NCBI RefSeq assembly: GCF_000332195.1
Contig: NZ_KB235922.1
Location: 3,135,322 to 3,199,321, forward strand
Reading direction: 5' to 3'
Origin: Pleurocapsa sp. PCC 7319
Lineage (GTDB): Bacteria > Cyanobacteriota > Cyanobacteriia > Cyanobacteriales > Xenococcaceae
Length of the DNA stretch: 64,000 nucleotides
Part shown: positions 1 to 64,000 of the stretch, piece after piece
Layout of the letters: each line of letters opens with the position of its first letter
How positions within the stretch are numbered: the first letter of the stretch is position 1
Made by a program: the position numbers and the translations under genes
Notes under the pieces: generated by a model
Told to the model about the DNA's origin: nothing
Databases searched by the model: none
What the model saw: only the letters and a program-made list of their open reading frames with translations

Positions 1-1457
1 GCCCAAGCATGGACAGGAGGGTTAACATCCCCAAATGCCCATTCATAGGCGGGAATTTGTCCATTGGGGTGCATATACCATTCCCGGGTCATGATATCCA
101 ACTGATATTTAGCATAATCAGGATCGATTAGGGCAATAGGTAAACAGTGAAAAGCTAAATCCCAAGCAGCATACCAAGGGTATTCCCATTTATCTGGCAT
201 AGAGATAATATCTTCATTATCTAAATGCTTCCATTGATGATTGCGTCCCTTTTTCCTTTCTGGTGGAGGTGCGGGTTGAGTGGGATCGCCTTCCAGCCAA
301 CGTTCGATGTCGAATTTATAATATTGTTTTGTCCACAGCATCCCAGCAAAAGCTTGCCTCTGGATATTAATTAAATCTTCGTTTAAAGCTTGCTTGTTTA
401 TTTGCTGATAAAATTCATCAGCCTCCCCTAAACGGGTTCTGAAAATATCATCAAATTCATCAGCTAAAGGTTCAGTTAAATTTGACTTATCACTCAGTCG
501 TAATTTAATTACTTTGGTTTCTCCTGGTGGAATAGTTAATTGATAGTGCGGCGAAAATTTCGTGCCAATTTTATGGGGATTAACTGCCTCTTTTTGTTCG
601 TTAACTACAAAATTATTAATGCCATCTTTGGCATATTTAGCACCATTGTCGTAATTAAATATCTTTTGATAATTAGTTTCGTTTTCGGTAAATAATAATT
701 CGGGCTGACCTTCACAATATAACCAGCGATCGCCTTGTTCTGGATGATTGGTTTCGATTACGGTATGTTGTAGGGGCTGATCGAGAACAGACCCTACAGA
801 AATTTTGGGTTTAACTGTATCTTTGTCCCAAGACCAGGTATTACGAAACCATAAAGTAGGTAGTAAATGTAATGATTGGGTGGGCGAAAGCCTTTCGCCC
901 TTACAGCGATTAGTAATAGTAATTTTGATTAAAATATCTTCTGGTGTATCTTTGGCATATTCAACCAAAACATCGTAGTAATTATTATTTTCAAAAGCTC
1001 CTGTATCCAATAATTCATATTCCATTCCTCCCCGACCTCGTTGCCGATTTTCTGCTTCTAAATCAGCGTAGGGAAATTCTGTCTGAGGATATTTATATAA
1101 TCCCTTCATATAAGAATGAGTCGGAGTACTATCAAGATAAAAATAATAATCTTTGACATCTTCTCCATGATTGCCTTGAGAGCCAGTTAATCCATAGATA
1201 CGCTCTTTTAATATCGAGTCTTTGCCATTCCATAAGGCGATCGCAAAACAGAGTAGTTGCCGATCGTCACTAATACCCAAAATACCATCTTCTCCCCAAC
1301 GATATGCCCGCGATCGCGCTTGGTCGTGAGAAAAGTAATCCCAGGCTTCCCCTGTGGCACTATAATCTTCTCTAACTGTTCCCCACTGCCTTTCACTGAG
1401 ATAAGGTCCCCATTTTTTCCAATCATTTTGTTGTAAACGTTCCGATTCTTTAGTCAT
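1..1457 (-). CDS. GH63/MGH1-like glycoside hydrolase, C-terminus cut by window edge
   Basis: From the ATG at 1457 the minus strand stays open for 485 codons to the window edge, so the C-terminal part is missing; relatives are about 880 residues. Around residue 425 lies [15 protein letters not shown], followed by [16 protein letters not shown]. This is the signature of the (alpha/alpha)6 barrel of GH63-type glucosidases and mannosylglycerate-hydrolase-like enzymes; the Asp of WDLAF is the likely catalytic acid. It is therefore expected to hydrolyse alpha-glucosidic or related bonds; the substrate is not readable. No signal peptide is visible, so it is probably cytoplasmic. It is the last gene of a four-gene minus-strand operon, 35 bases after the debranching enzyme. 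Two palindromic repeats lie in frame inside it (769-799 and 878-906). Confidence 0.85.
769..799. repeat. Palindromic repeat inside the GH63 gene
   Basis: TGTAGGG and CCCTACA arms (7 bp, perfect) enclose 16 bases. It belongs to the common cyanobacterial GTAGGG...CCCTACAG class. It is read in frame as roughly [11 protein letters not shown] (residues 219-230). Confidence 0.6.
878..906. repeat. Palindromic repeat inside the GH63 gene
   Basis: GGGCGAAAG and CTTTCGCCC form a perfect 9-bp stem with a one-base loop, followed by TTACAG. It is read in frame as [10 protein letters not shown] (about residues 184-194). The CGCCCTTACAG end is shared with the copy at 1879-1908. Confidence 0.75.
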
Positions 1458-1477
1458 GTTTTTGCTAATTGATAATC

Positions 1478-1498
1478 GTTAATTGTTAATTGTTAATT
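1478..1498. repeat. Heptanucleotide array (GTTAATT)x3
   Basis: Three perfect 7-bp units lie between the GH63 start and the debranching-enzyme stop. The stop codon of the latter (1493-1495) lies inside the array. Confidence 0.85.
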
Positions 1499-3520
1499 GC
1501 TATGAATCATCACCCAACTTCTTAATACTTCTGCTACACTCCAAGCTTGAGCAAAACAACCTCTGGGAGAAAAGGGTGTATCGCCGTCGAAAATTTCGCT
1601 AATGCTGCCGATACAACCATCTTGTAAATGATCAGCCATTGGTTCGAGAAAAGTATAAGCAAGTTCTGGATTTTGATAAACTTTCAGGTGTGCTTGAATG
1701 AAATGACCTATTAGCCAACCCCAAGTAGTTCCCTGATGATAACTCCCGTCGCGTTTTAATTGATCTCCGCCATAGATTCCAACGTAATCGGGATGATCTC
1801 TAGAAAGCGATCGCAATCCATAAGAAGTTAATAATTTTTGCCCTACTTTATCGACCACCATTTTCTGTTGTTCTGGTCGTAGGGGCGTTTCGCGAAACGC
1901 CCTTACAGAATAACCCCTACTCGGCAATGAAACGGCAAAAATTTGATTGGGACGAAAACTGGCATCATTTCCATCAGGAGAATCAATTACGTCGTAGCAA
2001 TAACCACCTTCTTCATACCAAAACTTAGAAAAGTGCGATCGCGTTTTGCTTGCTATCTCCTGATATCTAGTCTCAGATTTCTGCAAAATACTAGCAAAAT
2101 AATCCATGCAAATTAGAGCGTTATACCAAAGAGCATTTACTTCTACAGGCTTACCAATACGAGGGGTAACTACCCAATCTCCTACTTTGGCATCCATCCA
2201 AGTAAGCTGTACTCCTGGCTCGCCAGCATAGAGTAAACCATCATCATCCATCTTGATGTTGTAGCGGGTTCCTTTAATGTGCCAATCAATAATTTCAGCT
2301 AGCAAAGGGAATAACTCGGCAATAAATTCCCGATCTTCAGTTGCATCATAGTAAGTGCGGATTGCTTCAAAATACCAGAGAGTAGCATCTACAGTATTGT
2401 ATTCGGGAGTTTCCCCTGCATCGGGAAATACATTGGGCAACATTCCCCGATCTACATACTTGGCAAAGGTAAGAAGAATAGTTTTCGCAATGTCATAACG
2501 CCCTGTAGAGATCGTTAATCCTGGCAGACTGATCATCGTATCTCTACCCCAATCAGTAAACCAGGGGTAGCCTGCAATAATCGTTTTCCCTTCAGGATTA
2601 TTAGTTAACGGGCGATCGACAATGAATTGATCTGCTGCTAAAACCAACTGCTCTATCCATTCTGGTGCAGCTTGAAGTTTATTCTGAGAATAGAACAGAT
2701 CGATTAATTTTCGCCCTTTTTCCTCCTTCTCTTTGTCACCGTGTCTCTTTGTCTCCTCATCTTTCTGAGTACTGGCGACAAAAGTTATGGAATCCCCTGG
2801 TTGTAAACTAACGTTGCCAGTTGCAGCTAATAAATGATCTTCTGTATCATCCAAACCCCGATAGTTCTCTACTGCTAAGGCAAAATTCTGATACCAAGTA
2901 TTGTTGATTAACCAACTAAAGTTATGAGTCGAATTTTCTGAAATTGCTGATAAATATAAACTGGCAGCGTCAGGAAAAGGTTTGATTTCTAGATCTACAT
3001 CTGATATTGGTTCAATCTTGCCTATAGATTTTGAGTCAAAGTGAGTTCCACCATGATAATCGCGATAATTTACTAATGCTTTGAGAGATAGAGTTAAAGG
3101 CTGACTACCTCGCTGATAGCTATAGCGAATATAAGTGGTATTTTCTCCCTGGTGCATCCAGATACGTTTTTCTAGTAACCCATCAGCAAAAGCAAAATTC
3201 CAAACAGGAGTTGTTCCATCTAAATGAAAACTCTCAATATTGAGGTATCCTTCAGGTGCCACAGTACCATCTGCCCATCGGTTAGTAGCTAGATCGTAAA
3301 ATTGACCGTTGTAGTGAACAATCTCTTCAAGTTTAGTTAACAGTAAAGTTCTGGCTACAGGTGGGTTTAAAGCCCCAATCAGTAAACCATGATAGTGTCT
3401 GGTCAATACTCCTGCGATCGTTCCTGAAGCAAAACCGCCAATCCCATTGGTAACTAACCATTCTCTTGATTCCACCATTTGCAGGTTATTACATATTTCT
3501 CGCCCAAACTTGAAATTCAT
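1493..3520 (-). CDS. Amylo-alpha-1,6-glucosidase (glycogen debranching enzyme)
   Basis: 675 residues, a usual length for bacterial and archaeal single-chain debranching enzymes, which hydrolyse alpha-1,6 branch points of glycogen. The N-terminal GDE domain (about 10-235) shows NGIGGFASGTIAGVLTRHYH. The C-terminal (alpha/alpha)6 domain (about 285-670) shows AGYPWFTDWGRDTMISLPGL, VDATLWYFEAI and TTWGWLIGHF. Cytoplasmic; no signal peptide. It lies 23 bases downstream of nnrE and 35 bases upstream of the GH63 gene, so co-transcription is likely. Two stretches look foreign to the family: a very polar insert near residues 254-272 (KDEETKRHGDKEKEEKGRK) and a palindrome-encoded segment near 538-548. 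Both are in frame, and the enzyme motifs are intact. Confidence 0.93.
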   Translation of the reverse strand: MNFKFGREICNNLQMVESREWLVTNGIGGFASGTIAGVLTRHYHGLLIGALNPPVARTLLLTKLEEIVHYNGQFYDLATNRWADGTVAPEGYLNIESFHLDGTTPVWNFAFADGLLEKRIWMHQGENTTYIRYSYQRGSQPLTLSLKALVNYRDYHGGTHFDSKSIGKIEPISDVDLEIKPFPDAASLYLSAISENSTHNFSWLINNTWYQNFALAVENYRGLDDTEDHLLAATGNVSLQPGDSITFVASTQKDEETKRHGDKEKEEKGRKLIDLFYSQNKLQAAPEWIEQLVLAADQFIVDRPLTNNPEGKTIIAGYPWFTDWGRDTMISLPGLTISTGRYDIAKTILLTFAKYVDRGMLPNVFPDAGETPEYNTVDATLWYFEAIRTYYDATEDREFIAELFPLLAEIIDWHIKGTRYNIKMDDDGLLYAGEPGVQLTWMDAKVGDWVVTPRIGKPVEVNALWYNALICMDYFASILQKSETRYQEIASKTRSHFSKFWYEEGGYCYDVIDSPDGNDASFRPNQIFAVSLPSRGYSVRAFRETPLRPEQQKMVVDKVGQKLLTSYGLRSLSRDHPDYVGIYGGDQLKRDGSYHQGTTWGWLIGHFIQAHLKVYQNPELAYTFLEPMADHLQDGCIGSISEIFDGDTPFSPRGCFAQAWSVAEVLRSWVMIHSN
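1879..1908. repeat. Perfect 20-bp palindrome inside the debranching enzyme gene
   Basis: GGGCGTTTCGCGAAACGCCC (1883-1902) is self-complementary. It is flanked by GTAG on the left and TTACAG on the right. It is read in frame as part of SVRAFRETPLRP. Same repeat class as 878-906. Confidence 0.8.
2715..2760. repeat. Polypyrimidine repeat read in frame in the debranching enzyme gene
   Basis: A run of C/T-rich units (CTCCTT, TCTCTTTGTC, GTGTCTCTTTGTCTCCTC) encodes a run of Lys, Glu and Asp in the linker between the two enzyme domains. A related ACACGGAGACACGGGGAG string occurs between genes at 26788-26806. Confidence 0.55.
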
Positions 3521-3543
3521 AGTTTATCGCCCATTTTTAATGG

Positions 3544-4341
3544 TTATTCTGTGATGGTTTGTAGAGGAATGCGAAAGCGATCGCCAAAAGGTGGAATATA
3601 ATTTAACTGCAAGGTTTGCCAACTATAGGCACCAGGGGGAATACCAATATCTGCCAGAATCAATTCTCCTGTTTTCTCTGGTAGTAAACCTTTTTTGGGC
3701 AAAGCTAATGTCATTGTCCAACGAGCATGGATGTATTCACCTGGGGTTTCTCCCGTCGTGGAATCAACTCCAGAGGGAGTATCTAGAGAGAGAATTGGTA
3801 CGCCAGTGTTATTTGCCCAATTAATTAGTTCCAGGGCATTGCCTCTAGGTGCAGCTCGCAAACTATAGCCAATCAGAGCATCGATAATTAGGTTTATCGG
3901 CTCGTTAGATGATTTTAATTCAGCAATGCCAACTTCCTTACCAGAAGTAGATTGAAAAATATGTCTTTGCCACTGGGGTACTTCTTTTAACCGCTCTGGA
4001 GCAGACAAACACAATTGCACTTTTGCTCCGCGATTGGCTAAATGGCGAGCGGCACAGATACCCCCACCACCATTGCCGCCACTCCCTGAAAGAATTACAA
4101 TATTAGCCTGTTGCCAATTTTCTCCCAGACAGGCGATTGCGCTCCGCCCTAAAGGACTAGCTCCGCGTCGCGCACCAGCAGAGCTGATCGCCTGCAAAGC
4201 TAGATTTCGCCCCGCATTTTCCATCATCTGAAACAGATTGGGTCCCGTCTCTTCTATTGCCACGCGATCGACCTCGATCATTTGTTCGGTGGTGACAGAG
4301 GGAACTTCAATTCCTCGATCGGTTAAAAATTTAACGCTCAT
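3544..4341 (-). CDS. nnrE: NAD(P)H-hydrate epimerase (YjeF N-domain)
   Basis: 265 residues, the single-domain form without the C-terminal dehydratase. NnrE interconverts the R and S forms of NADHX/NADPHX so that the damaged hydrates can be repaired. Visible features are QMIEVDRVAIEETG near the start, the MMENAGRNLA helix, and the glycine-rich VILSGSGGNGGGGICAARHL loop typical of the fold; LIIDALIGYSLRAAPRG and LDTPSGVDSTTGE follow. It sits between a glucose-dehydrogenase-like SDR (27 bases upstream) and the debranching enzyme (23 bases downstream), so it may maintain the cofactor pool of the SDR; this is inference. Residues 56-69 (GARRGASPLGRSAI) are encoded by a palindromic repeat and are absent from the usual family core. 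Confidence 0.9.
   Translation of the reverse strand: MSVKFLTDRGIEVPSVTTEQMIEVDRVAIEETGPNLFQMMENAGRNLALQAISSAGARRGASPLGRSAIACLGENWQQANIVILSGSGGNGGGGICAARHLANRGAKVQLCLSAPERLKEVPQWQRHIFQSTSGKEVGIAELKSSNEPINLIIDALIGYSLRAAPRGNALELINWANNTGVPILSLDTPSGVDSTTGETPGEYIHARWTMTLALPKKGLLPEKTGELILADIGIPPGAYSWQTLQLNYIPPFGDRFRIPLQTITE
4139..4173. repeat. GC-rich dispersed repeat inside nnrE
   Basis: A 35-bp segment begins GCGCTCCGCCC and ends CGCGTCGCGC, far more G+C-rich than its flanks. It shares the core GGACTAGCTNCGCGT with the 3' end of the DUF421 gene at 16478-16502 (reverse complement). It is read in frame. Confidence 0.6.
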
Positions 4342-4368
4342 TCAATTTAAATTAAAATTCCTATCAAA

Positions 4369-5169
4369 TTAACCACCTGTGGCAAAACCTGGATATAAAG
4401 TCATTCCCCCGTCGACAAAAATAGTAGTTCCTTGCACATACTCCGCTTCATCGGAAGCTAACCAGACGGCTGCTTTACCAATATCTTCTGGTATTCCCAC
4501 ACGGTTGTAGGGAATTAGCTTCAGTAATTCTGCTTCAGCTTCTGGTGTATCCCATGCGTCTCGATTAATGGGAGTTTTAATTGCCCCTGGAGCGATACTA
4601 TTAACCCGAATCTTATGGGGAGCAAGCTCTTGAGCCATACTCTTCATCAACAGCATTACACCTCCTTTGGATGCTGCATAGTTGCAATGACCAGCCCAAG
4701 GAATCACCTCATGAACAGAACTCATGCAAATAATACTGCCAGCAGAACAAGATTTCTCGGGTATTACTCCCCGACGCATAAATTCTTTCGCTGCTTCCCG
4801 AGCACAGAGGAATTGTCCCGTTAAGTTAACTCCTATAACCGTATTCCATTGATCTAAGGTCATATTGACAAAAGCGGCATCTTTTTGCAATCCCGCATTA
4901 TTGACCAAAATATCAATAGTTTCGTAGGCTTCAAACGTTTGTAGAAACATACTTTTTACTTGGTCTTCTTGACTGACATCGGCTTGAATCGAGATCGCTT
5001 CTCCCCCAGCAGTTTTAATTTCCTCGACCACGGCTTCTGCACCTTTAGAACTGCGAGCATAGTTAACAATAACTTTTGCTCCCTCCGCAGCCATAGATTT
5101 AGCTACTGCTGCACCAATACCAGAACTCGAACCCGTAACTAAAGCTACTCGATCTTGCAAACGTTTCAT
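4369..5169 (-). CDS. SDR family oxidoreductase, glucose 1-dehydrogenase-like
   Basis: 266 residues. The classical short-chain dehydrogenase pattern is complete: TGSSSGIG cofactor loop (12-19), NNAG, catalytic Ser in MSSVHEVIPW, and YAASK with Tyr and Lys. The SSVHEVIPW and GGMTLYPGF strings are those of Bacillus-type glucose 1-dehydrogenases, which oxidise beta-D-glucose to gluconolactone with NAD(P). The start ATG at 5169 gives the expected N-terminus before the Rossmann loop. It is the first gene of the minus-strand operon with nnrE, the debranching enzyme and the GH63 gene, so free glucose released by the hydrolases is a plausible substrate (inference). Substrate assignment within SDRs is less certain than the family. 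Confidence 0.85.
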   Translation of the reverse strand: MKRLQDRVALVTGSSSGIGAAVAKSMAAEGAKVIVNYARSSKGAEAVVEEIKTAGGEAISIQADVSQEDQVKSMFLQTFEAYETIDILVNNAGLQKDAAFVNMTLDQWNTVIGVNLTGQFLCAREAAKEFMRRGVIPEKSCSAGSIICMSSVHEVIPWAGHCNYAASKGGVMLLMKSMAQELAPHKIRVNSIAPGAIKTPINRDAWDTPEAEAELLKLIPYNRVGIPEDIGKAAVWLASDEAEYVQGTTIFVDGGMTLYPGFATGG

Positions 5170-5381
5170 AAGATACCGATATACTATTATGAATGTTCAA
5201 AAAAGCTTATTCGGAACAATAATGATGAATTTTTGGCAATTATGTTCTTGATTGAATAACAAATTCATCTTTGTTATCTTAATTTTTTCTGAGAAACTGC
5301 GGCAAAAATTGAAAAGTTTGTTTAAGAGATGCCCAAAATAGATCAATTCTGGAGAATATGTTGAATATCCCTAAATCTTGA

Positions 5382-5993
5382 TTATGCCGCATTTGAATCA
5401 TTTAAGATAATGACATCAGATTGACGAGTAATTGAACCTTCAGCTTCTAATTGTGATAATGTTCTCGAAAAAGTTGCCGGGGTAAACCCTATTTGAGCAG
5501 CAATATCCTGTAGCGGACAGTTTAAATTAACAATTTTGTGTTCATTGTCAGCAGCATAATTTAAATATTGCAACACTCTTAGATTAGCAGCACGAATTTC
5601 TCGTAACTCCATGTTGGTTTGGAAATACTTGATTTTTTCTAGAAGCATTTTTAGCAAATCTTCAACTAAATCAGGATACTCTTGGAGAATTGATAGAAGA
5701 TACGAAGATGGATAGACAATAACTTTGGAAGCTACAGTTGCGATCGCACTGCTAGAATAAGCACTTTCAAAAATAGCATCTTCTCCCAGAATGCCTCCAG
5801 GTTCAGCAAATTGCAGAGTAGCATTTTGGTTATTAATGGTTGGACGAATCAGCCGAATTCTTCCAGTGGCTAAGATAAAGAAATTAACAGCTGCATCCCC
5901 TCGTCTGAACAACCTTTCTCCTACAGCCAAATTTCGATAGGTAATTTTATTCTTTATCGGGGTAGGCAAACTATGGGGGTCGAAGAATTTCAT
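5382..5993 (-). CDS. Crp/Fnr family transcriptional regulator
   Basis: 203 residues. An N-terminal cyclic-nucleotide-binding-type beta barrel (about 15-120: VGERLFRRGDAAVNFFILATGRIRL, GGILGEDAIF) is followed by a dimer helix and a C-terminal winged helix. The recognition helix is in DIAAQIGFTPATFSRTLSQL (about 165-185). The effector is unknown; the pocket lacks the full PGE...R(S/T) phosphate-binding cassette of classical cAMP receptors. It stands alone, 212 bases downstream of the SDR gene start on the same strand, with no clear partner. No target operator could be assigned. Confidence 0.85.
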   Translation of the reverse strand: MKFFDPHSLPTPIKNKITYRNLAVGERLFRRGDAAVNFFILATGRIRLIRPTINNQNATLQFAEPGGILGEDAIFESAYSSSAIATVASKVIVYPSSYLLSILQEYPDLVEDLLKMLLEKIKYFQTNMELREIRAANLRVLQYLNYAADNEHKIVNLNCPLQDIAAQIGFTPATFSRTLSQLEAEGSITRQSDVIILNDSNAA

Positions 5994-6328
5994 AGATATC
6001 TTGACTAAAATAAACTAACTTGGTTTACTCGATTACTATGATTGACCACCCTGAATTTCTTCTTAGCCAGATCTTTACTATTCTGAATTTTTCCTAAATA
6101 AAAGCTGATATTACCTGAAAAAAAGAGTTTTTTAGGAGTTAATACTTATTCTTTCTGTAGACTACCCGCTAGTAGTTTGCCAATTTTGAAATGATCGATA
6201 CTAAAAAAAATCGGAATTCAAAGTTATAGGTTATAGGTTATAGGTTATAAGTTAATTCGGAGTCAAAGGATTTACCCCTCAATTCAAACTTGGTAGTGTA
6301 CTAGTTCTTCTCCTTGAATTAATTTCAC
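5994..6328. other. Intergenic, 335 bases
   Basis: Holds the heptanucleotide array at 6223-6250 and otherwise A+T-rich sequence. No gene, tRNA or clear terminator was recognised. Confidence 0.6.
6223..6250. repeat. Heptanucleotide array (GTTATAG)x4
   Basis: Three perfect units and a fourth ending in AA, between a Crp-type regulator and an orphan gene. Confidence 0.9.
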
Positions 6329-6895
6329 TCAATTTAGGCTGACATATTCCGTGAAAACTTGAGCATAATTTCTCAACCAATGTTTGGACCATTCGATCAT
6401 CTCTAATTTAGCCACATTTTTATTGATGTAATATCTAGGAAATAGATCGGCAATACCAACCTCTAGGTCTTTGTCCTGAATTTCCACGTCGAAACTATAA
6501 ATTTCTTGAAAATGCGATTCAATACCCCCGCTCGGCAATTTTGCCTCTAGTCTAAGGCATTCTGAACTAATCAAAGTTGACAAATAAATATTGCTTTCAC
6601 TACATTCTTCAAAAGCTTGTTTTTGCTTTAAGTCTAAATGTATTGTTTCGCTGATCACTTTTGCCCAAGATTCGATCTCTTGTATCGCTCTTTGGCGATC
6701 AAAATAATAAGTGTTGAGATTTAATATTTCTAGCGGCGAAATAAACAGAAATGATGATTTGAATCTACCGCGATCGCGGTTTGCCGAGCAAGGCTCTAAA
6801 TAGATCTGCTGCTTGACTTTCTCTCCCTGATAATTATCGAACCATTCGTAAATCGAATAGTTGGTTTCTTTAACCCAATTTCCTCTGTTTACCAT
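6329..6895 (-). CDS. Hypothetical protein, 188 residues
   Basis: I do not recognise the family. The protein is soluble-looking, with no signal peptide or membrane segment, and rich in Glu, Ile and Tyr. It opens MVNRGNWVKETNYSIYEWFDNYQGEK and has a central amphipathic helix (REAIQEIESW-like, about 70-100). HIP1-type octamers in the gene and ordinary base composition argue that it is resident. No good Shine-Dalgarno sequence precedes the ATG. The striking part is its leader: a 17-bp perfect inverted repeat starts 24 bases upstream of the start codon. That could be an operator or an RNA hairpin controlling this gene. Confidence 0.6.
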   Translation of the reverse strand: MVNRGNWVKETNYSIYEWFDNYQGEKVKQQIYLEPCSANRDRGRFKSSFLFISPLEILNLNTYYFDRQRAIQEIESWAKVISETIHLDLKQKQAFEECSESNIYLSTLISSECLRLEAKLPSGGIESHFQEIYSFDVEIQDKDLEVGIADLFPRYYINKNVAKLEMIEWSKHWLRNYAQVFTEYVSLN

Positions 6896-6918
6896 TTGTT
6901 TCGCGCAAGTAAACTCTT

Positions 6919-6967
6919 GATCATCTTTATCTCTTCATGTATTACTTATAAAGAGATAAAGATGATC
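6919..6967 (-). promoter_or_regulatory. 17-bp perfect inverted repeat in the leader of the 188-residue orphan
   Basis: GATCATCTTTATCTCTT (6919-6935) and its exact reverse complement (6951-6967) are separated by 15 bases. The repeat lies 24-72 bases upstream of the start codon at 6895. No T-run follows on either strand, so it is not a typical terminator. Operator, attenuator or miniature mobile element are all possible. Confidence 0.7.
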
Positions 6968-7160
6968 GCCAAGTATTTTAAACCGAGACATCCCCAAATC
7001 AAGATATCCTATATCGAGCTTTCAATCTAAGCGTAGCTCAGATAAAAACAACTGGAAAATATTTCAGCCTAAAGTACTACCTATCAGCTATTTGTACTCA
7101 GTCAAATGTACCTTATTGATAAATCAAATTAAGTAGGAAAACCATACTATTAAGCTATTT

Positions 7161-7195
7161 CCCTATTCCCTATCCCCTATTCCCTATTCCCTTAC
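7161..7195. repeat. Heptanucleotide array (CCCTATT)x4-5
   Basis: Units CCCTATT, CCCTATC, CCCTATT, CCCTATT and a decayed CCCTTAC lie in the intergenic region. Confidence 0.88.
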
Positions 7196-7273
7196 CGTAG
7201 GCATTTTATATTTAATTACACCCACCTACTTAAGCATTGACTATAATCTCTTTTCGAGATCAATAAATGGATA

Positions 7274-8623
7274 TTATAGATTGAGGACTACTTTTGCCGT
7301 TTTTGGTTGAGAAATACAAATTAGCACTGAACCTTCATCGGGTTCGCTAGCAGGTTGTTCTAAATATTCAACTGCGCCTTCTTGAAGTTGGCACATACAG
7401 GTTAGACAAACTCCCTGGCGACAGCTATAGTCTGGATTGATGTTATTGGCTTCGGCAAATTCTAAAAGAGTTCCATCATCTTTTGTCCAGGTTATAGTTT
7501 GACCTGACTTAGCAAATACAACCTCTGCCTTGTCTACAGCTGCTTGGTTAGTTGCTACAGTTTTAGACTGACCTTTGGTTGATCCTCCTCCAAAAGATTC
7601 AAAATAAACATTGTTTTCGGGCACATCTAATTCTCTTAACCCATCTTTAATTGAATCCATAAAGGAAGGTGAACCGCACAAGAAAAATTTAGCACTACTA
7701 GAGCCGTATATCTGACTGATTTCAGTCAGAATCGAATCTTCCAAAAGCTTTTTATCTACGTAACCTTGGCTATGATATTGTCCTTCGTCTTCTGGTCGGG
7801 GACGACTATATCGATAGTGAATATGTAAGTTGTTGTAATTTTCGGCGATCGCATTTACTTCATCCCGCAGAGCATGAAATTCCCCATTTCTGGCACCATG
7901 AATAAACCAAAGATGGCGGTTAGGATTAAATCGACTACAGGCTTTTGCCATACTAATCATCGGCGTAATCCCCACGCCATTACTAATTAAGACCGCCGGA
8001 ATTGAAGATTCTACATCCAGAAAAAACTTGCCGTTTGGTGGTTTGCAGGGAATTATAGAACCTTCTGTAATGCGATCGTGCATGAAATTGGAAGCTACTC
8101 CAGGAGGAACATTTAAACCTTTTGGGGAACCCTCTCGCTTGATGGAAAGACGATAATAATCTCCAGAAAATGTATAGTCTGAAAGGGAATAAGTACGAAT
8201 TACTGGGCGTGGCTGATTGGGTATATCCAACTTAATGGTTAGAAATTGACCAGGCTTATAATCGGGTAATGCTCCTCTATCCTGGGGTTTGAAGTAGAAA
8301 GAAGTAATTTCTTTACTTTCTGGTACTTTGCGGAAAATTTCAAAATCACGCCAATCTTGCCAAGTGTGATTGTGTTCAGGCTGGAGCTGGATGATTTTAC
8401 CTTGTCTAGTTGTTGATTTATCTTTGACAGCCAAGCCAAAAGCTGCGCCAGCGGCAGTAGCGAGTAAGGAAGCGTAAACGCCGATTTTATTTGCTGATTT
8501 ATCTTGAGGATTGGTTAATCCGATCGCCACAGCAGAAATTAAAGTCACCATGGACAAGAATGTACTGGCAGTCGTAATGCTTCTCAGGAAAGGATTCTTA
8601 ATTTTACCGAGACTACTTAACAT
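7274..8623 (-). CDS. Membrane-anchored FAD/NAD(P) reductase with C-terminal 2Fe-2S ferredoxin domain
   Basis: 449 residues from the ATG at 8623; an upstream TTG would add seven residues. The N-terminus (about 15-65) carries two hydrophobic segments (STFLSMVTLISAVAIGL and YASLLATAAGAAFGLAV), so the protein is probably membrane-anchored. Next comes a ferredoxin-reductase-type FAD domain with RTYSLSDYT, then an NAD(P) domain with NGVGITPM and FLCGSPSFM. The C-terminus is a plant-type ferredoxin domain with the cluster ligands in CRQGVCLTCMC plus a distal Cys in VLICIS. This order matches the Hmp/phthalate-dioxygenase-reductase-like class that passes electrons from NAD(P)H to a partner. The partner is not encoded nearby. 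Confidence 0.88.
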   Translation of the reverse strand: MLSSLGKIKNPFLRSITTASTFLSMVTLISAVAIGLTNPQDKSANKIGVYASLLATAAGAAFGLAVKDKSTTRQGKIIQLQPEHNHTWQDWRDFEIFRKVPESKEITSFYFKPQDRGALPDYKPGQFLTIKLDIPNQPRPVIRTYSLSDYTFSGDYYRLSIKREGSPKGLNVPPGVASNFMHDRITEGSIIPCKPPNGKFFLDVESSIPAVLISNGVGITPMISMAKACSRFNPNRHLWFIHGARNGEFHALRDEVNAIAENYNNLHIHYRYSRPRPEDEGQYHSQGYVDKKLLEDSILTEISQIYGSSSAKFFLCGSPSFMDSIKDGLRELDVPENNVYFESFGGGSTKGQSKTVATNQAAVDKAEVVFAKSGQTITWTKDDGTLLEFAEANNINPDYSCRQGVCLTCMCQLQEGAVEYLEQPASEPDEGSVLICISQPKTAKVVLNL

Positions 8624-8644
8624 GATTTTTTGAAGATAATTCAA

Positions 8645-9533
8645 AGTTATTTGCCACGATGGAGATAGCCTATGAACTAGAGATAGTTGTTTTGGCTGGT
8701 AAGTTGCAATCTGACAATTGGCAACAAATCTTTACCGGTCTCCTTTCGTACTAACAATTTGTGCCAGAAAACTTTTATCAAGATTAGAAACACCTGAAAA
8801 TTTTCTCAATTTGGAGTGGTTCCCCAACAACAGCGACGATGGGTTGCACTACTTCTAACTTATGAATTGTAGATCGTAGTCTTAATCACTCTAAAATCTG
8901 AGAAATTAAAATATTCTTCGTTTAGACTTGACCTAAAAAACAGTTAATTTGCTCTTTTTTTTGCACAAAATTTACTTGATTTGAAACAAGTAATATATAT
9001 ATAAGTTATATCTTTACTCTTACCTCAAAAAAAATCAAATATTAAGCATTTTTATTTTTTGATTAATCAAACAAGCTCTTAAACAATTTTATGATTTTGT
9101 GACCATACTATCGAAATATTTCGGTTACAAATAAATTCCAAATTAGTTTTGAGTTTATTTAATAAATCAAAGTAAAACTATTTAATATCATTTGTTATCG
9201 AAATTTATCTTAATTCACCGATAGTAGTCAAGTTGATTATTGTTAAAATTGATTGAATATTGCTATATTTAAGAGCATGATTGCGTGTATATTTGTTTAA
9301 TAAAATATTATACAGTTTTTGTAGTATATTTGCTTTTCAAAATATGTAGTTATTATTGTGTTTTGCCCAAATATCTAATATCTGTCACAAAGTTTACAGA
9401 GAGATGATCAAAGTTTTCTTATAAAGTTAATTTATTAAAATCCATATTCTATGATGCCAAAATTTTGCTAGATTTTACTCAATAATACTTGTCATCTAAT
9501 TCTATCTCTTGTTCTTAAACAACTAGCTAAAAA
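8645..9533. other. Intergenic, about 890 bases
   Basis: Very A+T-rich, especially 8940-9500, with no open frame longer than about 31 codons that looks like a gene and no tRNA. It separates a minus-strand gene from a plus-strand gene, so it must contain both promoters, but none could be assigned. I see no DnaA-box cluster to support an origin. Confidence 0.5.
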
Positions 9534-10274
9534 ATGCAGAAGTTGCCTAAAGCCTTACCAAAAGTTAAAGACTGTAGACGATTTGTATCCCAAAGCAAGA
9601 TAGCACGTATTTTTTTAATTGCTAGAAAACAATTACTAACTGAAATCATCGAAATAGAGCTTATTCATCAAGGCTACCAAGTGGAAGTTTTTCATGATGG
9701 TCTCACAGCAGCGATCGCGATACGTCAACAAGAACCAGATTTGATTGTCTTAGATTGGGTAGTTTCCTTTCTTTCTGGTATCGACATTTACTATTGTTTG
9801 CGATCAACAAGTAATTATATTCCGATCATCGCTTTAACTGAGGGCAAAAGTGCTAAGGAGAGAGTCACGATTTTAAATGCAGGAGCAGATGACTGTTTAT
9901 CTCACCCTTTTTCGATGGCAGAATTTTTAGCTATTGTAGGGGCTCGTCTACGTCAAAATAGACGAGAAAAGTCTCATATCTTAATTTTTGAAGATCTAGA
10001 GCTAAATACTCTAACACGAGAAGTACATCGAAATAATCGTTCAATTATCCTCACTGCTAAAGAATTCAATCTTTTAGAATATTTAATGATACATCCACGT
10101 CAGGTATTGACTCGCGTTCAAATACTCGAAAAAATCTGGGGGTATGATTTTTTTGGTGATTCCAATATTATTGAAGTATATATTCGATATTTGCGTATTA
10201 AGTTAGAGGCGCAGCATGAAAAACGCTTAATCCATACCGTAAGAAGTGTTGGTTATGTTTTGCGCTCGAACTAA
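9534..10274 (+). CDS. OmpR-family response regulator with degenerate receiver
   Basis: 246 residues: a receiver domain (about 24-140) and an OmpR/PhoB-type winged helix (about 150-245; LTAKEFNLLEYLMIHPRQVLT, IIEVYIRYLRIKLE). The phosphoacceptor Asp is kept (LIVLDW), and so is the Thr of IIALTEG. The usual acidic pair after beta-1 is gone (IFLIARKQ), and the conserved Lys before Pro is replaced by His (LSHPFS). Without the acidic pair, Mg2+ binding and normal phosphorylation are doubtful, so the protein may act without a kinase or sense another signal. No histidine kinase is adjacent. The alpha-glucosidase gene follows after 46 bases and may be co-transcribed. Confidence 0.88.
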   Translation: MQKLPKALPKVKDCRRFVSQSKIARIFLIARKQLLTEIIEIELIHQGYQVEVFHDGLTAAIAIRQQEPDLIVLDWVVSFLSGIDIYYCLRSTSNYIPIIALTEGKSAKERVTILNAGADDCLSHPFSMAEFLAIVGARLRQNRREKSHILIFEDLELNTLTREVHRNNRSIILTAKEFNLLEYLMIHPRQVLTRVQILEKIWGYDFFGDSNIIEVYIRYLRIKLEAQHEKRLIHTVRSVGYVLRSN

Positions 10275-10320
10275 ACTGGATCTTATAGGCAAATATCTCA
10301 ATAGATAAAATTATTCTTCA

Positions 10321-12003
10321 ATGATCAATAATACGAAATCTCGAGCAGATAAATGGTGGGAAACTGGCGTAATTTACCAAATATATCCTTTAACTTTTGC
10401 TGACGCCAATGGTGATGGCAAAGGTGATTTACAGGGCATCATTAAAAAACTTGATTACCTTAACGGTGGTCAACCAGATAGTAAAAACTCATTGGGAATC
10501 GATGCAATTTGGCTATCCCCAATTAATACTTCGCCGATGTTTGATAATGGCTACGATATTAGCGACTACTATGATATCTGCCCAGTATTTGGTACCTTAG
10601 AAGACTTTGAAACTTTATTAGCTGAATGTCACCAGCGCAATATTAAGGTGATTCTCGACCTAGTTGTCAACCACACCTCAGATCAGCACGATTGGTTTAT
10701 TGAATCTAGTTCCAGTAAAGACAATCCCAAAAGTGATTGGTATCATTGGCAAGATGCCGAACCCAATGGTTCAGTTCCCAATAATTGGCTATCTTATTTT
10801 GGGGGGACTGCCTGGACTTATTGCGAAGCTAGAGATCAATATTACTATCATGCATTCAATAAAAATCAACCAGACTTAAATTGGAACAATCCTGAAGTTA
10901 GAGAAGCAGTTTACAACATTATTAGGTTTTGGCTAGATAAGGGGGTGGATGGATTTAGACTCGATGCTTCCAGCGTTTACAGTAAGGATAAATATTATCG
11001 TTACAATCCTGTTAAGTTTGGTACCACAGATAGAAATAACTATAATAATCAAGACCACTTATATGATAAAGATCTGCCAGAAAATCATCATATTATCCAA
11101 GAAATTCGCCAGATTATTGATGAATATGATGCCAGAGTTTTAATTGGCGAGACTTTTATTGACAGCAGTTTATACGATTCAATTACTTTTTATGGCATCA
11201 AGAATGACGAGCTGCACTTACCATTTAATTTTGAATTTACTTTTAGTCCTTGGTATCCAGGCTATCTCCAACGAAAAATAGCTAAAATAGAGGCCGTTAC
11301 TCCCAAGGATTGTTGGCCTACATACTTTTTAGACAATCACGATATTCCCCGTCATTTATCTCGTTGGATTGAGTGTAGCTTGTGTACCAATCCAGATGCG
11401 ATCGCCGAAGCAGCTGCTACTTTACTCTTGACCGTGAGAGGAACTCCTGTAATGTATTATGGTCAGGAGATTGGTATGGTGGACAATCTCGATATTCCTC
11501 CGGAAAAAATCCAAGACAAAGCGGTAGTCAAGAGTGAAACTGGAGAATTACCACCTCCTAGAGATGGTGCCAGAACTCCTATGCAGTGGGATGATACTGC
11601 TCATGCAGGGTTTAGCTTTGGTAAAGATGTCGAACCTTATTTACCAGTAAACGATAATTACACGGAAGTTAATGTCGTCCAGCAATTAGAAAATAAAGAT
11701 TCTATTTTTAATTTCTATAGGAGATTAATTAAGATCAGAAAAAATAGTAAGGCTCTTTTGAGGGGAAGCTGGAAACCTCTAATTCATTATCCTTACGAAC
11801 ATTTGGCTTATGTTAGACAAACTAAAGCGGAAAAAGTGTTAATTATCATCAATTTTTCTTATGAAAAGCCGATGGAAGTTGATGAATATATTGAACCAGA
11901 AGATTGGTCGGTACTAATTTCCAATATTTGGGAAGAAGGTAAAATTATCGACATACCTGAAACTTTACAACCATTTGAAATAACGATTCTTCAGAAAAAC
12001 TAG
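10321..12003 (+). CDS. GH13 alpha-glucosidase / alpha-amylase family protein
   Basis: 560 residues. The (beta/alpha)8 barrel shows all GH13 conserved regions: DLVVNHTS (region I), GFRLDASS with the nucleophile Asp (II), VLIGET with the acid/base Glu (III) and FLDNHDIPR with the transition-state Asp (IV). The opening WWETGVIYQIYPLTFADANG and the overall length match oligosaccharide-cleaving alpha-glucosidases rather than large amylases. There is no signal peptide, so it acts in the cytosol, probably on maltose- or isomaltose-type sugars; a trehalose-related activity cannot be excluded. It lies 46 bases behind the atypical response regulator. Confidence 0.9.
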   Translation: MINNTKSRADKWWETGVIYQIYPLTFADANGDGKGDLQGIIKKLDYLNGGQPDSKNSLGIDAIWLSPINTSPMFDNGYDISDYYDICPVFGTLEDFETLLAECHQRNIKVILDLVVNHTSDQHDWFIESSSSKDNPKSDWYHWQDAEPNGSVPNNWLSYFGGTAWTYCEARDQYYYHAFNKNQPDLNWNNPEVREAVYNIIRFWLDKGVDGFRLDASSVYSKDKYYRYNPVKFGTTDRNNYNNQDHLYDKDLPENHHIIQEIRQIIDEYDARVLIGETFIDSSLYDSITFYGIKNDELHLPFNFEFTFSPWYPGYLQRKIAKIEAVTPKDCWPTYFLDNHDIPRHLSRWIECSLCTNPDAIAEAAATLLLTVRGTPVMYYGQEIGMVDNLDIPPEKIQDKAVVKSETGELPPPRDGARTPMQWDDTAHAGFSFGKDVEPYLPVNDNYTEVNVVQQLENKDSIFNFYRRLIKIRKNSKALLRGSWKPLIHYPYEHLAYVRQTKAEKVLIIINFSYEKPMEVDEYIEPEDWSVLISNIWEEGKIIDIPETLQPFEITILQKN

Positions 12004-12151
12004 AAAAATCTACAATTGATAATCCTTCTAATTGAAGAGAAAGTTTAGGACTTTTCATTATAAGAGAGAATGTGACGGCAGTAACAAAGTAAATGCAATA
12101 ATAAATTCACTATTTTTTGACTGTTGATATTTTGTTTGATCTAAATTTGAT

Positions 12152-13003
12152 CTAAAAACGATCTATATCTCGATCATTCAGCACTGAAACTCGGAAATCA
12201 CGGTATCGGGCACTTCGGGTGTACATGTGGCGCAAACCAATGCGTCCTTCCGTAATCGGAGGTAAAGAATCGGTTCTCCAATGAAATAACTTTGTCTTTC
12301 CCTTAGTGCGGATACTCATGAATAGGTCATTTCCCTCTTTGATAACAGTTATTCTATGGGGGACCCCAGTTTGGAAAAGTCCCGTTTCAGAATAGTCAGG
12401 TTTCAGTTCTGTTCCTTTCAAGCCCTTCTTGGCTTTCGGCATGTATCGTCGAGCCCGTATGTAATCATTTGCAGGATCGGTGTTCTTAAGTCCATATGCA
12501 GCATAGCTGATGTGGTAAGTATTCATGTTGTTAAAATACGTTGCCATGGAGGGTACTTTTCTAAGGTCGCCCCATTCGGCAATGTCTTTCTCGTATGGAT
12601 CTAATCCACTGCCAGTGGCGAGGATGTAGAGAATGGTCACGGCACGGATGGTTTCATCTAGCTTGGTATATTCATAGTCAATCCTGATATCTCCACTGAA
12701 GCTTTGTTTTGTCCACATTACGGCGTGGGACGAATCATTGCCAAATGACTGTCCCGCAGAGAAATCCATGCCTTCCTTACTGTTTTCAACCTTTGCCTCT
12801 AGTCCGTCAAGTGTCCAGTTCTCTTTCCAGTCCCTTGTGCCTGGATCGTAGAATACCTCTTTCCATTCAGCATGATTAAGTTCCTGAAAGCTTTTTATGG
12901 ATTCCTGTTTGTGTGGCTTAGAATCCTCTACAGAAGTCAAACCAAGACAGAATGCGCATAGAAGAATGGCGATGCCAAGAATACCGTTCCTGTAATTGTT
13001 CAT
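12152..13003 (-). CDS. DUF1961 family exported protein, probable horizontal acquisition
   Basis: 283 residues from the ATG at 13003, chosen because GGAGAG lies just upstream. An in-frame TTG further upstream overlaps that ribosome-binding site. The N-terminus has a signal-peptide-like hydrophobic run (GILGIAILLCAFCLGLTS). The body reads like a lectin/glucanase-type beta sandwich of the DUF1961 (YesU-like) family, with AVMWTKQSFSGDIRIDYEY, NNMNTYHISYAAYG and GRIGLRHMYTRSARYRDFRV. That family is best known from Planctomycetes, Verrucomicrobia and Bacteroidetes (recall, not searched). The gene is visibly more G+C-rich than its neighbours and has no GCGATCGC octamers. A role in polysaccharide binding or degradation is inferred. 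Confidence 0.78.
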   Translation of the reverse strand: MNNYRNGILGIAILLCAFCLGLTSVEDSKPHKQESIKSFQELNHAEWKEVFYDPGTRDWKENWTLDGLEAKVENSKEGMDFSAGQSFGNDSSHAVMWTKQSFSGDIRIDYEYTKLDETIRAVTILYILATGSGLDPYEKDIAEWGDLRKVPSMATYFNNMNTYHISYAAYGLKNTDPANDYIRARRYMPKAKKGLKGTELKPDYSETGLFQTGVPHRITVIKEGNDLFMSIRTKGKTKLFHWRTDSLPPITEGRIGLRHMYTRSARYRDFRVSVLNDRDIDRF

Positions 13004-13050
13004 TTTACTCTCCTTCAAACGGTAAAGTTGAGCGGTGTGAGATTATTATA

Positions 13051-13437
13051 CTAATTGATTAGAGAGTTGATTTTTCGTTCTAACTGTTCAAATAAATAGG
13101 GCTTTTCAAGATATTCATCACATCCTAGCACTTTGGCTTGTTTTTCTATCTCTGATATTTCTATTGCAGATATGATCACAATCGGGATATCTTTAGTTGA
13201 ATGATCGCGCTTTAAATCTCTGACTAAATCTAAACCGCTACGTTTTGGTAAACCAATATCCAAAAGGATAAGAGCTGGCAAGTTCTTTCTGGCTAAATAT
13301 AATGCTGGTTGAGCATATTGCGCGGTTGCAAAAGAATATCCCAATAAATTTAACGCGGCAGTAACGTAGAGCAAACTATCAATGTTATCTTCTACGACTA
13401 AAATTTGCGGTTGCTCGTCTAATGTCTGACTAACCAT
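13051..13437 (-). CDS. CheY-like single-domain response regulator
   Basis: 128 residues, a bare receiver domain. The catalytic set is complete: acidic residues in VVEDN, phosphoacceptor Asp in LLLDIGLPK, Ser in VIISA and Lys in LEKPY. With no output domain it must signal through protein contacts, as in phosphorelays or motility pathways. No kinase or partner gene is adjacent. It is transcribed toward the DUF1961 gene on the same strand, 47 bases upstream, but the difference in composition argues against an old operon. Confidence 0.9.
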   Translation of the reverse strand: MVSQTLDEQPQILVVEDNIDSLLYVTAALNLLGYSFATAQYAQPALYLARKNLPALILLDIGLPKRSGLDLVRDLKRDHSTKDIPIVIISAIEISEIEKQAKVLGCDEYLEKPYLFEQLERKINSLIN

Positions 13438-14089
13438 AAACCATATTCCCCATAGATTATGATTCCTTCTTACTTATAGATACTTCTTAAGTAATGAAAT
13501 ATAAATACTTAAAGATGTAAAACAGTAGATCTCCGTTCATAAATTCTAAATCGATGCTGTATCAGAATAGAATTTTGGCTACTATCTCGTTTTCCAATAA
13601 GAATAACTTATTTTTATTTATTATTTAATTCTAAAACGTTTTAACAAAAATAATAATTTTGAAAGGTTGAGTAGATCACCTTATTTTTAAAATATATTCA
13701 GTGTTTCTTGATAAAAATCAGCAAAATATTTTATTTTTCTTCAGTATTATTTATTTCAGTGTAATTCTACTTGGATTGGTAAACGAGACTGGATTTAACT
13801 AATATAAAAATTAACACACAGTTATTTGATTTAAACGAATCTATCTAGAGATTGAAACTATACCGAGCTAATCTCTAATCCCTTTAAAAGTCATCATGTA
13901 TCAACATGAAATACTCAAGAACTTCTTGAAGAAATTAAGTTTTAATAACCAAAAACTGTGCTTTAGATAGATGGATTTATTTCCAAGTAATGTGAAGATG
14001 ATATAGGAAAACGAATTGAATTCTCGCCAATTTTTGTTAAACAAGCCGCTAAAAATCAGTCGAGAAATATCTTAGGAGGTAAAGCAATA
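13438..14089. other. Intergenic, 652 bases
   Basis: A+T-rich divergent region upstream of both the CheY-like gene and the first DUF2382 gene. A strong AGGAGGT ribosome-binding site sits at 14074-14080. No gene or repeat was recognised. Confidence 0.55.
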
Positions 14090-15067
14090 ATGGAACATAA
14101 CTTTTATAAACGTGCTGCTGGATTATTTTATAGTCGTGATGAAGCAGAAGCAGCAGTCCGCGCCCTTAAGGATGCTGGTTATGATATGGATCGAGTGTCT
14201 GTAATTGCTAGAGATGCCGATCAAATAGGTGGACACGAGACTACAGAAGAAATCGGTAACAAAGCTGATGAAGGTGCAGCAACAGGTGCAGTTACTGGTG
14301 GTGCTTTAGGCGGTATTACTGGTTTGTTAATTGGTTTAGGGACTTTAGCTATCCCTGGTATTGGACCAATCTTGCTAGCTGGTGCAGAAGCAACGGCGAT
14401 CGCCACTACTTTAGCCGGTGCTGGTATTGGTGCGGCAGCAGGTGGTTTGATCGGTGCTTTGATCGGTTTGGGTATTCCTGAAGAAAAAGCCAAGATATAC
14501 AACGACAGAGTAAAAGGTGGCAGTTTCCTTGTAATAGTCAACGGTAATACAGCAGAAATAGCTCGTGCAGAGGTAATTCTACAACGTAACGGTGTAGAAG
14601 AATTTGGTATCTATGACGTTCCTGGTGCCAAAGCTACAGCAGTTACAGAAGTAGACGAAGATATCAGAACCAGAACTGATATTGCTGATGATGAGAAAAT
14701 CAGACTATATGAAGAACGCTTGATGGTTAACAAACAGCGTGAGAAAACTGGTGAAGTTGCCATCGGCAAACGTGTTGAAACCGAAACAGCTAGTGTTTCT
14801 GTACCTGTAGAAAAAGAACGCATCGTGATTGAACGTACAGATGTTGCTGCTGGTACTGTAGTTACTCCTGGTACTGCTAATTTCGCAGGCGGTAAAGTAG
14901 CCGAGGTAGAACTCTATGAGGAAACTGCTGATATTCAAAAGGAAGCTTTTGTCCGCGAAGAAGTTAACGTTCGCAAAGAAGTAGAAACTGAGACTGTAGA
15001 GGCTCGTGAAACTATCCGTCGTGAAGAATTAGAAGTTGATGCCGACGGCGATATCATCGAACGATAG
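14090..15067 (+). CDS. Stress protein with YflT/GspA-like N-domain, glycine zipper and DUF2382
   Basis: 325 residues, preceded by an ideal AGGAGGT. The N-terminus (about 5-50, GLFYSRDEAEAAVRALKDAG) resembles the general-stress 17M/YflT fold. A Gly/Ala-rich hydrophobic block (about 60-135, GAVTGGALGGITGLLIGLG) is a glycine-zipper-like membrane segment. The C-terminus (about 200-300) is a DUF2382 domain with repeated charged strands (LYEERLMVNKQREKTGEVAI, RKEVETETVEARE). Proteins of this build are linked to desiccation, osmotic and cold stress in cyanobacteria and in Bacillus YsnF. It opens a same-strand stress set to 17834 that ends with another DUF2382 protein. Confidence 0.85.
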   Translation: MEHNFYKRAAGLFYSRDEAEAAVRALKDAGYDMDRVSVIARDADQIGGHETTEEIGNKADEGAATGAVTGGALGGITGLLIGLGTLAIPGIGPILLAGAEATAIATTLAGAGIGAAAGGLIGALIGLGIPEEKAKIYNDRVKGGSFLVIVNGNTAEIARAEVILQRNGVEEFGIYDVPGAKATAVTEVDEDIRTRTDIADDEKIRLYEERLMVNKQREKTGEVAIGKRVETETASVSVPVEKERIVIERTDVAAGTVVTPGTANFAGGKVAEVELYEETADIQKEAFVREEVNVRKEVETETVEARETIRREELEVDADGDIIER

Positions 15068-15212
15068 ATATTGAACTATTGATCATTTAACAATTAATAA
15101 ATGATCAATATTTGACCCTTCACTTTAGTCGTCAAAATAAATTATCGAGTTGAAAGTAATTTAATCACCACAGTCAATCAAATTAATTATTAAAGAGCAA
15201 GGAAAAAGAATA

Positions 15213-15668
15213 ATGAATAAACTAACAACATTTTTATTAAGTAGTGTTTTACTTTTAGGTGCAGTCGGCTGTGATGTAGCCAAAACAAGTTCTGAAGCTC
15301 CCGATTCAGCAGATGAGGCAGTAGAAGACCCCGCACAAGTCGAAGATACATTAGAAGATGCCAACAGCGAAATTCGCCAAGATCAGTTAAGTTCTGATAT
15401 TCGCGCGCGAGAGCAACGCAACGATGTCTTGGGAGAACAAGAAGTAAGAAACGATTCTGATCTAGAAAGTGAAATTAGAGCAAAATTGGAAGCTAATATC
15501 CCTCGTTCTAAGTTGACTATTCAAGCAGAGAATGGTGATGTAGTTATTATTGGCACTGTTCCAGGAGAAAAGGAATACTCAACCATAGAGCCTCTGGCAA
15601 AAGAAATTACGGGTGTTAATAGTGTCAATATTGAAGAGGTAGAAATTGTACCTCCTACCGAATCCTAA
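15213..15668 (+). CDS. BON-domain lipoprotein
   Basis: 151 residues. A lipoprotein signal peptide ends in LLLGAVGC, so Cys20 is the likely lipidated residue. An acidic linker (about 25-85) is followed by a BON domain (about 85-145: IRAKLEANIPRSKLTIQAENGDVVIIGTV, then INIEEVEI-type strand). BON domains bind phospholipid membranes and occur in osmotic-shock proteins such as OsmY. A good AAGGA site lies upstream of the ATG. It sits 145 bases after the first DUF2382 gene, in a set of envelope-stress genes. Confidence 0.88.
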   Translation: MNKLTTFLLSSVLLLGAVGCDVAKTSSEAPDSADEAVEDPAQVEDTLEDANSEIRQDQLSSDIRAREQRNDVLGEQEVRNDSDLESEIRAKLEANIPRSKLTIQAENGDVVIIGTVPGEKEYSTIEPLAKEITGVNSVNIEEVEIVPPTES

Positions 15669-15973
15669 GCTTTAGCCAGACGACTTCGAAGTCAAAAAGG
15701 ATTAAATAAGGCAGTTGGGGCATAGGCGGACTTAAATTTATTTTCAGCCATAGCCCCTAAATTTTCTAATCGATACTAATATCCGCTTTTGACAAATCTA
15801 AAGGACATTGCTAACAATAAATCTGCTTGATAAAAGTTACTTTAGCGAAGAAGTAGAAAGTCATTTTAAGTCTCTCAAGTTTGAAGGATTTAGGGACTAT
15901 ATACAAGTAATCTATACGAACAGAACTCTTTAGTATGAGTCTTGCTCCATAGCTCTTAAATCTTAAACTAACC
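15669..15973. other. Intergenic, 305 bases
   Basis: Contains a small palindrome GACTTCGAAGTC (15682-15693) soon after the BON gene stop, without a T-run. Nothing else was recognised. Confidence 0.5.
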
Positions 15974-16498
15974 ATGCTTGACAATCCATTTTTCAGCACT
16001 ATTTTACTGGGAACTATTGCCTATATCGCCATAATTTTTATGTTGCGGATATCTGGTAAACGCACCCTAGCAAAATGGAATTCTTTTGATTTTGTAGTTA
16101 CTATTGCCTTTGGGTCAATTTTATCGAGTATTTTGTTATCGACTAAGGATTCTTTTGGTACGGGAATTCTGGGTTTTGCATTATTGGTTCTGTTTCAATA
16201 TATTCTTACCTGGGTAGCAGTGCGTTCTACCTGGGTGCAAAAACTAGTTAAAGCTGAACCAGCATTATTGCTCTATCAAGGAAAACTCAGACATGATGTA
16301 CTCAAACGAGAACGTGTCTCAGAAGGAGAAGTTTTAGCAGCTTTGCGTGCTAGTGGTGTTAGTGCAATAGAAGATGCCGATGCCGTAGTTTTAGAAACAG
16401 ACGGTAGCTTTAGCGTGATCCAGAAAATCAACAATAGTTCTGCCTCTGCTCTAAAAGACGTTAGAGAATTTGACCGTGCTAGCCTACGCGTAAGCTAG
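15974..16498 (+). CDS. DUF421 (YetF-like) membrane protein
   Basis: 174 residues. Three hydrophobic helices at the N-terminus (about 5-85: TILLGTIAYIAIIFMLRISG, DFVVTIAFGSILSSILL, ILGFALLVLFQYILTWV) are followed by a soluble DUF421 domain (LLLYQGKLRHDVLKRERVSEGEVLAALR). YetF-type proteins sit in the cytoplasmic membrane; their function is poorly defined but tied to spore or stress physiology in Bacillus. The last six codons and the stop (16478-16498) lie within a palindromic repeat, so the C-terminal tail ASLRVS appears repeat-derived. It lies 54 bases before the lipid hydroxylase gene. Confidence 0.85.
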   Translation: MLDNPFFSTILLGTIAYIAIIFMLRISGKRTLAKWNSFDFVVTIAFGSILSSILLSTKDSFGTGILGFALLVLFQYILTWVAVRSTWVQKLVKAEPALLLYQGKLRHDVLKRERVSEGEVLAALRASGVSAIEDADAVVLETDGSFSVIQKINNSSASALKDVREFDRASLRVS

Positions 16499-16502
16499 TT
16501 CC
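16478..16502. repeat. Palindromic repeat supplying the DUF421 stop codon
   Basis: GCTAGCCTACGCGTAAGCTAG has a TACGCGTA core and GCTAG-type ends. Its reverse complement shares GGNACTAGCTNCGCGT with the insert in nnrE at 4139-4173. Confidence 0.55.
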
Positions 16503-16552
16503 ACTAAAATTTCTAATGCTAATTAAATATTTAAAATGTAACAATTAATTTA

Positions 16553-17263
16553 ATGAAACTCTGGCTATATTACCTTTGCGCCTTTTTTGGTATTATTCTT
16601 GTACGCTATTTTTTAGTAGCAGGAGGAACTTATTGGTTATTTTATTCTTCCCAGAAATTTTTGCTCAAACATCAACCTAAAATTATTAAACTTCCCAGTC
16701 GAAAAGCGATCAAAAACGATATTGCCCTTTCTATAATTACTACTGTGGCATTAGCTATATGTGCTGCATTAGTAATGACGATCTACGATTCTGGTGCTAC
16801 ACGAATATACAGGTCCATTGATGATTATGGAACTTGGTATTTGATTGCCAGTTTTCTGATTGTAATCCTACTACAGGATGCTTGCTTTTATTTTCTCCAT
16901 CGCGGATTTCATCATCCCCAACTATTCAAATGGCTACATCGTGGACACCATCGTTCTAAACATCCTACCCCCTGGACATCTTTCGCTCTCGATTTTCCCG
17001 AAGCATTGATTCAAGGAATTTTTCTGGTCGCAATAGTATTTTTTATTCCCCTTCACTTCTATGTTTTGGCTTTATTGTTAATTACCATGACCGTTTGGGC
17101 GTTAGTTAACCATCTTGGTTTTGAATTGTTCCCTAGATTTCCCCATCATTGGTTAGGTCAATGGTTTATCAGCTCCGATCATCACGCTCTACATCATCAG
17201 ATATATACTCGCCACTACGGTCTGTATTTTACTTTTTGGGATCGTCTGCTTAGTACTGACTAA
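16553..17263 (+). CDS. Sterol desaturase / fatty acid hydroxylase family membrane protein
   Basis: 236 residues with four or more hydrophobic segments. The eight-histidine di-iron signature is clear: HRGFHH, HRGHHRSKH and SSDHHALHHQ, at about residues 117-125, 130-140 and 207-215. Members hydroxylate or desaturate lipids or carotenoids at the membrane using O2. The substrate is not readable here. Flanked by the DUF421 gene (54 bases upstream) and the second DUF2382 gene (73 bases downstream), it suggests that membrane-lipid modification is part of the same stress response (inference). Confidence 0.9.
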   Translation: MKLWLYYLCAFFGIILVRYFLVAGGTYWLFYSSQKFLLKHQPKIIKLPSRKAIKNDIALSIITTVALAICAALVMTIYDSGATRIYRSIDDYGTWYLIASFLIVILLQDACFYFLHRGFHHPQLFKWLHRGHHRSKHPTPWTSFALDFPEALIQGIFLVAIVFFIPLHFYVLALLLITMTVWALVNHLGFELFPRFPHHWLGQWFISSDHHALHHQIYTRHYGLYFTFWDRLLSTD

Positions 17264-17336
17264 GTAATTAAGATCGATAATTAAATAATCATCCTAAATT
17301 TAATCCTAAATTTATTTTACTTAAGGAGCAAAAAAG

Positions 17337-17834
17337 ATGGACAATTTCTCTCTAAATAACAACTGGCAAATCAATTCTCCGCACACAGATAACACTGAAG
17401 AAAAGCCAGAAGAAGTGGCAGATATTCATGATATTTCTTTGTTAGAAGAAAAGTTAATTGTTAAACGTCGTAAGCAAAAAGTTGGAGAGGTCATTGTTCG
17501 CAAAGAAGTTGAAACGCGGATGGTACATATTCCGATTCGTCGAGAAAAACTGATTGTAGAAACAGTAGGAATAACTACAGAGCATCTAACGGAAATAGAC
17601 CTAGGAGAATCAGAGGTTGACGGCGTTAAATTTGGCGAACTAGGTGATACCCACAATATTTACCAAGCTCAAAGCGAGTTTGTTTCTTTACAATCAGTTA
17701 AAGACTTATTGACCAAAATTACAACTAATTCTACTCCGGGCAATACTAAAATACGACTGGAAATAATTACCGATAATCCTGAATCTCAAAGAGCATACCA
17801 AAATATTTGCGATCGCCATCATCATCGGCAGTAG
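17337..17834 (+). CDS. DUF2382 domain protein
   Basis: 165 residues with a strong AAGGAG site before the ATG. The DUF2382 core (about 35-85) shows LLEEKLIVKRRKQKVGEVIV and RRKEVETRMVHIPIRREKL-type charged strands. It is closely similar in style to the C-terminal domain of the 14090-15067 protein but without the glycine zipper, so it should be soluble. The last 60 residues are low in recognisable motifs. It closes the stress gene set, and a gene duplication of the domain within the cluster is likely. Confidence 0.85.
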   Translation: MDNFSLNNNWQINSPHTDNTEEKPEEVADIHDISLLEEKLIVKRRKQKVGEVIVRKEVETRMVHIPIRREKLIVETVGITTEHLTEIDLGESEVDGVKFGELGDTHNIYQAQSEFVSLQSVKDLLTKITTNSTPGNTKIRLEIITDNPESQRAYQNICDRHHHRQ

Positions 17835-17894
17835 CACTAAAATCTAGAGCATCGTTGCTAAGTCAAAATGATGCAGAAGTGAATGGTAGACCAG

Positions 17895-18215
17895 TCAAGA
17901 GGTCAGTTTAATATCTAATTTACTAGAGCGTTTCTCAAATAGGTGAGGTACAAAATTTTCCGAATTCCGAACTCCGAATTCCGAATTTATCCTAACCGAG
18001 GTGTACTTCACTAATTCGAGAACTACTATAACTAATCCAAAAGTAGCAATCAAACAGGCACTAATCGTAAAAACAATATAGTTTGTATTCCAAGTTGCAT
18101 CTAACCATAGTTCTCGATGCAATCTTTTGATGGCAACTTCTCTTTCTTGCTTAAGTAATAATTTTTTAGATTTTCTTTGTAACTTTAACCAAATAAATTT
18201 TCTCAGAGGTTGTCT
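17895..18215 (-). pseudogene. Truncated DUF389-like membrane protein remnant
   Basis: The minus strand is open from the left arm of the MITE-like element down to 17895. It reads ...KRLHRELWLDATWNTNYIVF then TISACLIATFGL. This matches the start of the first helix of DUF389 proteins, where ATFGLLSNSAAVIIGAM normally follows. After ATFGL the family match ends; the frame then runs through a heptamer array (17960-17987) to a stop. The 5' end is also missing: upstream sequence is the mobile-element arm, and no ATG or ribosome-binding site precedes it. Hence a relic cut at both ends. The family call rests on one short stretch. Confidence 0.5.
17960..17987. repeat. Heptanucleotide array (CCGAATT)x4
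   Basis: Three perfect units and one variant CCGAACT. It is the same family, on the opposite strand, as the array at 50182-50230. It is read as the tail of the DUF389-like relic. Confidence 0.88.
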
Positions 18216-18356
18216 GAAAAGTATAAATCATAATTTTAAAGCCCCCTAAATCCCCCAAGTTTGGGGGACTTTTGAGCGTTTCCCCCCAGAATTGGGGGGC
18301 TAGGGGGGTGAAATCAAAGATTTGAATGTATAAAAACAACTTTTCAGATATCCTCT
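18205..18356. mobile_element. MITE-like element, 152 bp
   Basis: Imperfect terminal inverted repeats AGAGGTTGTCTGAAAAGT (18205-18222) and ACTTTTCAGATATCCTCT (18339-18356) match at 15 of 18 positions. They enclose G/C-run palindromes (CCCCCAAGTTTGGGGG and CCCCCCAGAATTGGGGGG types). There is no coding capacity. The left arm replaces the 5' end of the DUF389-like relic. Confidence 0.6.
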
Positions 18357-18668
18357 CAGACCTTCTTGATTAATCATTATTTTTTTAATAGCTAATAGCT
18401 AATAGCTATTTACATTGAAATCAGGTGTTTTTACATAAATTTGAATCAACAAAATTATGAACTATTTAAATAAAATGGAAATACTTTTAAGTTATCCTAA
18501 AGTATTATGAACGGCAATTTTAAAAATAATAAAGATTAATAACAGCGTAAAATTTTGGGTTTGTAGATTTTTAATTTTAAATAGAATGCGAGAAAGAAGT
18601 ATTCTGGTAGATGCTTGTTGATAAATTGTTAACTATCGTTTCCTCAAAAAAAATCAAACCAATCAGCC
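18357..18668. other. Intergenic, 312 bases
   Basis: Upstream region of the GH38 gene. It holds the TAATAGC array at 18386-18406 and otherwise A+T-rich sequence. No clear promoter was assigned. Confidence 0.5.
18386..18406. repeat. Heptanucleotide array (TAATAGC)x3
   Basis: Three perfect tandem units followed by TAT, right after the MITE-like element. Confidence 0.85.
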
Positions 18669-21600
18669 GTGGCTCATAACTTTGTTGTAACCATAGAGCA
18701 AGTCATCAATAAACTACGCCAGCTAGTTCAATTAGAGGTACAGCATAGTTGGCGTGACATTACACTATTAAACATAATCAACATCAACAGTAATTTAGCG
18801 AGGATTAATCTTCAAGAATGCCCGACTGCATCAGCCAATGAAAAAGGTTATATAGTTTTTCCTCAGGGAAGACAATTAAGATGGTTGGCACAAAAGATTG
18901 TTATTCCTCCAACACTTCAGGGTTATTCTGTGTCAGGTTTAAGCTTACGCTTAGTATTAACTTGGTGGGCAGAAGAGGCTCAGATATTTATTAATGGGGA
19001 ATTGGTGCAGCAAGGTGACTTGTTTGACTCTTCAGCACGGGTAATGATTACTGAGGATGCTCAACCAGGTAATGAATACACAGTTGCAATCTGCTTAGTT
19101 AGCCCTAATCATGACATAGGAGCCTTAATGCGATCGCATTTAGTTTATGAAAAAATAGATATTCCTAAAAGTGTCGATCCTGGCTTGGTAGCAGATGAGC
19201 TTACAGTTTTATTTAAATATATTTCCCAGTTTGAACCGGAAAACCTAGAAATCTTAGCAACAGAATTAACAAGTTTTGATTGGAGTAATCTGCAATCCGC
19301 TGAGAAGTTTGCTCGGGATTTAGCTAATCTGCGAGTAAGACTATTACCTCTAGCCAAAAATATTAAACAACGTTGTTTCAACTTACTTGGTCATGCCCAT
19401 CTAGATATGGCTTGGCTCTGGACTACTGACGAAACTTATGAGGTAGCCGAACGTACTTTTAAATCCGTACTGAGTTTACAACAGGATTTTCCCCATCTGA
19501 CTTTTGGTCATACAAGTCCGGCTTTATATGAATGGATGGAGATTAATCGTCCTCAACTGTTTGCATTAATTAAATCTGCAGTTAAGTCAAATAAATGGGA
19601 AGTTTTAGGAGGAATGTGGATCGAACCGGAAACTAACCTCGTTAGTGGAGAATCTTTAATTCGACAATTACTCTATGGTCAACAATATTATTTGGCGAAA
19701 TTTGGCGAAATTAGCAAAATAGCTTGGTTGCCCGATAGCTTTGGTTTTACCTGGCAACTTCCTCAAATCTTCAAACAATGTGGGATTGAATATTTTGTTA
19801 CCGGTAAACTGCATTGGAACGATACCACTAAGTTTCCTTTGGGGTGTTTTTGGTGGGAGTCTCCCGATGGGACACAGTTGCTGACTGTGATGTCTCCTCC
19901 CAACGTTACGGGAGTTATGGATACTAACCCGATTACCATGACTAACTATGCTATTGAATGGGAAACCCAAACAGGTTTGCAGGATATCTTTTGGCTACCG
20001 GGAGTAGGAGATCATGGCGGTGGTCCTACGAGAGATATGTTAGAAGTAGCCGAGAAATGGCATAATTCCCCCTTTTTTCCGGAAATTGAGTTTTCCACTG
20101 CCACTGATTATTTGAAAAAGATATCTCAACCTAGAAATAACAACAATCACATCAATAATTTCCAGTCCTCAATACCTATCTGGCAAGACGAAATATATTT
20201 AGAGCTACATCGAGGTTGCTACACTACCCATGGAGATCAGAAAAAATATAATCGCTATTGTGAAAGATTACTTTATCAAGCGGAGTTATGGTCAACTTGG
20301 GCAACTTTACTTTGTCAAGACCAATTCTTGAATCATTTACAATTGCTCGATAAGATTTCGATTCCTGAACGAGAAAATCTTAATTTAGCAGATTGGCAAA
20401 AACTGATTGAAATTGCCTGGAAAAAAGTCTTATTTAATCAGTTTCACGATATTTTACCTGGTACTTCTATTCCTGAAGTATTTACGGAAGCGAACCAGGA
20501 CTGGGAAACTGCGATCGCCCTCGGCGAGCAAATACTTCAAACCGCCTTAAAAGCGATCGCCTCAAGTATTGCTCTTCCTACCCCACCTCAACCTGATGCT
20601 CGACCCTTAGTTGTTTTTAATTCTCTTAATTGGGAGCGATCAGAAATAGTAACAGTAAACATCGAAAATACAGAATTTACGGTGTTTGATTGTCTAGGAA
20701 ATCCTGTGCGATCGCAGATTGTGGAAGCAGTAATATCTTTTGAAGGAGAATCACAATTTAAAGCCGAGCAGCAATTAATTTTCTTAGCTGAAGATATTCC
20801 CTCTGTGGGATATCGTTTATTTTGGCTGTGTCCTAATAAGACTTCTCCTCAAAGAACAACTTTAGACCAGCAAGAATTTATGCTTGAGAATCAATATTTA
20901 AAAGTGGTTGTTGATTCTGAAACTGGTAACTTAAATAGTATCTACGATAAACAAAATCGCCGAGAATTACTATCTGACCCAGGAAACAAATTAGAAGCTT
21001 TTGCAGATCGAGGGCAATATTGGGATGCTTGGAATATCGATCCCGAATACGAACAAAAGCAATTACCCGATCCAGAATTAAAATCAATTCAATGGATTGA
21101 AGACGAAAAGCTCGAACAACGAATCAGAGTAATCAAGCATCTTAATCAATCAGAATTCATTCAAGATATTATCTTGCAAGGCAATTCACCGATATTAAAA
21201 ATAGCCAATACAGTTGATTGGCAAGAAACTCATGTGATGCTTAAGGTGGCGTTTCCCCTCAATCTAAACAGCGATTATGTTACCTGTGAAATTCCCTGCG
21301 GAACAATAGCCAGAACAACTAAGCCCAAGACAGCAGCAGATAAAGCTAAGTGGGAAGGGTCAACCCTTAATTGGCTCGATCTAACTCTTAATAATGGTCA
21401 ATATGGCGTTAGCATTCTCAATGATTGCAAGTATGGTTACGATGCCAAACCCAATCAGTTACGATTAACTTTGTTACGTTCTCCTGTATGGCCCGATCCC
21501 CAGAGCGATCGAGGAATTCATCATTTTACCTATGCAATATATCCCCATAATAATGGTTGGCAATCAGCTAAAACAGTACAAAAGGCATATGAGTTAAATA

Positions 21601-21971
21601 CTTCACTACAAACTGTATTGCTCGATAGTAATAACTTGAATAATCAAACTTATCAGCAATTATCTCCTAGGAGCGAGTTGTTAAACTTATCAGCCGACAA
21701 TTTAATCTTAATGGCTTTAAAACTATCCAAAAATCAAGAACTAATTATGCGTTGCTATGAATCTCAGGGAGAAGCAAGTAATCTGAGCATCAAAAGTGAT
21801 TTGAATTTACAACAAGATAGTTTATTGGATTGTTTGGAAAACAAAACCAAAAAAGCAACAGAGGAACTATATAAAATTGAACCTTATAAAATTGAACCTT
21901 ATAAAATTGTGACTTTAAAACTAAGAACTGAAACTGATTCCTCATCGTCTTACAGGAACGGTAATTCCTAG
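18669..21971 (+). CDS. GH38 alpha-mannosidase
   Basis: 1100 residues from a GTG start, the usual length for this family. The zinc-dependent catalytic domain shows GHAHLDMAWLW (His and Asp ligands, near 239-249), IAWLPDSFGF with the nucleophile Asp (near 353-362), LPGVGDHGGGPT and NQFHDILPGTSI. The C-terminal half contains the beta-sandwich domains (LENQYLKVVVDSETGNLNSI). It removes terminal alpha-mannosyl groups. No signal peptide is seen, so it probably acts in the cytoplasm on recycled glycans. Near the C-terminus a 15-bp unit is tandemly repeated, giving YKIEPYKIEPYKI. The TAG stop overlaps a heptamer array shared with the convergent nucleosidase gene. Confidence 0.93.
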   Translation: MAHNFVVTIEQVINKLRQLVQLEVQHSWRDITLLNIININSNLARINLQECPTASANEKGYIVFPQGRQLRWLAQKIVIPPTLQGYSVSGLSLRLVLTWWAEEAQIFINGELVQQGDLFDSSARVMITEDAQPGNEYTVAICLVSPNHDIGALMRSHLVYEKIDIPKSVDPGLVADELTVLFKYISQFEPENLEILATELTSFDWSNLQSAEKFARDLANLRVRLLPLAKNIKQRCFNLLGHAHLDMAWLWTTDETYEVAERTFKSVLSLQQDFPHLTFGHTSPALYEWMEINRPQLFALIKSAVKSNKWEVLGGMWIEPETNLVSGESLIRQLLYGQQYYLAKFGEISKIAWLPDSFGFTWQLPQIFKQCGIEYFVTGKLHWNDTTKFPLGCFWWESPDGTQLLTVMSPPNVTGVMDTNPITMTNYAIEWETQTGLQDIFWLPGVGDHGGGPTRDMLEVAEKWHNSPFFPEIEFSTATDYLKKISQPRNNNNHINNFQSSIPIWQDEIYLELHRGCYTTHGDQKKYNRYCERLLYQAELWSTWATLLCQDQFLNHLQLLDKISIPERENLNLADWQKLIEIAWKKVLFNQFHDILPGTSIPEVFTEANQDWETAIALGEQILQTALKAIASSIALPTPPQPDARPLVVFNSLNWERSEIVTVNIENTEFTVFDCLGNPVRSQIVEAVISFEGESQFKAEQQLIFLAEDIPSVGYRLFWLCPNKTSPQRTTLDQQEFMLENQYLKVVVDSETGNLNSIYDKQNRRELLSDPGNKLEAFADRGQYWDAWNIDPEYEQKQLPDPELKSIQWIEDEKLEQRIRVIKHLNQSEFIQDIILQGNSPILKIANTVDWQETHVMLKVAFPLNLNSDYVTCEIPCGTIARTTKPKTAADKAKWEGSTLNWLDLTLNNGQYGVSILNDCKYGYDAKPNQLRLTLLRSPVWPDPQSDRGIHHFTYAIYPHNNGWQSAKTVQKAYELNTSLQTVLLDSNNLNNQTYQQLSPRSELLNLSADNLILMALKLSKNQELIMRCYESQGEASNLSIKSDLNLQQDSLLDCLENKTKKATEELYKIEPYKIEPYKIVTLKLRTETDSSSSYRNGNS
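21870..21914 (+). repeat. 15-bp tandem repeat in the GH38 C-terminus
   Basis: TATAAAATTGAACCT occurs twice perfectly and a third time with a changed end. It encodes YKIEP, YKIEP, YKIVT. The length is a multiple of three, so the frame is kept. Confidence 0.85.
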
Positions 21972-21993
21972 CTATCAGCTATCAGCTATCAGC
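21971..21993. repeat. Heptanucleotide array (GCTATCA)x3
   Basis: Three perfect units. The first base is the last base of the GH38 stop codon, and the array contains the stop codon of the convergent nucleosidase gene (21982-21984). Confidence 0.9.
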
Positions 21994-22695
21994 AGATTTT
22001 ATACTTGCTCTACTTTTTTTAATACTTGCTCTCCATCGAACTATTATCTCAGCTAGATTATGCATGGCTATAACCAAATTGGCTTCAAAATCTGCCGCTG
22101 CTTGATGATTCGCTGTATCAGTTACACTACGCAACTCAACGTAATGCTTCTCACTGAATTGACATGCTCTTGCTCCTCCCGCCCCTTCCCATGCTACGGC
22201 AATACAATCAGTTAAATTCATTAACTCTTGTCCTCTTACAGCATCAATAATATCCTCGTCACCACTTGCAACTCCACCAAAATGAATTGAAAACGCTGAA
22301 TTCATTTGAGATAAATTTTGTAGAACCTCGATAATTTGAGGATCTCCAGCAAAACGAGGCAAAGGACGGCTGATAAATTTCAGATTGTAGTCGTGTTCAA
22401 CCGTTTCAGTTGCAACGACAACATCGCCAATATTCAGTGAGTTAGACAATGCTCCAGCCACACCAGCACAGACTAATAGATCTATCTGCGGTGCTTGGCA
22501 AAGTAAATATTGTGCTTGTATGCCAAACTGCGTTTTACCATGTCCACCACAAGCAACCAATAGATCGAGTTCACAAAATTCAAAAATATCTATATTGCCT
22601 AATCTTAACTCCTGTTTATTCAGCCCAAACCGCTCTAATTCAGTAACCAAAATAGCTAATTCTTCTTTAAGCGGAGTGAGAATTGCAGTTTTCAT
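21982..22695 (-). CDS. Nucleoside phosphorylase / MTA-SAH nucleosidase family protein
   Basis: 237 residues of the PNP_UDP_1 fold. Recognisable parts are the N-terminal MKTAILTPLKEELAIL, the VCAGVAGALSNSLNIGDVVV glycine loop, a substrate-binding VAWEGAGGARACQF in place of the usual EMEGAA, and RSVTDTANHQAAADF with the catalytic Asp. Substrate could be methylthioadenosine, adenosylhomocysteine, or a hopanoid-linked nucleoside; the sequence does not decide. The C-terminal tail repeats RASIKK/RASIKS, and its last residues and stop come from a heptamer array, so the end of the protein looks recently remodelled. It is convergent with the GH38 gene, with only ten bases between the two stops. Confidence 0.8.
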   Translation of the reverse strand: MKTAILTPLKEELAILVTELERFGLNKQELRLGNIDIFEFCELDLLVACGGHGKTQFGIQAQYLLCQAPQIDLLVCAGVAGALSNSLNIGDVVVATETVEHDYNLKFISRPLPRFAGDPQIIEVLQNLSQMNSAFSIHFGGVASGDEDIIDAVRGQELMNLTDCIAVAWEGAGGARACQFSEKHYVELRSVTDTANHQAAADFEANLVIAMHNLAEIIVRWRASIKKSRASIKSADS

Positions 22696-22715
22696 TTAGG
22701 AGTCATATCTTAACT

Positions 22716-22748
22716 AGCTTATAGCTTATGGCTTATGGCTGATAGCTG
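22716..22748. repeat. Degenerate heptanucleotide array (AGCTTAT)
   Basis: Units AGCTTAT, AGCTTAT, GGCTTAT, GGCTGAT, then AGCTGGG lie between two minus-strand genes, followed by a GGGGCGAAGCCC hairpin remnant. Confidence 0.75.
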
Positions 22749-22766
22749 GGGCGAAGCCCTTTATCG

Positions 22767-23708
22767 TCAATCATTACTTAATTGACTAAGTTGTTGAACA
22801 TCTTCAGGAGAAAGCTGCCAACCCATAGCTCCAGCATTTTCTGCTGCTTGCTTGGCATTTTTTGCTCCCGGAATCGGAATTACGTTTCCTTGGGCTATCA
22901 ACCAATTCAACGCTACCTGGGTACTCGTTTTTTGGTATTTTTCACCTAACTTTTTTAGCTGGCTAATTATGGGTTCAATTTTGCTTAATCCTGAAACTGA
23001 AAATTTGGGGTCGAGCTTTCTTGCTCCTGTCACTCGCTCTTGTCGATCTGGGCTATATTTTCCAGTCAGCAATCCTTGAGCTAGTGGGCTATATGCCAAA
23101 ATAGTAACACCTAACTCACGGGCTTTCTCTATAATTCCGTTGCGTTCGACTTGTCTGGTTAGCAGAGAATAACGAACTTGATTTACGGCTAAGGGAACAT
23201 CATATTTAGCTAAGAATTCATGAGCCTGTTCCATCTGCTCTGCCGAATAGTTACTAACTCCAACAGTGAGAATACGACCTTCTTTAACCTCTTCGGCTAA
23301 AGCTGCCATCAAATTTGATTGACCCATTAGAAAGTCAAAAGGCATATGAACTTGATAGAGAGCGACTTGTTCTATCCCAAGCCGCTCCAAACTATTGGTT
23401 AAGGCATCGGCTACCGCTTGCTTGCCAAATCTCCAGGGTAAAGGAAAATATTTGGTTGCTATCTGTACTGGTTGAGTTGTTTGCTTTAAAAATTGTCCCA
23501 GAAGTCTTTCTGATTCTCCTAAACCGTATACTTCAGCAGTATCAAAAAAAGTTGCACCATTAGCAACAGCAGCCTCAAAAGCTTTTTGTACTTCTACTTC
23601 CCCGTAATCAGAACCATAACCCCAAAACAAGCGATCGCCCCAAGCCCAAGTACCAATACCCAAGGTCGGGAGAGATATATTACTGACCGATAGCTTAGTT
23701 ATTTCCAT
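22767..23708 (-). CDS. Aldo/keto reductase
   Basis: 313 residues. The catalytic tetrad is visible: Asp and Tyr in FFDTAEVYG, Lys in IATKYFPL and His in YQVHMPF. NADPH-binding residues lie toward the end (GAKNAKQAAENAGAM). The family reduces aldehydes and ketones, including toxic carbonyls from lipid oxidation; cyanobacterial members detoxify acrolein-type compounds. The start ATG at 23708 is divergent from the VanZ gene, and the intergenic stretch contains an HLR1-like element (23734-23751) that could serve either gene. Confidence 0.92.
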   Translation of the reverse strand: MEITKLSVSNISLPTLGIGTWAWGDRLFWGYGSDYGEVEVQKAFEAAVANGATFFDTAEVYGLGESERLLGQFLKQTTQPVQIATKYFPLPWRFGKQAVADALTNSLERLGIEQVALYQVHMPFDFLMGQSNLMAALAEEVKEGRILTVGVSNYSAEQMEQAHEFLAKYDVPLAVNQVRYSLLTRQVERNGIIEKARELGVTILAYSPLAQGLLTGKYSPDRQERVTGARKLDPKFSVSGLSKIEPIISQLKKLGEKYQKTSTQVALNWLIAQGNVIPIPGAKNAKQAAENAGAMGWQLSPEDVQQLSQLSND

Positions 23709-23733
23709 GAGCTTATAATGATTGATTGACTTC

Positions 23734-23751
23734 CTTACATTACTTTACAAT
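23734..23751. promoter_or_regulatory. HLR1-like direct repeat
   Basis: CTTACATT, two bases, TTTACAAT fits the RpaB-bound HLR1 consensus (G/T)TTACAWWNN(G/T)TTACAWW except for the first base. It lies 47 bases before the VanZ ATG and 26 bases from the aldo/keto reductase ATG. Confidence 0.4.
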
Positions 23752-23797
23752 TCTACTCAAATTAAAGCATCAGGTTGAAATACTAGCTCGCTCAAAT

Positions 23798-24169
23798 ATG
23801 ATTAATAAACTGCTGACTATTATCAGAAGGTTTTGGATCTCTATCACACTGTTTATCCTTTCGTTCATCACCATCATGTCTCTTTGGCCATTAGAACAAT
23901 TACCTCCTGTGCCTGGAAACGATAAAACACACCACTTAATTGCCTACGCTGTCTTAATGTTTCCCACAGCTCTCAGAAAACCAAACTATTGGCCAGCGAT
24001 CGCCTTATTCTTTATTTGTTGGAGTGGGGGGATTGAATTATTACAACCTTATGTTAATCGTTACGGAGAGTTTCACGATCTGGTAGCTAATGCTACTGGT
24101 TTAATTTGTGGTTTATTAATGGTAAAGCTTATCAGATGGCTTTTTCCTGTTACTTCAGAACTGAAATAG
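23798..24169 (+). CDS. VanZ-like membrane protein
   Basis: 123 residues from the ATG at 23798; a TTG at 23726 would add 24 residues without homology-like features. Four hydrophobic segments are interrupted by the VanZ motifs PGNDKTHHLIAYAVL and GGIELLQPYVNRYGEFHDLVANATG. VanZ-family proteins are small inner-membrane proteins of poorly known role, named after a teicoplanin-resistance factor. It stands directly upstream of tetR (48 bases) on the same strand but with tetR's own promoter in between. Confidence 0.85.
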   Translation: MINKLLTIIRRFWISITLFILSFITIMSLWPLEQLPPVPGNDKTHHLIAYAVLMFPTALRKPNYWPAIALFFICWSGGIELLQPYVNRYGEFHDLVANATGLICGLLMVKLIRWLFPVTSELK

Positions 24170-24182
24170 GTCTTATCTAAAC

Positions 24183-24211
24183 TTGACAGACAGACTTGTC
24201 TGTTTTAAAAT
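24183..24211 (+). promoter_or_regulatory. tetR promoter with overlapping operator
   Basis: TTGACA (24183-24188), a 17-base spacer and TAAAAT (24206-24211) form a near-ideal sigma-70-type promoter 7 bases before the tetR ATG. Inside it lies an operator AGACAGA-CTTG-TCTGTTT (24188-24205), with six of seven arm pairs matching. Binding would block the promoter, consistent with autorepression. The very short leader leaves little room for a ribosome-binding site, so the mRNA may be nearly leaderless. Confidence 0.75.
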
Positions 24212-24217
24212 TTAACT

Positions 24218-24796
24218 ATGGATACAGTTACCAAGCAACTAACACCAAAAGAACGCATTCTCAAAACAGTAGATCGCTTGTTTTATGAACAAGGCTATCT
24301 AGCAACCGGTATTAACCAAATAATTGCCGAAGCTCAAGTGGCGAAAGCAAGTTTTTACCAACACTTCCCTTCCAAAGAAGCATTGGTATTGGAATACATC
24401 AAAACTTATAACAGTTCGTTTGTTCAACAATTACGACAGTTAGACAAGCAGCACCCAGAACCAAAGGCTAAAATCTTAGCCTTATTCGATCATATTGCGT
24501 GCTTTGCTCAACAAGCTGAATGCCGAGGTTGTGCTTTTCTAAATATTGCGGCAGAATTTTCGCAACCTGAGAGTAAACCCCGCCAGTTAATTGCTCAATT
24601 GAAAACCGATTTAAAGGTATACATAGAGCAATTAGTGTTGAAGGCTTTACCAGAAGATATCTCCCCAGAATCGGCTCAGACTAGAGCCACTGCTGTCTAT
24701 CTACTGTTTGAAGCAGCATTAGTTGAAAGTCGTATTCATCATGACTTATGGCCCATTGAGGCAAGTAAGGCGGCGGCGAACCAATTATTGAGCTAA
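24218..24796 (+). CDS. TetR family transcriptional repressor, NemR-like
   Basis: 192 residues. The N-terminal helix-turn-helix is complete (about 22-65: GYLATGINQIIAEAQVAKAS, then FYQHFPSKEALVLEYI). The ligand domain contains QAECRGCAFLNIAAEF with two Cys residues; the equivalent region in NemR-type repressors carries the reactive Cys that senses electrophiles or hypochlorite. The gene has a matching palindromic operator in its own promoter and a second one directly downstream before a 44-residue peptide gene. A regulatory unit of repressor, peptide and possibly the neighbouring aldo/keto reductase is suggested. Ligand identity is inference. Confidence 0.9.
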   Translation: MDTVTKQLTPKERILKTVDRLFYEQGYLATGINQIIAEAQVAKASFYQHFPSKEALVLEYIKTYNSSFVQQLRQLDKQHPEPKAKILALFDHIACFAQQAECRGCAFLNIAAEFSQPESKPRQLIAQLKTDLKVYIEQLVLKALPEDISPESAQTRATAVYLLFEAALVESRIHHDLWPIEASKAAANQLLS

Positions 24797-24814
24797 TTTT
24801 TTTTGTTCTTTTAT

Positions 24815-24832
24815 AGACAGAATGGTCTGTCT
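24815..24832 (+). promoter_or_regulatory. Second TetR-type operator
   Basis: AGACAGA-ATGG-TCTGTCT: perfect 7-bp arms with a 4-base spacer, the same motif as in the tetR promoter. It lies between the tetR stop and the 44-residue peptide gene, 40 bases before that start codon. Confidence 0.75.
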
Positions 24833-24872
24833 GGTTATTGATACTGCTTAATTCATCTCAGGAGAAAACATC

Positions 24873-25007
24873 ATGAAACGCTTGATTGATTTTACTACCA
24901 TCGCTTTTTTCCTTTTACTTACTGCTATCTCTGGTGTTAGCTCCCTGGAAACGGTCGACCCAACCGGAGCATCTATATCGTTCCCAATTGTAGAACCCAA
25001 AGACTAA
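24873..25007 (+). CDS. Small secreted peptide, 44 residues
   Basis: ATG at 24873 behind a good CAGGAGA site at an 8-base distance. The product starts [20 protein letters not shown] and then [10 protein letters not shown], a clear N-terminal signal peptide with a short mature part rich in Ser, Pro and acidic residues, ending FPIVEPKD. I do not recognise a family. The TetR-type operator 40 bases upstream implies regulation by the neighbouring repressor. It may be a secreted peptide or a small membrane protein. Codon usage and ribosome-binding site support a real gene, but there is no homology evidence. Confidence 0.6.
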
Positions 25008-25081
25008 CTAAGTTAGCTATTTTCGTCCAATTGTCGCTTCACAAAATCTATTCGAGACAAATAAGCTCAAAAATACTACTT

Positions 25082-25687
25082 ATGACTGCTTACAACAGAC
25101 TCCCAACCCTTACCAAATCCGATCGCACTCGCTGGACTGCCCTTAAGCAGATGGGAAAAACCATTTTTGAAGATTATGCGATCGCTTTAAAACGAGATCC
25201 AGCAGCTCGGAATTGGTTAGAAGTTTTACTTTGTTATCCTGGCACTCAAGCTATAGTTTCCTATCGTTTTGCTCACTGGCTACATAAGTTAAATCTCCCT
25301 TTCTTTCCTCGTTTTCTATCTCATCTCACCCGCTTGCTAACGGGAATAGAAATTCATCCTGGGGCAACAATTGGCAACAGGGTATTTATCGACCACGGTA
25401 TGGGAGTAGTTATCGGCGAAACCGCAGTAATTGGCAACAATTGTTTGCTTTATCAGGGTGTAACTTTAGGTGGAACAGGCAAAGATAATGGAAAACGCCA
25501 CCCCACTTTAGGATGTAACGTTACTGTTGGTGCTGGAGCGAAAATTCTCGGCAATATCAATATTGGCAGTAACGCTCGCGTTGGTGCTGGTGCTGTAGTA
25601 GTAAAAGATGTACCAGCAAATTCTACAGTAGTGGGCATTCCAGGTCGTATTGTCTCTCAAAGAGATGAAGATTTCGATTGTAATTAA
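25082..25687 (+). CDS. cysE: Serine O-acetyltransferase
   Basis: 201 residues from the ATG at 25082; a TTG at 25031 would add 17 residues. The enzyme acetylates L-serine with acetyl-CoA, the first step of cysteine synthesis. The N-terminal helical part ([20 protein letters not shown]) is followed by a left-handed beta helix of hexapeptide repeats (about 95-180: [41 protein letters not shown]), with the catalytic His/Asp in IDHGMG. The short C-terminal tail ends DFDCN. cysH follows after 31 bases, so the two sulfur-assimilation genes probably form an operon. Confidence 0.93.
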
Positions 25688-25718
25688 CCTCAGACGCAAG
25701 CTTAGAGGCACTAGAGCT

Positions 25719-26429
25719 ATGAAAACGGAAAATTTAGATTTAATTAGCCTTAATCAGGAACTTACTCCTTTAAAAGCTATAGAAATCGTTCAATGGACCC
25801 AAGATAACTTCTCCAAAGGTTTGGTCATGAGTACTAGTTTTGGTATCCAGTCAGCCGTCATGCTTCACATGGTTACTCAAATTATTCCCGATATTCCCGT
25901 TATTTGGATTGATACAGGTTACTTACCTCCAGAAACCTATCGCTTTGCTGAAGAATTAACTAAAAAGCTGAAACTCAATTTGCAGATATATCAATCAGAT
26001 CTTAGTCCCGCTCGTATGGAAGCACTTTACGGTAAGCTTTGGCAACAAGATGACCTTAAAGCATTAAACCGCTATGACTATCTCCGTAAAGTTGAGCCAA
26101 TGAACAGAGCCTTGAAAGAATTAAATGCTAAAGCTATTTTGGCGGGATTGCGACGGGAACAGACCGATTTTCGTCAACAGTTACAAACAATCAATCTGCA
26201 AGGAGAACAATACAAGGTTCTACCAATCTTATCTTGGAACGCTAAAAATATTTACTATTACCTCCAAGAATATAATTTACCTTACCATCCGCTCTTCGAC
26301 CAAGGATATGTTACTGTTGGCGATTGGCATTCCAGTCGTTCCTTAATGGCTGAAGACACTAACGAACGTTTAACTCGCTTTCGGGGTCTCAAACAGGAAT
26401 GTGGTTTACATCTTCCCGTTGCCGCTTAA
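25719..26429 (+). CDS. cysH: Phosphoadenylyl-sulfate (PAPS) reductase
   Basis: 236 residues from the ATG at 25719. It reduces PAPS to sulfite with thioredoxin. The PP-loop-like [28 protein letters not shown], and [13 protein letters not shown] are family hallmarks. A single catalytic Cys is present in the C-terminal QECGLH. The CC...CxxC iron-sulfur ligands of plant and APS-type reductases are absent, so PAPS rather than APS is the expected substrate. It lies directly behind cysE. A GC-rich hairpin 67 bases after the stop may end the transcript. Confidence 0.92.
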
Positions 26430-27022
26430 GTTGTCAAGCATTTAACCAAGGATAATCAAATCTGAGAGCGAACTCGCCATATCCAAATAATATATTGCGC
26501 CTCAATAAATTAAGGCGCGAATGGTATTTTATAAAAATTATTTATAGGGGGTGAAGAAGATTTAACTTCTATATTGAGTATGACATGGGAATAAGCGATT
26601 ATCTATTACTTCAAGAAGTTTTCATACCAGGATGTAGATTGTATGAACCAAGATTTCTTTGAAACCACCATTTCATAAGCTGGTCAACATCGAATTTGAC
26701 GAGCGAACCTGCCGTAGGTAGCCATCGCATACGGCGACATATTTCCTCTGCCAAGGAACGCGCGAGTTGTGGGTTGAGACTGACACGGAGACACGGGGAG
26801 GCGGCGATTCTCCTCTCTACCCTCTCAGTGTCTCCTTTCTCAGAACCGCGTCTTTTTTAGTCATGACCAACTACTGGCATTCCGCTGTTTGTTTTATGAA
26901 ATGTGGAGCTAATTTACGAACAGTCTCTTAGCTGTTGACTTTTAGCCAATGACAATCGGTTTGCCCCCTATAAAGATTCGTATAACCGTACGTGCACAAT
27001 ATTGCACTCAACAATAGTTTCT
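26430..27022. other. Intergenic with repeat remnants, about 590 bases
   Basis: Contains a GCGCCT hairpin (26497-26518), a 40-codon minus-strand reading frame of unknown value (about 26613-26735), a C/T-rich repeat (26785-26835) related to the insert in the debranching enzyme gene, and a 17-base sequence (26912-26928) that recurs at 33633-33649. It looks like a site of accumulated mobile or repeat DNA. No intact gene was recognised. Confidence 0.5.
26497..26518 (+). terminator. Weak terminator-like hairpin after cysH
   Basis: GCGCCT (26497-26502) and AGGCGC (26513-26518) enclose a 10-base A+T loop, 67 bases after the cysH stop. No continuous T-run follows, so termination is only a possibility. 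Confidence 0.35.
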
Positions 27023-27040
27023 GTTACATTTATTTACATA
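27023..27040 (+). promoter_or_regulatory. HLR1 element upstream of psb35
   Basis: GTTACATT, TA, TTTACATA fits the HLR1 consensus (G/T)TTACAWWNN(G/T)TTACAWW at every defined position. HLR1 is the binding site of RpaB at high-light-regulated cyanobacterial promoters. It ends 33 bases before the psb35 ATG. A further half-site TTTACAAA lies at 27053-27060. Confidence 0.7.
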
Positions 27041-27073
27041 AAGAATAAAAAGTTTACAAAGCAGAGGTCTATT

Positions 27074-27307
27074 ATGATAACTTTATTGGTCGCAGTATTC
27101 ATCATTGGTTGGGCAGCAGCAGCAGTTATTGGAACACAGGCTTATTTCCGTGGCGAACAAACTAAGCCAATCCATGAGCGCAACCTCAAATCTGAATCTT
27201 TTGAACAACTAGCAAAATCTTTTACTGGTAGAGATATTGACTATAGTGAACGCACTCCTGCCTTTTCTCTTGACACGTACACTAGTAACAATCTTCCTCG
27301 AGCTTAA
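27074..27307 (+). CDS. psb35: Photosystem II-associated protein Psb35
   Basis: 77 residues from the ATG at 27074, with AGAGG upstream; longer in-frame starts give an extension without the family pattern. A single N-terminal membrane helix (ITLLVAVFIIGWAAAAVIG) is followed by AYFRGEQTKPIHERN and a C-terminal YSERTPAFSLDTYTSN, the pattern of Ssl2148/Psb35 proteins. Psb35 associates with the CP47 assembly module near high-light-inducible proteins in the thylakoid. An HLR1 element directly upstream indicates RpaB control and light-stress regulation. A clear terminator follows. It is convergent with ho1. Confidence 0.85.
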   Translation: MITLLVAVFIIGWAAAAVIGTQAYFRGEQTKPIHERNLKSESFEQLAKSFTGRDIDYSERTPAFSLDTYTSNNLPRA

Positions 27308-27385
27308 GTGGCGATCTTCTCCTAATCAGCACACAACCCCAAGAGCTAGATAGCGATACAGTTAGACAATGAGCTAATTTAACCG

Positions 27386-27413
27386 CAACCCAGCTTTCGG
27401 GGTTGTTTTTTTT
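27386..27413 (+). terminator. Rho-independent terminator after psb35
   Basis: CAACCC (27386-27391) pairs with GGGTTG (27400-27405) around an 8-base loop and is followed by eight T residues. It is placed 78 bases after the psb35 stop. Confidence 0.85.
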
Positions 27414-27452
27414 GATATCTAAAATTTTGTCTTCAACTAGCTTAATAGCTAA

Positions 27453-28169
27453 TTATTCGGCAGTAGCCAATTCAGTGCTACCGCGGGCACGACGACGAGT
27501 CAAAGTATTGAACAGCATTACGCCGATCGCTTTAACTAAATTTCCTTCAAGTTCTTGGAATAATTTCATGTTCAGACCAAAAGCATCATTAGCTTCGTCA
27601 ACAATTCTTTGCGCAGTAGCTTCATCGATAGGTAGCTCGTTCATCGCTTGACGATAATTATCCTTAAAAGCTTTTTCGTCAGGAATATCTTCAAATTCAT
27701 AAAATGCTGTTCCTTCCCCATCAGTGAGATTCATGGCTCTTTGAGAAATTTTCTTGAGGATTTGCCCTCCAGATAAATCTCCTAAGTAGCGAGTGTAACA
27801 GTGAGATACTAGTAATTCTGGATGAGACTTAGCAATTTCTCGAATACGAGCTACATAAGCTTTCCCTGCTTGAGTATTTTTAGCTTCTTCGCGCCAGTTA
27901 GCACCATAGTAGAAGTGCAAATCTTCCTCCAAACTCTGTTTTCGATTGAGTTCAGGAAAATATACTTTAGAAACTACAGAATGATCTTTAAGTTTTTCCA
28001 TTTCCTCTTCCATTGCCGAGTAGACAAAGTAGAGACTAGTAACTAATTTGCGATAAGATTTCTTTTCAACTACTCCTTTAAGAAAACATTTAACAAAACC
28101 AACATTTTCTGCCATTGTATGAGACTGTTTAGTCCCTTCACGTAACATTGTGGCTAAATTAACGCTCAT
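27453..28169 (-). CDS. ho1: Heme oxygenase (biliverdin-forming)
   Basis: 238 residues, standard for cyanobacterial HO1. It opens heme to biliverdin IX-alpha, CO and Fe2+ with ferredoxin electrons, the first step to phycobilins. The proximal heme His is in TKQSHTMAENV (about residue 17), and the distal helix shows YLGDLSGGQILKK. It is transcribed convergently to psb35. About 100 bases upstream of the start is a 21-bp perfect palindrome that could be a Fur-type site, which would fit iron control of heme breakdown. Nothing unusual in the protein. Confidence 0.96.
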   Translation of the reverse strand: MSVNLATMLREGTKQSHTMAENVGFVKCFLKGVVEKKSYRKLVTSLYFVYSAMEEEMEKLKDHSVVSKVYFPELNRKQSLEEDLHFYYGANWREEAKNTQAGKAYVARIREIAKSHPELLVSHCYTRYLGDLSGGQILKKISQRAMNLTDGEGTAFYEFEDIPDEKAFKDNYRQAMNELPIDEATAQRIVDEANDAFGLNMKLFQELEGNLVKAIGVMLFNTLTRRRARGSTELATAE

Positions 28170-28652
28170 ACTAAATTTCCCGTTTTTATGATTAACTTGC
28201 TGATCTATAAACTCTTGGCAAAAGATCTCAAAAATCTGCCTAATTTTTTAGATTAAACTGAATTAATGAGAATTCTTATTAAGAATTCTTACATCCAAGA
28301 TAATTTTGATTAGTAACAGCGTAGCCCAGAAAATGTAGAGAAAGTCAAGACGAATTTAACAAAGATTGATAAGGACACTGTAAATGCTAAAAAAAATGGC
28401 AATTTTAGAGCTCAATTTTCTCTAAGGTGCGCTTAATATAGATAAATATAAGTTTGAATAATGCAAAATACGCACATAGTATCTAAAATTAAACTTTAGA
28501 AAGGTTTAATACAAGACAAGTAACTCAAACACAATGAGCATTTTTGCTTATAATCAGGACAGGATTTGTTACCTATTCTAAATTTTTTGTGTTTAATCAA
28601 AAAGTTACATGAATACTCTGTTACTAATCATAATATCAACCATATATTTAAT
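28170..28652. other. Divergent intergenic, 483 bases, between ho1 and rpaA
   Basis: Holds the AGAATTCTTA palindrome and both promoters. No small gene was seen. In-frame codons upstream of the rpaA ATG at 28653 do not resemble the family. Confidence 0.55.
28269..28289. promoter_or_regulatory. 21-bp palindrome upstream of ho1, possible Fur box
   Basis: AGAATTCTTA, T, TAAGAATTCT is perfectly symmetrical and centred about 110 bases before the ho1 start. With the preceding TGAGAAT it resembles the NAT(A/T)AT hexamer layout of ferric-uptake-regulator sites. Confidence 0.5.
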
Positions 28653-29393
28653 ATGCCCAGAATACTTGTAATTGACGACGATCCAGCAATCTCTGAATTA
28701 GTCTCTATTAACCTAGAGATGGCAGGCTATGATGTCAATCAGGCAGAAGATGGTATAAAAGGTCAGGCATTAGCTGTACAGCTACAACCAGACTTAGTTA
28801 TGCTCGATCTTATGTTACCGAAGGTTGATGGCTTTACCGTTTGTCAGAGATTACGTAGAGATGAGCGCACTTCCGATATTCCAGTTTTAATGCTAACCGC
28901 TTTGGGACAAACCCAGGATAAGGTAGAAGGATTTAACGCTGGTGCCGATGACTATTTAACTAAGCCTTTTGAAGTTGAAGAAATGCTCGCTAGAGTAAGA
29001 GCTTTATTGCGTCGTACGGATCGCATCCCTCAAGCGGCGAAACACTCAGAAATTCTTAACTTTGGTCCTTTGACCTTAATTCCTGAACGTTTTGAGGCAA
29101 TTTGGTTTGAAAAAACAGTTAAATTAACTCATCTGGAGTTTGAATTACTCCACTGCTTACTTCAGCGTCATGGACAGACGGTTGCTCCTCCTGAGATCTT
29201 GAAAGAAGTTTGGGGTTATGATCCTGATGATGATATCGAAACTATCCGCGTTCATATTCGTCATCTGCGAACTAAATTAGAACCCGATCCTCGCCATCCT
29301 AACTATATTAAGACCGTTTATGGTGCAGGATATTGTTTGGAGTTACCTAACTCTGAGCAAATCTTAGCTCAAGAAGATAAGGCAACGGTATAG
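28653..29393 (+). CDS. rpaA: Response regulator RpaA, circadian output
   Basis: 246 residues from the ATG at 28653; the upstream extension is not family-like. The receiver has the complete set: DDD after beta-1 ([14 protein letters not shown]), phosphoacceptor Asp in [12 protein letters not shown], Thr in [14 protein letters not shown] and Lys in YLTKPFE. The OmpR-type winged helix follows ([39 protein letters not shown]). These strings are near-identical to what I recall of RpaA, the SasA-phosphorylated master regulator of clock output, rather than of RpaB. No kinase is adjacent, as usual in cyanobacteria. Confidence 0.93.
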
Positions 29394-29524
29394 CCTCGAA
29401 GAAGAGTCGATTGAGAAGCGAGTCACATGAAAAATTATCATTGCAGGTGGCTATTGATTTTGCGGAAAGAGACAATTATCAGCCGCAGAAAAAGATATCG
29501 GCTCCTCCTTTCTTGCTTGCTCTC

Positions 29525-30799
29525 TCATAACTCTGTTGTCTTGGAGATTAAAGATTTATTGCCAGCCAACAACGCTGTACCATAAGCAGCTTCGGTATTA
29601 TTAGCTATGCTTACGGGGACTTTCAGATGGCGCTGACGAATTTTTTGCCACACATTGTTCTTTGCTCCTCCTCCTGCTGTATAGATGTGAATTAGTCGAT
29701 CAGCACCTAAATCTTGTAATTTTTGATAACCCAAACCTTCGATACGTGAAATACTCTCTAATAAGCCATGTAGAAACTTGATGGGACTTGCGGGACGAGG
29801 TTCTAATTGAGGAGGTAAATTAGGATCGTTAACAGGAAAGCGATCGCCTGGTTGCAGGAGAGGATAGTATTTGAAAGGACTTGCTACTTCAGGATCAATT
29901 TGTTCAGATAAATACTTTAATTGTTCGTGATCAAAAAAGTGCTTTAATACAGCGCCACCAGTATTAGAGGCTCCCCCAGTTAACCAAAGTTTTCCTAATC
30001 TATGGCTGTAGATACCATACTTAGATGAATTGACTTTAGTTTGACTCAATAATTTTAAAACTAAAGTTGAACCAAGAGAGGTAACTGCTTCTCCTGGTCG
30101 ATCAGCCCCACTAGCCAGAAAAGCAGCAATACTATCGGTAGTGCCTGTACGAACCAGACAGTCAGATGGTAAATTAAGGCGATCGCAGTTTTCTGAGGTA
30201 ATTTTTCCCACTACTGCACCTGGAGATAATACTTGTGGATATAAATTGCTAAAAGGCAAATTTTGGAGCCAATCTGGATAACCAAGATTGTCTACGTCAT
30301 ATCCTAACTTGAGAGCATTATGATAATCACTGATGCCCAATTTGCCATGCAACAGAAAAGCTAACCAGTCAGCCTGATGAAAAAAATATCTGGCTTGAGC
30401 AAAGTAAGATTGTTGTTGCCACCAAAAAAGTTTTGCCAAACTAGAAGTGGCACTAATTACTAAATGATTTTTAGGGGCAATGCTTCTAATTTGTTCTAAG
30501 ACACTGTTTCCTCTAGCATCGTTATACAAAATTGGGCAAGTGATTGGTTTTCCCGTAGCGTCACATAATAATACTGTAGAAGAAGTTCCATTAATGGCGA
30601 TCGCCTTGAGCTGCTTCCTGATATCATTTGGTATTTGATTAATTAAATCAAAAAGTGCAATTTGCCAGGTATGTGCTAATTGTTCAGGAGCTAGTTTAGT
30701 AAAACTAAATTTTTCTGTGGCAATAATATTTTCTCTCTGATCGATGACTATTGCCCTAGCTCCAGAAGTACCAAAATCAATCCCTAGATAATGTTCCAT
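29525..30799 (-). CDS. FGGY-family carbohydrate kinase, likely D-ribulose kinase
   Basis: 424 residues from the ATG at 30799; the TTG upstream would add five residues. The actin-like ATPase fold begins LGIDFGTSGARAIVID and later shows the phosphate loops GTTDSIAAFLASGA and LGSTLVLKLLS. The C-terminal part has YTAGGGAKNNVWQKIRQRH and EAAYGTALLAG. The length, shorter than the usual 500, matches cyanobacterial/plant D-ribulose kinases formerly called xylulokinase-like. It would phosphorylate a free pentulose for the pentose phosphate or Calvin pools. It lies 65 bases downstream of the GHL10 gene on the same strand. Confidence 0.85.
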   Translation of the reverse strand: MEHYLGIDFGTSGARAIVIDQRENIIATEKFSFTKLAPEQLAHTWQIALFDLINQIPNDIRKQLKAIAINGTSSTVLLCDATGKPITCPILYNDARGNSVLEQIRSIAPKNHLVISATSSLAKLFWWQQQSYFAQARYFFHQADWLAFLLHGKLGISDYHNALKLGYDVDNLGYPDWLQNLPFSNLYPQVLSPGAVVGKITSENCDRLNLPSDCLVRTGTTDSIAAFLASGADRPGEAVTSLGSTLVLKLLSQTKVNSSKYGIYSHRLGKLWLTGGASNTGGAVLKHFFDHEQLKYLSEQIDPEVASPFKYYPLLQPGDRFPVNDPNLPPQLEPRPASPIKFLHGLLESISRIEGLGYQKLQDLGADRLIHIYTAGGGAKNNVWQKIRQRHLKVPVSIANNTEAAYGTALLAGNKSLISKTTEL

Positions 30800-30864
30800 T
30801 TCCACAATTGACAATGAACTTTGAACGCTATGACTAATAGTAGCAATCGATCTAATTCTAATGA

Positions 30865-33240
30865 TTATCTAACCACTGTGGTTGGAGCAGGTTTTAGAAC
30901 CTTGTTTTCTCCATAACTTAAGAGACGATCTAGAGTGTTTAAGCGATTTTCCCAGACTTTTACTTGATACGCATCAATGCTTTTAGTTTCTTCCATCCAC
31001 TGAGGAAACTTACGTCGCAGAGAATTGAGAGAAATCTGAGTTGAGAAGAAATTCCGATTAGAAGGCTCATCCACTAGTTTTTGTAAATCATGTGCTAATC
31101 TGTCAGCATTTTCTCCCCATTCCTGTAACGTAATATCTTCAATAACTAACTGATTATTGGTTAAGAAAAAATTCCATTCCTTTTGTAAGCTTTGATAACG
31201 AGATAAAGTCACCAAAAATGGTTCTCGATGCGGTAAAGGTTGTCTAGGCTCGGAAGAAATACTACCCTGAGTACTATTAAAGATAGTCTCAAAATGAGAA
31301 TTTAAATTTTCTGCTGCAAAAAGAGCATAGCCTTCGGTAGACATACCACGCAATAATTGCATTTGGTCTAATGCTCCTATTTCCGAAATATTCAAAAGCC
31401 TGATTCCTGGTAAAAGCAATGCCTTCCCGTGATCGAATTCACTTAGTAGGGGACTGGCAAGGGTATAAAGTTTCTCCGTGTTTTCAGCATAAGTCATGGG
31501 GATCAACATATCAATCCATTCTTTTGCTACCCAATTTTCCCAGTTTTGCTGAATTTTTGATGTGCGCTCTCGGTAGGGCATAGGAAATACTGCCGTTGAG
31601 AGAGTTAAATCAGGTCGGAGTTGTTTTAAATTCTGAGACACCGAAGCAACAAAACTATCAATCTGCTCAATCCGAAATTCCGTCCATTCCGACCACAAAG
31701 GATGTTGAGGATCTAACTGGATTGGATCTATTCCTGTTTGTGCTGCAAATTGCTCCCTTGCCACCCTACCATAACCGTAAGTAATCTTACCAGTGGGACT
31801 TTGAAATGGATAGCGAATATAGTCGAGATGAACTCCATCGACATCATAATCTGTAGCAATTTCTGTAAGTAGTGATGTCAGATAATTCCGAACATCAGGA
31901 TTAGCAGGATCGAGGAAAACTTTACCAGAACTATAATGGAAGCGGCTACCCTCGTGATCTGTTAATGCCCAATCTGGATGCTTTGATAATACTGGCCCCA
32001 AATAATTGCGGGGTAGATTAATGATGGTATTGTGACGTTGGTTGACTGCGGCAAAAGTCCAAACCCATGCATGTAACTCCATACCACGCTCATGAGCTAG
32101 CTTAATTGCCACTTTGAGGGGATCCCAACCCTCCACTAAGGGGTTTTGTTTGGGAGCAACTTTACTGGGATAAATAGTATAGCCGGAATTAACAGTCTCA
32201 AAAAAGACCGTGTTGATTCCTGCTGTTGCCATGCGGTCAAAAATCTTGACCAAGTCTGCCTCAGATTTAGCTTTAACAATTGTGCCTCGATCGAGCCACA
32301 TTCCTCGTACTTCTGAATGAGCCACAGGTCTATCTGATGGGTAATTATCCCACAATAGTTGTTTGGCAGCTAACCATTCAGCTTTGGCTTTAAGATAACT
32401 ACGCTGATTTACCAAATTACGAAATCTATCAAGCCCATTACGAGCTTGCTCTAAGGCTCGGTGAGCATCTCGATACTCAGATTTGACTAAAGATTTTTCT
32501 TTTGCTTGATAATTTTTAGTCTGTTTGCTGAGTAACTGTTGAATCACGTCCGCCATCGAAATATCGATATCACTATAATAAGCATCGGCAGTTAGAAGAG
32601 TTGTCTCGAAGCGACCAATCAAACCTTCTAGTTCCTGTTTCATTATACGTATCTCAGCAGCAGAAATATCTAGATCTGACTCGTCTGGAGAGGCAAAATT
32701 TGAGGAGGGCAATCTGAACTCAGAGGGGTCTTGTAATAGTAGTAAATCATCGAGAGCAGAACGAGAACTCTTCTGAGCGATCTGGTTAAAATTGCAGTTT
32801 GTTCCGAAACTACCTTTGGTAGAGCTAGATCGATCATTACTATTAATACCGTTAATACTGTATCTATTTAGAGCCGACTCTAACCAATTTTTATTGAGAG
32901 TCGAGCCAACTAATTGAGCAGATTTCCAATTCCAGCCTAAAAAAGTCGAATTTTGCTCGATGAATGAAGCCCCAACATGTTTATTTTGTTTGACAGGTTT
33001 ACTCGGGCAATAGTTTACTCTTTGTTTTGATGAATGGTCATTAATCACTGACTTCGGAGATAGACTTGCCGAGGCGATCTCTGACTTAATAGCTATTACT
33101 GGCAAAGTTAGTATAGTAGTAGGTAGTACAATAATAGTTAATTCAAGTAATTTTTTAATTAAAGTTATATTACTTATTGGCTTAATCTTAATGTCTATTG
33201 TTGGTTGAAGTTGTGGCAAATGCCCATCATTTTTGAACAC
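30865..33240 (-). CDS. GHL10 (DUF187) family glycosyl hydrolase-like protein
   Basis: 791 residues from a GTG at 33240 supported by AAGGAG seven bases upstream. A hydrophobic N-terminal segment (about 28-55: LIKKLLELTIIVLPTTILTL) acts as signal anchor. A variable linker of about 200 residues and a coiled-coil-like part (185-300) follow. The DUF187 barrel (about 305-640) shows VRGMWLDRGTIVKAKSE, HAWVWTFAAVNQRHN and DGVHLDYIRYPF. Members are probably exported hydrolases acting on cell-surface glycan. The C-terminal 120 residues contain a further helical domain. A sugar kinase gene follows downstream. Confidence 0.85.
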   Translation of the reverse strand: MFKNDGHLPQLQPTIDIKIKPISNITLIKKLLELTIIVLPTTILTLPVIAIKSEIASASLSPKSVINDHSSKQRVNYCPSKPVKQNKHVGASFIEQNSTFLGWNWKSAQLVGSTLNKNWLESALNRYSINGINSNDRSSSTKGSFGTNCNFNQIAQKSSRSALDDLLLLQDPSEFRLPSSNFASPDESDLDISAAEIRIMKQELEGLIGRFETTLLTADAYYSDIDISMADVIQQLLSKQTKNYQAKEKSLVKSEYRDAHRALEQARNGLDRFRNLVNQRSYLKAKAEWLAAKQLLWDNYPSDRPVAHSEVRGMWLDRGTIVKAKSEADLVKIFDRMATAGINTVFFETVNSGYTIYPSKVAPKQNPLVEGWDPLKVAIKLAHERGMELHAWVWTFAAVNQRHNTIINLPRNYLGPVLSKHPDWALTDHEGSRFHYSSGKVFLDPANPDVRNYLTSLLTEIATDYDVDGVHLDYIRYPFQSPTGKITYGYGRVAREQFAAQTGIDPIQLDPQHPLWSEWTEFRIEQIDSFVASVSQNLKQLRPDLTLSTAVFPMPYRERTSKIQQNWENWVAKEWIDMLIPMTYAENTEKLYTLASPLLSEFDHGKALLLPGIRLLNISEIGALDQMQLLRGMSTEGYALFAAENLNSHFETIFNSTQGSISSEPRQPLPHREPFLVTLSRYQSLQKEWNFFLTNNQLVIEDITLQEWGENADRLAHDLQKLVDEPSNRNFFSTQISLNSLRRKFPQWMEETKSIDAYQVKVWENRLNTLDRLLSYGENKVLKPAPTTVVR

Positions 33241-33908
33241 TAATTTCTCCTTAGTATTTTATAGTTTACCAATAAATAATGTATTAATTTCGCATAGTAA
33301 TAAGCTTACACAATTACCTATTATAATCTTGATGGTTAGATACTTGTATCGGTGATTCTGACGATAATTAGCTGTTTTTTCAGGATAGTTAGCAGATATT
33401 ACGGTGAGTTGATTAGCATTTAAATTACATGAATTGGGTGAAAAGCTTCAAAATCAATCAAATTATAATAATCTGTAAAATTGCTTAAAAATGCCAAATA
33501 GCTTCTTATTTTGAGCGCTAATAATCTAAATATTATATTTAAATATTTAACTAATTTTACTATGTATTATTGTTGTTGTAAAACCTCGATTTATATTTGT
33601 ATTCTTCAAAAGAATGTAGTATGTATTCCTGGAGAGACTGTTCGTAAATAAGTATTGGCGATCGCCTTAATAACTCGAAAAAGCTCAACATACTTGTCAA
33701 TAATCTCTATGATATTTTTTAGCATATTTTAAACATATCATCTGAATATTGCTGTGATTGAAATCAGATAACTTTATATTATTTTCTAGTCTAATGATTC
33801 TGTTGAATATAAATTTTTCAAGAAGAATTAACTGTAAAGTTATCTGAAACGTAATTGTAATCCTTGAGCAACAATCAAAAGCAAGTTTTGACTCGAGTAA
33901 GACAGAAG
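33241..33908. other. Intergenic, 668 bases
   Basis: Upstream of the GHL10 gene and downstream of tRNA-Val. It contains the 17-base dispersed repeat at 33633-33649. No gene was recognised; an open frame running through the tRNA is spurious. Confidence 0.5.
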
Positions 33909-33982
33909 TTGGGCTAGGCGGACTCGAACCGCCGACTTCCACAATGTCAATGTGACACTCTAACCAACTGAGTTATAGCCCA
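33909..33982 (-). tRNA. trnV-GAC: tRNA-Val(GAC)
   Basis: The minus strand folds into a complete cloverleaf: acceptor TGGGCTA/TAGCCCA, D arm ACTC/GAGT, anticodon stem TCACA/TGTGG with loop TTGACAT (anticodon GAC), T arm GGCGG TTCGAGT CCGCC, and discriminator A. CCA is not encoded. No intron. Confidence 0.95.
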
Positions 33983-34109
33983 TTTGAGACTCAACTATTA
34001 TATCAACAAAAGAAGCGAAATTGCAGTCAATTGTTTGAATCTTATCTGAAAAGATTTTTTAATTTACACGAGTAAGCATTCTCAATCTAAAAGAACGCTC
34101 AATAGTTAA

Positions 34110-35273
34110 TTAATTATCTTCTTTCAAGAAATCTTTAATCACTTTATGTTCATCGTGTTTTTGATGAGAAGGATTATTACGAGTATCAGTAATTAGCCAA
34201 TCTAAAGCAGCTGCTTGCAAATCGATCGCCGCTCCTGTCTTATCAACGCAATAACGTCCAAAGACTAACTTGTCCACTAGGCGAATGCCTTCCCCTAAAC
34301 GAGAATACTCAAAAATCACACTATTATCTACGGTGGCACCGCTACAGATATAACAATTAGGACCAATCATAGTTGGCCCAATAATTTTGGCACCGTCTTC
34401 AATTTTGGTCATACCACCAATATAGACTGGACCTTGAATATCGACTTTGTCCCAATTGACTGCCACGTTTAATCCTGTATAAATACCCGGGGCAACTTCA
34501 TGACCAGGAATACTGACATTTTTAATTTTTTTAGTCAACACTCCACGAATAGCGTGCCAATAATCGGGAACCTTGCCAATATCAACCCATTCAAAGTCCA
34601 TGGAGACAGCGTAAAAGGGAGCCTGTTTGGCAACCAACTTGGGAAACAGTTCTCCCCCAATATCGTACTCTTGATTTGGAGGGATATATTCAAAGATCTC
34701 TGGCTCAAAAATATAAATTCCTGTATTGATATCTGTGCTTAGAGCTTCTTCTACAGAGGGTTTTTCCTGAAAAGACTGAATACGTCCTTGCTCATCTGTG
34801 ACCACTACACCATAGCTAGGAACGTCTTCTTTGGGGACTTTTTTGGTGATTACTGTGGCGATCGCGCCGTTGGCTTGATGCTGTTTAACTGCTGCAGTTA
34901 AGTCAAGGTCGATTAGGGCATCCCCACATAAAACGACAAAAGTATCGTCAAAAAAAGCATTAAAGTCTTGGATTTTTCTTAAGCCGCCAGCAGAACCTAC
35001 TGCTTGTCCGACAAGTTTCCCATCAACAATGCTACCTTCAAACGAGTAACCAATATCCACACCAAAACGCTGACCATCGCGAAAATAGCCTTCTATTTCA
35101 TGAGCCAAATGACTGACATTGACCATAATCTGGTCGAAACCATGCTGTCTTAGAAGTTCTAAGAGAAACTCCATGACTGGCTTTTGTAATATCGGAATTA
35201 GAGGTTTGGGAATTGTATATGTTATGGGACGAACACGAGTGCCTTTACCAGCCGCCAAAATCATGGCTTTCAT
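34110..35273 (-). CDS. NDP-sugar synthase (mannose-1-phosphate guanylyltransferase / glucose-1-phosphate thymidylyltransferase-like)
   Basis: 387 residues from the ATG at 35273 with GAGGAG in front. The nucleotidyltransferase domain (1-240) has MKAMILAAGKGTRVRPITYT, VLCGDALIDLD (metal-binding Asp) and SFQEKPS. A left-handed beta-helix follows (about 260-350: GPVYIGGMTKIEDGAKIIGP, MIGPNCYICSGATVDNSVI), and the final 40 residues form a short tail. It makes an activated sugar for polysaccharide or glycolipid synthesis; GTP or dTTP specificity is not decidable from motifs. A separate ManC-type enzyme is encoded at 41515-42576. Confidence 0.88.
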   Translation of the reverse strand: MKAMILAAGKGTRVRPITYTIPKPLIPILQKPVMEFLLELLRQHGFDQIMVNVSHLAHEIEGYFRDGQRFGVDIGYSFEGSIVDGKLVGQAVGSAGGLRKIQDFNAFFDDTFVVLCGDALIDLDLTAAVKQHQANGAIATVITKKVPKEDVPSYGVVVTDEQGRIQSFQEKPSVEEALSTDINTGIYIFEPEIFEYIPPNQEYDIGGELFPKLVAKQAPFYAVSMDFEWVDIGKVPDYWHAIRGVLTKKIKNVSIPGHEVAPGIYTGLNVAVNWDKVDIQGPVYIGGMTKIEDGAKIIGPTMIGPNCYICSGATVDNSVIFEYSRLGEGIRLVDKLVFGRYCVDKTGAAIDLQAAALDWLITDTRNNPSHQKHDEHKVIKDFLKEDN

Positions 35274-35353
35274 CAAAGCTTCTCCTCAACCAGACTTATT
35301 GTAACTATTTAAACTATTCCAGTTTATCAACAATGGATGCCGAAAACTGAAGT

Positions 35354-36154
35354 TTACGAACATGAATTTAAGGGACGAACACTTAGGTCTTGATAAAATT
35401 CTTCTTGAAATAATTCTACTTTTGATTGAGCTGAGAGTAAAAGTAAAGCCCAAAAAATTCCTGCTCGATCTAGATCAGAATCTTCCTCGGTACCAGTGTC
35501 AGTTGAATCAGAACTATGCCAACCTTGTAATAGTTGTTCCCAGTCTACATAATCTTTATCTGAGGCTAACTGAGTCAGATTCAAATATAAAAAGCTTTCC
35601 AACTGAGCTGCTAACTCGGTTAAATTTTCATTATGAGCTAGTTGAGCGATCGCCTTAATAGCTGCACTACGAGAACGCTGGGAACGACGAGGGGAACTGT
35701 CGGTAGCTGCCGCTTCAATTTCAGCAGCAATATGTTCTAATTGTTCAATTAATTCTTGTAGGGTTACACGCCTTTTTCCCATAGGCTTTAAGGAAGTACG
35801 ACGACGAATATGCTGTTCTAAATTTGCAGGCAGAGTTCGTGTTTCACTACCCGTCAAAATTTCTGATTCCAAAAATTCTTCCTCCTCCTCTATTTCCAAT
35901 AGTTCTTCCTGCAATAGATGGAGACTGTCAGCTTTAAACAACACTAACATTGAAGCCCACAGAAATGCTTGTCCAGAACGTGGTAAGTCCGCTTCTTGTT
36001 GAGGTGAATCGGACTCAGTTTCGCCCATTAGTCCTAATTCAGCCAAAAAACGGTCAATAATAGTGATCACAGGAACATCCCAAGGATCAATTTCTCCTCG
36101 TTCTGCGAGATTGATTAAGTTAGCGATCGCTTCTTGCGCGGGGGTGATAGTCAT
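35354..36154 (-). CDS. scpA: Segregation and condensation protein A
   Basis: 266 residues. The kleisin N-terminal helix is present (AIANLINLAERGEIDPWDVPVI), the hallmark of ScpA, which bridges the two heads of the Smc dimer together with ScpB. The middle contains an acidic stretch (EELLEIEEEEEFLESEI), common in cyanobacterial ScpA. The C-terminal winged helix is weaker but visible (AGIFWALLLLSAQSKVELFQ), with the usual ending in a FYQDL-type sequence. No smc or scpB gene is adjacent. Start ATG at 36154. Confidence 0.88.
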   Translation of the reverse strand: MTITPAQEAIANLINLAERGEIDPWDVPVITIIDRFLAELGLMGETESDSPQQEADLPRSGQAFLWASMLVLFKADSLHLLQEELLEIEEEEEFLESEILTGSETRTLPANLEQHIRRRTSLKPMGKRRVTLQELIEQLEHIAAEIEAAATDSSPRRSQRSRSAAIKAIAQLAHNENLTELAAQLESFLYLNLTQLASDKDYVDWEQLLQGWHSSDSTDTGTEEDSDLDRAGIFWALLLLSAQSKVELFQEEFYQDLSVRPLNSCS

Positions 36155-36295
36155 AATCCATCATTTATAATCCATAATTGGCAATTTTTACAAAACTACT
36201 GTAAAAATTAATCTCGCTAACTTGAATTGATGATTAATGATGATTTTCGACTACGAAAAACTAATTCTCGATCCTTAATAATTGAGCTTGACAAG

Positions 36296-36344
36296 GTGGC
36301 GAAGCGTCTTCGCCACACAGCCCTAAAATAAAGGGCTTCGCCCC
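36296..36344. repeat. Intergenic palindromic repeats
   Basis: GTGGCGAAG-CGT-CTTCGCCAC (36296-36316) is a perfect 9-bp hairpin. It is followed by a second CCCTAAAATAAAGGG hairpin and GGGCTTCGCCCC. These are the intergenic counterparts of the palindromes found inside the GH63 and debranching enzyme genes. Confidence 0.75.
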
Positions 36345-36379
36345 AGCTATAAGCCATAAGCTCTAAGCTTTAAGCTTTT
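36345..36379. repeat. Degenerate heptanucleotide array (AGCTWTA)x5
   Basis: Units AGCTATA, AGCCATA, AGCTCTA, AGCTTTA, AGCTTTT follow directly on the palindromic repeats. Confidence 0.75.
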
Positions 36380-36435
36380 TGATAAATACAGAGAGTGATT
36401 GTCATAGTTAACAACAAAATGTTGCCACCATGGTT

Positions 36436-36675
36436 TCAAGTTACAGTTGATTGAGGTTCTTTATGGCGAATGTGTTTATAGTCTGGATCTAGCCAACATT
36501 GAGGTAAAGCTTCGCCTGAGGGAAAAATCAACTCAGATTTTACAAAGGTTTCTGGATCTTGCATTTCTTCCCCTGCATGAAATCTACCCAGCACTTCTTT
36601 CTTAAAAGGATCGTAAAGGTTTTCCACTTCTAGTAACTCTACCAACTCACCATGAGATTTTGATTTAAGAAACAT
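36436..36675 (-). CDS. Small conserved cyanobacterial protein, function unknown
   Basis: 79 residues with a GGGAGA site before the ATG. The pattern MFLKSKSHGELVELLEVENLYDPF, GRFHAGEEMQDPETF and LIFPSGEALPQCWLDPDY is that of a small soluble protein found widely in cyanobacteria and sometimes labelled acetyltransferase without support. It has no CoA-binding motif, no signal peptide and no membrane segment. No function can be given. The neighbours, scpA and a Uma2 gene, do not suggest a pathway. Confidence 0.7.
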   Translation of the reverse strand: MFLKSKSHGELVELLEVENLYDPFKKEVLGRFHAGEEMQDPETFVKSELIFPSGEALPQCWLDPDYKHIRHKEPQSTVT

Positions 36676-36828
36676 AATATGTCTCCCTAGTTAATAAACC
36701 CTGATATTTCTTTGATTCTAGCGTGGTTAATCGACACGGAATATAACAGACTGTGAAGTAAGAAAAATGGTAGAAATGAATGTAATAAGTAGTTACGTAT
36801 TCGATAGTAATTACATAAGATTTAGATT

Positions 36829-37428
36829 ATGTTAATCAATACCAAGCTTCCCTTAAGTAGCGATCGCCTTCAAAGACAAGACCAAACTTTAAGTTTGGCA
36901 GGGATGACTTGGATAGATTACGAAAAATTTAATTCCGAAGAATATCCAGGTTATAGAGTTTCTTATTTCAATGGAGTAATTACTTTAGTGTCTCCCAGCA
37001 AGAATCACGAAAGAATTGCCCAAACCATTGCTATTTTAGTATCTGCTTACTGTAGAAAGTTTAATTTACCTTATTTCCCGATGGGTTCTACCCGATTGGA
37101 GAATAAACCATTGGCAGGAAAAGAGCCAGATGTTAGTTTTGCTTTCAATACGGACAAAGATATTCCCGATCTAGCAATTGAAGTTATATTTTCTAGTGGT
37201 AGTCTTGATGATCTAGATAAATATCAAGCGATCGGAGTTAAAGAGGTTTGGTTTTGGAGAAACAGTAAAATTACTTTTTATCAACTAGAAACTCAAGGAT
37301 ATGTAGAAGTTACTACTAGTAAGCTTTTACCTAACTTGACATCCGAAATACTGGAAAACTTTGCCAATCAGGGACTCACTAAAAGTCCTTTAATCATCGA
37401 AGCCGATTTTTTACAGCAGATTAAATAG
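36829..37428 (+). CDS. Uma2 family (DUF820) putative nuclease
   Basis: 199 residues. The PD-(D/E)XK-like core shows KEPDVSFAF and LAIEVIFSSG, followed by KYQAIGVKEVWFWR. This is the typical architecture of Uma2 proteins, which are hugely expanded in cyanobacterial genomes. They are thought to be restriction-endonuclease-like, but the role is unproven. An N-terminal GMTWIDYEKFNSEEYPGYRV and a central GSTRLENKP loop fit the family. It stands alone. The ATG at 36829 lacks a strong ribosome-binding site. Confidence 0.85.
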   Translation: MLINTKLPLSSDRLQRQDQTLSLAGMTWIDYEKFNSEEYPGYRVSYFNGVITLVSPSKNHERIAQTIAILVSAYCRKFNLPYFPMGSTRLENKPLAGKEPDVSFAFNTDKDIPDLAIEVIFSSGSLDDLDKYQAIGVKEVWFWRNSKITFYQLETQGYVEVTTSKLLPNLTSEILENFANQGLTKSPLIIEADFLQQIK

Positions 37429-37564
37429 AAAATTTAAGCTGACAATTTAGAGATTACGTAAAGATTAATCCTCCTAAAATATATATATACGCTTGATGTG
37501 GATTAATAATGCTTATTTCTGAACTATTTTGTTGGTAATTTATCCTTCATAACTAGATTTATCT

Positions 37565-37624
37565 CTGGGGGAACTTTCCCCCAGACCCCCAGTTGGGGAA
37601 GTGACGGCTTCCCCAAGCCCCTTC
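37565..37624. repeat. G/C-run intergenic repeat
   Basis: CTGGGGGAACTTTCCCCCAG pairs around a short loop and is followed by a second GGGGAAG...CTTCCCC hairpin. It resembles the G/C-run core of the MITE-like element at 18205-18356. Confidence 0.65.
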
Positions 37625-37721
37625 GTAACTAAAGTTCAGTCAAGATATCTGTTTTGCTAGCTCATTTTTCTAGAAATGGTGAGTTTGACTCACATAATAC
37701 GAATACGATTTAAACTAAGAT

Positions 37722-40088
37722 ATGAATTCTCTCGATCGCAAACTATTTCGCGACTTATGGCACGCCAGAGGACAGGTAATTGCGATCGCCTTAGTTGTTG
37801 CCTGTGGGATCGCTAGTTTTGTGATGGCAAGGAGTTCCTATGCCTCCCTTACTCTGACTCAGACTACTTACTATAATGAATATCATTTTGCTCAAGTTTT
37901 TGCCTCTCTCAAACGGGCCCCAGAAACCCTAAATGAACAAATAGCAGACATCCCAGGAGTAGCCCAAGCCCAGACTCGGATTGTGGTAGACGTTACCCTG
38001 GATGTTCCAGAATTGCCCGAACCAGGAACAGGAAGACTGATTTCCATTCCCGAACAACAGATATCGATGCTGAATCAGCCATATATCCGTAAGGGAAGAT
38101 ATATCGAATCTGGAAGAGGCAATGAAGTATTAATTAGCGAAGCTTTTGCCAAGGCAAATAAATTACAGTTGGGCAATAGTATTGGGGCAATTATTAACGG
38201 GCGATGGGAACAGTTACAGATTGTAGGAATTGCGCTCTCTCCTGAATATGTTTACGAAGTGCGAGGGGCGGGAGAATTATATCCCGATAATAAGCGATTT
38301 GGGATTATTTGGATGGGTCGCAATGCCTTGGGTAAAGCCTATGATCTAGATGGAGCATTTAATAACGTTTCTCTCTCTTTGAGTCCTGGAGCCAAAGAAA
38401 TTGAGGTGATTACTCAATTAGACCGACTACTAGCTCGCTATGGTGGTTTAGGTGCTTATAGTCGAGACGATCAAGTTTCCCATCAAATACTCTCAGACGA
38501 GATTAAAGGTTTAGAGATCATGGCGACTATGTTGCCTTCAATTTTCTTGGGGATTGCGGCATTTTTACTCCATGTAGTTCTCTCACGGTTAGTCGGTACC
38601 CAAAGGGAACAGATCGCTGTCCTCAAAGCTTTTGGTTATGACAACTTTGCCATTGGTTGGCACTACCTCAAATTTGTACTGACAATTGTCACTATTGGTT
38701 CTTTTCTGGGCATTCTGGGTGGCTTATGGTTAGGCAGAGGACTCACGCAAATTTATACTCAGTTTTATAAGTTTCCCCTACTACGTTTTGATTTTAGCCC
38801 CAGAGTATTAGCTGCTGCGATGATCGTAAGTTATTCTGCCGCGGCGATCGGGGCATTTATGGCAGTAAATAAGGCGGTTACTTTGCCACCAGCTCAAGGA
38901 ATGCGCCCTGAACCACCTTCTCAGTTTAAACCTACTATTATCGAGAGGTTAGGCTTACAGCGTTTCTTTTCCCCTGCGGGGAGAATTATTTTACGAAATC
39001 TAGAACGAAAACCGATACAAGCAAGTTTATCAATTTTTGGGATTGCTTTAGCAGTAGCGATCTTAATTACAGGCAATTATATGAAAGATGCTGTTAACTA
39101 TTTGATGGATTTTCAATTTCGTCAGGTACAAAGAGAAGATATGACTATTGTTTTTAATGAGCCTCGCCCTTCTCGTACCCGTTATGAGGTCAGTAATTTA
39201 TCTGGAGTAATTGAATCAGAACCATTTCGCTTAGTTTCAGCTCGGCTTAGATTTGAGCACCGTACCTATCGCACCGCTCTAACAGGTATTGAACCCCAAG
39301 GAGAGTTCCGTCGCCTGATAAATAAGAATTTACAAACTGTTCGTCTTCCTCATGATGGAGTCGTGCTAACAACCAAACTTGCAGAAATTTTGGGCGTAGA
39401 ACCTGGAGATAGATTAACAGTTGAAGTTTTAGAAGCTAATCGCCCTGTGCGACAGGTTAAAGTAACTGGGTTAGTAGATGAATTGCTGGGGGTACAAGCT
39501 TATATCAATATTGATGCCTTAAATCGTTTTATGCGAGAGGGACAGACTATTTCTGGCGCTTATCTGACGGTAGATTCTTCTCGTGCCAATCAACTTTACG
39601 CAGAGTTGAAACGTATTCCTGCCGTTACTGGCATATCGACTCGGCAAGCGAGTTTAAAAAGTTTTGAGGACATCAGTGCCGAAAATCTAAAGATTATGAC
39701 GACTTTCCTTGTTGCTTTTGCTTGTATTATTACCGTGAGCGTTGTTTATAATTCTGCTCGCATTGCCTTATCCGAGAGAGGAAGAGAACTAGCTAGTCTA
39801 CGCATTATTGGTTTTACGAAAGGGGAAGTAGCTTTTATTTTGCTGGGAGAACAAGCAATTTTAATCGCGATCGCTATTCCGGTCGGTTTTTTAATTGGCT
39901 ATGGTTTGGCAGCATTAATGTCTTCTGCCTACAATTCTGAACTTTATCGTTTGCCTTTAATAATTAACAACTCTACCTATGCTTTTACTTTTGTAATTGT
40001 GATCCTGGCTGCTTTTGGTTCAGGATTAATTATTCGTCGTCAAATCAATCGCTTAGATCTTATTGCTGTGTTGAAAACTAGAGAATAA
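37722..40088 (+). CDS. ABC transporter permease with two FtsX/MacB-type domains
   Basis: 788 residues. One N-terminal helix (QVIAIALVVACGIASFVMA), a periplasmic MacB-like domain (about 50-250), then helices around 268-385 (FLGIAAFLLHVVLSRLVGTQ, IVTIGSFLGILGGLWLGRGL). A second set repeats this plan (helix near 435, periplasmic part, helices 660-780). Two fused FtsX units match the LolCDE/MacB-like exporters of lipoproteins, lipids or large molecules. The ATPase is missing here; a LolD-type ATPase is encoded alone at 53074-53829. Pairing the two is only a guess. Confidence 0.87.
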   Translation: MNSLDRKLFRDLWHARGQVIAIALVVACGIASFVMARSSYASLTLTQTTYYNEYHFAQVFASLKRAPETLNEQIADIPGVAQAQTRIVVDVTLDVPELPEPGTGRLISIPEQQISMLNQPYIRKGRYIESGRGNEVLISEAFAKANKLQLGNSIGAIINGRWEQLQIVGIALSPEYVYEVRGAGELYPDNKRFGIIWMGRNALGKAYDLDGAFNNVSLSLSPGAKEIEVITQLDRLLARYGGLGAYSRDDQVSHQILSDEIKGLEIMATMLPSIFLGIAAFLLHVVLSRLVGTQREQIAVLKAFGYDNFAIGWHYLKFVLTIVTIGSFLGILGGLWLGRGLTQIYTQFYKFPLLRFDFSPRVLAAAMIVSYSAAAIGAFMAVNKAVTLPPAQGMRPEPPSQFKPTIIERLGLQRFFSPAGRIILRNLERKPIQASLSIFGIALAVAILITGNYMKDAVNYLMDFQFRQVQREDMTIVFNEPRPSRTRYEVSNLSGVIESEPFRLVSARLRFEHRTYRTALTGIEPQGEFRRLINKNLQTVRLPHDGVVLTTKLAEILGVEPGDRLTVEVLEANRPVRQVKVTGLVDELLGVQAYINIDALNRFMREGQTISGAYLTVDSSRANQLYAELKRIPAVTGISTRQASLKSFEDISAENLKIMTTFLVAFACIITVSVVYNSARIALSERGRELASLRIIGFTKGEVAFILLGEQAILIAIAIPVGFLIGYGLAALMSSAYNSELYRLPLIINNSTYAFTFVIVILAAFGSGLIIRRQINRLDLIAVLKTRE

Positions 40089-40263
40089 TTTATTTCCTTA
40101 GACATTGTTGGCAACTAAGTATAAATACTTAATATTATTGAGGGAATTGTAAACAGATATTGCAACCCTTGGGAAAATATTTGGATCTTACCTGAATCTC
40201 AAAAACCTTCGCGATAATCTATATAACCTAGACATTATCAACAAAACATTTAGGAGATTTTTC

Positions 40264-40587
40264 ATGGACAATGAGCTATACAAATATAAGATGATTTGCA
40301 CTTTAAAATTTGGTGATATCTACGGTCAAATAATAATTTGGTTAATTGTAATTTTTATTAGCTTAGCAACCACATTGGCATTGTGGAGTAGCACCAGACA
40401 AATTTACGCTTTAGCAACTGTGGGAATTGTCTTAGTGCTTTCTTTGCCCTTTTTATTATTTGCCTTCGTGACTACACTGCTGAACAGAATCGAATTTGTG
40501 CCCATGGAAGAAGAATTGTTTAGTAAGACAATCAAAAGTTCCAGCTCTCGAGCATCCAATTCCGAGTCAGCAGCATCCCCCAGCTAA
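40264..40587 (+). CDS. Small membrane protein, function unknown
   Basis: 107 residues with a TAGGAGA ribosome-binding site. Two hydrophobic helices are visible (IIIWLIVIFISLATTLALW and ATVGIVLVLSLPFLLFAFV), followed by a Ser-rich hydrophilic tail ending SNSESAASPS. I do not recognise a family. It lies 175 bases behind the FtsX-type permease on the same strand and could be an accessory subunit, but nothing proves this. Confidence 0.55.
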   Translation: MDNELYKYKMICTLKFGDIYGQIIIWLIVIFISLATTLALWSSTRQIYALATVGIVLVLSLPFLLFAFVTTLLNRIEFVPMEEELFSKTIKSSSSRASNSESAASPS

Positions 40588-40672
40588 GTTAAGTTCTTTG
40601 GGTTAGGGAACGCGCAAATTAGTGGTTGAGGTAGGTGGGGAGATAGGGAAAAAAAACTAAAATTTTGTTTTT

Positions 40673-40700
40673 CATCCCTCATCCCTCATCCCTCATCCTT
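40673..40700. repeat. Heptanucleotide array (CATCCCT)x4
   Basis: Three perfect units and one ending in CTT lie between the small membrane protein and the ABC-2 permease stop. Confidence 0.9.
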
Positions 40701-40711
40701 CATAATTTGCA

Positions 40712-41500
40712 CTATGCGCCCATTCCTGAATATTGTTTCAAACCTAGACGCCATAACCAACGATTAACTGCGATAAACGCTATCGTCCAGACAATCATAA
40801 TCAAAATACTTTTGCCAAAATCAACAGGAAGTCCCATCAGCAATGCAGCAGGAAAGTGCATCATATAGGGAAATGGAGTCCATTCCACAAATTGTCTAAC
40901 GATCTGGGGAAAAACTTCTAAAGGGGCAATTGTACCTGAAAGGAAGATATAGAATAAAAACCAAAATTGTTGGATGGCGCTAGCTCTCTCTGTCCAAAAG
41001 GCTAACATCGCAAAAGTATATTGAATTGCGAAGCGCAGGGTAAATGCTAGGGCGATCGCCAGAATGACTAATAAGATATTTATTGGTTGAGGAAACCAGA
41101 TAGCATCAGGATAGAGAATAAAAAAGAGACCACAAAATAAAGCAATTAGGGGCAAACGGGTCATTTTTTCAGCTAAATGTCCAGCAACATGATGCCAAAC
41201 TGGATCTATGGGCTGTAGTAGACGGAGGGAAAGCTTTCCCTCTATTATTTCTTGTTCAAAATCCCAAATCACCCAGATCGCCGTAAACTGCCTGACAATA
41301 AAAACACAAAAGAAATAGCGGGCAAAATCAGTAGCACTCAAACCAAAATCTCCACCTTGAGATGCTTGAATCCATACTCCCATCAGAATAATGGGCAGAG
41401 AGTTAGATAATGCCCATAAAAATATTTCGGCACGATACTCTAGCATATAAGCGTAGTAAGCCAAGAAAAATATTTTGGCTTTTTTAATCAGTAGTTTCAC
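40712..41500 (-). CDS. ABC-2 type transport permease
   Basis: 262 residues from a GTG start. Six hydrophobic segments can be counted (for example FLWALSNSLPIILMGVWI, LFCGLFFILYP, LLVILAIALAFTLRFAI, IQQFWFLFYIFLSGTI). The cytoplasmic loop EQEIIEGKLSLRLLQPIDPVW is the signature of the ABC-2 permeases that in cyanobacteria pair with a second permease and an ATPase, often for polysaccharide or glycolipid export. It lies 14 bases behind the ManC-type gene, so the two are probably co-transcribed. The ATPase is not adjacent. Confidence 0.85.
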   Translation of the reverse strand: MKLLIKKAKIFFLAYYAYMLEYRAEIFLWALSNSLPIILMGVWIQASQGGDFGLSATDFARYFFCVFIVRQFTAIWVIWDFEQEIIEGKLSLRLLQPIDPVWHHVAGHLAEKMTRLPLIALFCGLFFILYPDAIWFPQPINILLVILAIALAFTLRFAIQYTFAMLAFWTERASAIQQFWFLFYIFLSGTIAPLEVFPQIVRQFVEWTPFPYMMHFPAALLMGLPVDFGKSILIMIVWTIAFIAVNRWLWRLGLKQYSGMGA

Positions 41501-41514
41501 TAGAAAAATATGTT

Positions 41515-42576
41515 CTATAAAAGATGTTTAAGATGAGGTTCGTCGTGGAGAGATTTAACTACCTGTTTAATATCTTGAGTATGCTCTTTATCGACAACCA
41601 GAGTTACGTTACCATCGCGAACAATAACAACATCTTTTAAACCAATAGTAACGATAACTTCATCATGATCGCTGGTGTAGATGATCGTATTCTGAGTATT
41701 CTTACCAATATGAGTACCTAATTCAACATTTTCTTGACTGCCCTTTAATAAACGTTCGACTCCATTCCAATCTCCTAAGTCATCCCAGCCAAAATTGGCG
41801 GGTAAAACATAAGCTAACTGGGTTTTTTCCATGAGAGCATAGTCAATGCTTTCTTTTTCTAGTTCAGCATAAGCATCTTGACCTTTTTCAGCTAGTAAAC
41901 TTAACAACTTGGGCGCATATTTTTGCAACTCATTTATAACAACCCCTACCCGAAAAATAAACATCCCACTATTCCAGCTAAATCTACCTGTATCGATAAA
42001 TGACTGGGCGGTTTGCTGGTCGGGTTTTTCGGTAAAGCGAGTCACTTTATAGACTGGTAAGCCATCAATCTTAGCTTTCTCCATCCCCTGTTCAATATAT
42101 CCATAACCCGTCGCCGGCTGATTCGGCTTAATACCCAAGGTCACTATCGAGGCTTCGGTTGCAGCTTCCTTAGCTGCCACCTTGAGTGTTTTGGTGTAGG
42201 CATCTATATCTCCAATCCAGTGATCGGCAGGAAAAAATCCTACTATGGCATCCTCACCATATCTCTTAGCCACTTCCAAAGTTGCCCAGGCTACTGCGGG
42301 AGCTGTATCTTTGCCTTGGGGTTCGATTAAAATATTGGCTTCTGGTAACTCTGGTAATTGTTTTTTAACTCCTTCGGCAATAATCGCTGAGGTGATCACC
42401 CATAGATTGTCCCAACCTTCTGCTAAATCTAATAGACGACTTGCGGTAGCTTGTAATAAGCTGATGCCAGTACCATCAAGACATAAAAATTGCTTAGGTC
42501 TTTTAAGACGACTTACTGGCCAAAAACGCTCTCCTTTGCCACCAGCCAAAATAATTGGGATTAATTTTGTTTCCAT
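41515..42576 (-). CDS. manC: Mannose-1-phosphate guanylyltransferase (GDP-mannose pyrophosphorylase)
   Basis: 353 residues from the ATG at 42576, supported by AAGGA; an upstream in-frame extension is not family-like. It makes GDP-mannose from mannose-1-phosphate and GTP. The nucleotide loop IPIILAGGKGERFWPVSRLKRPK, FFPADHWIG (metal-binding Asp), TGYGYIEQG and RFTEKPDQ are diagnostic. It lacks the C-terminal phosphomannose isomerase domain of bifunctional enzymes. The adjacent ABC-2 permease suggests supply of GDP-mannose to an exported polymer. Confidence 0.9.
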   Translation of the reverse strand: METKLIPIILAGGKGERFWPVSRLKRPKQFLCLDGTGISLLQATASRLLDLAEGWDNLWVITSAIIAEGVKKQLPELPEANILIEPQGKDTAPAVAWATLEVAKRYGEDAIVGFFPADHWIGDIDAYTKTLKVAAKEAATEASIVTLGIKPNQPATGYGYIEQGMEKAKIDGLPVYKVTRFTEKPDQQTAQSFIDTGRFSWNSGMFIFRVGVVINELQKYAPKLLSLLAEKGQDAYAELEKESIDYALMEKTQLAYVLPANFGWDDLGDWNGVERLLKGSQENVELGTHIGKNTQNTIIYTSDHDEVIVTIGLKDVVIVRDGNVTLVVDKEHTQDIKQVVKSLHDEPHLKHLL

Positions 42577-42860
42577 TAATTTTTCCTTTATTGTTAAGGT
42601 TTTGACGATGATTCGGTCTACTTCGTGGCTATGATGATTTCCGCGATTGTTTATCTTGATCAATTGCCCTTGACTAGGGTGGTACTATGTAATTTAAAAT
42701 TTCTTTCCTATATTGGATTTTTGCTTTCTTGTTGCTTGTCTGTATTCATAATCAGAAAACAATCTTATTTTGAGTGTTTTTTTAGAAGTTTCCTGCATCT
42801 TAATTAACATATGTTAAAAAAACAACAATTTACCAAATAAAATAAGCCGAAGTAATTTGT

Positions 42861-44273
42861 ATGATTGATGAGAGAGCACAGATTAAGAATAAACATATTG
42901 GCAAAAGCAGGCTCGTTAGCCAGACAAATAGGCTCAGAATTCACAGGTCGTTAATACCACTTCATCTTATTGAGCAACAGGCTAATAAAAACCAGATTAA
43001 CCTATCCCATCAACCTTCATGGTTTTGGCACAGATATTCTCGTTGGTCTTGCTTTGTTCGTGGTTTTTTTTGGGGCGGATTGATCGCTTCAACAGCAATT
43101 TTCTCGGCTGGGTTTGGTGCCGCTGTGACTAAAATCGATTTGGTGGAACAGGCGATCGCTGCAAAGATTTCTCCTAATACTTCCGAAGTTGAGGGTGAGA
43201 TTCAGCCCAATTTTGCTCATCCCGTTCACATCTTACTGATGGAGGTAGAGCCTGGTGCTGAAAACATAGTCAAGTTTTCTAATGCTGCAAGCGGCACAAG
43301 TAAAGCAATTCTCCTGTTGAAATTTGAACCTGAAATCGATTTTGCCCAGGTAATTAATATTCCTACTGACAGTCGAGTAAAAATCCCTGGATTTGGTTGG
43401 GGGACAATTGCCGATGCTAATCAATATGGCGGTATAGAATTGGTCTCGGACATGGTTTCTCAATTGCTAGATGGCGTTACTATCGATCGCTATATCCGTG
43501 CGACTCCCCAAGCTTGGCAAAAATTGAGTGCTAGTGGCAAACTGACTCTCAAGACTTGTGACTTTCGCATCCAAGATTGCTCTGACAAATTAGAACAAAT
43601 TGCACGGCAGCGAGCTGCCTTTGAATATATTCGCCAGCGTCTAAATATTCCTAACTATTTTGCTAACTTTAAATCAACGGTAGAAACAGTTCAACCGCAA
43701 TTAGATACCAATCTTTCTAGGGCAGAAATTATCTCTGTAGCGGACTTTCTAGCAGAACTTGATGCCGAGAGTATCAGTGTGGATTTACTATCCGGTTATA
43801 CCCCAGGTAAATCACTAATGGCCAAAAATAAACCTCATCTCACTCAACTAGCGAAGTCGGATTCTGAAAACAAAACATCTAATAACAAGAAATCTGATAA
43901 AAGTAAGCATGTCTCTAGCCTTGTAAACCAATCCGCTCCTTTTCTTAGTCGTCCAATTGCGGTGCAAAACACTACTGATAACCCTGAATTGGCGATGCAG
44001 GTCGTAGCTTATCTAAAACAACAAAATTTCCAAAAAGTTTATTTCGTTGATCGGATCCCGTTAAAATTAGATCAAACTAAAATTATTATTGACCATAGTC
44101 AACTGCGAGCAGCAGAGCATATCAGAAATATTCTCGGTTTTGGTGATCTAGAGACAAAAACCTATCCTATAGAAGAAAAACTGACGATTCAAGTAGGTGA
44201 AGATGCCCGTTTATTACCCTTAGATAACCATCCCCCTAAAAATAGAAAATCAAAAAATATTTATTTTCAATAG
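42861..44273 (+). CDS. LytR-CpsA-Psr-like protein with C-terminal LytR_C domain, divergent
   Basis: 470 residues. A cytoplasmic N-terminus of about 65 residues precedes one membrane helix (FFWGGLIASTAIFSAGFGAAV). The outer part (about 120-260) keeps LCP-like VINIPTDSRVKIPG, ADANQYGGIELVSDMV and DRYIRATPQAW. The Asp/Arg residues that bind the polyprenyl pyrophosphate in LCP ligases are largely missing at the first strand (HILLMEVEP), so ligase activity is doubtful. A basic linker leads to a LytR_C domain (about 375-455). The pentapeptide gene follows after 4 bases, so they form an operon. Confidence 0.75.
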   Translation: MIDERAQIKNKHIGKSRLVSQTNRLRIHRSLIPLHLIEQQANKNQINLSHQPSWFWHRYSRWSCFVRGFFWGGLIASTAIFSAGFGAAVTKIDLVEQAIAAKISPNTSEVEGEIQPNFAHPVHILLMEVEPGAENIVKFSNAASGTSKAILLLKFEPEIDFAQVINIPTDSRVKIPGFGWGTIADANQYGGIELVSDMVSQLLDGVTIDRYIRATPQAWQKLSASGKLTLKTCDFRIQDCSDKLEQIARQRAAFEYIRQRLNIPNYFANFKSTVETVQPQLDTNLSRAEIISVADFLAELDAESISVDLLSGYTPGKSLMAKNKPHLTQLAKSDSENKTSNNKKSDKSKHVSSLVNQSAPFLSRPIAVQNTTDNPELAMQVVAYLKQQNFQKVYFVDRIPLKLDQTKIIIDHSQLRAAEHIRNILGFGDLETKTYPIEEKLTIQVGEDARLLPLDNHPPKNRKSKNIYFQ

Positions 44274-44277
44274 TCTT

Positions 44278-44793
44278 ATGATCTTGTCTCAATTAAAACA
44301 GCGTTTACTTAACCTACTGATTATTATCGCGATCGCCGTAGTTTGGGTATTATTAAAAGCGACCCCTGCCATCGCCCAAGACAGCGCGGTTAACTATACT
44401 TATAGCGAGATTAGGGGACAAGATTTTTCCCATAAGGATTTGGTAGGTGCTGTATTTGCTGCTGCTGATGCCAGAGGAGCCAGTTTTGAAGAATCAGATG
44501 TCAGTAATTCGATTTTGACTAAGGGAATTTTTGTTAATACCAACCTTAAAGGAGCAAATTTTACTAGCTCCTTAATGGATCGGGTTGATTTTAATAATTC
44601 TGACTTAACTAACGCTATTTTTCGAGATGCAGTGGCTACCAGCACAAATTTTGAAGGGACTACTATTACGGGAGCAGATTTTTCCGACGCAATTTTAGAC
44701 CGCTATCAAATTTATCTGATGTGCCAAAGAGCAGAAGGCACTAATCCTACTACTGGAGTAGAAACAAGATATAGTTTAGGCTGTCGGGATTAA
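44278..44793 (+). CDS. Thylakoid lumenal pentapeptide-repeat protein
   Basis: 171 residues. The signal peptide ends in ATPAIAQ (AxA cleavage near residue 33), so it is exported to the lumen or periplasm. About eight A(D/N)LxX repeats follow (SHKDLVGAVFAAADARGASF, NTNLKGANFTSSLMDRVDF), forming a right-handed beta helix. The C-terminus with two Cys (YLMCQRAEGTNPTTG, LGCRD) is that of the TL15/TL17-like lumenal pentapeptide proteins of plants and cyanobacteria. The function is not established. It is co-transcribed with the LCP-like gene, four bases upstream. Confidence 0.88.
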   Translation: MILSQLKQRLLNLLIIIAIAVVWVLLKATPAIAQDSAVNYTYSEIRGQDFSHKDLVGAVFAAADARGASFEESDVSNSILTKGIFVNTNLKGANFTSSLMDRVDFNNSDLTNAIFRDAVATSTNFEGTTITGADFSDAILDRYQIYLMCQRAEGTNPTTGVETRYSLGCRD

Positions 44794-44941
44794 CTAACCT
44801 CAGTTTGGGTTAAAGCAATTTAAGGGGGAGGTCCGCTCTCAGCTCTCAGCTTTTTGGTCTTATTTTTCCGTCGAACTCACGTATTCTGACCATTGCTCAA
44901 CTGCACCATAAGTCTTTCAGCTTATCCCGAGTTCAGATTAA

Positions 44942-45742
44942 CTAAAATTCAAACATCAAGGATGGCTTTGTAATCACCTCTTGATAAAATTTAATGTCAT
45001 CAGAATATAAATTGCGGACAGTTTCAACTAACTCATCAGTATAAAGGGATTTAGGAGCAGGGCAATAACCATCTTTTTTTAGGCTCAAAATTTCAGCAGG
45101 TTTAACTTGAGAATAATCAGCATCATCGAGCAATTTTAGTTGGTCTAAACCATGGTTAGTTAATTTACGAGCATCAATCAGCTCCAAGCCAATTTTGGTC
45201 TTAAGTGTGGTAACGATCTCCGCAAAATTTTCTAAGCAAAAATAGTCATCATACTTCTGATACACTAAAAAATCTACTTGCGATCGCCAATGAATATTCC
45301 CGTTCTGGACAGCTTCGGTTTCTAGCTGTTGTACAAATTGAGTAAAAGAAATATCGTCTAATTCAACTTTCCTGTCGATTAAATCGTAAAAATCCCAAGC
45401 AACAATATCTCTAGAAACGATTTTATCAAGATAAACACTTGCTAGTCTGGCAAAGGGACAACGCAAAATAACAAAAGTGTAATCGGCACAAATTAAATCT
45501 GCTAATTCAGCGTTGAAAGTGTGGTTATTCTTATGTATCCAGTTGAAGTCTTGAGGATTATCAATACAGCCATTGGCATAGGCGATCGAAGTCCTCATTG
45601 TGCTACAAGCATTTTTAGGAATAAAGCTATAAATAGCATTAGATTTGTAAATACGAATAGTATGTCTTTGGGCAAAATTGTGCTTACTATTTTGTTTTAA
45701 TGCCCCATAATTGGCAGCAGAATATTTCAAAAATCTAATCAT
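44942..45742 (-). CDS. Sulfotransferase family protein
   Basis: 266 residues from the ATG at 45742, with AAGGG upstream; a TTG further out is less likely. The PAPS-binding 5'-phosphosulfate loop is seen in FIPKNACSTMRTSI, and the 3'-phosphate motif in FVILRCPFARLASVYLDK. These mark the sulfotransferase family 2 that sulfates carbohydrates or other metabolites. The target is unknown. It stands alone between the lumenal protein and a coiled-coil protein. Its substrate PAPS is also used by the CysH enzyme of the window. Confidence 0.8.
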   Translation of the reverse strand: MIRFLKYSAANYGALKQNSKHNFAQRHTIRIYKSNAIYSFIPKNACSTMRTSIAYANGCIDNPQDFNWIHKNNHTFNAELADLICADYTFVILRCPFARLASVYLDKIVSRDIVAWDFYDLIDRKVELDDISFTQFVQQLETEAVQNGNIHWRSQVDFLVYQKYDDYFCLENFAEIVTTLKTKIGLELIDARKLTNHGLDQLKLLDDADYSQVKPAEILSLKKDGYCPAPKSLYTDELVETVRNLYSDDIKFYQEVITKPSLMFEF

Positions 45743-45921
45743 CAACTTGACCCTTGATGCGATAGAGCAATCCGCTTTCAAGTAAAAACTAAAAAACTGG
45801 AGCAAGTATAGTGTATTAGTCTATTATTTGCCACCAAATACTTCTTTCAGCACACTTCAAGGCTGTGAGTCATGATTATTTAGAATACTGCCTAAGATCA
45901 AACTTAGATTGGTAAAAAGAG

Positions 45922-46695
45922 TTATTTTGTCGCTTTATCCTGAAAAATTTCTCTAATTTCTTTCCAAAGTTCTGACAATAGCTGTTTAACCTGCTTTTCT
46001 TTACGCGCTACTGCACTACCAGTTGCTCCTAGTTTTTGCTCAAATTCGGTTCTTTTTCGTTTTACTGGCTCAGTAAATACTTCTGGGTCTTCTTTAGCTT
46101 TTTCATACCAGGTTTTAGCTTCCTCTAAGTAGTTATTCACCTCTTCGTATTGTTCACCATAACGATTGGCCAAATTTGCTTTTAATACCGCTGTTTGAGC
46201 TTTTAAACGAGCATATTGCTGTTGTAAGAGCGCAAATTCTTCACTGTTACTAATACTTGTAATAGCTTCGCCGATCGCTTGTTTGATCTTGTCAGGTTCG
46301 GCATTACTTTGTTTTGTAACCTCTTCTAAAGCTTGATCGATATCATCTTGTAGCTCTTGTTCTTCCGATACTACTTCTGCTTCTAAAGTGGTAATTTCTG
46401 ATTGTGTGTCGTTAATTTTTCGTCTTCTTGCTTCGCTAATGCCGTCTATTGCCCCCTGAATAGAGGCTGTAACTTCTTCTTTTACTTCGCCACTTTTTTC
46501 TTGAAAAGTTTCTTTGACTGCCGCGATCGCATCTTGAACTAAATTAACTATTTCGCTTCTGCCTGCTTTGACTTCGGTAATAGTTTCGGCGATCGCATTT
46601 TTAACGATTTCACGGATCTTCTCAGTTTTTAACTCTCCAGTCTGTTTTGCCTGTTGTAGATCGGCAATAATTCTTTCTTTGCGGGAATCAGACAT
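45922..46695 (-). CDS. Coiled-coil protein, function unknown
   Basis: 257 residues, almost entirely helical and highly charged (MSDSRKERIIADLQQAKQTG, AIQGAIDGISEARR). Heptad patterns run from about 30 to 190. It has no signal peptide, membrane helix or known catalytic motif. The repeated AI..AI..I spacing resembles apolipoprotein/LEA-type amphipathic helices seen in stress or membrane-associated proteins. Similar proteins occur in other cyanobacteria, but I cannot name a function. A plain GGGTGA site precedes the ATG. Confidence 0.7.
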   Translation of the reverse strand: MSDSRKERIIADLQQAKQTGELKTEKIREIVKNAIAETITEVKAGRSEIVNLVQDAIAAVKETFQEKSGEVKEEVTASIQGAIDGISEARRRKINDTQSEITTLEAEVVSEEQELQDDIDQALEEVTKQSNAEPDKIKQAIGEAITSISNSEEFALLQQQYARLKAQTAVLKANLANRYGEQYEEVNNYLEEAKTWYEKAKEDPEVFTEPVKRKRTEFEQKLGATGSAVARKEKQVKQLLSELWKEIREIFQDKATK

Positions 46696-46848
46696 GATAA
46701 ATCACCCTAGTTATCTATATATTGCTATGTTAGCTATTATTACTATGTCAAAAATTTTCCTGATTATGAAAAAAACGATAGGGGTAATTAATTAAATTAC
46801 CCCTAATGATAGACCTTGAGACTATAACCAATTAATAGAAATAGCTAA

Positions 46849-48270
<1,422 letters not shown>

Positions 48271-48518
48271 CTAACTTGATCTAAATATTTTGAATATAAA
48301 TCTGATTATTGATCTGTCGTTTTTGTCGATCCAAAGGCTACGGGTCACGTAATCGCTTTTTTAATTCAATTTCAGGGTCGAAATCTTTTCCTAACGCTTC
48401 GATTATGGAGTTGCAATCTTTAGTTACTGGAAGAAAGTAAAGAGATGCAATATATGGCATCTCTACGTTCAAACTGCAATAAGTAGTTGTCAACTGTCAA
48501 TTATTGATTGTCAATTGA

Positions 48519-49391
48519 TCAAACCATCATCATGTCTAATTCTTCTTCTTTCTCTTGTGTACCTGCGGGAGGATTTAGATAGTAATCAGATAACAAGGAG
48601 AATAAGTCTCTGTCTTGAGCTTCGTTGGGTACTACTCCTTCTGGTGCAGCCAAAATCTGATCGGCAATATTGAGATAGTAATCACAGACAAAAGCTAAGG
48701 AAGGATCGTTTTCTGCCATTTCAAACAAAGTTTTTCCTTTAACACGAGATACACGAATGTCTTCAATTAGAGGTAGTATCTCTAAAACAGGCATAGGTAC
48801 GTGTTCAATGTACTTATCAATTAAGTCCCGCTTGGAAGTACGATTGCCAATTAAACCCGCTAAACGGAGGGAATGGGTCCGGGCTTTTTCTCTTACAGAA
48901 GCAGCAATACGATTAGCTGCAAACAAAGCATCAAAACCATTATCAGTGACAATCATGCAGTAGTCAGCATAGTTAAGGGGGGCAGCAAAACCACCGCAAA
49001 CTACGTCACCCAATACATCAAACAAAATAACGTCATATTCATCAAAAGCATTTAATTCTTTGAGTAGCTTAACAGTTTCTCCGACTACGTATCCACCGCA
49101 ACCAGCTCCAGCAGGAGGACCACCTGCTTCAACACAGCTAACGCCACCATAGCCTTCATAAATTACATCTTCGGGCCAAATATCCTCGTAGTGAAAGTCT
49201 CTTTCTTGGAGTGTATCGATAATAGTAGGAATGAGAAATCCTGTGAGAGTAAAGGTACTATCATGCTTGGGGTCGCAGCCTATCTGTAATACTTTTTTGC
49301 CTCTTTTGGCTAAGGCTGCGGAAATATTGCAGCTAGTTGTAGATTTACCGATTCCGCCTTTACCGTAAACTGCTAATCTAATTTGTCCCAC
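48519..49391 (-). CDS. chlL: Light-independent protochlorophyllide reductase iron-sulfur ATP-binding subunit
   Basis: 290 residues from the GTG at 49391, chosen because GGGGAG lies ten bases upstream and the product then begins [20 protein letters not shown] like other ChlL proteins. A longer in-frame start exists but adds 24 atypical residues. The P-loop GKGGIGKST and the two cluster Cys in [16 protein letters not shown] and [14 protein letters not shown] are intact. ChlL is a NifH-like homodimer that passes electrons to ChlNB for chlorophyll synthesis in the dark. It is upstream of chlN in the same orientation. Confidence 0.96.
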
Positions 49392-50013
49392 GTTTATTAT
49401 CTCCCCTGCTTCTACTAAATACGAGAATTTATCTGAGTTTAATAAGTATGACGTAATTTGCATTTCTGGTTTACGTCTCTGTATGCATTATTAGCCAAAT
49501 GAACCGGAAAATAAAGGTACTCTCTATCTCAAAAGAAATCTAAATCTTAGTTTGTGAGAGCATTTGGTTTTTAAACGATTATAAGACTCTAAAACAATTG
49601 AAAAAATATCAAAAAAATTGTTTTTAATATTTTGCGTATTTATTTAAGATAAAAGTGAACAAAAAACAAAAAAGCCTTTTAGCACTTCAAAAAAGCAATT
49701 TTTCCTTTGCCTATTGCTATACGATAATTTTAAAGATTGAAATTGCCTTTAGCCTCTATCATTGATTTATTCTAAGTTTCAGCCCTCTAAGGCTAGAATT
49801 GTCTTGGCGATCGCTGTAGAAAATTTATTCAGTTGCTCATAGAGCAAACTCAATATTAAAGAATCAAGATTTTTTTTAAGTAAAGAAGAGTTAATTTTTG
49901 AGATATCCGGGATGAAATATCAACATATATAAAGCTAATCACTAAATACCACTGACGTAGTCAAGTTATGCTAAGGGCTAGATCAAAGATTTATGGTTAA
50001 AGATTAAATAGCC
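49392..50013. other. Divergent intergenic, 622 bases
   Basis: Upstream of chlL and of the 55-residue membrane protein. A+T-rich with one GCGATCGC octamer. I see no clear promoter boxes and no small gene. Confidence 0.5.
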
Positions 50014-50181
50014 ATGTTACCCAACATATTTTTTATTTCTTTAATAGCTTTCATTGCTCTATATATACTTAGAGGAATTGGTATGATTACTTTTCTTCCA
50101 GGAGGGGTTATTGCAGTCTTGTTAATAACCGCCGTAGTATCGGGGCTAGCTTGGGGGATTTTGAGGACGAGAAGGTATTGA
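50014..50181 (+). CDS. Small two-helix membrane protein, 55 residues
   Basis: ATG at 50014; the product reads MLPNIFFISLIAFIALYILR, then GIGMITFLPGGVIAVLLITA and VVSGLAWGILRTRRY. Two hydrophobic helices around a Gly/Pro turn and a basic C-terminus give a small inner- or thylakoid-membrane protein. I recall similar short proteins in other cyanobacteria but no named family. No strong ribosome-binding site is seen. Its TGA stop (50179-50181) abuts a heptamer array, and the following flavoprotein gene lies in another frame, with a start that is hard to place. Confidence 0.65.
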   Translation: MLPNIFFISLIAFIALYILRGIGMITFLPGGVIAVLLITAVVSGLAWGILRTRRY

Positions 50182-50230
50182 GTTCGGAGTTCGAAATTCG
50201 GAGTTCGGAGTTCAGAGTTGGTAATTCGGA
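50182..50230. repeat. Heptanucleotide array (GTTCGGA)x7, degenerate
   Basis: Seven units (GTTCGGA, GTTCGAA, ATTCGGA, GTTCGGA, GTTCAGA, GTTGGTA, ATTCGGA) fill the space between the stop of the 55-residue gene and the flavoprotein gene. They can be read as SSEFEIRSSEFRVGNSE in the flavoprotein frame. Confidence 0.85.
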
Positions 50231-50249
50231 GTTATTCAAAGTAAAAATT

Positions 50250-51482
50250 TTGAATGTAATTGTTATTGGTGGTGGTGCTGCGGGTTTTTTTGGAGCGATC
50301 GCCTGTGCGGAGGCAAATCCTCAACTTAAAGTAACCCTCTTAGAAGCGGGGCAAAAACCCTTAGCGAAAGTTCGTATATCTGGGGGGGGAAGATGTAATG
50401 TAACCCATCATTGTTTTGATTCGGCTCGGTTAGTGGAGCATTACCCCAGAGGAGGAAAAGCTTTGCGGGGGGCATTCACCCGCTTTCAACCTCAAGATAC
50501 GGTGCAGTGGTATAAATCGCGGGGAGTAAATTTAAAAACCGAAGCTGATGGCAGGATGTTTCCGACTACTGATAATTCGGAGACGATTATTAGTTGTCTA
50601 ATGCAAGCAGCAGATAAGGCTGGAGTTAGATTATTTACTGGTGCAGGGGTTAAAACTGTCAAGCAATTTTCGGATTCAGAAGATAAGAGCTATTTTCAAG
50701 TTGAATTGAAAAATGGTCGGGTTTTTCAGGGCGATCGCTTATTACTCGCTACCGGGAGTAATCCTTTAGGATATCGTTGGGCAAAAAATTTAGGACACAA
50801 AATTGAGCCAACCGTACCGTCTTTATTTACGTTTAATATCAAAGATGCTCGTTTACAAGGTTTAGCAGGAGTCAGTGTAGATAATGTCCAGGTTAGACTT
50901 GGTACAGGCAAAAATAAACTGGAACAGACAGGCGCATTACTGATTACACATTGGGGTCTAAGTGGGCCAGCGATTCTCAAATTATCTGCTTGGGGAGCCA
51001 GATTTTTATACGACCTTAAATATAATTCCCGTCTCCAAATTAATTGGCTACCCAAATACAACCAAGAGACTTTAAAACAAGATTTAATTACAGTAAAAAA
51101 AGCTCATCCTAAGAAAAGAATAGTTAACTACTGCCCACTCAAATTACCCAAGCGTCTGTGGCAAAGTTTAGTTAATTATATTGGTATTAAATCAGAAAAA
51201 GTCTGGTCAGAAATTAGTAAAAAAGAGCTGAACAAACTAGTATCAGAAATTATTCTAGGACAGTACCAAATTACCGGTAAAGGAGTTTTTAAAGAGGAAT
51301 TTGTCACCTGTGGTGGAGTTAGCTTAAAAGAAATCAATTTTAAGACTATGGAAAGCAAGAAATGTCCTGGTCTTTATTTTGCAGGAGAAATATTAGATAT
51401 CGATGGAGTGACCGGAGGATTTAATTTTCAGAGTGCCTGGACAACTTCTTGGTTGGCTGGGCAAGCCATTAGTCAAGTGTGA
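50250..51482 (+). CDS. HI0933/YhiN-family FAD-dependent oxidoreductase
   Basis: About 410 residues from a TTG at 50250. The FAD dinucleotide-binding motif starts almost at once (LNVIVIGGGAAGFFGAIACA). The family strings LAKVRISGGGRCNVTHHCF, PRGGKALRGAFTRF and, near the end, CGGVSLKEINFKTM and GVTGGFNFQSAWTTSW are all present. Members are flavoproteins of unclear substrate, some linked to tRNA or heme chemistry. The frame stays open upstream through the heptamer array to a TTG at 50151, but this extension is repeat-derived. The true start is uncertain; no clear ribosome-binding site exists for either. Confidence 0.88.
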   Translation: MNVIVIGGGAAGFFGAIACAEANPQLKVTLLEAGQKPLAKVRISGGGRCNVTHHCFDSARLVEHYPRGGKALRGAFTRFQPQDTVQWYKSRGVNLKTEADGRMFPTTDNSETIISCLMQAADKAGVRLFTGAGVKTVKQFSDSEDKSYFQVELKNGRVFQGDRLLLATGSNPLGYRWAKNLGHKIEPTVPSLFTFNIKDARLQGLAGVSVDNVQVRLGTGKNKLEQTGALLITHWGLSGPAILKLSAWGARFLYDLKYNSRLQINWLPKYNQETLKQDLITVKKAHPKKRIVNYCPLKLPKRLWQSLVNYIGIKSEKVWSEISKKELNKLVSEIILGQYQITGKGVFKEEFVTCGGVSLKEINFKTMESKKCPGLYFAGEILDIDGVTGGFNFQSAWTTSWLAGQAISQV

Positions 51483-51485
51483 TTA

Positions 51486-52274
51486 TCACCTAGGATAAGA
51501 TTCAAGATCGCAAAACAAAATAGCCTGGGATTGTTGACGTAAAATGGTTGCTGGAAAACTTGGCGCGATCGCATTTTTCAAAGTCTTGTTAACTACTTCT
51601 GCTTTATGACTTCCCCCAGCTAAACAAAAGATTTTCTTGGCAGCGCATATTGTAGGAATAGTCAGAGTGTAGGCATAATTGGGTACAGCTTCTAGATCAG
51701 AAAAATAACCTCCATTAACTTGTTGTTGACGAGTTTTAGTTTCTAGTTGAACTAACTTTACAGTGTGAGGATCATTAAAATCGGCAACAGAAGGTTCATT
51801 AAAAGCGATGTGACCATTATCCCCAATACCCAAAAGACAGAGATCGATTGTCTGTTGCTGTAATAACTGACTGTAACGGTTACATTCGGCTATTGGTTGC
51901 AGGGCATCTCCATTTAGATAGTGAAATACACGAGGCTTTACTCGTTGTTCTACTTTGTGGCGTAAATAGTAACGAAAACTGCCTGGATGCTCTGGGGAGA
52001 TTCCTAGATATTCATCCAGATGAAAGAGAATAATCCGTGACCAATCTAACTTATTGCTAGATGCGATTGCATCTAAAAACTTTAGCTGAGAATTACCTGT
52101 AGCCAAGATAATGCTGACAGTTTCTTGTTGTTCTAATAAAGATTGCAAATAGTTTTGAGCCAGGGTAGCAGCATCTTGGGTTAACCCTCTAGTTGAAGGT
52201 GCAATTCTGACAGATAGACGATCAACTTGGATGATCTGACTGTCTGAAAGAGATGGTAAAGTACGATCTGGCAT
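51486..52274 (-). CDS. nagB: Glucosamine-6-phosphate deaminase / isomerase-like protein
   Basis: 262 residues from the ATG at 52274; an earlier TTG would add three residues. NagB converts glucosamine-6-phosphate to fructose-6-phosphate and ammonia. Diagnostic strings are ILATGNSQLKFLDAI, FHLDEYLGISPEHPGSFRYY, and LCLLGIGDNGHIAFNEPSVADF with the catalytic Asp and His. The related 6-phosphogluconolactonase family is less likely because LDEY and GHIAFNEP are intact. It is convergent with the flavoprotein gene (3-base gap) and divergent from the glutathione peroxidase gene. Confidence 0.88.
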   Translation of the reverse strand: MPDRTLPSLSDSQIIQVDRLSVRIAPSTRGLTQDAATLAQNYLQSLLEQQETVSIILATGNSQLKFLDAIASSNKLDWSRIILFHLDEYLGISPEHPGSFRYYLRHKVEQRVKPRVFHYLNGDALQPIAECNRYSQLLQQQTIDLCLLGIGDNGHIAFNEPSVADFNDPHTVKLVQLETKTRQQQVNGGYFSDLEAVPNYAYTLTIPTICAAKKIFCLAGGSHKAEVVNKTLKNAIAPSFPATILRQQSQAILFCDLESYPR

Positions 52275-52304
52275 ATTTAGCAAATCTTATTTCCAAAGCA
52301 GAAT

Positions 52305-52787
52305 ATGAGTAATATATCCGATATCAGTGTCAAAACTATCGATGGCAAAGAAGAAAAATTTGCCGACTATCAAGGAAAAGTATTGTTGATTGTTAATGTC
52401 GCTTCTTACTGTGGTTATACTCCTCAATATAAAGGACTAGAACAATTAAACCAAGATTATCGTGATCGGGGATTGCGAGTATTAGGTTTTCCCTGTAATG
52501 ATTTTGGTGCTCAAGAGCCAGGAACAAACGAGGAAATTGCTAAATTCTGTGAAACTAGTTACGGTGTGAATTTTGATTTATTCGATAAAATTCATGCAAA
52601 AGGCTCTCAAAAACATCCTCTATATCAAACTCTAACTACTTCTGTTGAACCCCAAGGAGATGTGGCATGGAATTTTGAGAAGTTTTTAATTAACAAACAG
52701 GGTGATGTTGTCGCCAGATACAAAAGTGGAGTTACTCCTACCTCTCCTGAGCTAATTCAAGCAATTGAAGCGGAGCTAGCTAAATAA
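52305..52787 (+). CDS. Glutathione peroxidase (Cys type)
   Basis: 160 residues. The peroxidatic Cys lies in NVASYCGYTPQYKGL, where animal enzymes have selenocysteine. The Gln/Trp partners are in FPCNDFGAQEPGTN and VAWNFEKFL. Cyanobacterial enzymes of this type use NADPH or thioredoxin rather than glutathione and remove lipid hydroperoxides; the second Cys in GFPCNDFG could act as resolving residue. There is no signal peptide, so it is cytosolic. The gene is followed by two heptamer arrays. Confidence 0.95.
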   Translation: MSNISDISVKTIDGKEEKFADYQGKVLLIVNVASYCGYTPQYKGLEQLNQDYRDRGLRVLGFPCNDFGAQEPGTNEEIAKFCETSYGVNFDLFDKIHAKGSQKHPLYQTLTTSVEPQGDVAWNFEKFLINKQGDVVARYKSGVTPTSPELIQAIEAELAK

Positions 52788-52836
52788 GTATCTTGGGAAA
52801 TTGACTCCTCACCGCCCTAAAGAGTCGGTGATTCTG

Positions 52837-52885
52837 GTTTTTAGTTTTTAGTTTTTAGTTTTTAGTTTTTAGTTTTTAGTTTTTA
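52837..52885. repeat. Heptanucleotide array (GTTTTTA)x7
   Basis: Seven perfect tandem units, the longest such array in the window, lie 50 bases after the glutathione peroxidase stop. Confidence 0.95.
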
Positions 52886-52899
52886 GTTCAAATTGACTA

Positions 52900-52923
52900 C
52901 TAATTACTAATTACTAATTACTA
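52900..52923. repeat. Heptanucleotide array (CTAATTA)x3
   Basis: Three perfect units and a partial fourth. It has a different unit from the neighbouring array, 14 bases away. Confidence 0.9.
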
Positions 52924-53073
52924 AAAGAAGTCTTCCTAGAAGAAAGAGGCTTTAAACCCAGAACGATGGTAAAATTTATCATTTGTCCAGAAAGCTTAAT
53001 CATTTTTTAGATTGGTATTAGATACGATAGCGAATAAGGACATATCTAAAGATCTCAACCTAATCTAAAATCT

Positions 53074-53829
53074 GTGACCAGTTTCAGCAGACAAGAACAG
53101 TTCAATCTTGCTCACAACAGTAAAAAATCCCCTATTTTTCGGGTACGGAAGATTAGTAAAGTCTATGAGATGGGTGAAGTTTCCGTCCAAGCATTAAAAA
53201 ATGTCAGTCTCGATTTGTATACAGGAGAGCTGGTGGTTTTACTTGGTGCTTCTGGTAGTGGCAAATCTACTTTACTGAATATCCTGGGAGGTTTAGATAT
53301 TCCCTCAACTGGACAAGTTATGTTTGCTGAGCGCGATCTTACCCAAGCAGGCGATCGCTCTTTGACTAGCTTTCGACGAGAATGTGTCGGTTTTGTATTT
53401 CAGTTTTATAATCTAATTCCCAGTCTCACTGCTAGAGAAAATGTTGCTTTAGTTACTGAAATCGCCCCCCATCCGATGCGACCAAGAGAGGCTTTAGGAT
53501 TAGTAGGATTAGACCATCGCCTCGACCATTTCCCGGCTCAACTATCGGGAGGAGAACAACAAAGAGTTGCGATCGCCCGTGCCATTGCTAAACGTCCTCA
53601 GGTGTTGCTTTGTGATGAACCTACAGGCGCACTAGATTTTCAAACAGGTAAGCTGGTATTGCAAGTATTAGAGCGAGTTAATTGCGAGCTAGGCACAACT
53701 ATTGCCGTGATTACGCACAATGCCGGGATTGCTGCTATGGCAGATCGGGTAATTACCATGCGTAGTGGTGAGATTATTGGCATTCAGCATAATGAAACCA
53801 AAATTGCACCGGATGATTTGGAATGGTAA
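53074..53829 (+). CDS. ABC transporter ATP-binding protein, LolD/MacB type
   Basis: 251 residues from a GTG. Walker A is GASGSGKST, the signature is [14 protein letters not shown], and Walker B is [12 protein letters not shown]. The family marker [13 protein letters not shown] and the extended N-terminus ([20 protein letters not shown]) place it with LolD, FtsE and MacB ATPases that drive FtsX-type permeases. No permease is adjacent. A double FtsX-type permease without an ATPase exists at 37722-40088 in the same window and is a candidate partner. Confidence 0.93.
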
Positions 53830-53842
53830 TAGTTAAGTACGT

Positions 53843-54271
53843 CTATTGTGAATTAATATTTGAACCAGTCCAATAACCTGAACTAATTATAGTTCCTCCG
53901 TATTGTTTTACTTTCTGGAGAGACATAAAATAAGCCCAAGCTTTGCCCATAGACTGATAATCAAAATTGTAAACAGGAACTAGCTGACGATAATATTCAT
54001 TCAAATCAGGTTTTCGCTGTTGTTGATAACCCTCTAATCGATCTAGGCTAGTTAAAATATTGGGGTCGATAAAAGTTAGCAAAAATCCTTGAACTTGATT
54101 TTCACCGACCGTCATCGCGGGATAGCCAACAGGCAAAGCGTATAAGTCACCAGTAGTAAAAGCTGGATTTTGCGATCTTACTTGATCTTTACAGTATCGA
54201 TGATAATTTGCTTCTCCAGGCTTAAGAGTTCCATAAACAAAAACAGTAAGTGGTGAGGTTGAAGATTTCAT
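53843..54271 (-). CDS. Gamma-glutamylcyclotransferase-like (AIG2) protein
   Basis: 142 residues. It begins with the family motif VFVYGTLKPGEANYHRY and contains the loop AFTTGDLYALPVGYPAM and LDRLEGYQQ with a catalytic-type Glu. Members cleave gamma-glutamyl amines or peptides, releasing 5-oxoproline, and many are of unknown substrate. It is convergent with the LolD-type ATPase gene and divergent from the exonuclease gene. No feature narrows the substrate. Confidence 0.88.
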   Translation of the reverse strand: MKSSTSPLTVFVYGTLKPGEANYHRYCKDQVRSQNPAFTTGDLYALPVGYPAMTVGENQVQGFLLTFIDPNILTSLDRLEGYQQQRKPDLNEYYRQLVPVYNFDYQSMGKAWAYFMSLQKVKQYGGTIISSGYWTGSNINSQ

Positions 54272-54303
54272 GGATAATTAGTATTTGGTAATTGATTATT
54301 AGG

Positions 54304-55095
54304 ATGGAATCTTTGAGAATAGCTACTTGGAACGTTAACTCAATTCGGACTCGTCAGCAGATTGTAATTGACTGGCTGCAACAACATCGAGTAGATGTTC
54401 TCTGTTTGCAAGAAACTAAGGTTCAAGATCATCAATTTCCGCGATCGCCCTTTGAAGAATTGGGTTACAACCTTTATATCTCAGGTCAAAAATCATATAA
54501 TGGCGTGGCTATTTTTAGCTTGAAACCTCTAACTGAAGTACATTGTGGTTTTCATCCTATCGTCGGTGATTTAGCAGCAGATTTTGACGAGCAAAAACGG
54601 GTAATTAGCGGTGTTATCGATGATGTTCGGATTGTCAATCTCTATGTTCCTAATGGTTCAGCGATCGCTAGTGATAAATATGAATATAAACTTAATTGGT
54701 TAACAGTACTGCAAGAATATCTTCAAACATTACAGAGTAAACAGTTAGAAATATGTGTCTGTGGAGATTTTAATATTGCTCTAGAAGATAAAGATATTTA
54801 TACTTCCAAAGGTAGAGAAAAACATATTATGTCTTCTCCTACAGAAAGAAAAGCCTTGAGGCAAGTATTAGAATTAGGTTTTCAAGATGCTTTTCGTAAA
54901 TTTACATCTGAAGAGGGACATTATAGCTGGTGGGATTACCGCGCTGCTGGTTTTTCCCGGAACCGAGGCTGGCGGATCGATCATCATTATTTAACATCCG
55001 AATTATATCAACAGGCAACAAAATGCTGGATTGATATTGAACCCAGGAAGCTAGAAAAGCCCAGCGATCATGCCCCTGTAATTGTGGAATTTTAA
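54304..55095 (+). CDS. xthA: Exodeoxyribonuclease III
   Basis: 263 residues from the ATG at 54304; a TTG four codons earlier is also possible. It is an AP endonuclease and 3'-5' exonuclease for base-excision repair. Conserved parts of the EEP fold are ATWNVNSIRTR, LCLQETKVQDHQFP with the metal Glu, RIVNLYVPNG, VCGDFNIALEDKD, GWRIDHHYLTS and KPSDHAPVIVEF with the catalytic His. All are intact. The gene stands alone between AIG2-like and glycosyltransferase genes. Confidence 0.95.
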   Translation: MESLRIATWNVNSIRTRQQIVIDWLQQHRVDVLCLQETKVQDHQFPRSPFEELGYNLYISGQKSYNGVAIFSLKPLTEVHCGFHPIVGDLAADFDEQKRVISGVIDDVRIVNLYVPNGSAIASDKYEYKLNWLTVLQEYLQTLQSKQLEICVCGDFNIALEDKDIYTSKGREKHIMSSPTERKALRQVLELGFQDAFRKFTSEEGHYSWWDYRAAGFSRNRGWRIDHHYLTSELYQQATKCWIDIEPRKLEKPSDHAPVIVEF

Positions 55096-55323
55096 TTGAT
55101 ATTTTGTTTGGGATTTGGTATTTAATTTAGACTAAATTTATGTAATTATGCATAGATTCTTTACATAGGGATTGCAATTGTACTGCTTTTATTACATAGT
55201 TATTTTAAGCAGTTTTTATCAGTCAGTATTTGGTAATCAAATTGACAATTAAATCCACTCCAAAATAAGACTATTGAGTCTAGATTGGCTAATGTTGTCA
55301 AGTAATCAAATCATCGGAACCTT

Positions 55324-56499
55324 ATGATTAATACTACTCGACGATTTGGAAAGTCACTTGAGCACGAAAGACTGATTTCAGTTACGAGATCGGAGCCTAT
55401 TAAACACCGGATATTGCATCTGACCAATGGAGAGCACTATGCAGGCATTGAAAAAATTCTAGACTTGCTAGCACAGTTTTTACCTAATTGCGGATTTGAG
55501 GTCTGTTTTGCCTGTCTTAAGCCAGATCGGTTTCCAATGATTAGACAAGCTCAACAAGCACCATTGTATAAATTACCTATGCAGAATAAGTGGGATTTGC
55601 GACCAGCTAAGGCTCTGGCAAAATTGACTCGCCGTCATGGCTATAGCCTGATCAATACTCATACTGCTCGCTCGGCATTGATTGGAAGAATTGCATCCCT
55701 TTGGGCTGGTGTGCCAATGGTTCATCATTTTCACAGCCCCGCTACAGTTGATACACCCAATCAATTGCAGAATCAGGTTAATGTACTAGTAGAACGATGC
55801 TGTCTCATAGGAGTGACTGAAGCGATCACAGTCTCTGAAGACCTAAGAGATTATGCTCATTGGCTCGGTGTTCCTCGAAGTCGAATCTCAGTTGTCCTTA
55901 ATGGGGTACCGATACAAGATCGATTAATCGAACGCAGGGTACCTCAATCAACGTGGACTTTAGGAACCGTAGCACTTTTTCGACCACGAAAGGGAGTAGA
56001 AGTACTGCTAGATGCAATTGCTTTGCTCAAGCAGAAAGGTTTTTCCCTTAAACTGAGAGCCGTAGGTAATTTTGAAACATCAGATTACGAAGCAGAAGTC
56101 AAAGCTCGCGTTGTATCTCTTGGTCTAGAAGATGATATCGACTGGCGTGGATTCCAAAAAGATGTTAACGCAGAACTTTGCCAGATGGACTTGTTTGTGC
56201 TTCCTAGCTTATTTGGGGAAGGTATGCCGATGGTTATTCTTGAATCTATGGCTCTAGGTTTGCCAGTCATCGCGACGCAAATTGAAGGTATTTCCGAGGT
56301 GATCTGCGATGGTGTAAACGGACTAATTACCGAACCAGGTAATCCAGATAGCTTAGCGATCAAAATAGCGCAAGTGATTTCTGGCGAAGTAGATTGGTAT
56401 ACAATGCGCAGCAACGCTCGCCAACGTCAGTTCGACTGCTTCTCCGCTCGAAGAATGGCTGAAGAAGTGGCAGAAGTTTACAGGAAAGTGCTGATTTAG
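55324..56499 (+). CDS. Glycosyltransferase family 4 protein
   Basis: 391 residues of GT-B fold. The N-domain reads RILHLTNGEHYAGIEKILDLL, with LINTHTARSALIGRIASLWA. The C-domain carries the nucleotide-sugar motifs VALFRPRKGVEVLLDAI and the acidic EGMPMVILESMALGLPVIAT with the E-x7-E pattern of retaining GT4 enzymes. It should transfer a hexose from a nucleotide sugar onto a lipid carrier or polysaccharide. The next gene, 93 bases later, is a TagA/WecG-type transferase on the same strand, so the two may build one glycan. Confidence 0.9.
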   Translation: MINTTRRFGKSLEHERLISVTRSEPIKHRILHLTNGEHYAGIEKILDLLAQFLPNCGFEVCFACLKPDRFPMIRQAQQAPLYKLPMQNKWDLRPAKALAKLTRRHGYSLINTHTARSALIGRIASLWAGVPMVHHFHSPATVDTPNQLQNQVNVLVERCCLIGVTEAITVSEDLRDYAHWLGVPRSRISVVLNGVPIQDRLIERRVPQSTWTLGTVALFRPRKGVEVLLDAIALLKQKGFSLKLRAVGNFETSDYEAEVKARVVSLGLEDDIDWRGFQKDVNAELCQMDLFVLPSLFGEGMPMVILESMALGLPVIATQIEGISEVICDGVNGLITEPGNPDSLAIKIAQVISGEVDWYTMRSNARQRQFDCFSARRMAEEVAEVYRKVLI

Positions 56500-56592
56500 G
56501 TGATTTAGAAGCGTCGCTTAAACAATGGATGACTAAAATCCTAATTCTGCACTTGTCTAACATTACGTAATTGTGCAATGTCACTACATTAA

Positions 56593-57426
56593 ATGTGTAT
56601 TAACTTCAGCCCAATGATATTCACACTTTTATTCGGCGATAACCAACATATCCTGACTTCGTCACAAATTAGGATTCTCGGCATAAGCATCCACAATCTA
56701 AGCATAGATGAGGCTGTCGATATCATTCGCCAACGATTGGACAAGAGGATAACAACCAACATTTGTTTCGTAAATGCCAATTGTTGCAATGTAGCGAGGC
56801 GTGACCTTAACTACCGAAATATCCTCAACGATGCCGAAATCGTTCTTCCTGACGGTATTGGCTTGCAATTCGCTGGTCAGCTCCTGAATTCGTCCAAAAT
56901 CTTCAACTCGAATGGCACAGATCTGTTTCCGCATCTTTGCGCAGCAATTAATGGTACAGGCAAACGTCTTTATTTACTGGGTGGACACATTGGGGTTGCG
57001 GAGCAGGTAAAGCAGTGGCTCGAAATTAACTTTCCCAAAGTGAAAGTCTGCGGTTTCCATCACGGTTACTTTTCCTTGACAGAAAATGCGAGAGTTATAG
57101 CTGCTATTCGTGAGGCTAAACCCGATCTTCTGATAGTAGCGATGGGCGTACCATATCAAGAAAAGTGGTTAGCTACCTACGGTACGACTACAGGTGCTAG
57201 CGTCTTGATGGGGGTGGGCGGTCTGTTTGACTTTTACTCTGAACGAATTCCTCGTGCACCCTATTGGATGAGACAAAGAGGTATGGAGTGGCTATATCGA
57301 TTGCTACAAGAGCCAAGACGTCTTTGGCGGCGATACCTCATCGGTAATCTCTCGTTCCTGTTTAGAGTATTATGGACTGTAATAATTTCTTCTAAGTTTT
57401 TCAAACAACCAGAGAGCAACAGTTAA
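56593..57426 (+). CDS. WecG/TagA/CpsF-family glycosyltransferase
   Basis: 277 residues. The family adds N-acetylmannosamine or a similar sugar to undecaprenyl-linked N-acetylglucosamine during surface polymer synthesis. Diagnostic strings are RILGISIHNLSIDEAVDII, CFVNANCCNVARRDL, VLPDGIGLQFAG with the catalytic Asp, and LLIVAMGVPYQEKWL in place of the usual G.PKQE. It ends with a basic amphipathic helix (RLLQEPRRLWRRYLIGN), the membrane-binding appendage of this family. Its stop is one base from the stop of the convergent polyketide synthase gene. Confidence 0.9.
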   Translation: MCINFSPMIFTLLFGDNQHILTSSQIRILGISIHNLSIDEAVDIIRQRLDKRITTNICFVNANCCNVARRDLNYRNILNDAEIVLPDGIGLQFAGQLLNSSKIFNSNGTDLFPHLCAAINGTGKRLYLLGGHIGVAEQVKQWLEINFPKVKVCGFHHGYFSLTENARVIAAIREAKPDLLIVAMGVPYQEKWLATYGTTTGASVLMGVGGLFDFYSERIPRAPYWMRQRGMEWLYRLLQEPRRLWRRYLIGNLSFLFRVLWTVIISSKFFKQPESNS

Positions 57427-57427
57427 A

Positions 57428-60400
57428 TTAGTTTCTATTTAGTTGTTTAAGTTCTTCTAGCAATAAAGCTTCAGCTTTAGCTTCTGATAACTGTTCTATT
57501 TGAGTAAATTCCTTCTCTGTTTTAGAGGGAAAGGCGATCTCGTCATTTGATATAGACAAGATGTGAGCAACATGATTAGCGATCGCCTGTATGTTTGGAT
57601 AATCAAATAGTGCTGTTGCCGACAGTTTAATGTCTAGACTGGTTTGAAGTTTATTACGTAGTTCAACCGAACTTAGAGAATCTAGACCAAGTTCAGAGAA
57701 TCCCTGAGTAGTATCGATCTCTCTTATCCCTAATATTTGGGCTAATTCTTGTTTAATAAGCTGAATTAATAAAGATTGGCGATTGTGTGGCTCGCTGTTG
57801 GCGATTAGTTGTTGCCAGGTAATTATCTTTTCTGATGGAGATAAATTAAAGTTGGAATTAGCTGTAGGAGAAACCAAATCTGTATAAAAAGGTTTAGCCT
57901 GGTTCTGTTTCGACCATTGCATCCAATTAATGGGAATTACGCCAATTTGCGCTATGGAGTTTGATAATAATTGCTCAAAAATTTTTAGTCCTTCCTCTAA
58001 GGGAATTGTGCCAATCCCTTGTTGTTGCCAACCTTGATTTACTTGGTTATTAGCTGCCATCCCTATATTTTGCCAGCCTCCCCAGTTAATTGCGATCGCC
58101 GGTAAGCCTTGAGCTTGACGAGCATGGGCTAAATTATCTAAAAAATTATTGGCAGCACAGTAGTTTGCCTGTCCCGCAGCACCGATTAAGGAGCTGGCAG
58201 AAGAAAACAAAACAAAACAATCTAGATCATATTTTTGGGTTAATTTATGGAGATTCCAGGCTCCTTGCACTTTAGGTTGTAGTACCTGTTTAAATCTTTG
58301 CCAATTTTGCTGAAGCAATACCCCATCATCTAAAACTCCCGCAGCGTGAATCACCCCTCGCAGTGGTGGTAAAGTTGATTCAATTTGAGTCAATGCTTGA
58401 TTTAACTGTTGTTCATCGGCGACATCACCATAAATAATTTGCACCTTACAGAGTTGCTGTAATTGCTCTAACTGACTACGAAGATGAGGCTTAACCTCGT
58501 TGCGTCCCATCAACACTAAATGTTTGATTCCCTTAGTTACTAGCCAATGAGCGACTTGTAAGCCTAATGCACCCAAGCCCCCAGTAATGAGATAAGTATC
58601 ACGGTAAGCTGATGAAAAATCATTTTTTCTGTCTTGAGTGACAATAATTTTGCCTTGGTGTTTTGCTTGCTGCATATAGCGGAAGGCATCAACCACTTGT
58701 TCCGATTTAAATGTTTTATGGGGTAAGGGTTGCAGTTTACCTGATTTAAATTGGGCTAAAAGCTGACTTAGCATCTGTCGAATGAGAGCAGGTTGAGTCT
58801 GAGTCACTTGCCAAAGATCGACAACGAAGTAAGAGAGGGTGGGATTAAATTCCTTAACCTGAGTATCTTGCCAAATACCTTGTTTGCCAATCTCAATAAA
58901 TCTTCCGTTATCTTTTAATAGTCTTAAACTCTGGAGAATAAATTTACCTGATAAAGAATTCAACACAACATCAATCTTGCTATTCCCAATTTGAGTGGCA
59001 AAATCTAGGGTGCGAGAATTCATAATGTGTTTTACCCCTAGAGATTTGAGTAGATCCCATTTTGGTGGGGAAGCTGTGGCATATACTTCTGCCCCCAGCT
59101 GATGGGCGATCGCAATTGCTGCCATACCCACTCCTCCTGCTGCGGCGTGAATTAGAACTTTTTCTCCAGGCTGAAGTTGGGCTAGATGAATCAGGGTATA
59201 GTATGCCGTGAGGAAAGTTACCGGGATAGTAGCTGCTGCTTTACTGGTGAGGTTATCTGGTTGATGGATAGCGAGTAAGGAACTAACAGTGAGATAGTTA
59301 CTAAAACTATGAGGAGAGATCGCCATAACGCGATCGCCAATCTGAAAATTAGAGACATTTTGCCCCACTGCTATAACTTTTCCCGCACACTCTAAACCTA
59401 AAAACTGGCTCTCCCCTGGATATAACCCCAATGCCACCATGACATCACGGAAGTTTAGCCCAGATGCTTCTACTTCAATGGCAATTTCGTTATCTTGCGG
59501 TTGAGGGCGAGATATGGTGTGCCACTGAAGACTATCAAGATTACCAGGGTTAGTGATTTGAAGCTGTTGCGATGTTGATTGATTATCTAGGGAAAATCGT
59601 TTTAATCGAGGAACATATCTTTGATTATTGCGCCAAGCGATTTGATTCTCTTTATCTACTGAACATAATTCCTGAAAAATTAATTCAGCTTCATTTTTTG
59701 TTGTTTCAGATTCAAGATCGATCAAGACAGGATTAAATTCTGGATGCTCTAGAGCGATCGCTTTGACCATGCCCCATAGACAAGATTGAGCCAATTCTGA
59801 TGCTGTAGGTTGGAAATTTTCGATCACAGGTTGAGCATTACGAGTGACAAACCAAAGTTGGGGATTTTGATTCTGTTTAATTAAAGTCTGAATTAGATTG
59901 AGACTATAGCGGCAGGTTTCAGTTGCAGTGTCTAAATCGGACAAGTTTTTGATTTTTTTCTGATCTGAACTCCAGAGATAGATAATTCCAGTTAACTGTT
60001 GATCAATTTGTGAAATTGTTTCTTTAATCGAAGAGAAAGAAGTGATTAAACTGCATTGCTGCTTTTGAGATTGCAGTAAATCAACTATATTTCGGCTTAA
60101 ATTATTATCATCGCCCAAAATCAACCAATGTCCTTGATTATTGAATTTTTGATCGGCAAATTGCTGTTCATGGGCGAACAACCGTTCGTCAGTAAATATC
60201 TGCCATTCAGGTTTGTATAGCCAATTGTGCCAATTTAGTTGTAAATTAGCCTGTTGCGATTTTAATCCTACGATATGACAAATTAAATTACCGCAATCGC
60301 TATAAAGCCATAAGTCGGCTGTAATGATTTGGTCATGATCAGTATCTCTGAGTATGACATGACTCCATAGTTTTGAGTCGGGAAGACTGTATAAATTGAA

Positions 60401-63400
60401 TTGATCTAAACCGACAGGTAAATAGGTATTTGTCTGTAACTCTGGTGGCAAAGCAGCGAATAATACTTGGCAACAACCATCAAGTAGTGCAGGAGTGAAT
60501 TTATATTGATGATCTACATTACTGGTTATTTTAACTCTGCCTAAAGCTGCCCCTGGTTTGCCCCAAAGTTGTTTGATTACCTGAAAATTGGCACCGTAAT
60601 TAATTCCCCTTTGTTGGCATTTTTGATAGTAGGTGGAGATATCTAGTGGATTGTTGGCAAACTGCTGTTGTAATTGCTGCAAGTTAATAGAATCGCTGTA
60701 TGGTTCACAGGATAATATTTGTCCCTCGCTATGCAAGCTCCATTCATCCCTATTCTGGCTGTATATTTGCCAAGTTGCACTGTCAGTTTTAGGAGTTAAA
60801 ATCAACTGTACTGTTACAGGAGTATCGGATAACCAAAGCGGTTTTTGAATGGTTACGTCTGTTAAAGTTAGGGGCGTAGTAAATTTTGTTCCCCCCGCAG
60901 CTAATGCCATTTCTAGATAGGCAGCACCAGGGAAAACTGGATTGTTATTTAAACAATGATCTTGTAAAAAATCAGGATTTTTGGCGCTTATTTGAGACTG
61001 GAATAATGTTTGTTTTAAAGGAGATGAAATTTTTTGCCCCAGTAAGGGATGAGTAGATTTAATTTGAGGTCTAATGGAATTGGGTTTAGGGAGATCGAAC
61101 CAGTATCGTTTTCTCTGAAAAGGATAAGTAGGTAGAGAAACTCGGTGAGCATTTTCAGCGTTAACTCCTTGCCAGTTGATATCTACTCCCCGTAAATATA
61201 GTTGAGCCAGACTAGAAAGTATCTGGTGTTGTTCTTCTTGCTTGGGATTGAGACTAGAAACAAAAAGCGATCGCTCGTCTGCAACGAGACTTTTGGCGAT
61301 CGCTGTTAAGGTAGGTTTCGCCCCAATTTCCAGCCAGATATTAACTCGTTGTGCTGCCAAACTCTCAATACTCTGAGCAAATTGTACTGGTTGCAGAATA
61401 TGGTCTACCCAGTAATCGGCACAGGCAATATTTTCTCTGGCTATTTCTCCTGTGACATTGGAAACTAGAGAGAATTGAGGTACCGAATAATCAATCGATT
61501 TAGCTACTTGCCGAAACTCCTCAATAATTGGCTGCATTAAGGAAGAATGGAAAGCGTGAGAGACTTGGAGATATTTGGTTTCAATGTCTGCGGTTTCTAA
61601 TAGCGTAGCAATATTATCTATCTCTGTTTTTAAGCCAGAAACGACTAAATGAGTACCATTATTAGCAGCTAGAGCTAGTTGATTATTGTTTAAGGTATTT
61701 AAATTAATTACTGATTCTAATTGATTTTGATCAACAAATACTGCCAGCATTGCCCCATTTTCAGGCAAACTTTGAATTAATCTACCCCTAGCGGCGACTA
61801 ACTTCAAACCGTCTTCTAAATTGAAAACCCCTGCCAAACAAGCAGCAACATATTCCCCAATACTATGCCCCATGACAACATCAGGTTTAATTCCCCAAGA
61901 TAGCCAGAGTTGAGCTAATGCATATTCAATAGAGAATAATACAGGTTGGGCGTAGATAGTTTGGTTGAGAGAAGATGAACTTTCCTGATCAAGAATTTCT
62001 AATAGAGATTGCTCTAAATACTTTTCTAAAATTTCAGCACAGCGATCTATTGCTTGTTTAAATACAGGTTGGGTTTGATAGAGTTGCCTTCCCATACCTT
62101 GGTATTGCGAACCCTGCCCAGTAAATAGCCAAGCTATCTTATTTTGCTCAGTTTGATTTATTTGTCTGAAGTTATGGTCTGAAATTTGAGCATCTAACTG
62201 TTGTTGTAACTGCTGCCTATCTATACAAACAATTGCCAGTCGATGTTCAAAGTGAACACGCCCTGTATTGGCAGTGAAACAAATATCGTTTAGCTGAATT
62301 TCGGTATGTTTAGTTAAATACTCTTGATACCTTGTAATTAAAACTTTTAGGGCAGCCTCAGTTTTAGCAGATAAGGTTAACAATTGCGCTGAAAAAGAAG
62401 ATTTTAACTCCTGTTGTCTAACTTCTGCCTGCTGCCTTCTACCTTCTAGAATCACATGAGCATTGGTACCACCAATACCTAAGGAGTTTACTCCTGCCCG
62501 AAGAGGTAATTTATCTGATTGCCAAGATTGAAGTTTAGTATTGACGTAAAAAGGAGTTTGCTGGAAGTTAATCTGAGGATTAGCTTGTCGATAATGCAAA
62601 CTGGCAGGTATTTTTTGATGATAAACCGATAGGGCAGTTTTAATTAGACCTACAATACCCGATGCTATTTGTAAATGTCCCACATTAGTTTTAACTGAAC
62701 CGAGCGCGCAATTGTCCTGTTTATCTGTCAGGTTGAACGCTTGGGTTAAAGCTGCAATTTCAATCGGGTCGCCCAGTTTAGTTCCCGTACCATGAGCTTC
62801 TACGTAACTAATCGTTTCTGGATTTACATCAGCTACTGCTAGAGCTTCAGCGATCGCCCTGGCTTGACCATCTACATTGGGAGCCAGGTAGCCCACTTTG
62901 CTGCCACCATCGTTATTAACTGCTGAACCTTTAATGACCGCATATATGCGATCGCCATCGTCTACTGCCCGTTCTAAATCTTTGAGTACTACTATCCCTG
63001 CTCCACTACCAAAAATTGTTCCTGTAGCATCTGCATCAAAAGCCCGACAATGACCATCCGCAGCTAAAATCATTCCTTCCTGATACAAATAACCCATCTT
63101 TTGCGGTGTATGAACCGAGACTCCGCCCGCCAAAGCCAAATCGCATTCGCCATTGAGTATGCTTTGACAAGCTAAATGCACTGCTACTAGGGAGGTGGAA
63201 CAAGCTGTTTGTACATTTACGCTAGATCCAGTGAGGTTTAATTTATAGGAAACCCTAGTAGTCAAATAGTCTTTATCGTTAGCTACCGTAGCTTGAAAGC
63301 CTCCCATTGAGCTGAGGTTGACTACCTGTAAGGAGTCTTGCTCATCTAGTAAATAACGATTGGGATAAACATGATTGAGAAGATAAGTATTAATTGCTGC

Positions 63401-64000
63401 ACCACCATAGAGGGAGATTTGCCCCTGGTAATTTAAAGGGTTATACCCCGCATCTTCTAAACTTTCCCAAGCACATTCTAAAAATAAACGTTGTTGCGGA
63501 TCGAGTAATCGAGCTTCTTTAGGACTATAACCCCAAAATTCGGCATCAAAATCTTTTATTCGGTCTAAAATCGGGCTGGCATTAACGTAGTTGGGATGAT
63601 CAATTAAGCTTGGTTCAACTCCCGCAGCAGATAATTCTTGTTTATTAAAGAAAGAAATTGACTCAACGCCATTACTAAGATTTGACCAAAACTGCTCTAA
63701 ATTTTCTGCACCAGGAAAGCGACAAGACATTCCCACTATTGCCACTGCGCGATCGCCAATTTGCTTTCGTCGTAACTCTCCTCGCTCTCTACCCTGTTGT
63801 ACTGCCAAGGATTGTTGATTGCTATTAAGATAAGTAGCCAGTGCTTTAATCGTCGGATATTGAAATAAATCTGTAACTGATACCTGAGTTGCTAACTTGG
63901 TAGCAATTTCGTTCAGTATCTGCATTAAGAGCAGGGAATTGCCACCCAGTTCAAATAAATTATCTTCAATACTTACTATTTCTATATTCAGTGTCTGCTG
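57428..64000 (-). CDS. Type I polyketide synthase, fully reducing module, N-terminus beyond window
   Basis: The minus strand is open from 57428 to the window edge (about 2190 codons). The Met codon at 63925 is internal: the bases before it encode NLFELGGNSLLLMQ, a carrier-protein motif with the phosphopantetheine Ser. Residues here count from that Met. KS (about 55-490; active Cys in VQTACSTSLVAV, later VEAHGTGTKLGDP); AT (600-890; GHSIGEY, AFHSSL suggests malonyl-CoA); DH (955-1230; FLQDHCLNNNPVFPG, LLDGCCQV); structural KR part (1240-1455); ER (1465-1770; IHAAAGGVGMAAIAIAHQLG); KR (1775-1960; LITGGLGALG, HAAGVLDDG, B-type LDD); C-terminal ACP (about 2055-2140; LGLDSLSS). Each cycle adds a saturated C2 unit. 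No thioesterase is seen. Confidence 0.95.
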   Translation of the reverse strand, partial: QQTLNIEIVSIEDNLFELGGNSLLLMQILNEIATKLATQVSVTDLFQYPTIKALATYLNSNQQSLAVQQGRERGELRRKQIGDRAVAIVGMSCRFPGAENLEQFWSNLSNGVESISFFNKQELSAAGVEPSLIDHPNYVNASPILDRIKDFDAEFWGYSPKEARLLDPQQRLFLECAWESLEDAGYNPLNYQGQISLYGGAAINTYLLNHVYPNRYLLDEQDSLQVVNLSSMGGFQATVANDKDYLTTRVSYKLNLTGSSVNVQTACSTSLVAVHLACQSILNGECDLALAGGVSVHTPQKMGYLYQEGMILAADGHCRAFDADATGTIFGSGAGIVVLKDLERAVDDGDRIYAVIKGSAVNNDGGSKVGYLAPNVDGQARAIAEALAVADVNPETISYVEAHGTGTKLGDPIEIAALTQAFNLTDKQDNCALGSVKTNVGHLQIASGIVGLIKTALSVYHQKIPASLHYRQANPQINFQQTPFYVNTKLQSWQSDKLPLRAGVNSLGIGGTNAHVILEGRRQQAEVRQQELKSSFSAQLLTLSAKTEAALKVLITRYQEYLTKHTEIQLNDICFTANTGRVHFEHRLAIVCIDRQQLQQQLDAQISDHNFRQINQTEQNKIAWLFTGQGSQYQGMGRQLYQTQPVFKQAIDRCAEILEKYLEQSLLEILDQESSSSLNQTIYAQPVLFSIEYALAQLWLSWGIKPDVVMGHSIGEYVAACLAGVFNLEDGLKLVAARGRLIQSLPENGAMLAVFVDQNQLESVINLNTLNNNQLALAANNGTHLVVSGLKTEIDNIATLLETADIETKYLQVSHAFHSSLMQPIIEEFRQVAKSIDYSVPQFSLVSNVTGEIARENIACADYWVDHILQPVQFAQSIESLAAQRVNIWLEIGAKPTLTAIAKSLVADERSLFVSSLNPKQEEQHQILSSLAQLYLRGVDINWQGVNAENAHRVSLPTYPFQRKRYWFDLPKPNSIRPQIKSTHPLLGQKISSPLKQTLFQSQISAKNPDFLQDHCLNNNPVFPGAAYLEMALAAGGTKFTTPLTLTDVTIQKPLWLSDTPVTVQLILTPKTDSATWQIYSQNRDEWSLHSEGQILSCEPYSDSINLQQLQQQFANNPLDISTYYQKCQQRGINYGANFQVIKQLWGKPGAALGRVKITSNVDHQYKFTPALLDGCCQVLFAALPPELQTNTYLPVGLDQFNLYSLPDSKLWSHVILRDTDHDQIITADLWLYSDCGNLICHIVGLKSQQANLQLNWHNWLYKPEWQIFTDERLFAHEQQFADQKFNNQGHWLILGDDNNLSRNIVDLLQSQKQQCSLITSFSSIKETISQIDQQLTGIIYLWSSDQKKIKNLSDLDTATETCRYSLNLIQTLIKQNQNPQLWFVTRNAQPVIENFQPTASELAQSCLWGMVKAIALEHPEFNPVLIDLESETTKNEAELIFQELCSVDKENQIAWRNNQRYVPRLKRFSLDNQSTSQQLQITNPGNLDSLQWHTISRPQPQDNEIAIEVEASGLNFRDVMVALGLYPGESQFLGLECAGKVIAVGQNVSNFQIGDRVMAISPHSFSNYLTVSSLLAIHQPDNLTSKAAATIPVTFLTAYYTLIHLAQLQPGEKVLIHAAAGGVGMAAIAIAHQLGAEVYATASPPKWDLLKSLGVKHIMNSRTLDFATQIGNSKIDVVLNSLSGKFILQSLRLLKDNGRFIEIGKQGIWQDTQVKEFNPTLSYFVVDLWQVTQTQPALIRQMLSQLLAQFKSGKLQPLPHKTFKSEQVVDAFRYMQQAKHQGKIIVTQDRKNDFSSAYRDTYLITGGLGALGLQVAHWLVTKGIKHLVLMGRNEVKPHLRSQLEQLQQLCKVQIIYGDVADEQQLNQALTQIESTLPPLRGVIHAAGVLDDGVLLQQNWQRFKQVLQPKVQGAWNLHKLTQKYDLDCFVLFSSASSLIGAAGQANYCAANNFLDNLAHARQAQGLPAIAINWGGWQNIGMAANNQVNQGWQQQGIGTIPLEEGLKIFEQLLSNSIAQIGVIPINWMQWSKQNQAKPFYTDLVSPTANSNFNLSPSEKIITWQQLIANSEPHNRQSLLIQLIKQELAQILGIREIDTTQGFSELGLDSLSSVELRNKLQTSLDIKLSATALFDYPNIQAIANHVAHILSISNDEIAFPSKTEKEFTQIEQLSEAKAEALLLEELKQLNRN

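Follow-up and report, generated by a model that had tools for sequence, protein, structure and literature searches.

GTAG-tagged palindromic elements read in frame within enzyme loops of Pleurocapsa sp. PCC 7319

Two glycosidase genes and their palindromic elements

The stretch of DNA analysed here, referred to as the window, comprises 64,000 nucleotides of the genome of the cyanobacterium Pleurocapsa sp. PCC 7319. Its first part contains two genes with the following features:

3..1457, minus strand: GH63-like glycosidase gene; the window covers 485 aa, and the open frame of locus L227 has 904 aa (ORF calling)
770..799, no strand assigned: palindromic element, site B of the GH63-like gene; covariance model 36.9 bits, E 5.4e-9, one of the model's 12 seeds
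880..906, no strand assigned: palindromic element, site A of the GH63-like gene; +5 aa compared to orthologues; covariance model 16.4 bits, E 0.018, not a seed
1493..3520, minus strand: glycogen debranching enzyme gene (GDE_N + GDE_C), 675 aa; Pfam PF06202 E 4.5e-128, PF12439 E 4.4e-72
1879..1908, no strand assigned: palindromic element of the debranching enzyme gene, encoding residues 538-548 (VRAFRETPLR), ahead of helix 549-562; covariance model 45.8 bits, E 8.6e-12, also a seed

The label GH63 was taken from the initial annotation; the 485-aa part gave no Pfam hit and phmmer found no PDB hit for it. Counting the own genome, the GH63-like gene has matches in 40 and the debranching enzyme gene in 48 of the 60 genomes searched. 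The three palindromes, which had been noticed in the sequence of both genes, were found again by the covariance model, and the perfect arms ascribed to two of them are indeed present, namely a 9-bp arm at 880-906 and a 20-bp palindrome within 1879-1908. At 770-799, the palindrome is interrupted by an internal mismatch, and its loop is larger. Both reading frames stay open across the repeats, as had been claimed. An additional copy was thought to lie between genes at 36296-36344; this stretch has no match to the covariance model R1 at E<=10 and is absent among the genome matches listed. An Rfam scan of the window returned a single tRNA and no other known RNA family.

The initial annotation held that the palindromes would be ordinary coding sequence if orthologues without the repeat carried the same residues. 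In the fetched orthologues, the best 30 loci per search among the genomes matching the GH63-like or the debranching enzyme gene, these residues are either missing or replaced by others. The five-residue insert at 880-906 is found in the own genome only and in none of 29 fetched GH63 orthologues. At 770-799 and 1879-1908, relatives have no copy of their own or, mostly, carry other copies. Among the 29 fetched relatives, G019 (VGANGHSPN) and G026 (VGTFRETPLQ) possess elements with other cores in the 770-799 loop. The 1879-1908 loop is hypervariable; several relatives have palindromes there, and the core of G019 equals that of the own genome. In the structure model of the debranching enzyme, residues 536-542 have a pLDDT below 50 and overlap the insert, which sits between helices 524-531 and 549-562. 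The model thus supports the suggested placement in a predicted low-confidence loop between two helices, and this loop is probably exposed at the protein surface. The structure model of the GH63-like protein (pLDDT 45.9) is too poor for use.

A dispersed palindrome family with copies in reading frames

The elements belong to a family with the consensus GTA[G/A]GGGCG-N10-CGCCC[C/T]TAC of about 28 bp, which looks like a GTAG-tagged REP. The dispersal proposed from the few copies of the window extends to at least 79 separate places in the own genome. These places result from merging 149 matches, obtained when 150 out of 1341 first-look candidates were scored. Family matches are found in 48 of 59 relatives. 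The 79 listed copies are 28-30 bp long, most of them start with GTA[G/A], and their ends are mostly GTAG and CTAC. Eleven identical copies occur among the listed places and may be part of a larger repeat.

Concerning their location, 54 of the 79 listed places lie outside, 12 at the edges of and 13 inside called ORFs. In the 64 kb, ORFs of at least 200 aa account for 16,539 codons, so that around 61 of the 79 copies of an element blind to genes would be expected to fall within genes. An N-terminal case (L210) among the 13 ORF places was set aside, and we think that this copy precedes the start codon region of a RecQ-like gene. Together with the copy at 880-906, which was counted on top of the remaining 12, the own genome thus has 13 in-frame ORF copies, which supports the proposed entry into coding DNA. 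They include copies in leuS, ileS, priA, chlH, cobN, cobD, metH (two) and nifJ as well as in an adhesin-like ORF (L208). A match at L009 was rejected as an element copy and is read as native coding sequence instead. By manual reading, nine of the 13 copies are read in the V.[A/S] frame, four in the [R/K]G frame and none in the stop-containing frame. In the relative G007, 79 distinct places were listed. Seven weak matches, with E values between 0.094 and 1.94, were dropped, and 20 of the 72 examined places are located in ORFs, five of them with weak coding support on one side. Ten of these 20 copies use the V.[A/S] frame, nine the [R/K]G frame and one the third frame, the latter having a degenerate arm without stop. 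Conservation suggests that the host genes are functional.

Re-use of the same loops among relatives

Twelve in-frame loops, selected for being filled in the own genome, were compared in up to 17 relatives, which were hand-picked from the 59. In 11 of the 12 loops a copy is present in at least one relative, and it is usually a different copy. This re-use of loops across species had not been noticed in the initial annotation. At a score of at least 17, the site table holds 68 elements in 182 site-genome pairs, or 56 in 170 without the own genome; scores of 17-18, such as those of the debranching enzymes of G014 and G015, are doubtful, and compound forms (IleRS of G012, CobN of G006) are missed by the scoring. 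Among 1040 control windows taken from these genes, none reaches this score, the maximum being 16. Furthermore, three ORF copies of G007 (PriA, IleRS and LeuRS) lie in loops that are also filled in the own genome, while only 0.0035 coincidences within 10 codons are expected for uniform placement in a genome assumed to be 80% coding. According to a rough capture-recapture estimate, the family has only a small number of putatively tolerant loops, on the order of 50-80.

Short palindromes arise by chance, and the empty loops of LeuRS and the debranching enzyme often hold PL already at their right end, so that the right arm may be native in part. It is nevertheless extremely improbable that the palindromes as a whole are chance products or ordinary coding sequence. 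This explanation is refuted by the alignments of the fetched orthologues, in which the residues are absent or replaced by others, and by the control windows, and it does not fit with the occurrence of the peptide FRETPL in both the own debranching enzyme and the GH63-like protein of G026.

The presence of elements was mapped onto a tree built from the flanks of the same genes with the loops excluded. The mapping required 50 presence changes compared to a mean of 51.0 for shuffled labels, 411 of 1000 shuffles needing 50 changes or fewer, and 66 variant changes for 68 elements. Presence thus agrees with the species tree no more closely than shuffled labels do, which argues for recurrent gain and turnover at the same loops. 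The cores of elements at the same site, however, share 5.90 of 10 positions (n=132 pairs), somewhat above the chance level of 5.19 (n=1126; permutation p 0.008), indicating that some copies are inherited. In LeuRS, for instance, the core ATTGGTCAAT is found in G003 and G011, and TTTCATGAAA in G017, G019 and G026, while G022 has a remnant of the latter.

Origin, movement and known counterparts of the inserts

Taken as a whole, these data are likely explained by a GTAG-tagged REP-like palindrome that spread through a cyanobacterial family and whose copies refilled tolerant loops in different lineages. Most copies of the roughly 28 bp element lie between genes. A copy in coding DNA would survive only if it alters the length by a multiple of three overall, if the element is read in either of the two frames without built-in stop (in the third frame, GTAG brings TAG and the GTAAGGG form TAA) and if the protein loop tolerates the encoded peptide. 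The filter would be selection on loops. Insertion would be frequent enough for the same loops to be refilled in separate lineages, mostly by different copies, and inserted copies would later be trimmed, overwritten or invaded by further repeats. The elements may move by RAYT-type transposition in trans or by templated copying in repair.

Alternatively, ancient elements could have been inherited at these loops, their cores being changed by conversion from other copies or arm-to-arm template switching and empty loops reflecting later loss. The likeness of same-site cores and the clade-wise sharing in LeuRS described above would fit, as would the LeuRS of G022, which retains the right half of an element resembling that of its sister G017. 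In addition, when the 53 copies with a length of 28 nt are compared, 155 of 159 cells at stem pairs 10-12 hold Watson-Crick pairs, and G/T or A/C intermediates are absent. We consider this scenario unlikely, however, given the poor fit of presence to the tree. Empty IleRS loops hold native residues of the KPELVEFW type in both clades, which deletion of an insert cannot restore, and the right junction in IleRS is one codon apart between the two clades. Conversion among the copies of one genome is likewise unsupported, as these are no more alike than random ones (5.02 of 10, n=120, p 0.84).

The recurrent gain of REP-like copies favoured here can be combined with templated copying at sites of repair or of fork restart, in which a short stretch is synthesised on another repeat before the strand returns, target bases are lost and transposition plays no part. 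This route is possible, albeit somewhat less probable than not. In 20 filled/empty pairs, 0-55 nt of native bases are missing between the flanks, judged by length, with 7-25 nt in 17 pairs; these pairs were hand-picked and are diverged, and one 'empty' member, the LeuRS of G022, is itself a remnant. At seven sites the empty loops are nearly constant in length, and of the 35 filled loops there, 28 are longer by only +1 to +8 residues (manual count), whereas a clean 30-nt insertion would give +10. The inserts therefore appear to replace native codons in part, but since the pairs are diverged, later trimming under selection would give the same picture as base loss. Nested inserts in ChlH of G007 and G022, with 52-nt forms making up six of the 68 elements of the site table, also fit with templated copying. 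A search of 90 kb around the 27 Y1-transposase loci in the own genome found no model match at E<=10, which speaks for this route and against a RAYT neighbourhood of the copies. On the other hand, one RAYT-like protein is encoded in the own genome (63.9 bits, under the cut-off of 80), and REPs elsewhere have been tied to RAYTs experimentally according to the sections of PMC3733652 drawn on here.

Rickettsia is the best-known source of palindromic inserts that are read in frame. Here, they are found in cyanobacterial enzymes including LeuRS and IleRS (the leucyl- and isoleucyl-tRNA synthetases), PriA and magnesium chelatase, with the loops of orthologues refilled, mostly by different copies. These enzymes are usually essential, and their refilled loops constitute a data set in which loop replacement has been carried out by nature. 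Two old questions thereby become testable, namely how REPs move and which protein loops accept foreign peptides. In-frame REPs and the Rickettsia elements are already known; as judged from the sequence comparison, the new part is the re-use of loops with apparently fast turnover. It is tempting to speculate, with reservations, that a finite set of about 50-80 loops in conserved enzymes serves as family-wide landing sites, in which palindromes overwrite the sequence in frame, give way to other copies or to other small repeats, and leave faster than species diverge. Essential enzymes would then undergo a natural, ongoing mutagenesis by loop replacement, for which templated repair would be a more probable route than a dedicated transposase.

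Several known repeat systems share some of these features. The small dispersed repeats of Nostoc (Elhai, 2008) are reportedly mobile repeats of 21-27 nt with nested insertions. Some elements described here contain a 24-nt insert with TCCTTTAGG that resembles this kind of repeat. The Rickettsia palindromic elements, to which the initial annotation had likened the palindromes of the window, are said, in work by Ogata from 2000 and 2002, to be selfish palindromes that lie in frame within enzymes and are tolerated by the fold. The elements studied here are likewise inserted in frame into protein genes; their core insert, however, comprises around nine residues and seems to take the place of a portion of the loop. 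Rickettsia palindromic elements are also cited in the consulted parts of PMC3733652 and PMC6649704; the R. conorii elements given in the former end in CGTC, whereas most copies here end in GTAG/CTAC. In nematomorph mitochondrial genes, perfect inverted repeats are kept inside conserved coding sequence, as in our case, and are gained and lost among species; however, they are longer, belong to animal mitochondria and are not described as one dispersed element family in the portions of PMC6649704 used here.

The closest resemblance by description is to the GTAG REPs, of which the families GTAG-12, -15 and -16 occur in cyanobacteria (Di Nocera et al. 2013, PMC3733652; this and the following statements refer to the sections of that study drawn on here). 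By description, both are short palindromes with GTAG at one end and many, mostly intergenic copies; unlike in GTAG REPs, the other end mirrors the tag here (CTAC). RAYT genes flanked by REP copies are frequent but not universal (PMC3733652), whereas no RAYT lies beside a copy at the 27 Y1 loci. Some REPs are located within ORFs in several species, and recB of two Xanthomonas species has a REP at about the same site (PMC3733652). In comparison, the re-use of loops was followed here across 18 genomes, and the filled loops grow by less than the length of the element.

Palindromic inserts and their dispersal

The initial annotation had proposed that dispersed palindromes enter coding DNA in frame in two glycosidase genes, and the three palindromes that it named are indeed present in the two minus-strand genes:

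3-1457, minus strand: GH63-like gene, cut by the window edge
770-799: palindrome in the GH63-like gene, site B (GH63-B)
880-906: palindrome in the GH63-like gene, site A (GH63-A)
1493-3520, minus strand: debranching enzyme gene (Pfam GDE_N and GDE_C)
1879-1908: palindrome in the debranching enzyme gene (GDE site)

The GH63 label is that of the initial annotation, because a Pfam search of the part of this gene lying in the window gave no match. Orthologues were searched in 60 genomes, including the own genome of Pleurocapsa sp. PCC 7319 (7.39 Mb, 10 contigs, window included); GH63-like matches were found in 40 and debranching-enzyme matches in 48 of them, own genome counted, and the loci of 29 relatives were fetched and aligned for each gene. 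Judged by the debranching enzyme, the closest named relatives are Xenococcaceae, Hyella, Xenococcus and Pleurocapsa. Five residues encoded at 880-906 are absent from all 29 aligned GH63 orthologues, while site 770-799 holds other element copies in the relatives G019 (GGGGCGAATGGCCATTCGCCC, encoding VGANGHSPN) and G026 (a TTTCGCGAAACGCCCCTAC copy, VGTFRETPLQ). The debranching-enzyme loop is hypervariable, and several relatives carry palindromes there, with eight different cores (the inner 10 bases) among nine. FRETPL, encoded by the own copy in the debranching enzyme, is also the peptide of G026 in the GH63-like protein. By these alignments, the palindromes of both window genes are inserts.

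A covariance model seeded with 12 copies of this GTAG-tagged element, two of them from the window, found at least 149 matches in the own genome, both strands taken together, and these merge to at least 79 places; this is a lower bound, as scoring covered 150 of 1341 first-look candidates and the list lacks the weak 880-906 copy. Codon-usage ORF calling assigns 13 of the 79 places listed to ORF interiors, 12 to ORF edges and 54 to positions outside ORFs. The 880-906 copy adds another in-gene case, and L210, one of the 13, probably lies ahead of the true gene start. Matches at E<=0.01 occur in at least 49 of the 60 genomes, own included, with up to 122 candidates scored per genome. Eleven identical copies in the own genome (GTAGGGGCGCATGGCAATGCGCCCTTACGA; L189-L198 and L223) may be part of a larger, perhaps mobile, repeat. 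A copy of the same class had also been placed at 36296-36344; the palindrome there, GTGGCGAAGCGTCTTCGCCACACAG at 36296-36320, is unmatched by the element model. A weak match at 46778-46808 (17.3 bits, E 0.0091), with the AT-rich core ATAGGGGTAATTA..AATTACCCCTAATG, is perhaps a divergent member.

Re-use of the same loops

NCBIfam names for the own-genome host ORFs are CobN, MetH (two copies), LeuS, BchH/ChlH, PriA, IleS, NifJ (pyruvate:ferredoxin oxidoreductase) and CobD, the MetH and IleS ORFs being partial and under the whole-protein cut-off; a further host ORF, L208, reads as adhesin-like. The element encodes two kinds of peptide, V.[A/S]....P.. and [R/K]GE..., and its third reading frame holds a stop, TAG or TAA. 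Segments around nine inserts were searched in 17 relatives chosen from 59, with matches fetched in part, and in the aligned relatives the loop is often filled by another peptide: VGAIGQSPL, VRAFRETPLQ, VGKFHETSLQ, VGAIRESPLQ and VEAVREQPLT in LeuRS, VGAVREQPLQ, VGANGYSPLQ and VGAVREPPLQ in PriA, and VGANGRSPLQ, VRAVREQPQ and VGANGHSPLQ in IleRS.

Elements were called at a loop score (two arms plus inner pairing) of at least 17, a value above the top score (16) of 1040 control windows drawn from these genes. This gave 68 elements in 182 site-genome pairs, or 56 in 170 without the own genome; some of the weakest, at 17-18, may be false, and some compound forms were missed, in IleRS of G012, CobN of G006 and ChlH of G007 and G022. 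The per-site counts show that 11 of the 12 loops are common to the own genome and at least one relative.

Table. Elements per genomes (own counted) and loop lengths in residues; "variable" marks empty loops too variable for length comparison.
Site; elements/genomes; empty; filled
CobN; 4/18; variable
LeuRS; 11/18; about 20; 22-24, also 28 and 31
MetH1; 6/17; variable
MetH2; 7/17; 20; 25-27, also 31 and 35
ChlH; 5/14; variable
PriA; 9/17; variable
IleRS; 7/16; 18; 21-22, longer forms 29 and 31
NifJ; 2/10; 22-23; 23-25
CobD; 4/15; 18-19; 25-29
GDE; 9/16; variable
GH63-A; 1/12; 15; 20
GH63-B; 3/12; mostly 22; 23-25

The single-contig relative G007 has at least 79 places, 20 of them in ORFs among 72 examined; for five of these 20, one side has at most 12 bits of coding support, and the cases at 3086740 and 3954808 seem to represent a single duplicated gene. 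Three ORF copies (PriA, IleRS, LeuRS) occupy loops that the own genome has filled as well, where uniform placement would give 0.0035 such coincidences; G007 also carries copies in additional genes and elsewhere in CobN and the GH63-like gene. A capture-recapture estimate from 12, 20 and 3 puts the number of loops at 67-80, or at 51-60 by the same formulas with 15 of the 20 cases kept; it is based on lower-bound place lists and three recaptures. At 2539538 and 2539673 (L158), two elements separated by 45 codons share an ORF of 871 aa, which looks like alanyl-tRNA synthetase; if so, three tRNA synthetases would carry inserts, LeuRS and IleRS counted.

Gain, replacement and inheritance

A 30-nt element inserted cleanly would lengthen a loop by 10 residues. 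Where empty length is near-constant (seven sites), filled loops mostly exceed empty ones by little: by our count, the gain is 1 to 8 residues in 28 of 35 loops and 11 or more in 7. By length, 0-55 native bases are missing in 20 hand-picked filled/empty pairs, and 7-25 in 17 of them. Both deletion with insertion and later trimming explain the short gain and the missing bases.

On a tree of 18 genomes from flanking residues (11 of 15 inner branches well supported), presence over 12 loops requires 50 changes, against a shuffled-label mean of 51.0, with 411 of 1000 shuffles needing 50 or fewer; CobD is the only loop with some tree signal (2 changes, 31/1000 shuffles). The inner 10 bases are unlike in 118 of 132 same-site pairs. 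Same-site cores nevertheless resemble each other more than shuffled cores do (p 0.008), and some copies are plainly inherited, for instance in LeuRS, where G022 has kept half of an element resembling that of its sister G017; both observations count against pure recurrence. Copies within one genome show no excess likeness (p 0.84), which lends no support to conversion within the genome. At the variable stem pairs 10-12, 155 of 159 cells are Watson-Crick, with no G/T or A/C steps; this pattern is compatible with template switching or with the existence of several perfect-palindrome subfamilies.

Structural setting, mobility and other repeats

The AlphaFold model of the debranching enzyme has a mean pLDDT of 77.9; in it, insert 538-548 sits between helices 524-531 and 549-562 and overlaps residues 536-542, whose values are below 50. 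The fold has matches in GH63, GH94, GH116 and yeast debranching enzymes. The GH63 model (pLDDT 45.9) was unusable. Y1 transposase matches number 27 in the own genome, and the fetched surroundings of these loci contain no element; one 268-aa protein resembles REP-associated tyrosine transposases at a score under the curated cut-off.

Palindromes in frame within genes are known from Rickettsia. These are cited in PMC3733652 and PMC6649704; GTAG REPs, cyanobacteria included, and REPs within ORFs of several species have already been described (PMC3733652), and a 2025 REP survey treats overlap with coding regions as seldom (PMC12306157). A search of titles and abstract openings, covering mainly openly accessible papers, turned up none that deals with loop re-use in cyanobacterial enzymes.

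Other small repeats occur in the loops. A 52-nt form is seen in six of the 68 elements, and most of these six contain a 24-nt insert holding TCCTTTAGG or its complement. This 9-mer occurs in 63 distinct contexts within the 1.63 Mb fetched, versus about 12 expected from composition, in a biased set in which some contexts are native coding; by eye, about 20 of 45 printed contexts show the form GCG..AGC..TCCTTTAGG. At L249, L234, L276, L277, L228 and L311, the loop of the palindrome contains an in-frame 24-nt repeat carrying GCGAAGCTAGTCCTTTAGG or relatives. G-rich tandem repeats occur in the CobN and PriA loops, and CCCCCCTT..AAGGGGGG palindromes in the MetH1, ChlH and CobD loops of single relatives. 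The ChlH loops of G022 (L342) and G007 (L343) hold composite inserts, in frame and several tens of residues long, which look as if built from more than one small repeat. Another dispersed repeat class of the window is a 60-nt inverted copy (85%) at 22705-22764 and 36328-36387, with heptamer-like AGCTTATGGCTTATGGCT adjoining GGGGCGAAGCCC. Tandem heptamer-like repeats, TTTTTAG and GAGTTCGGAGTTCG, lie at 52832-52887 and 50180-50233.
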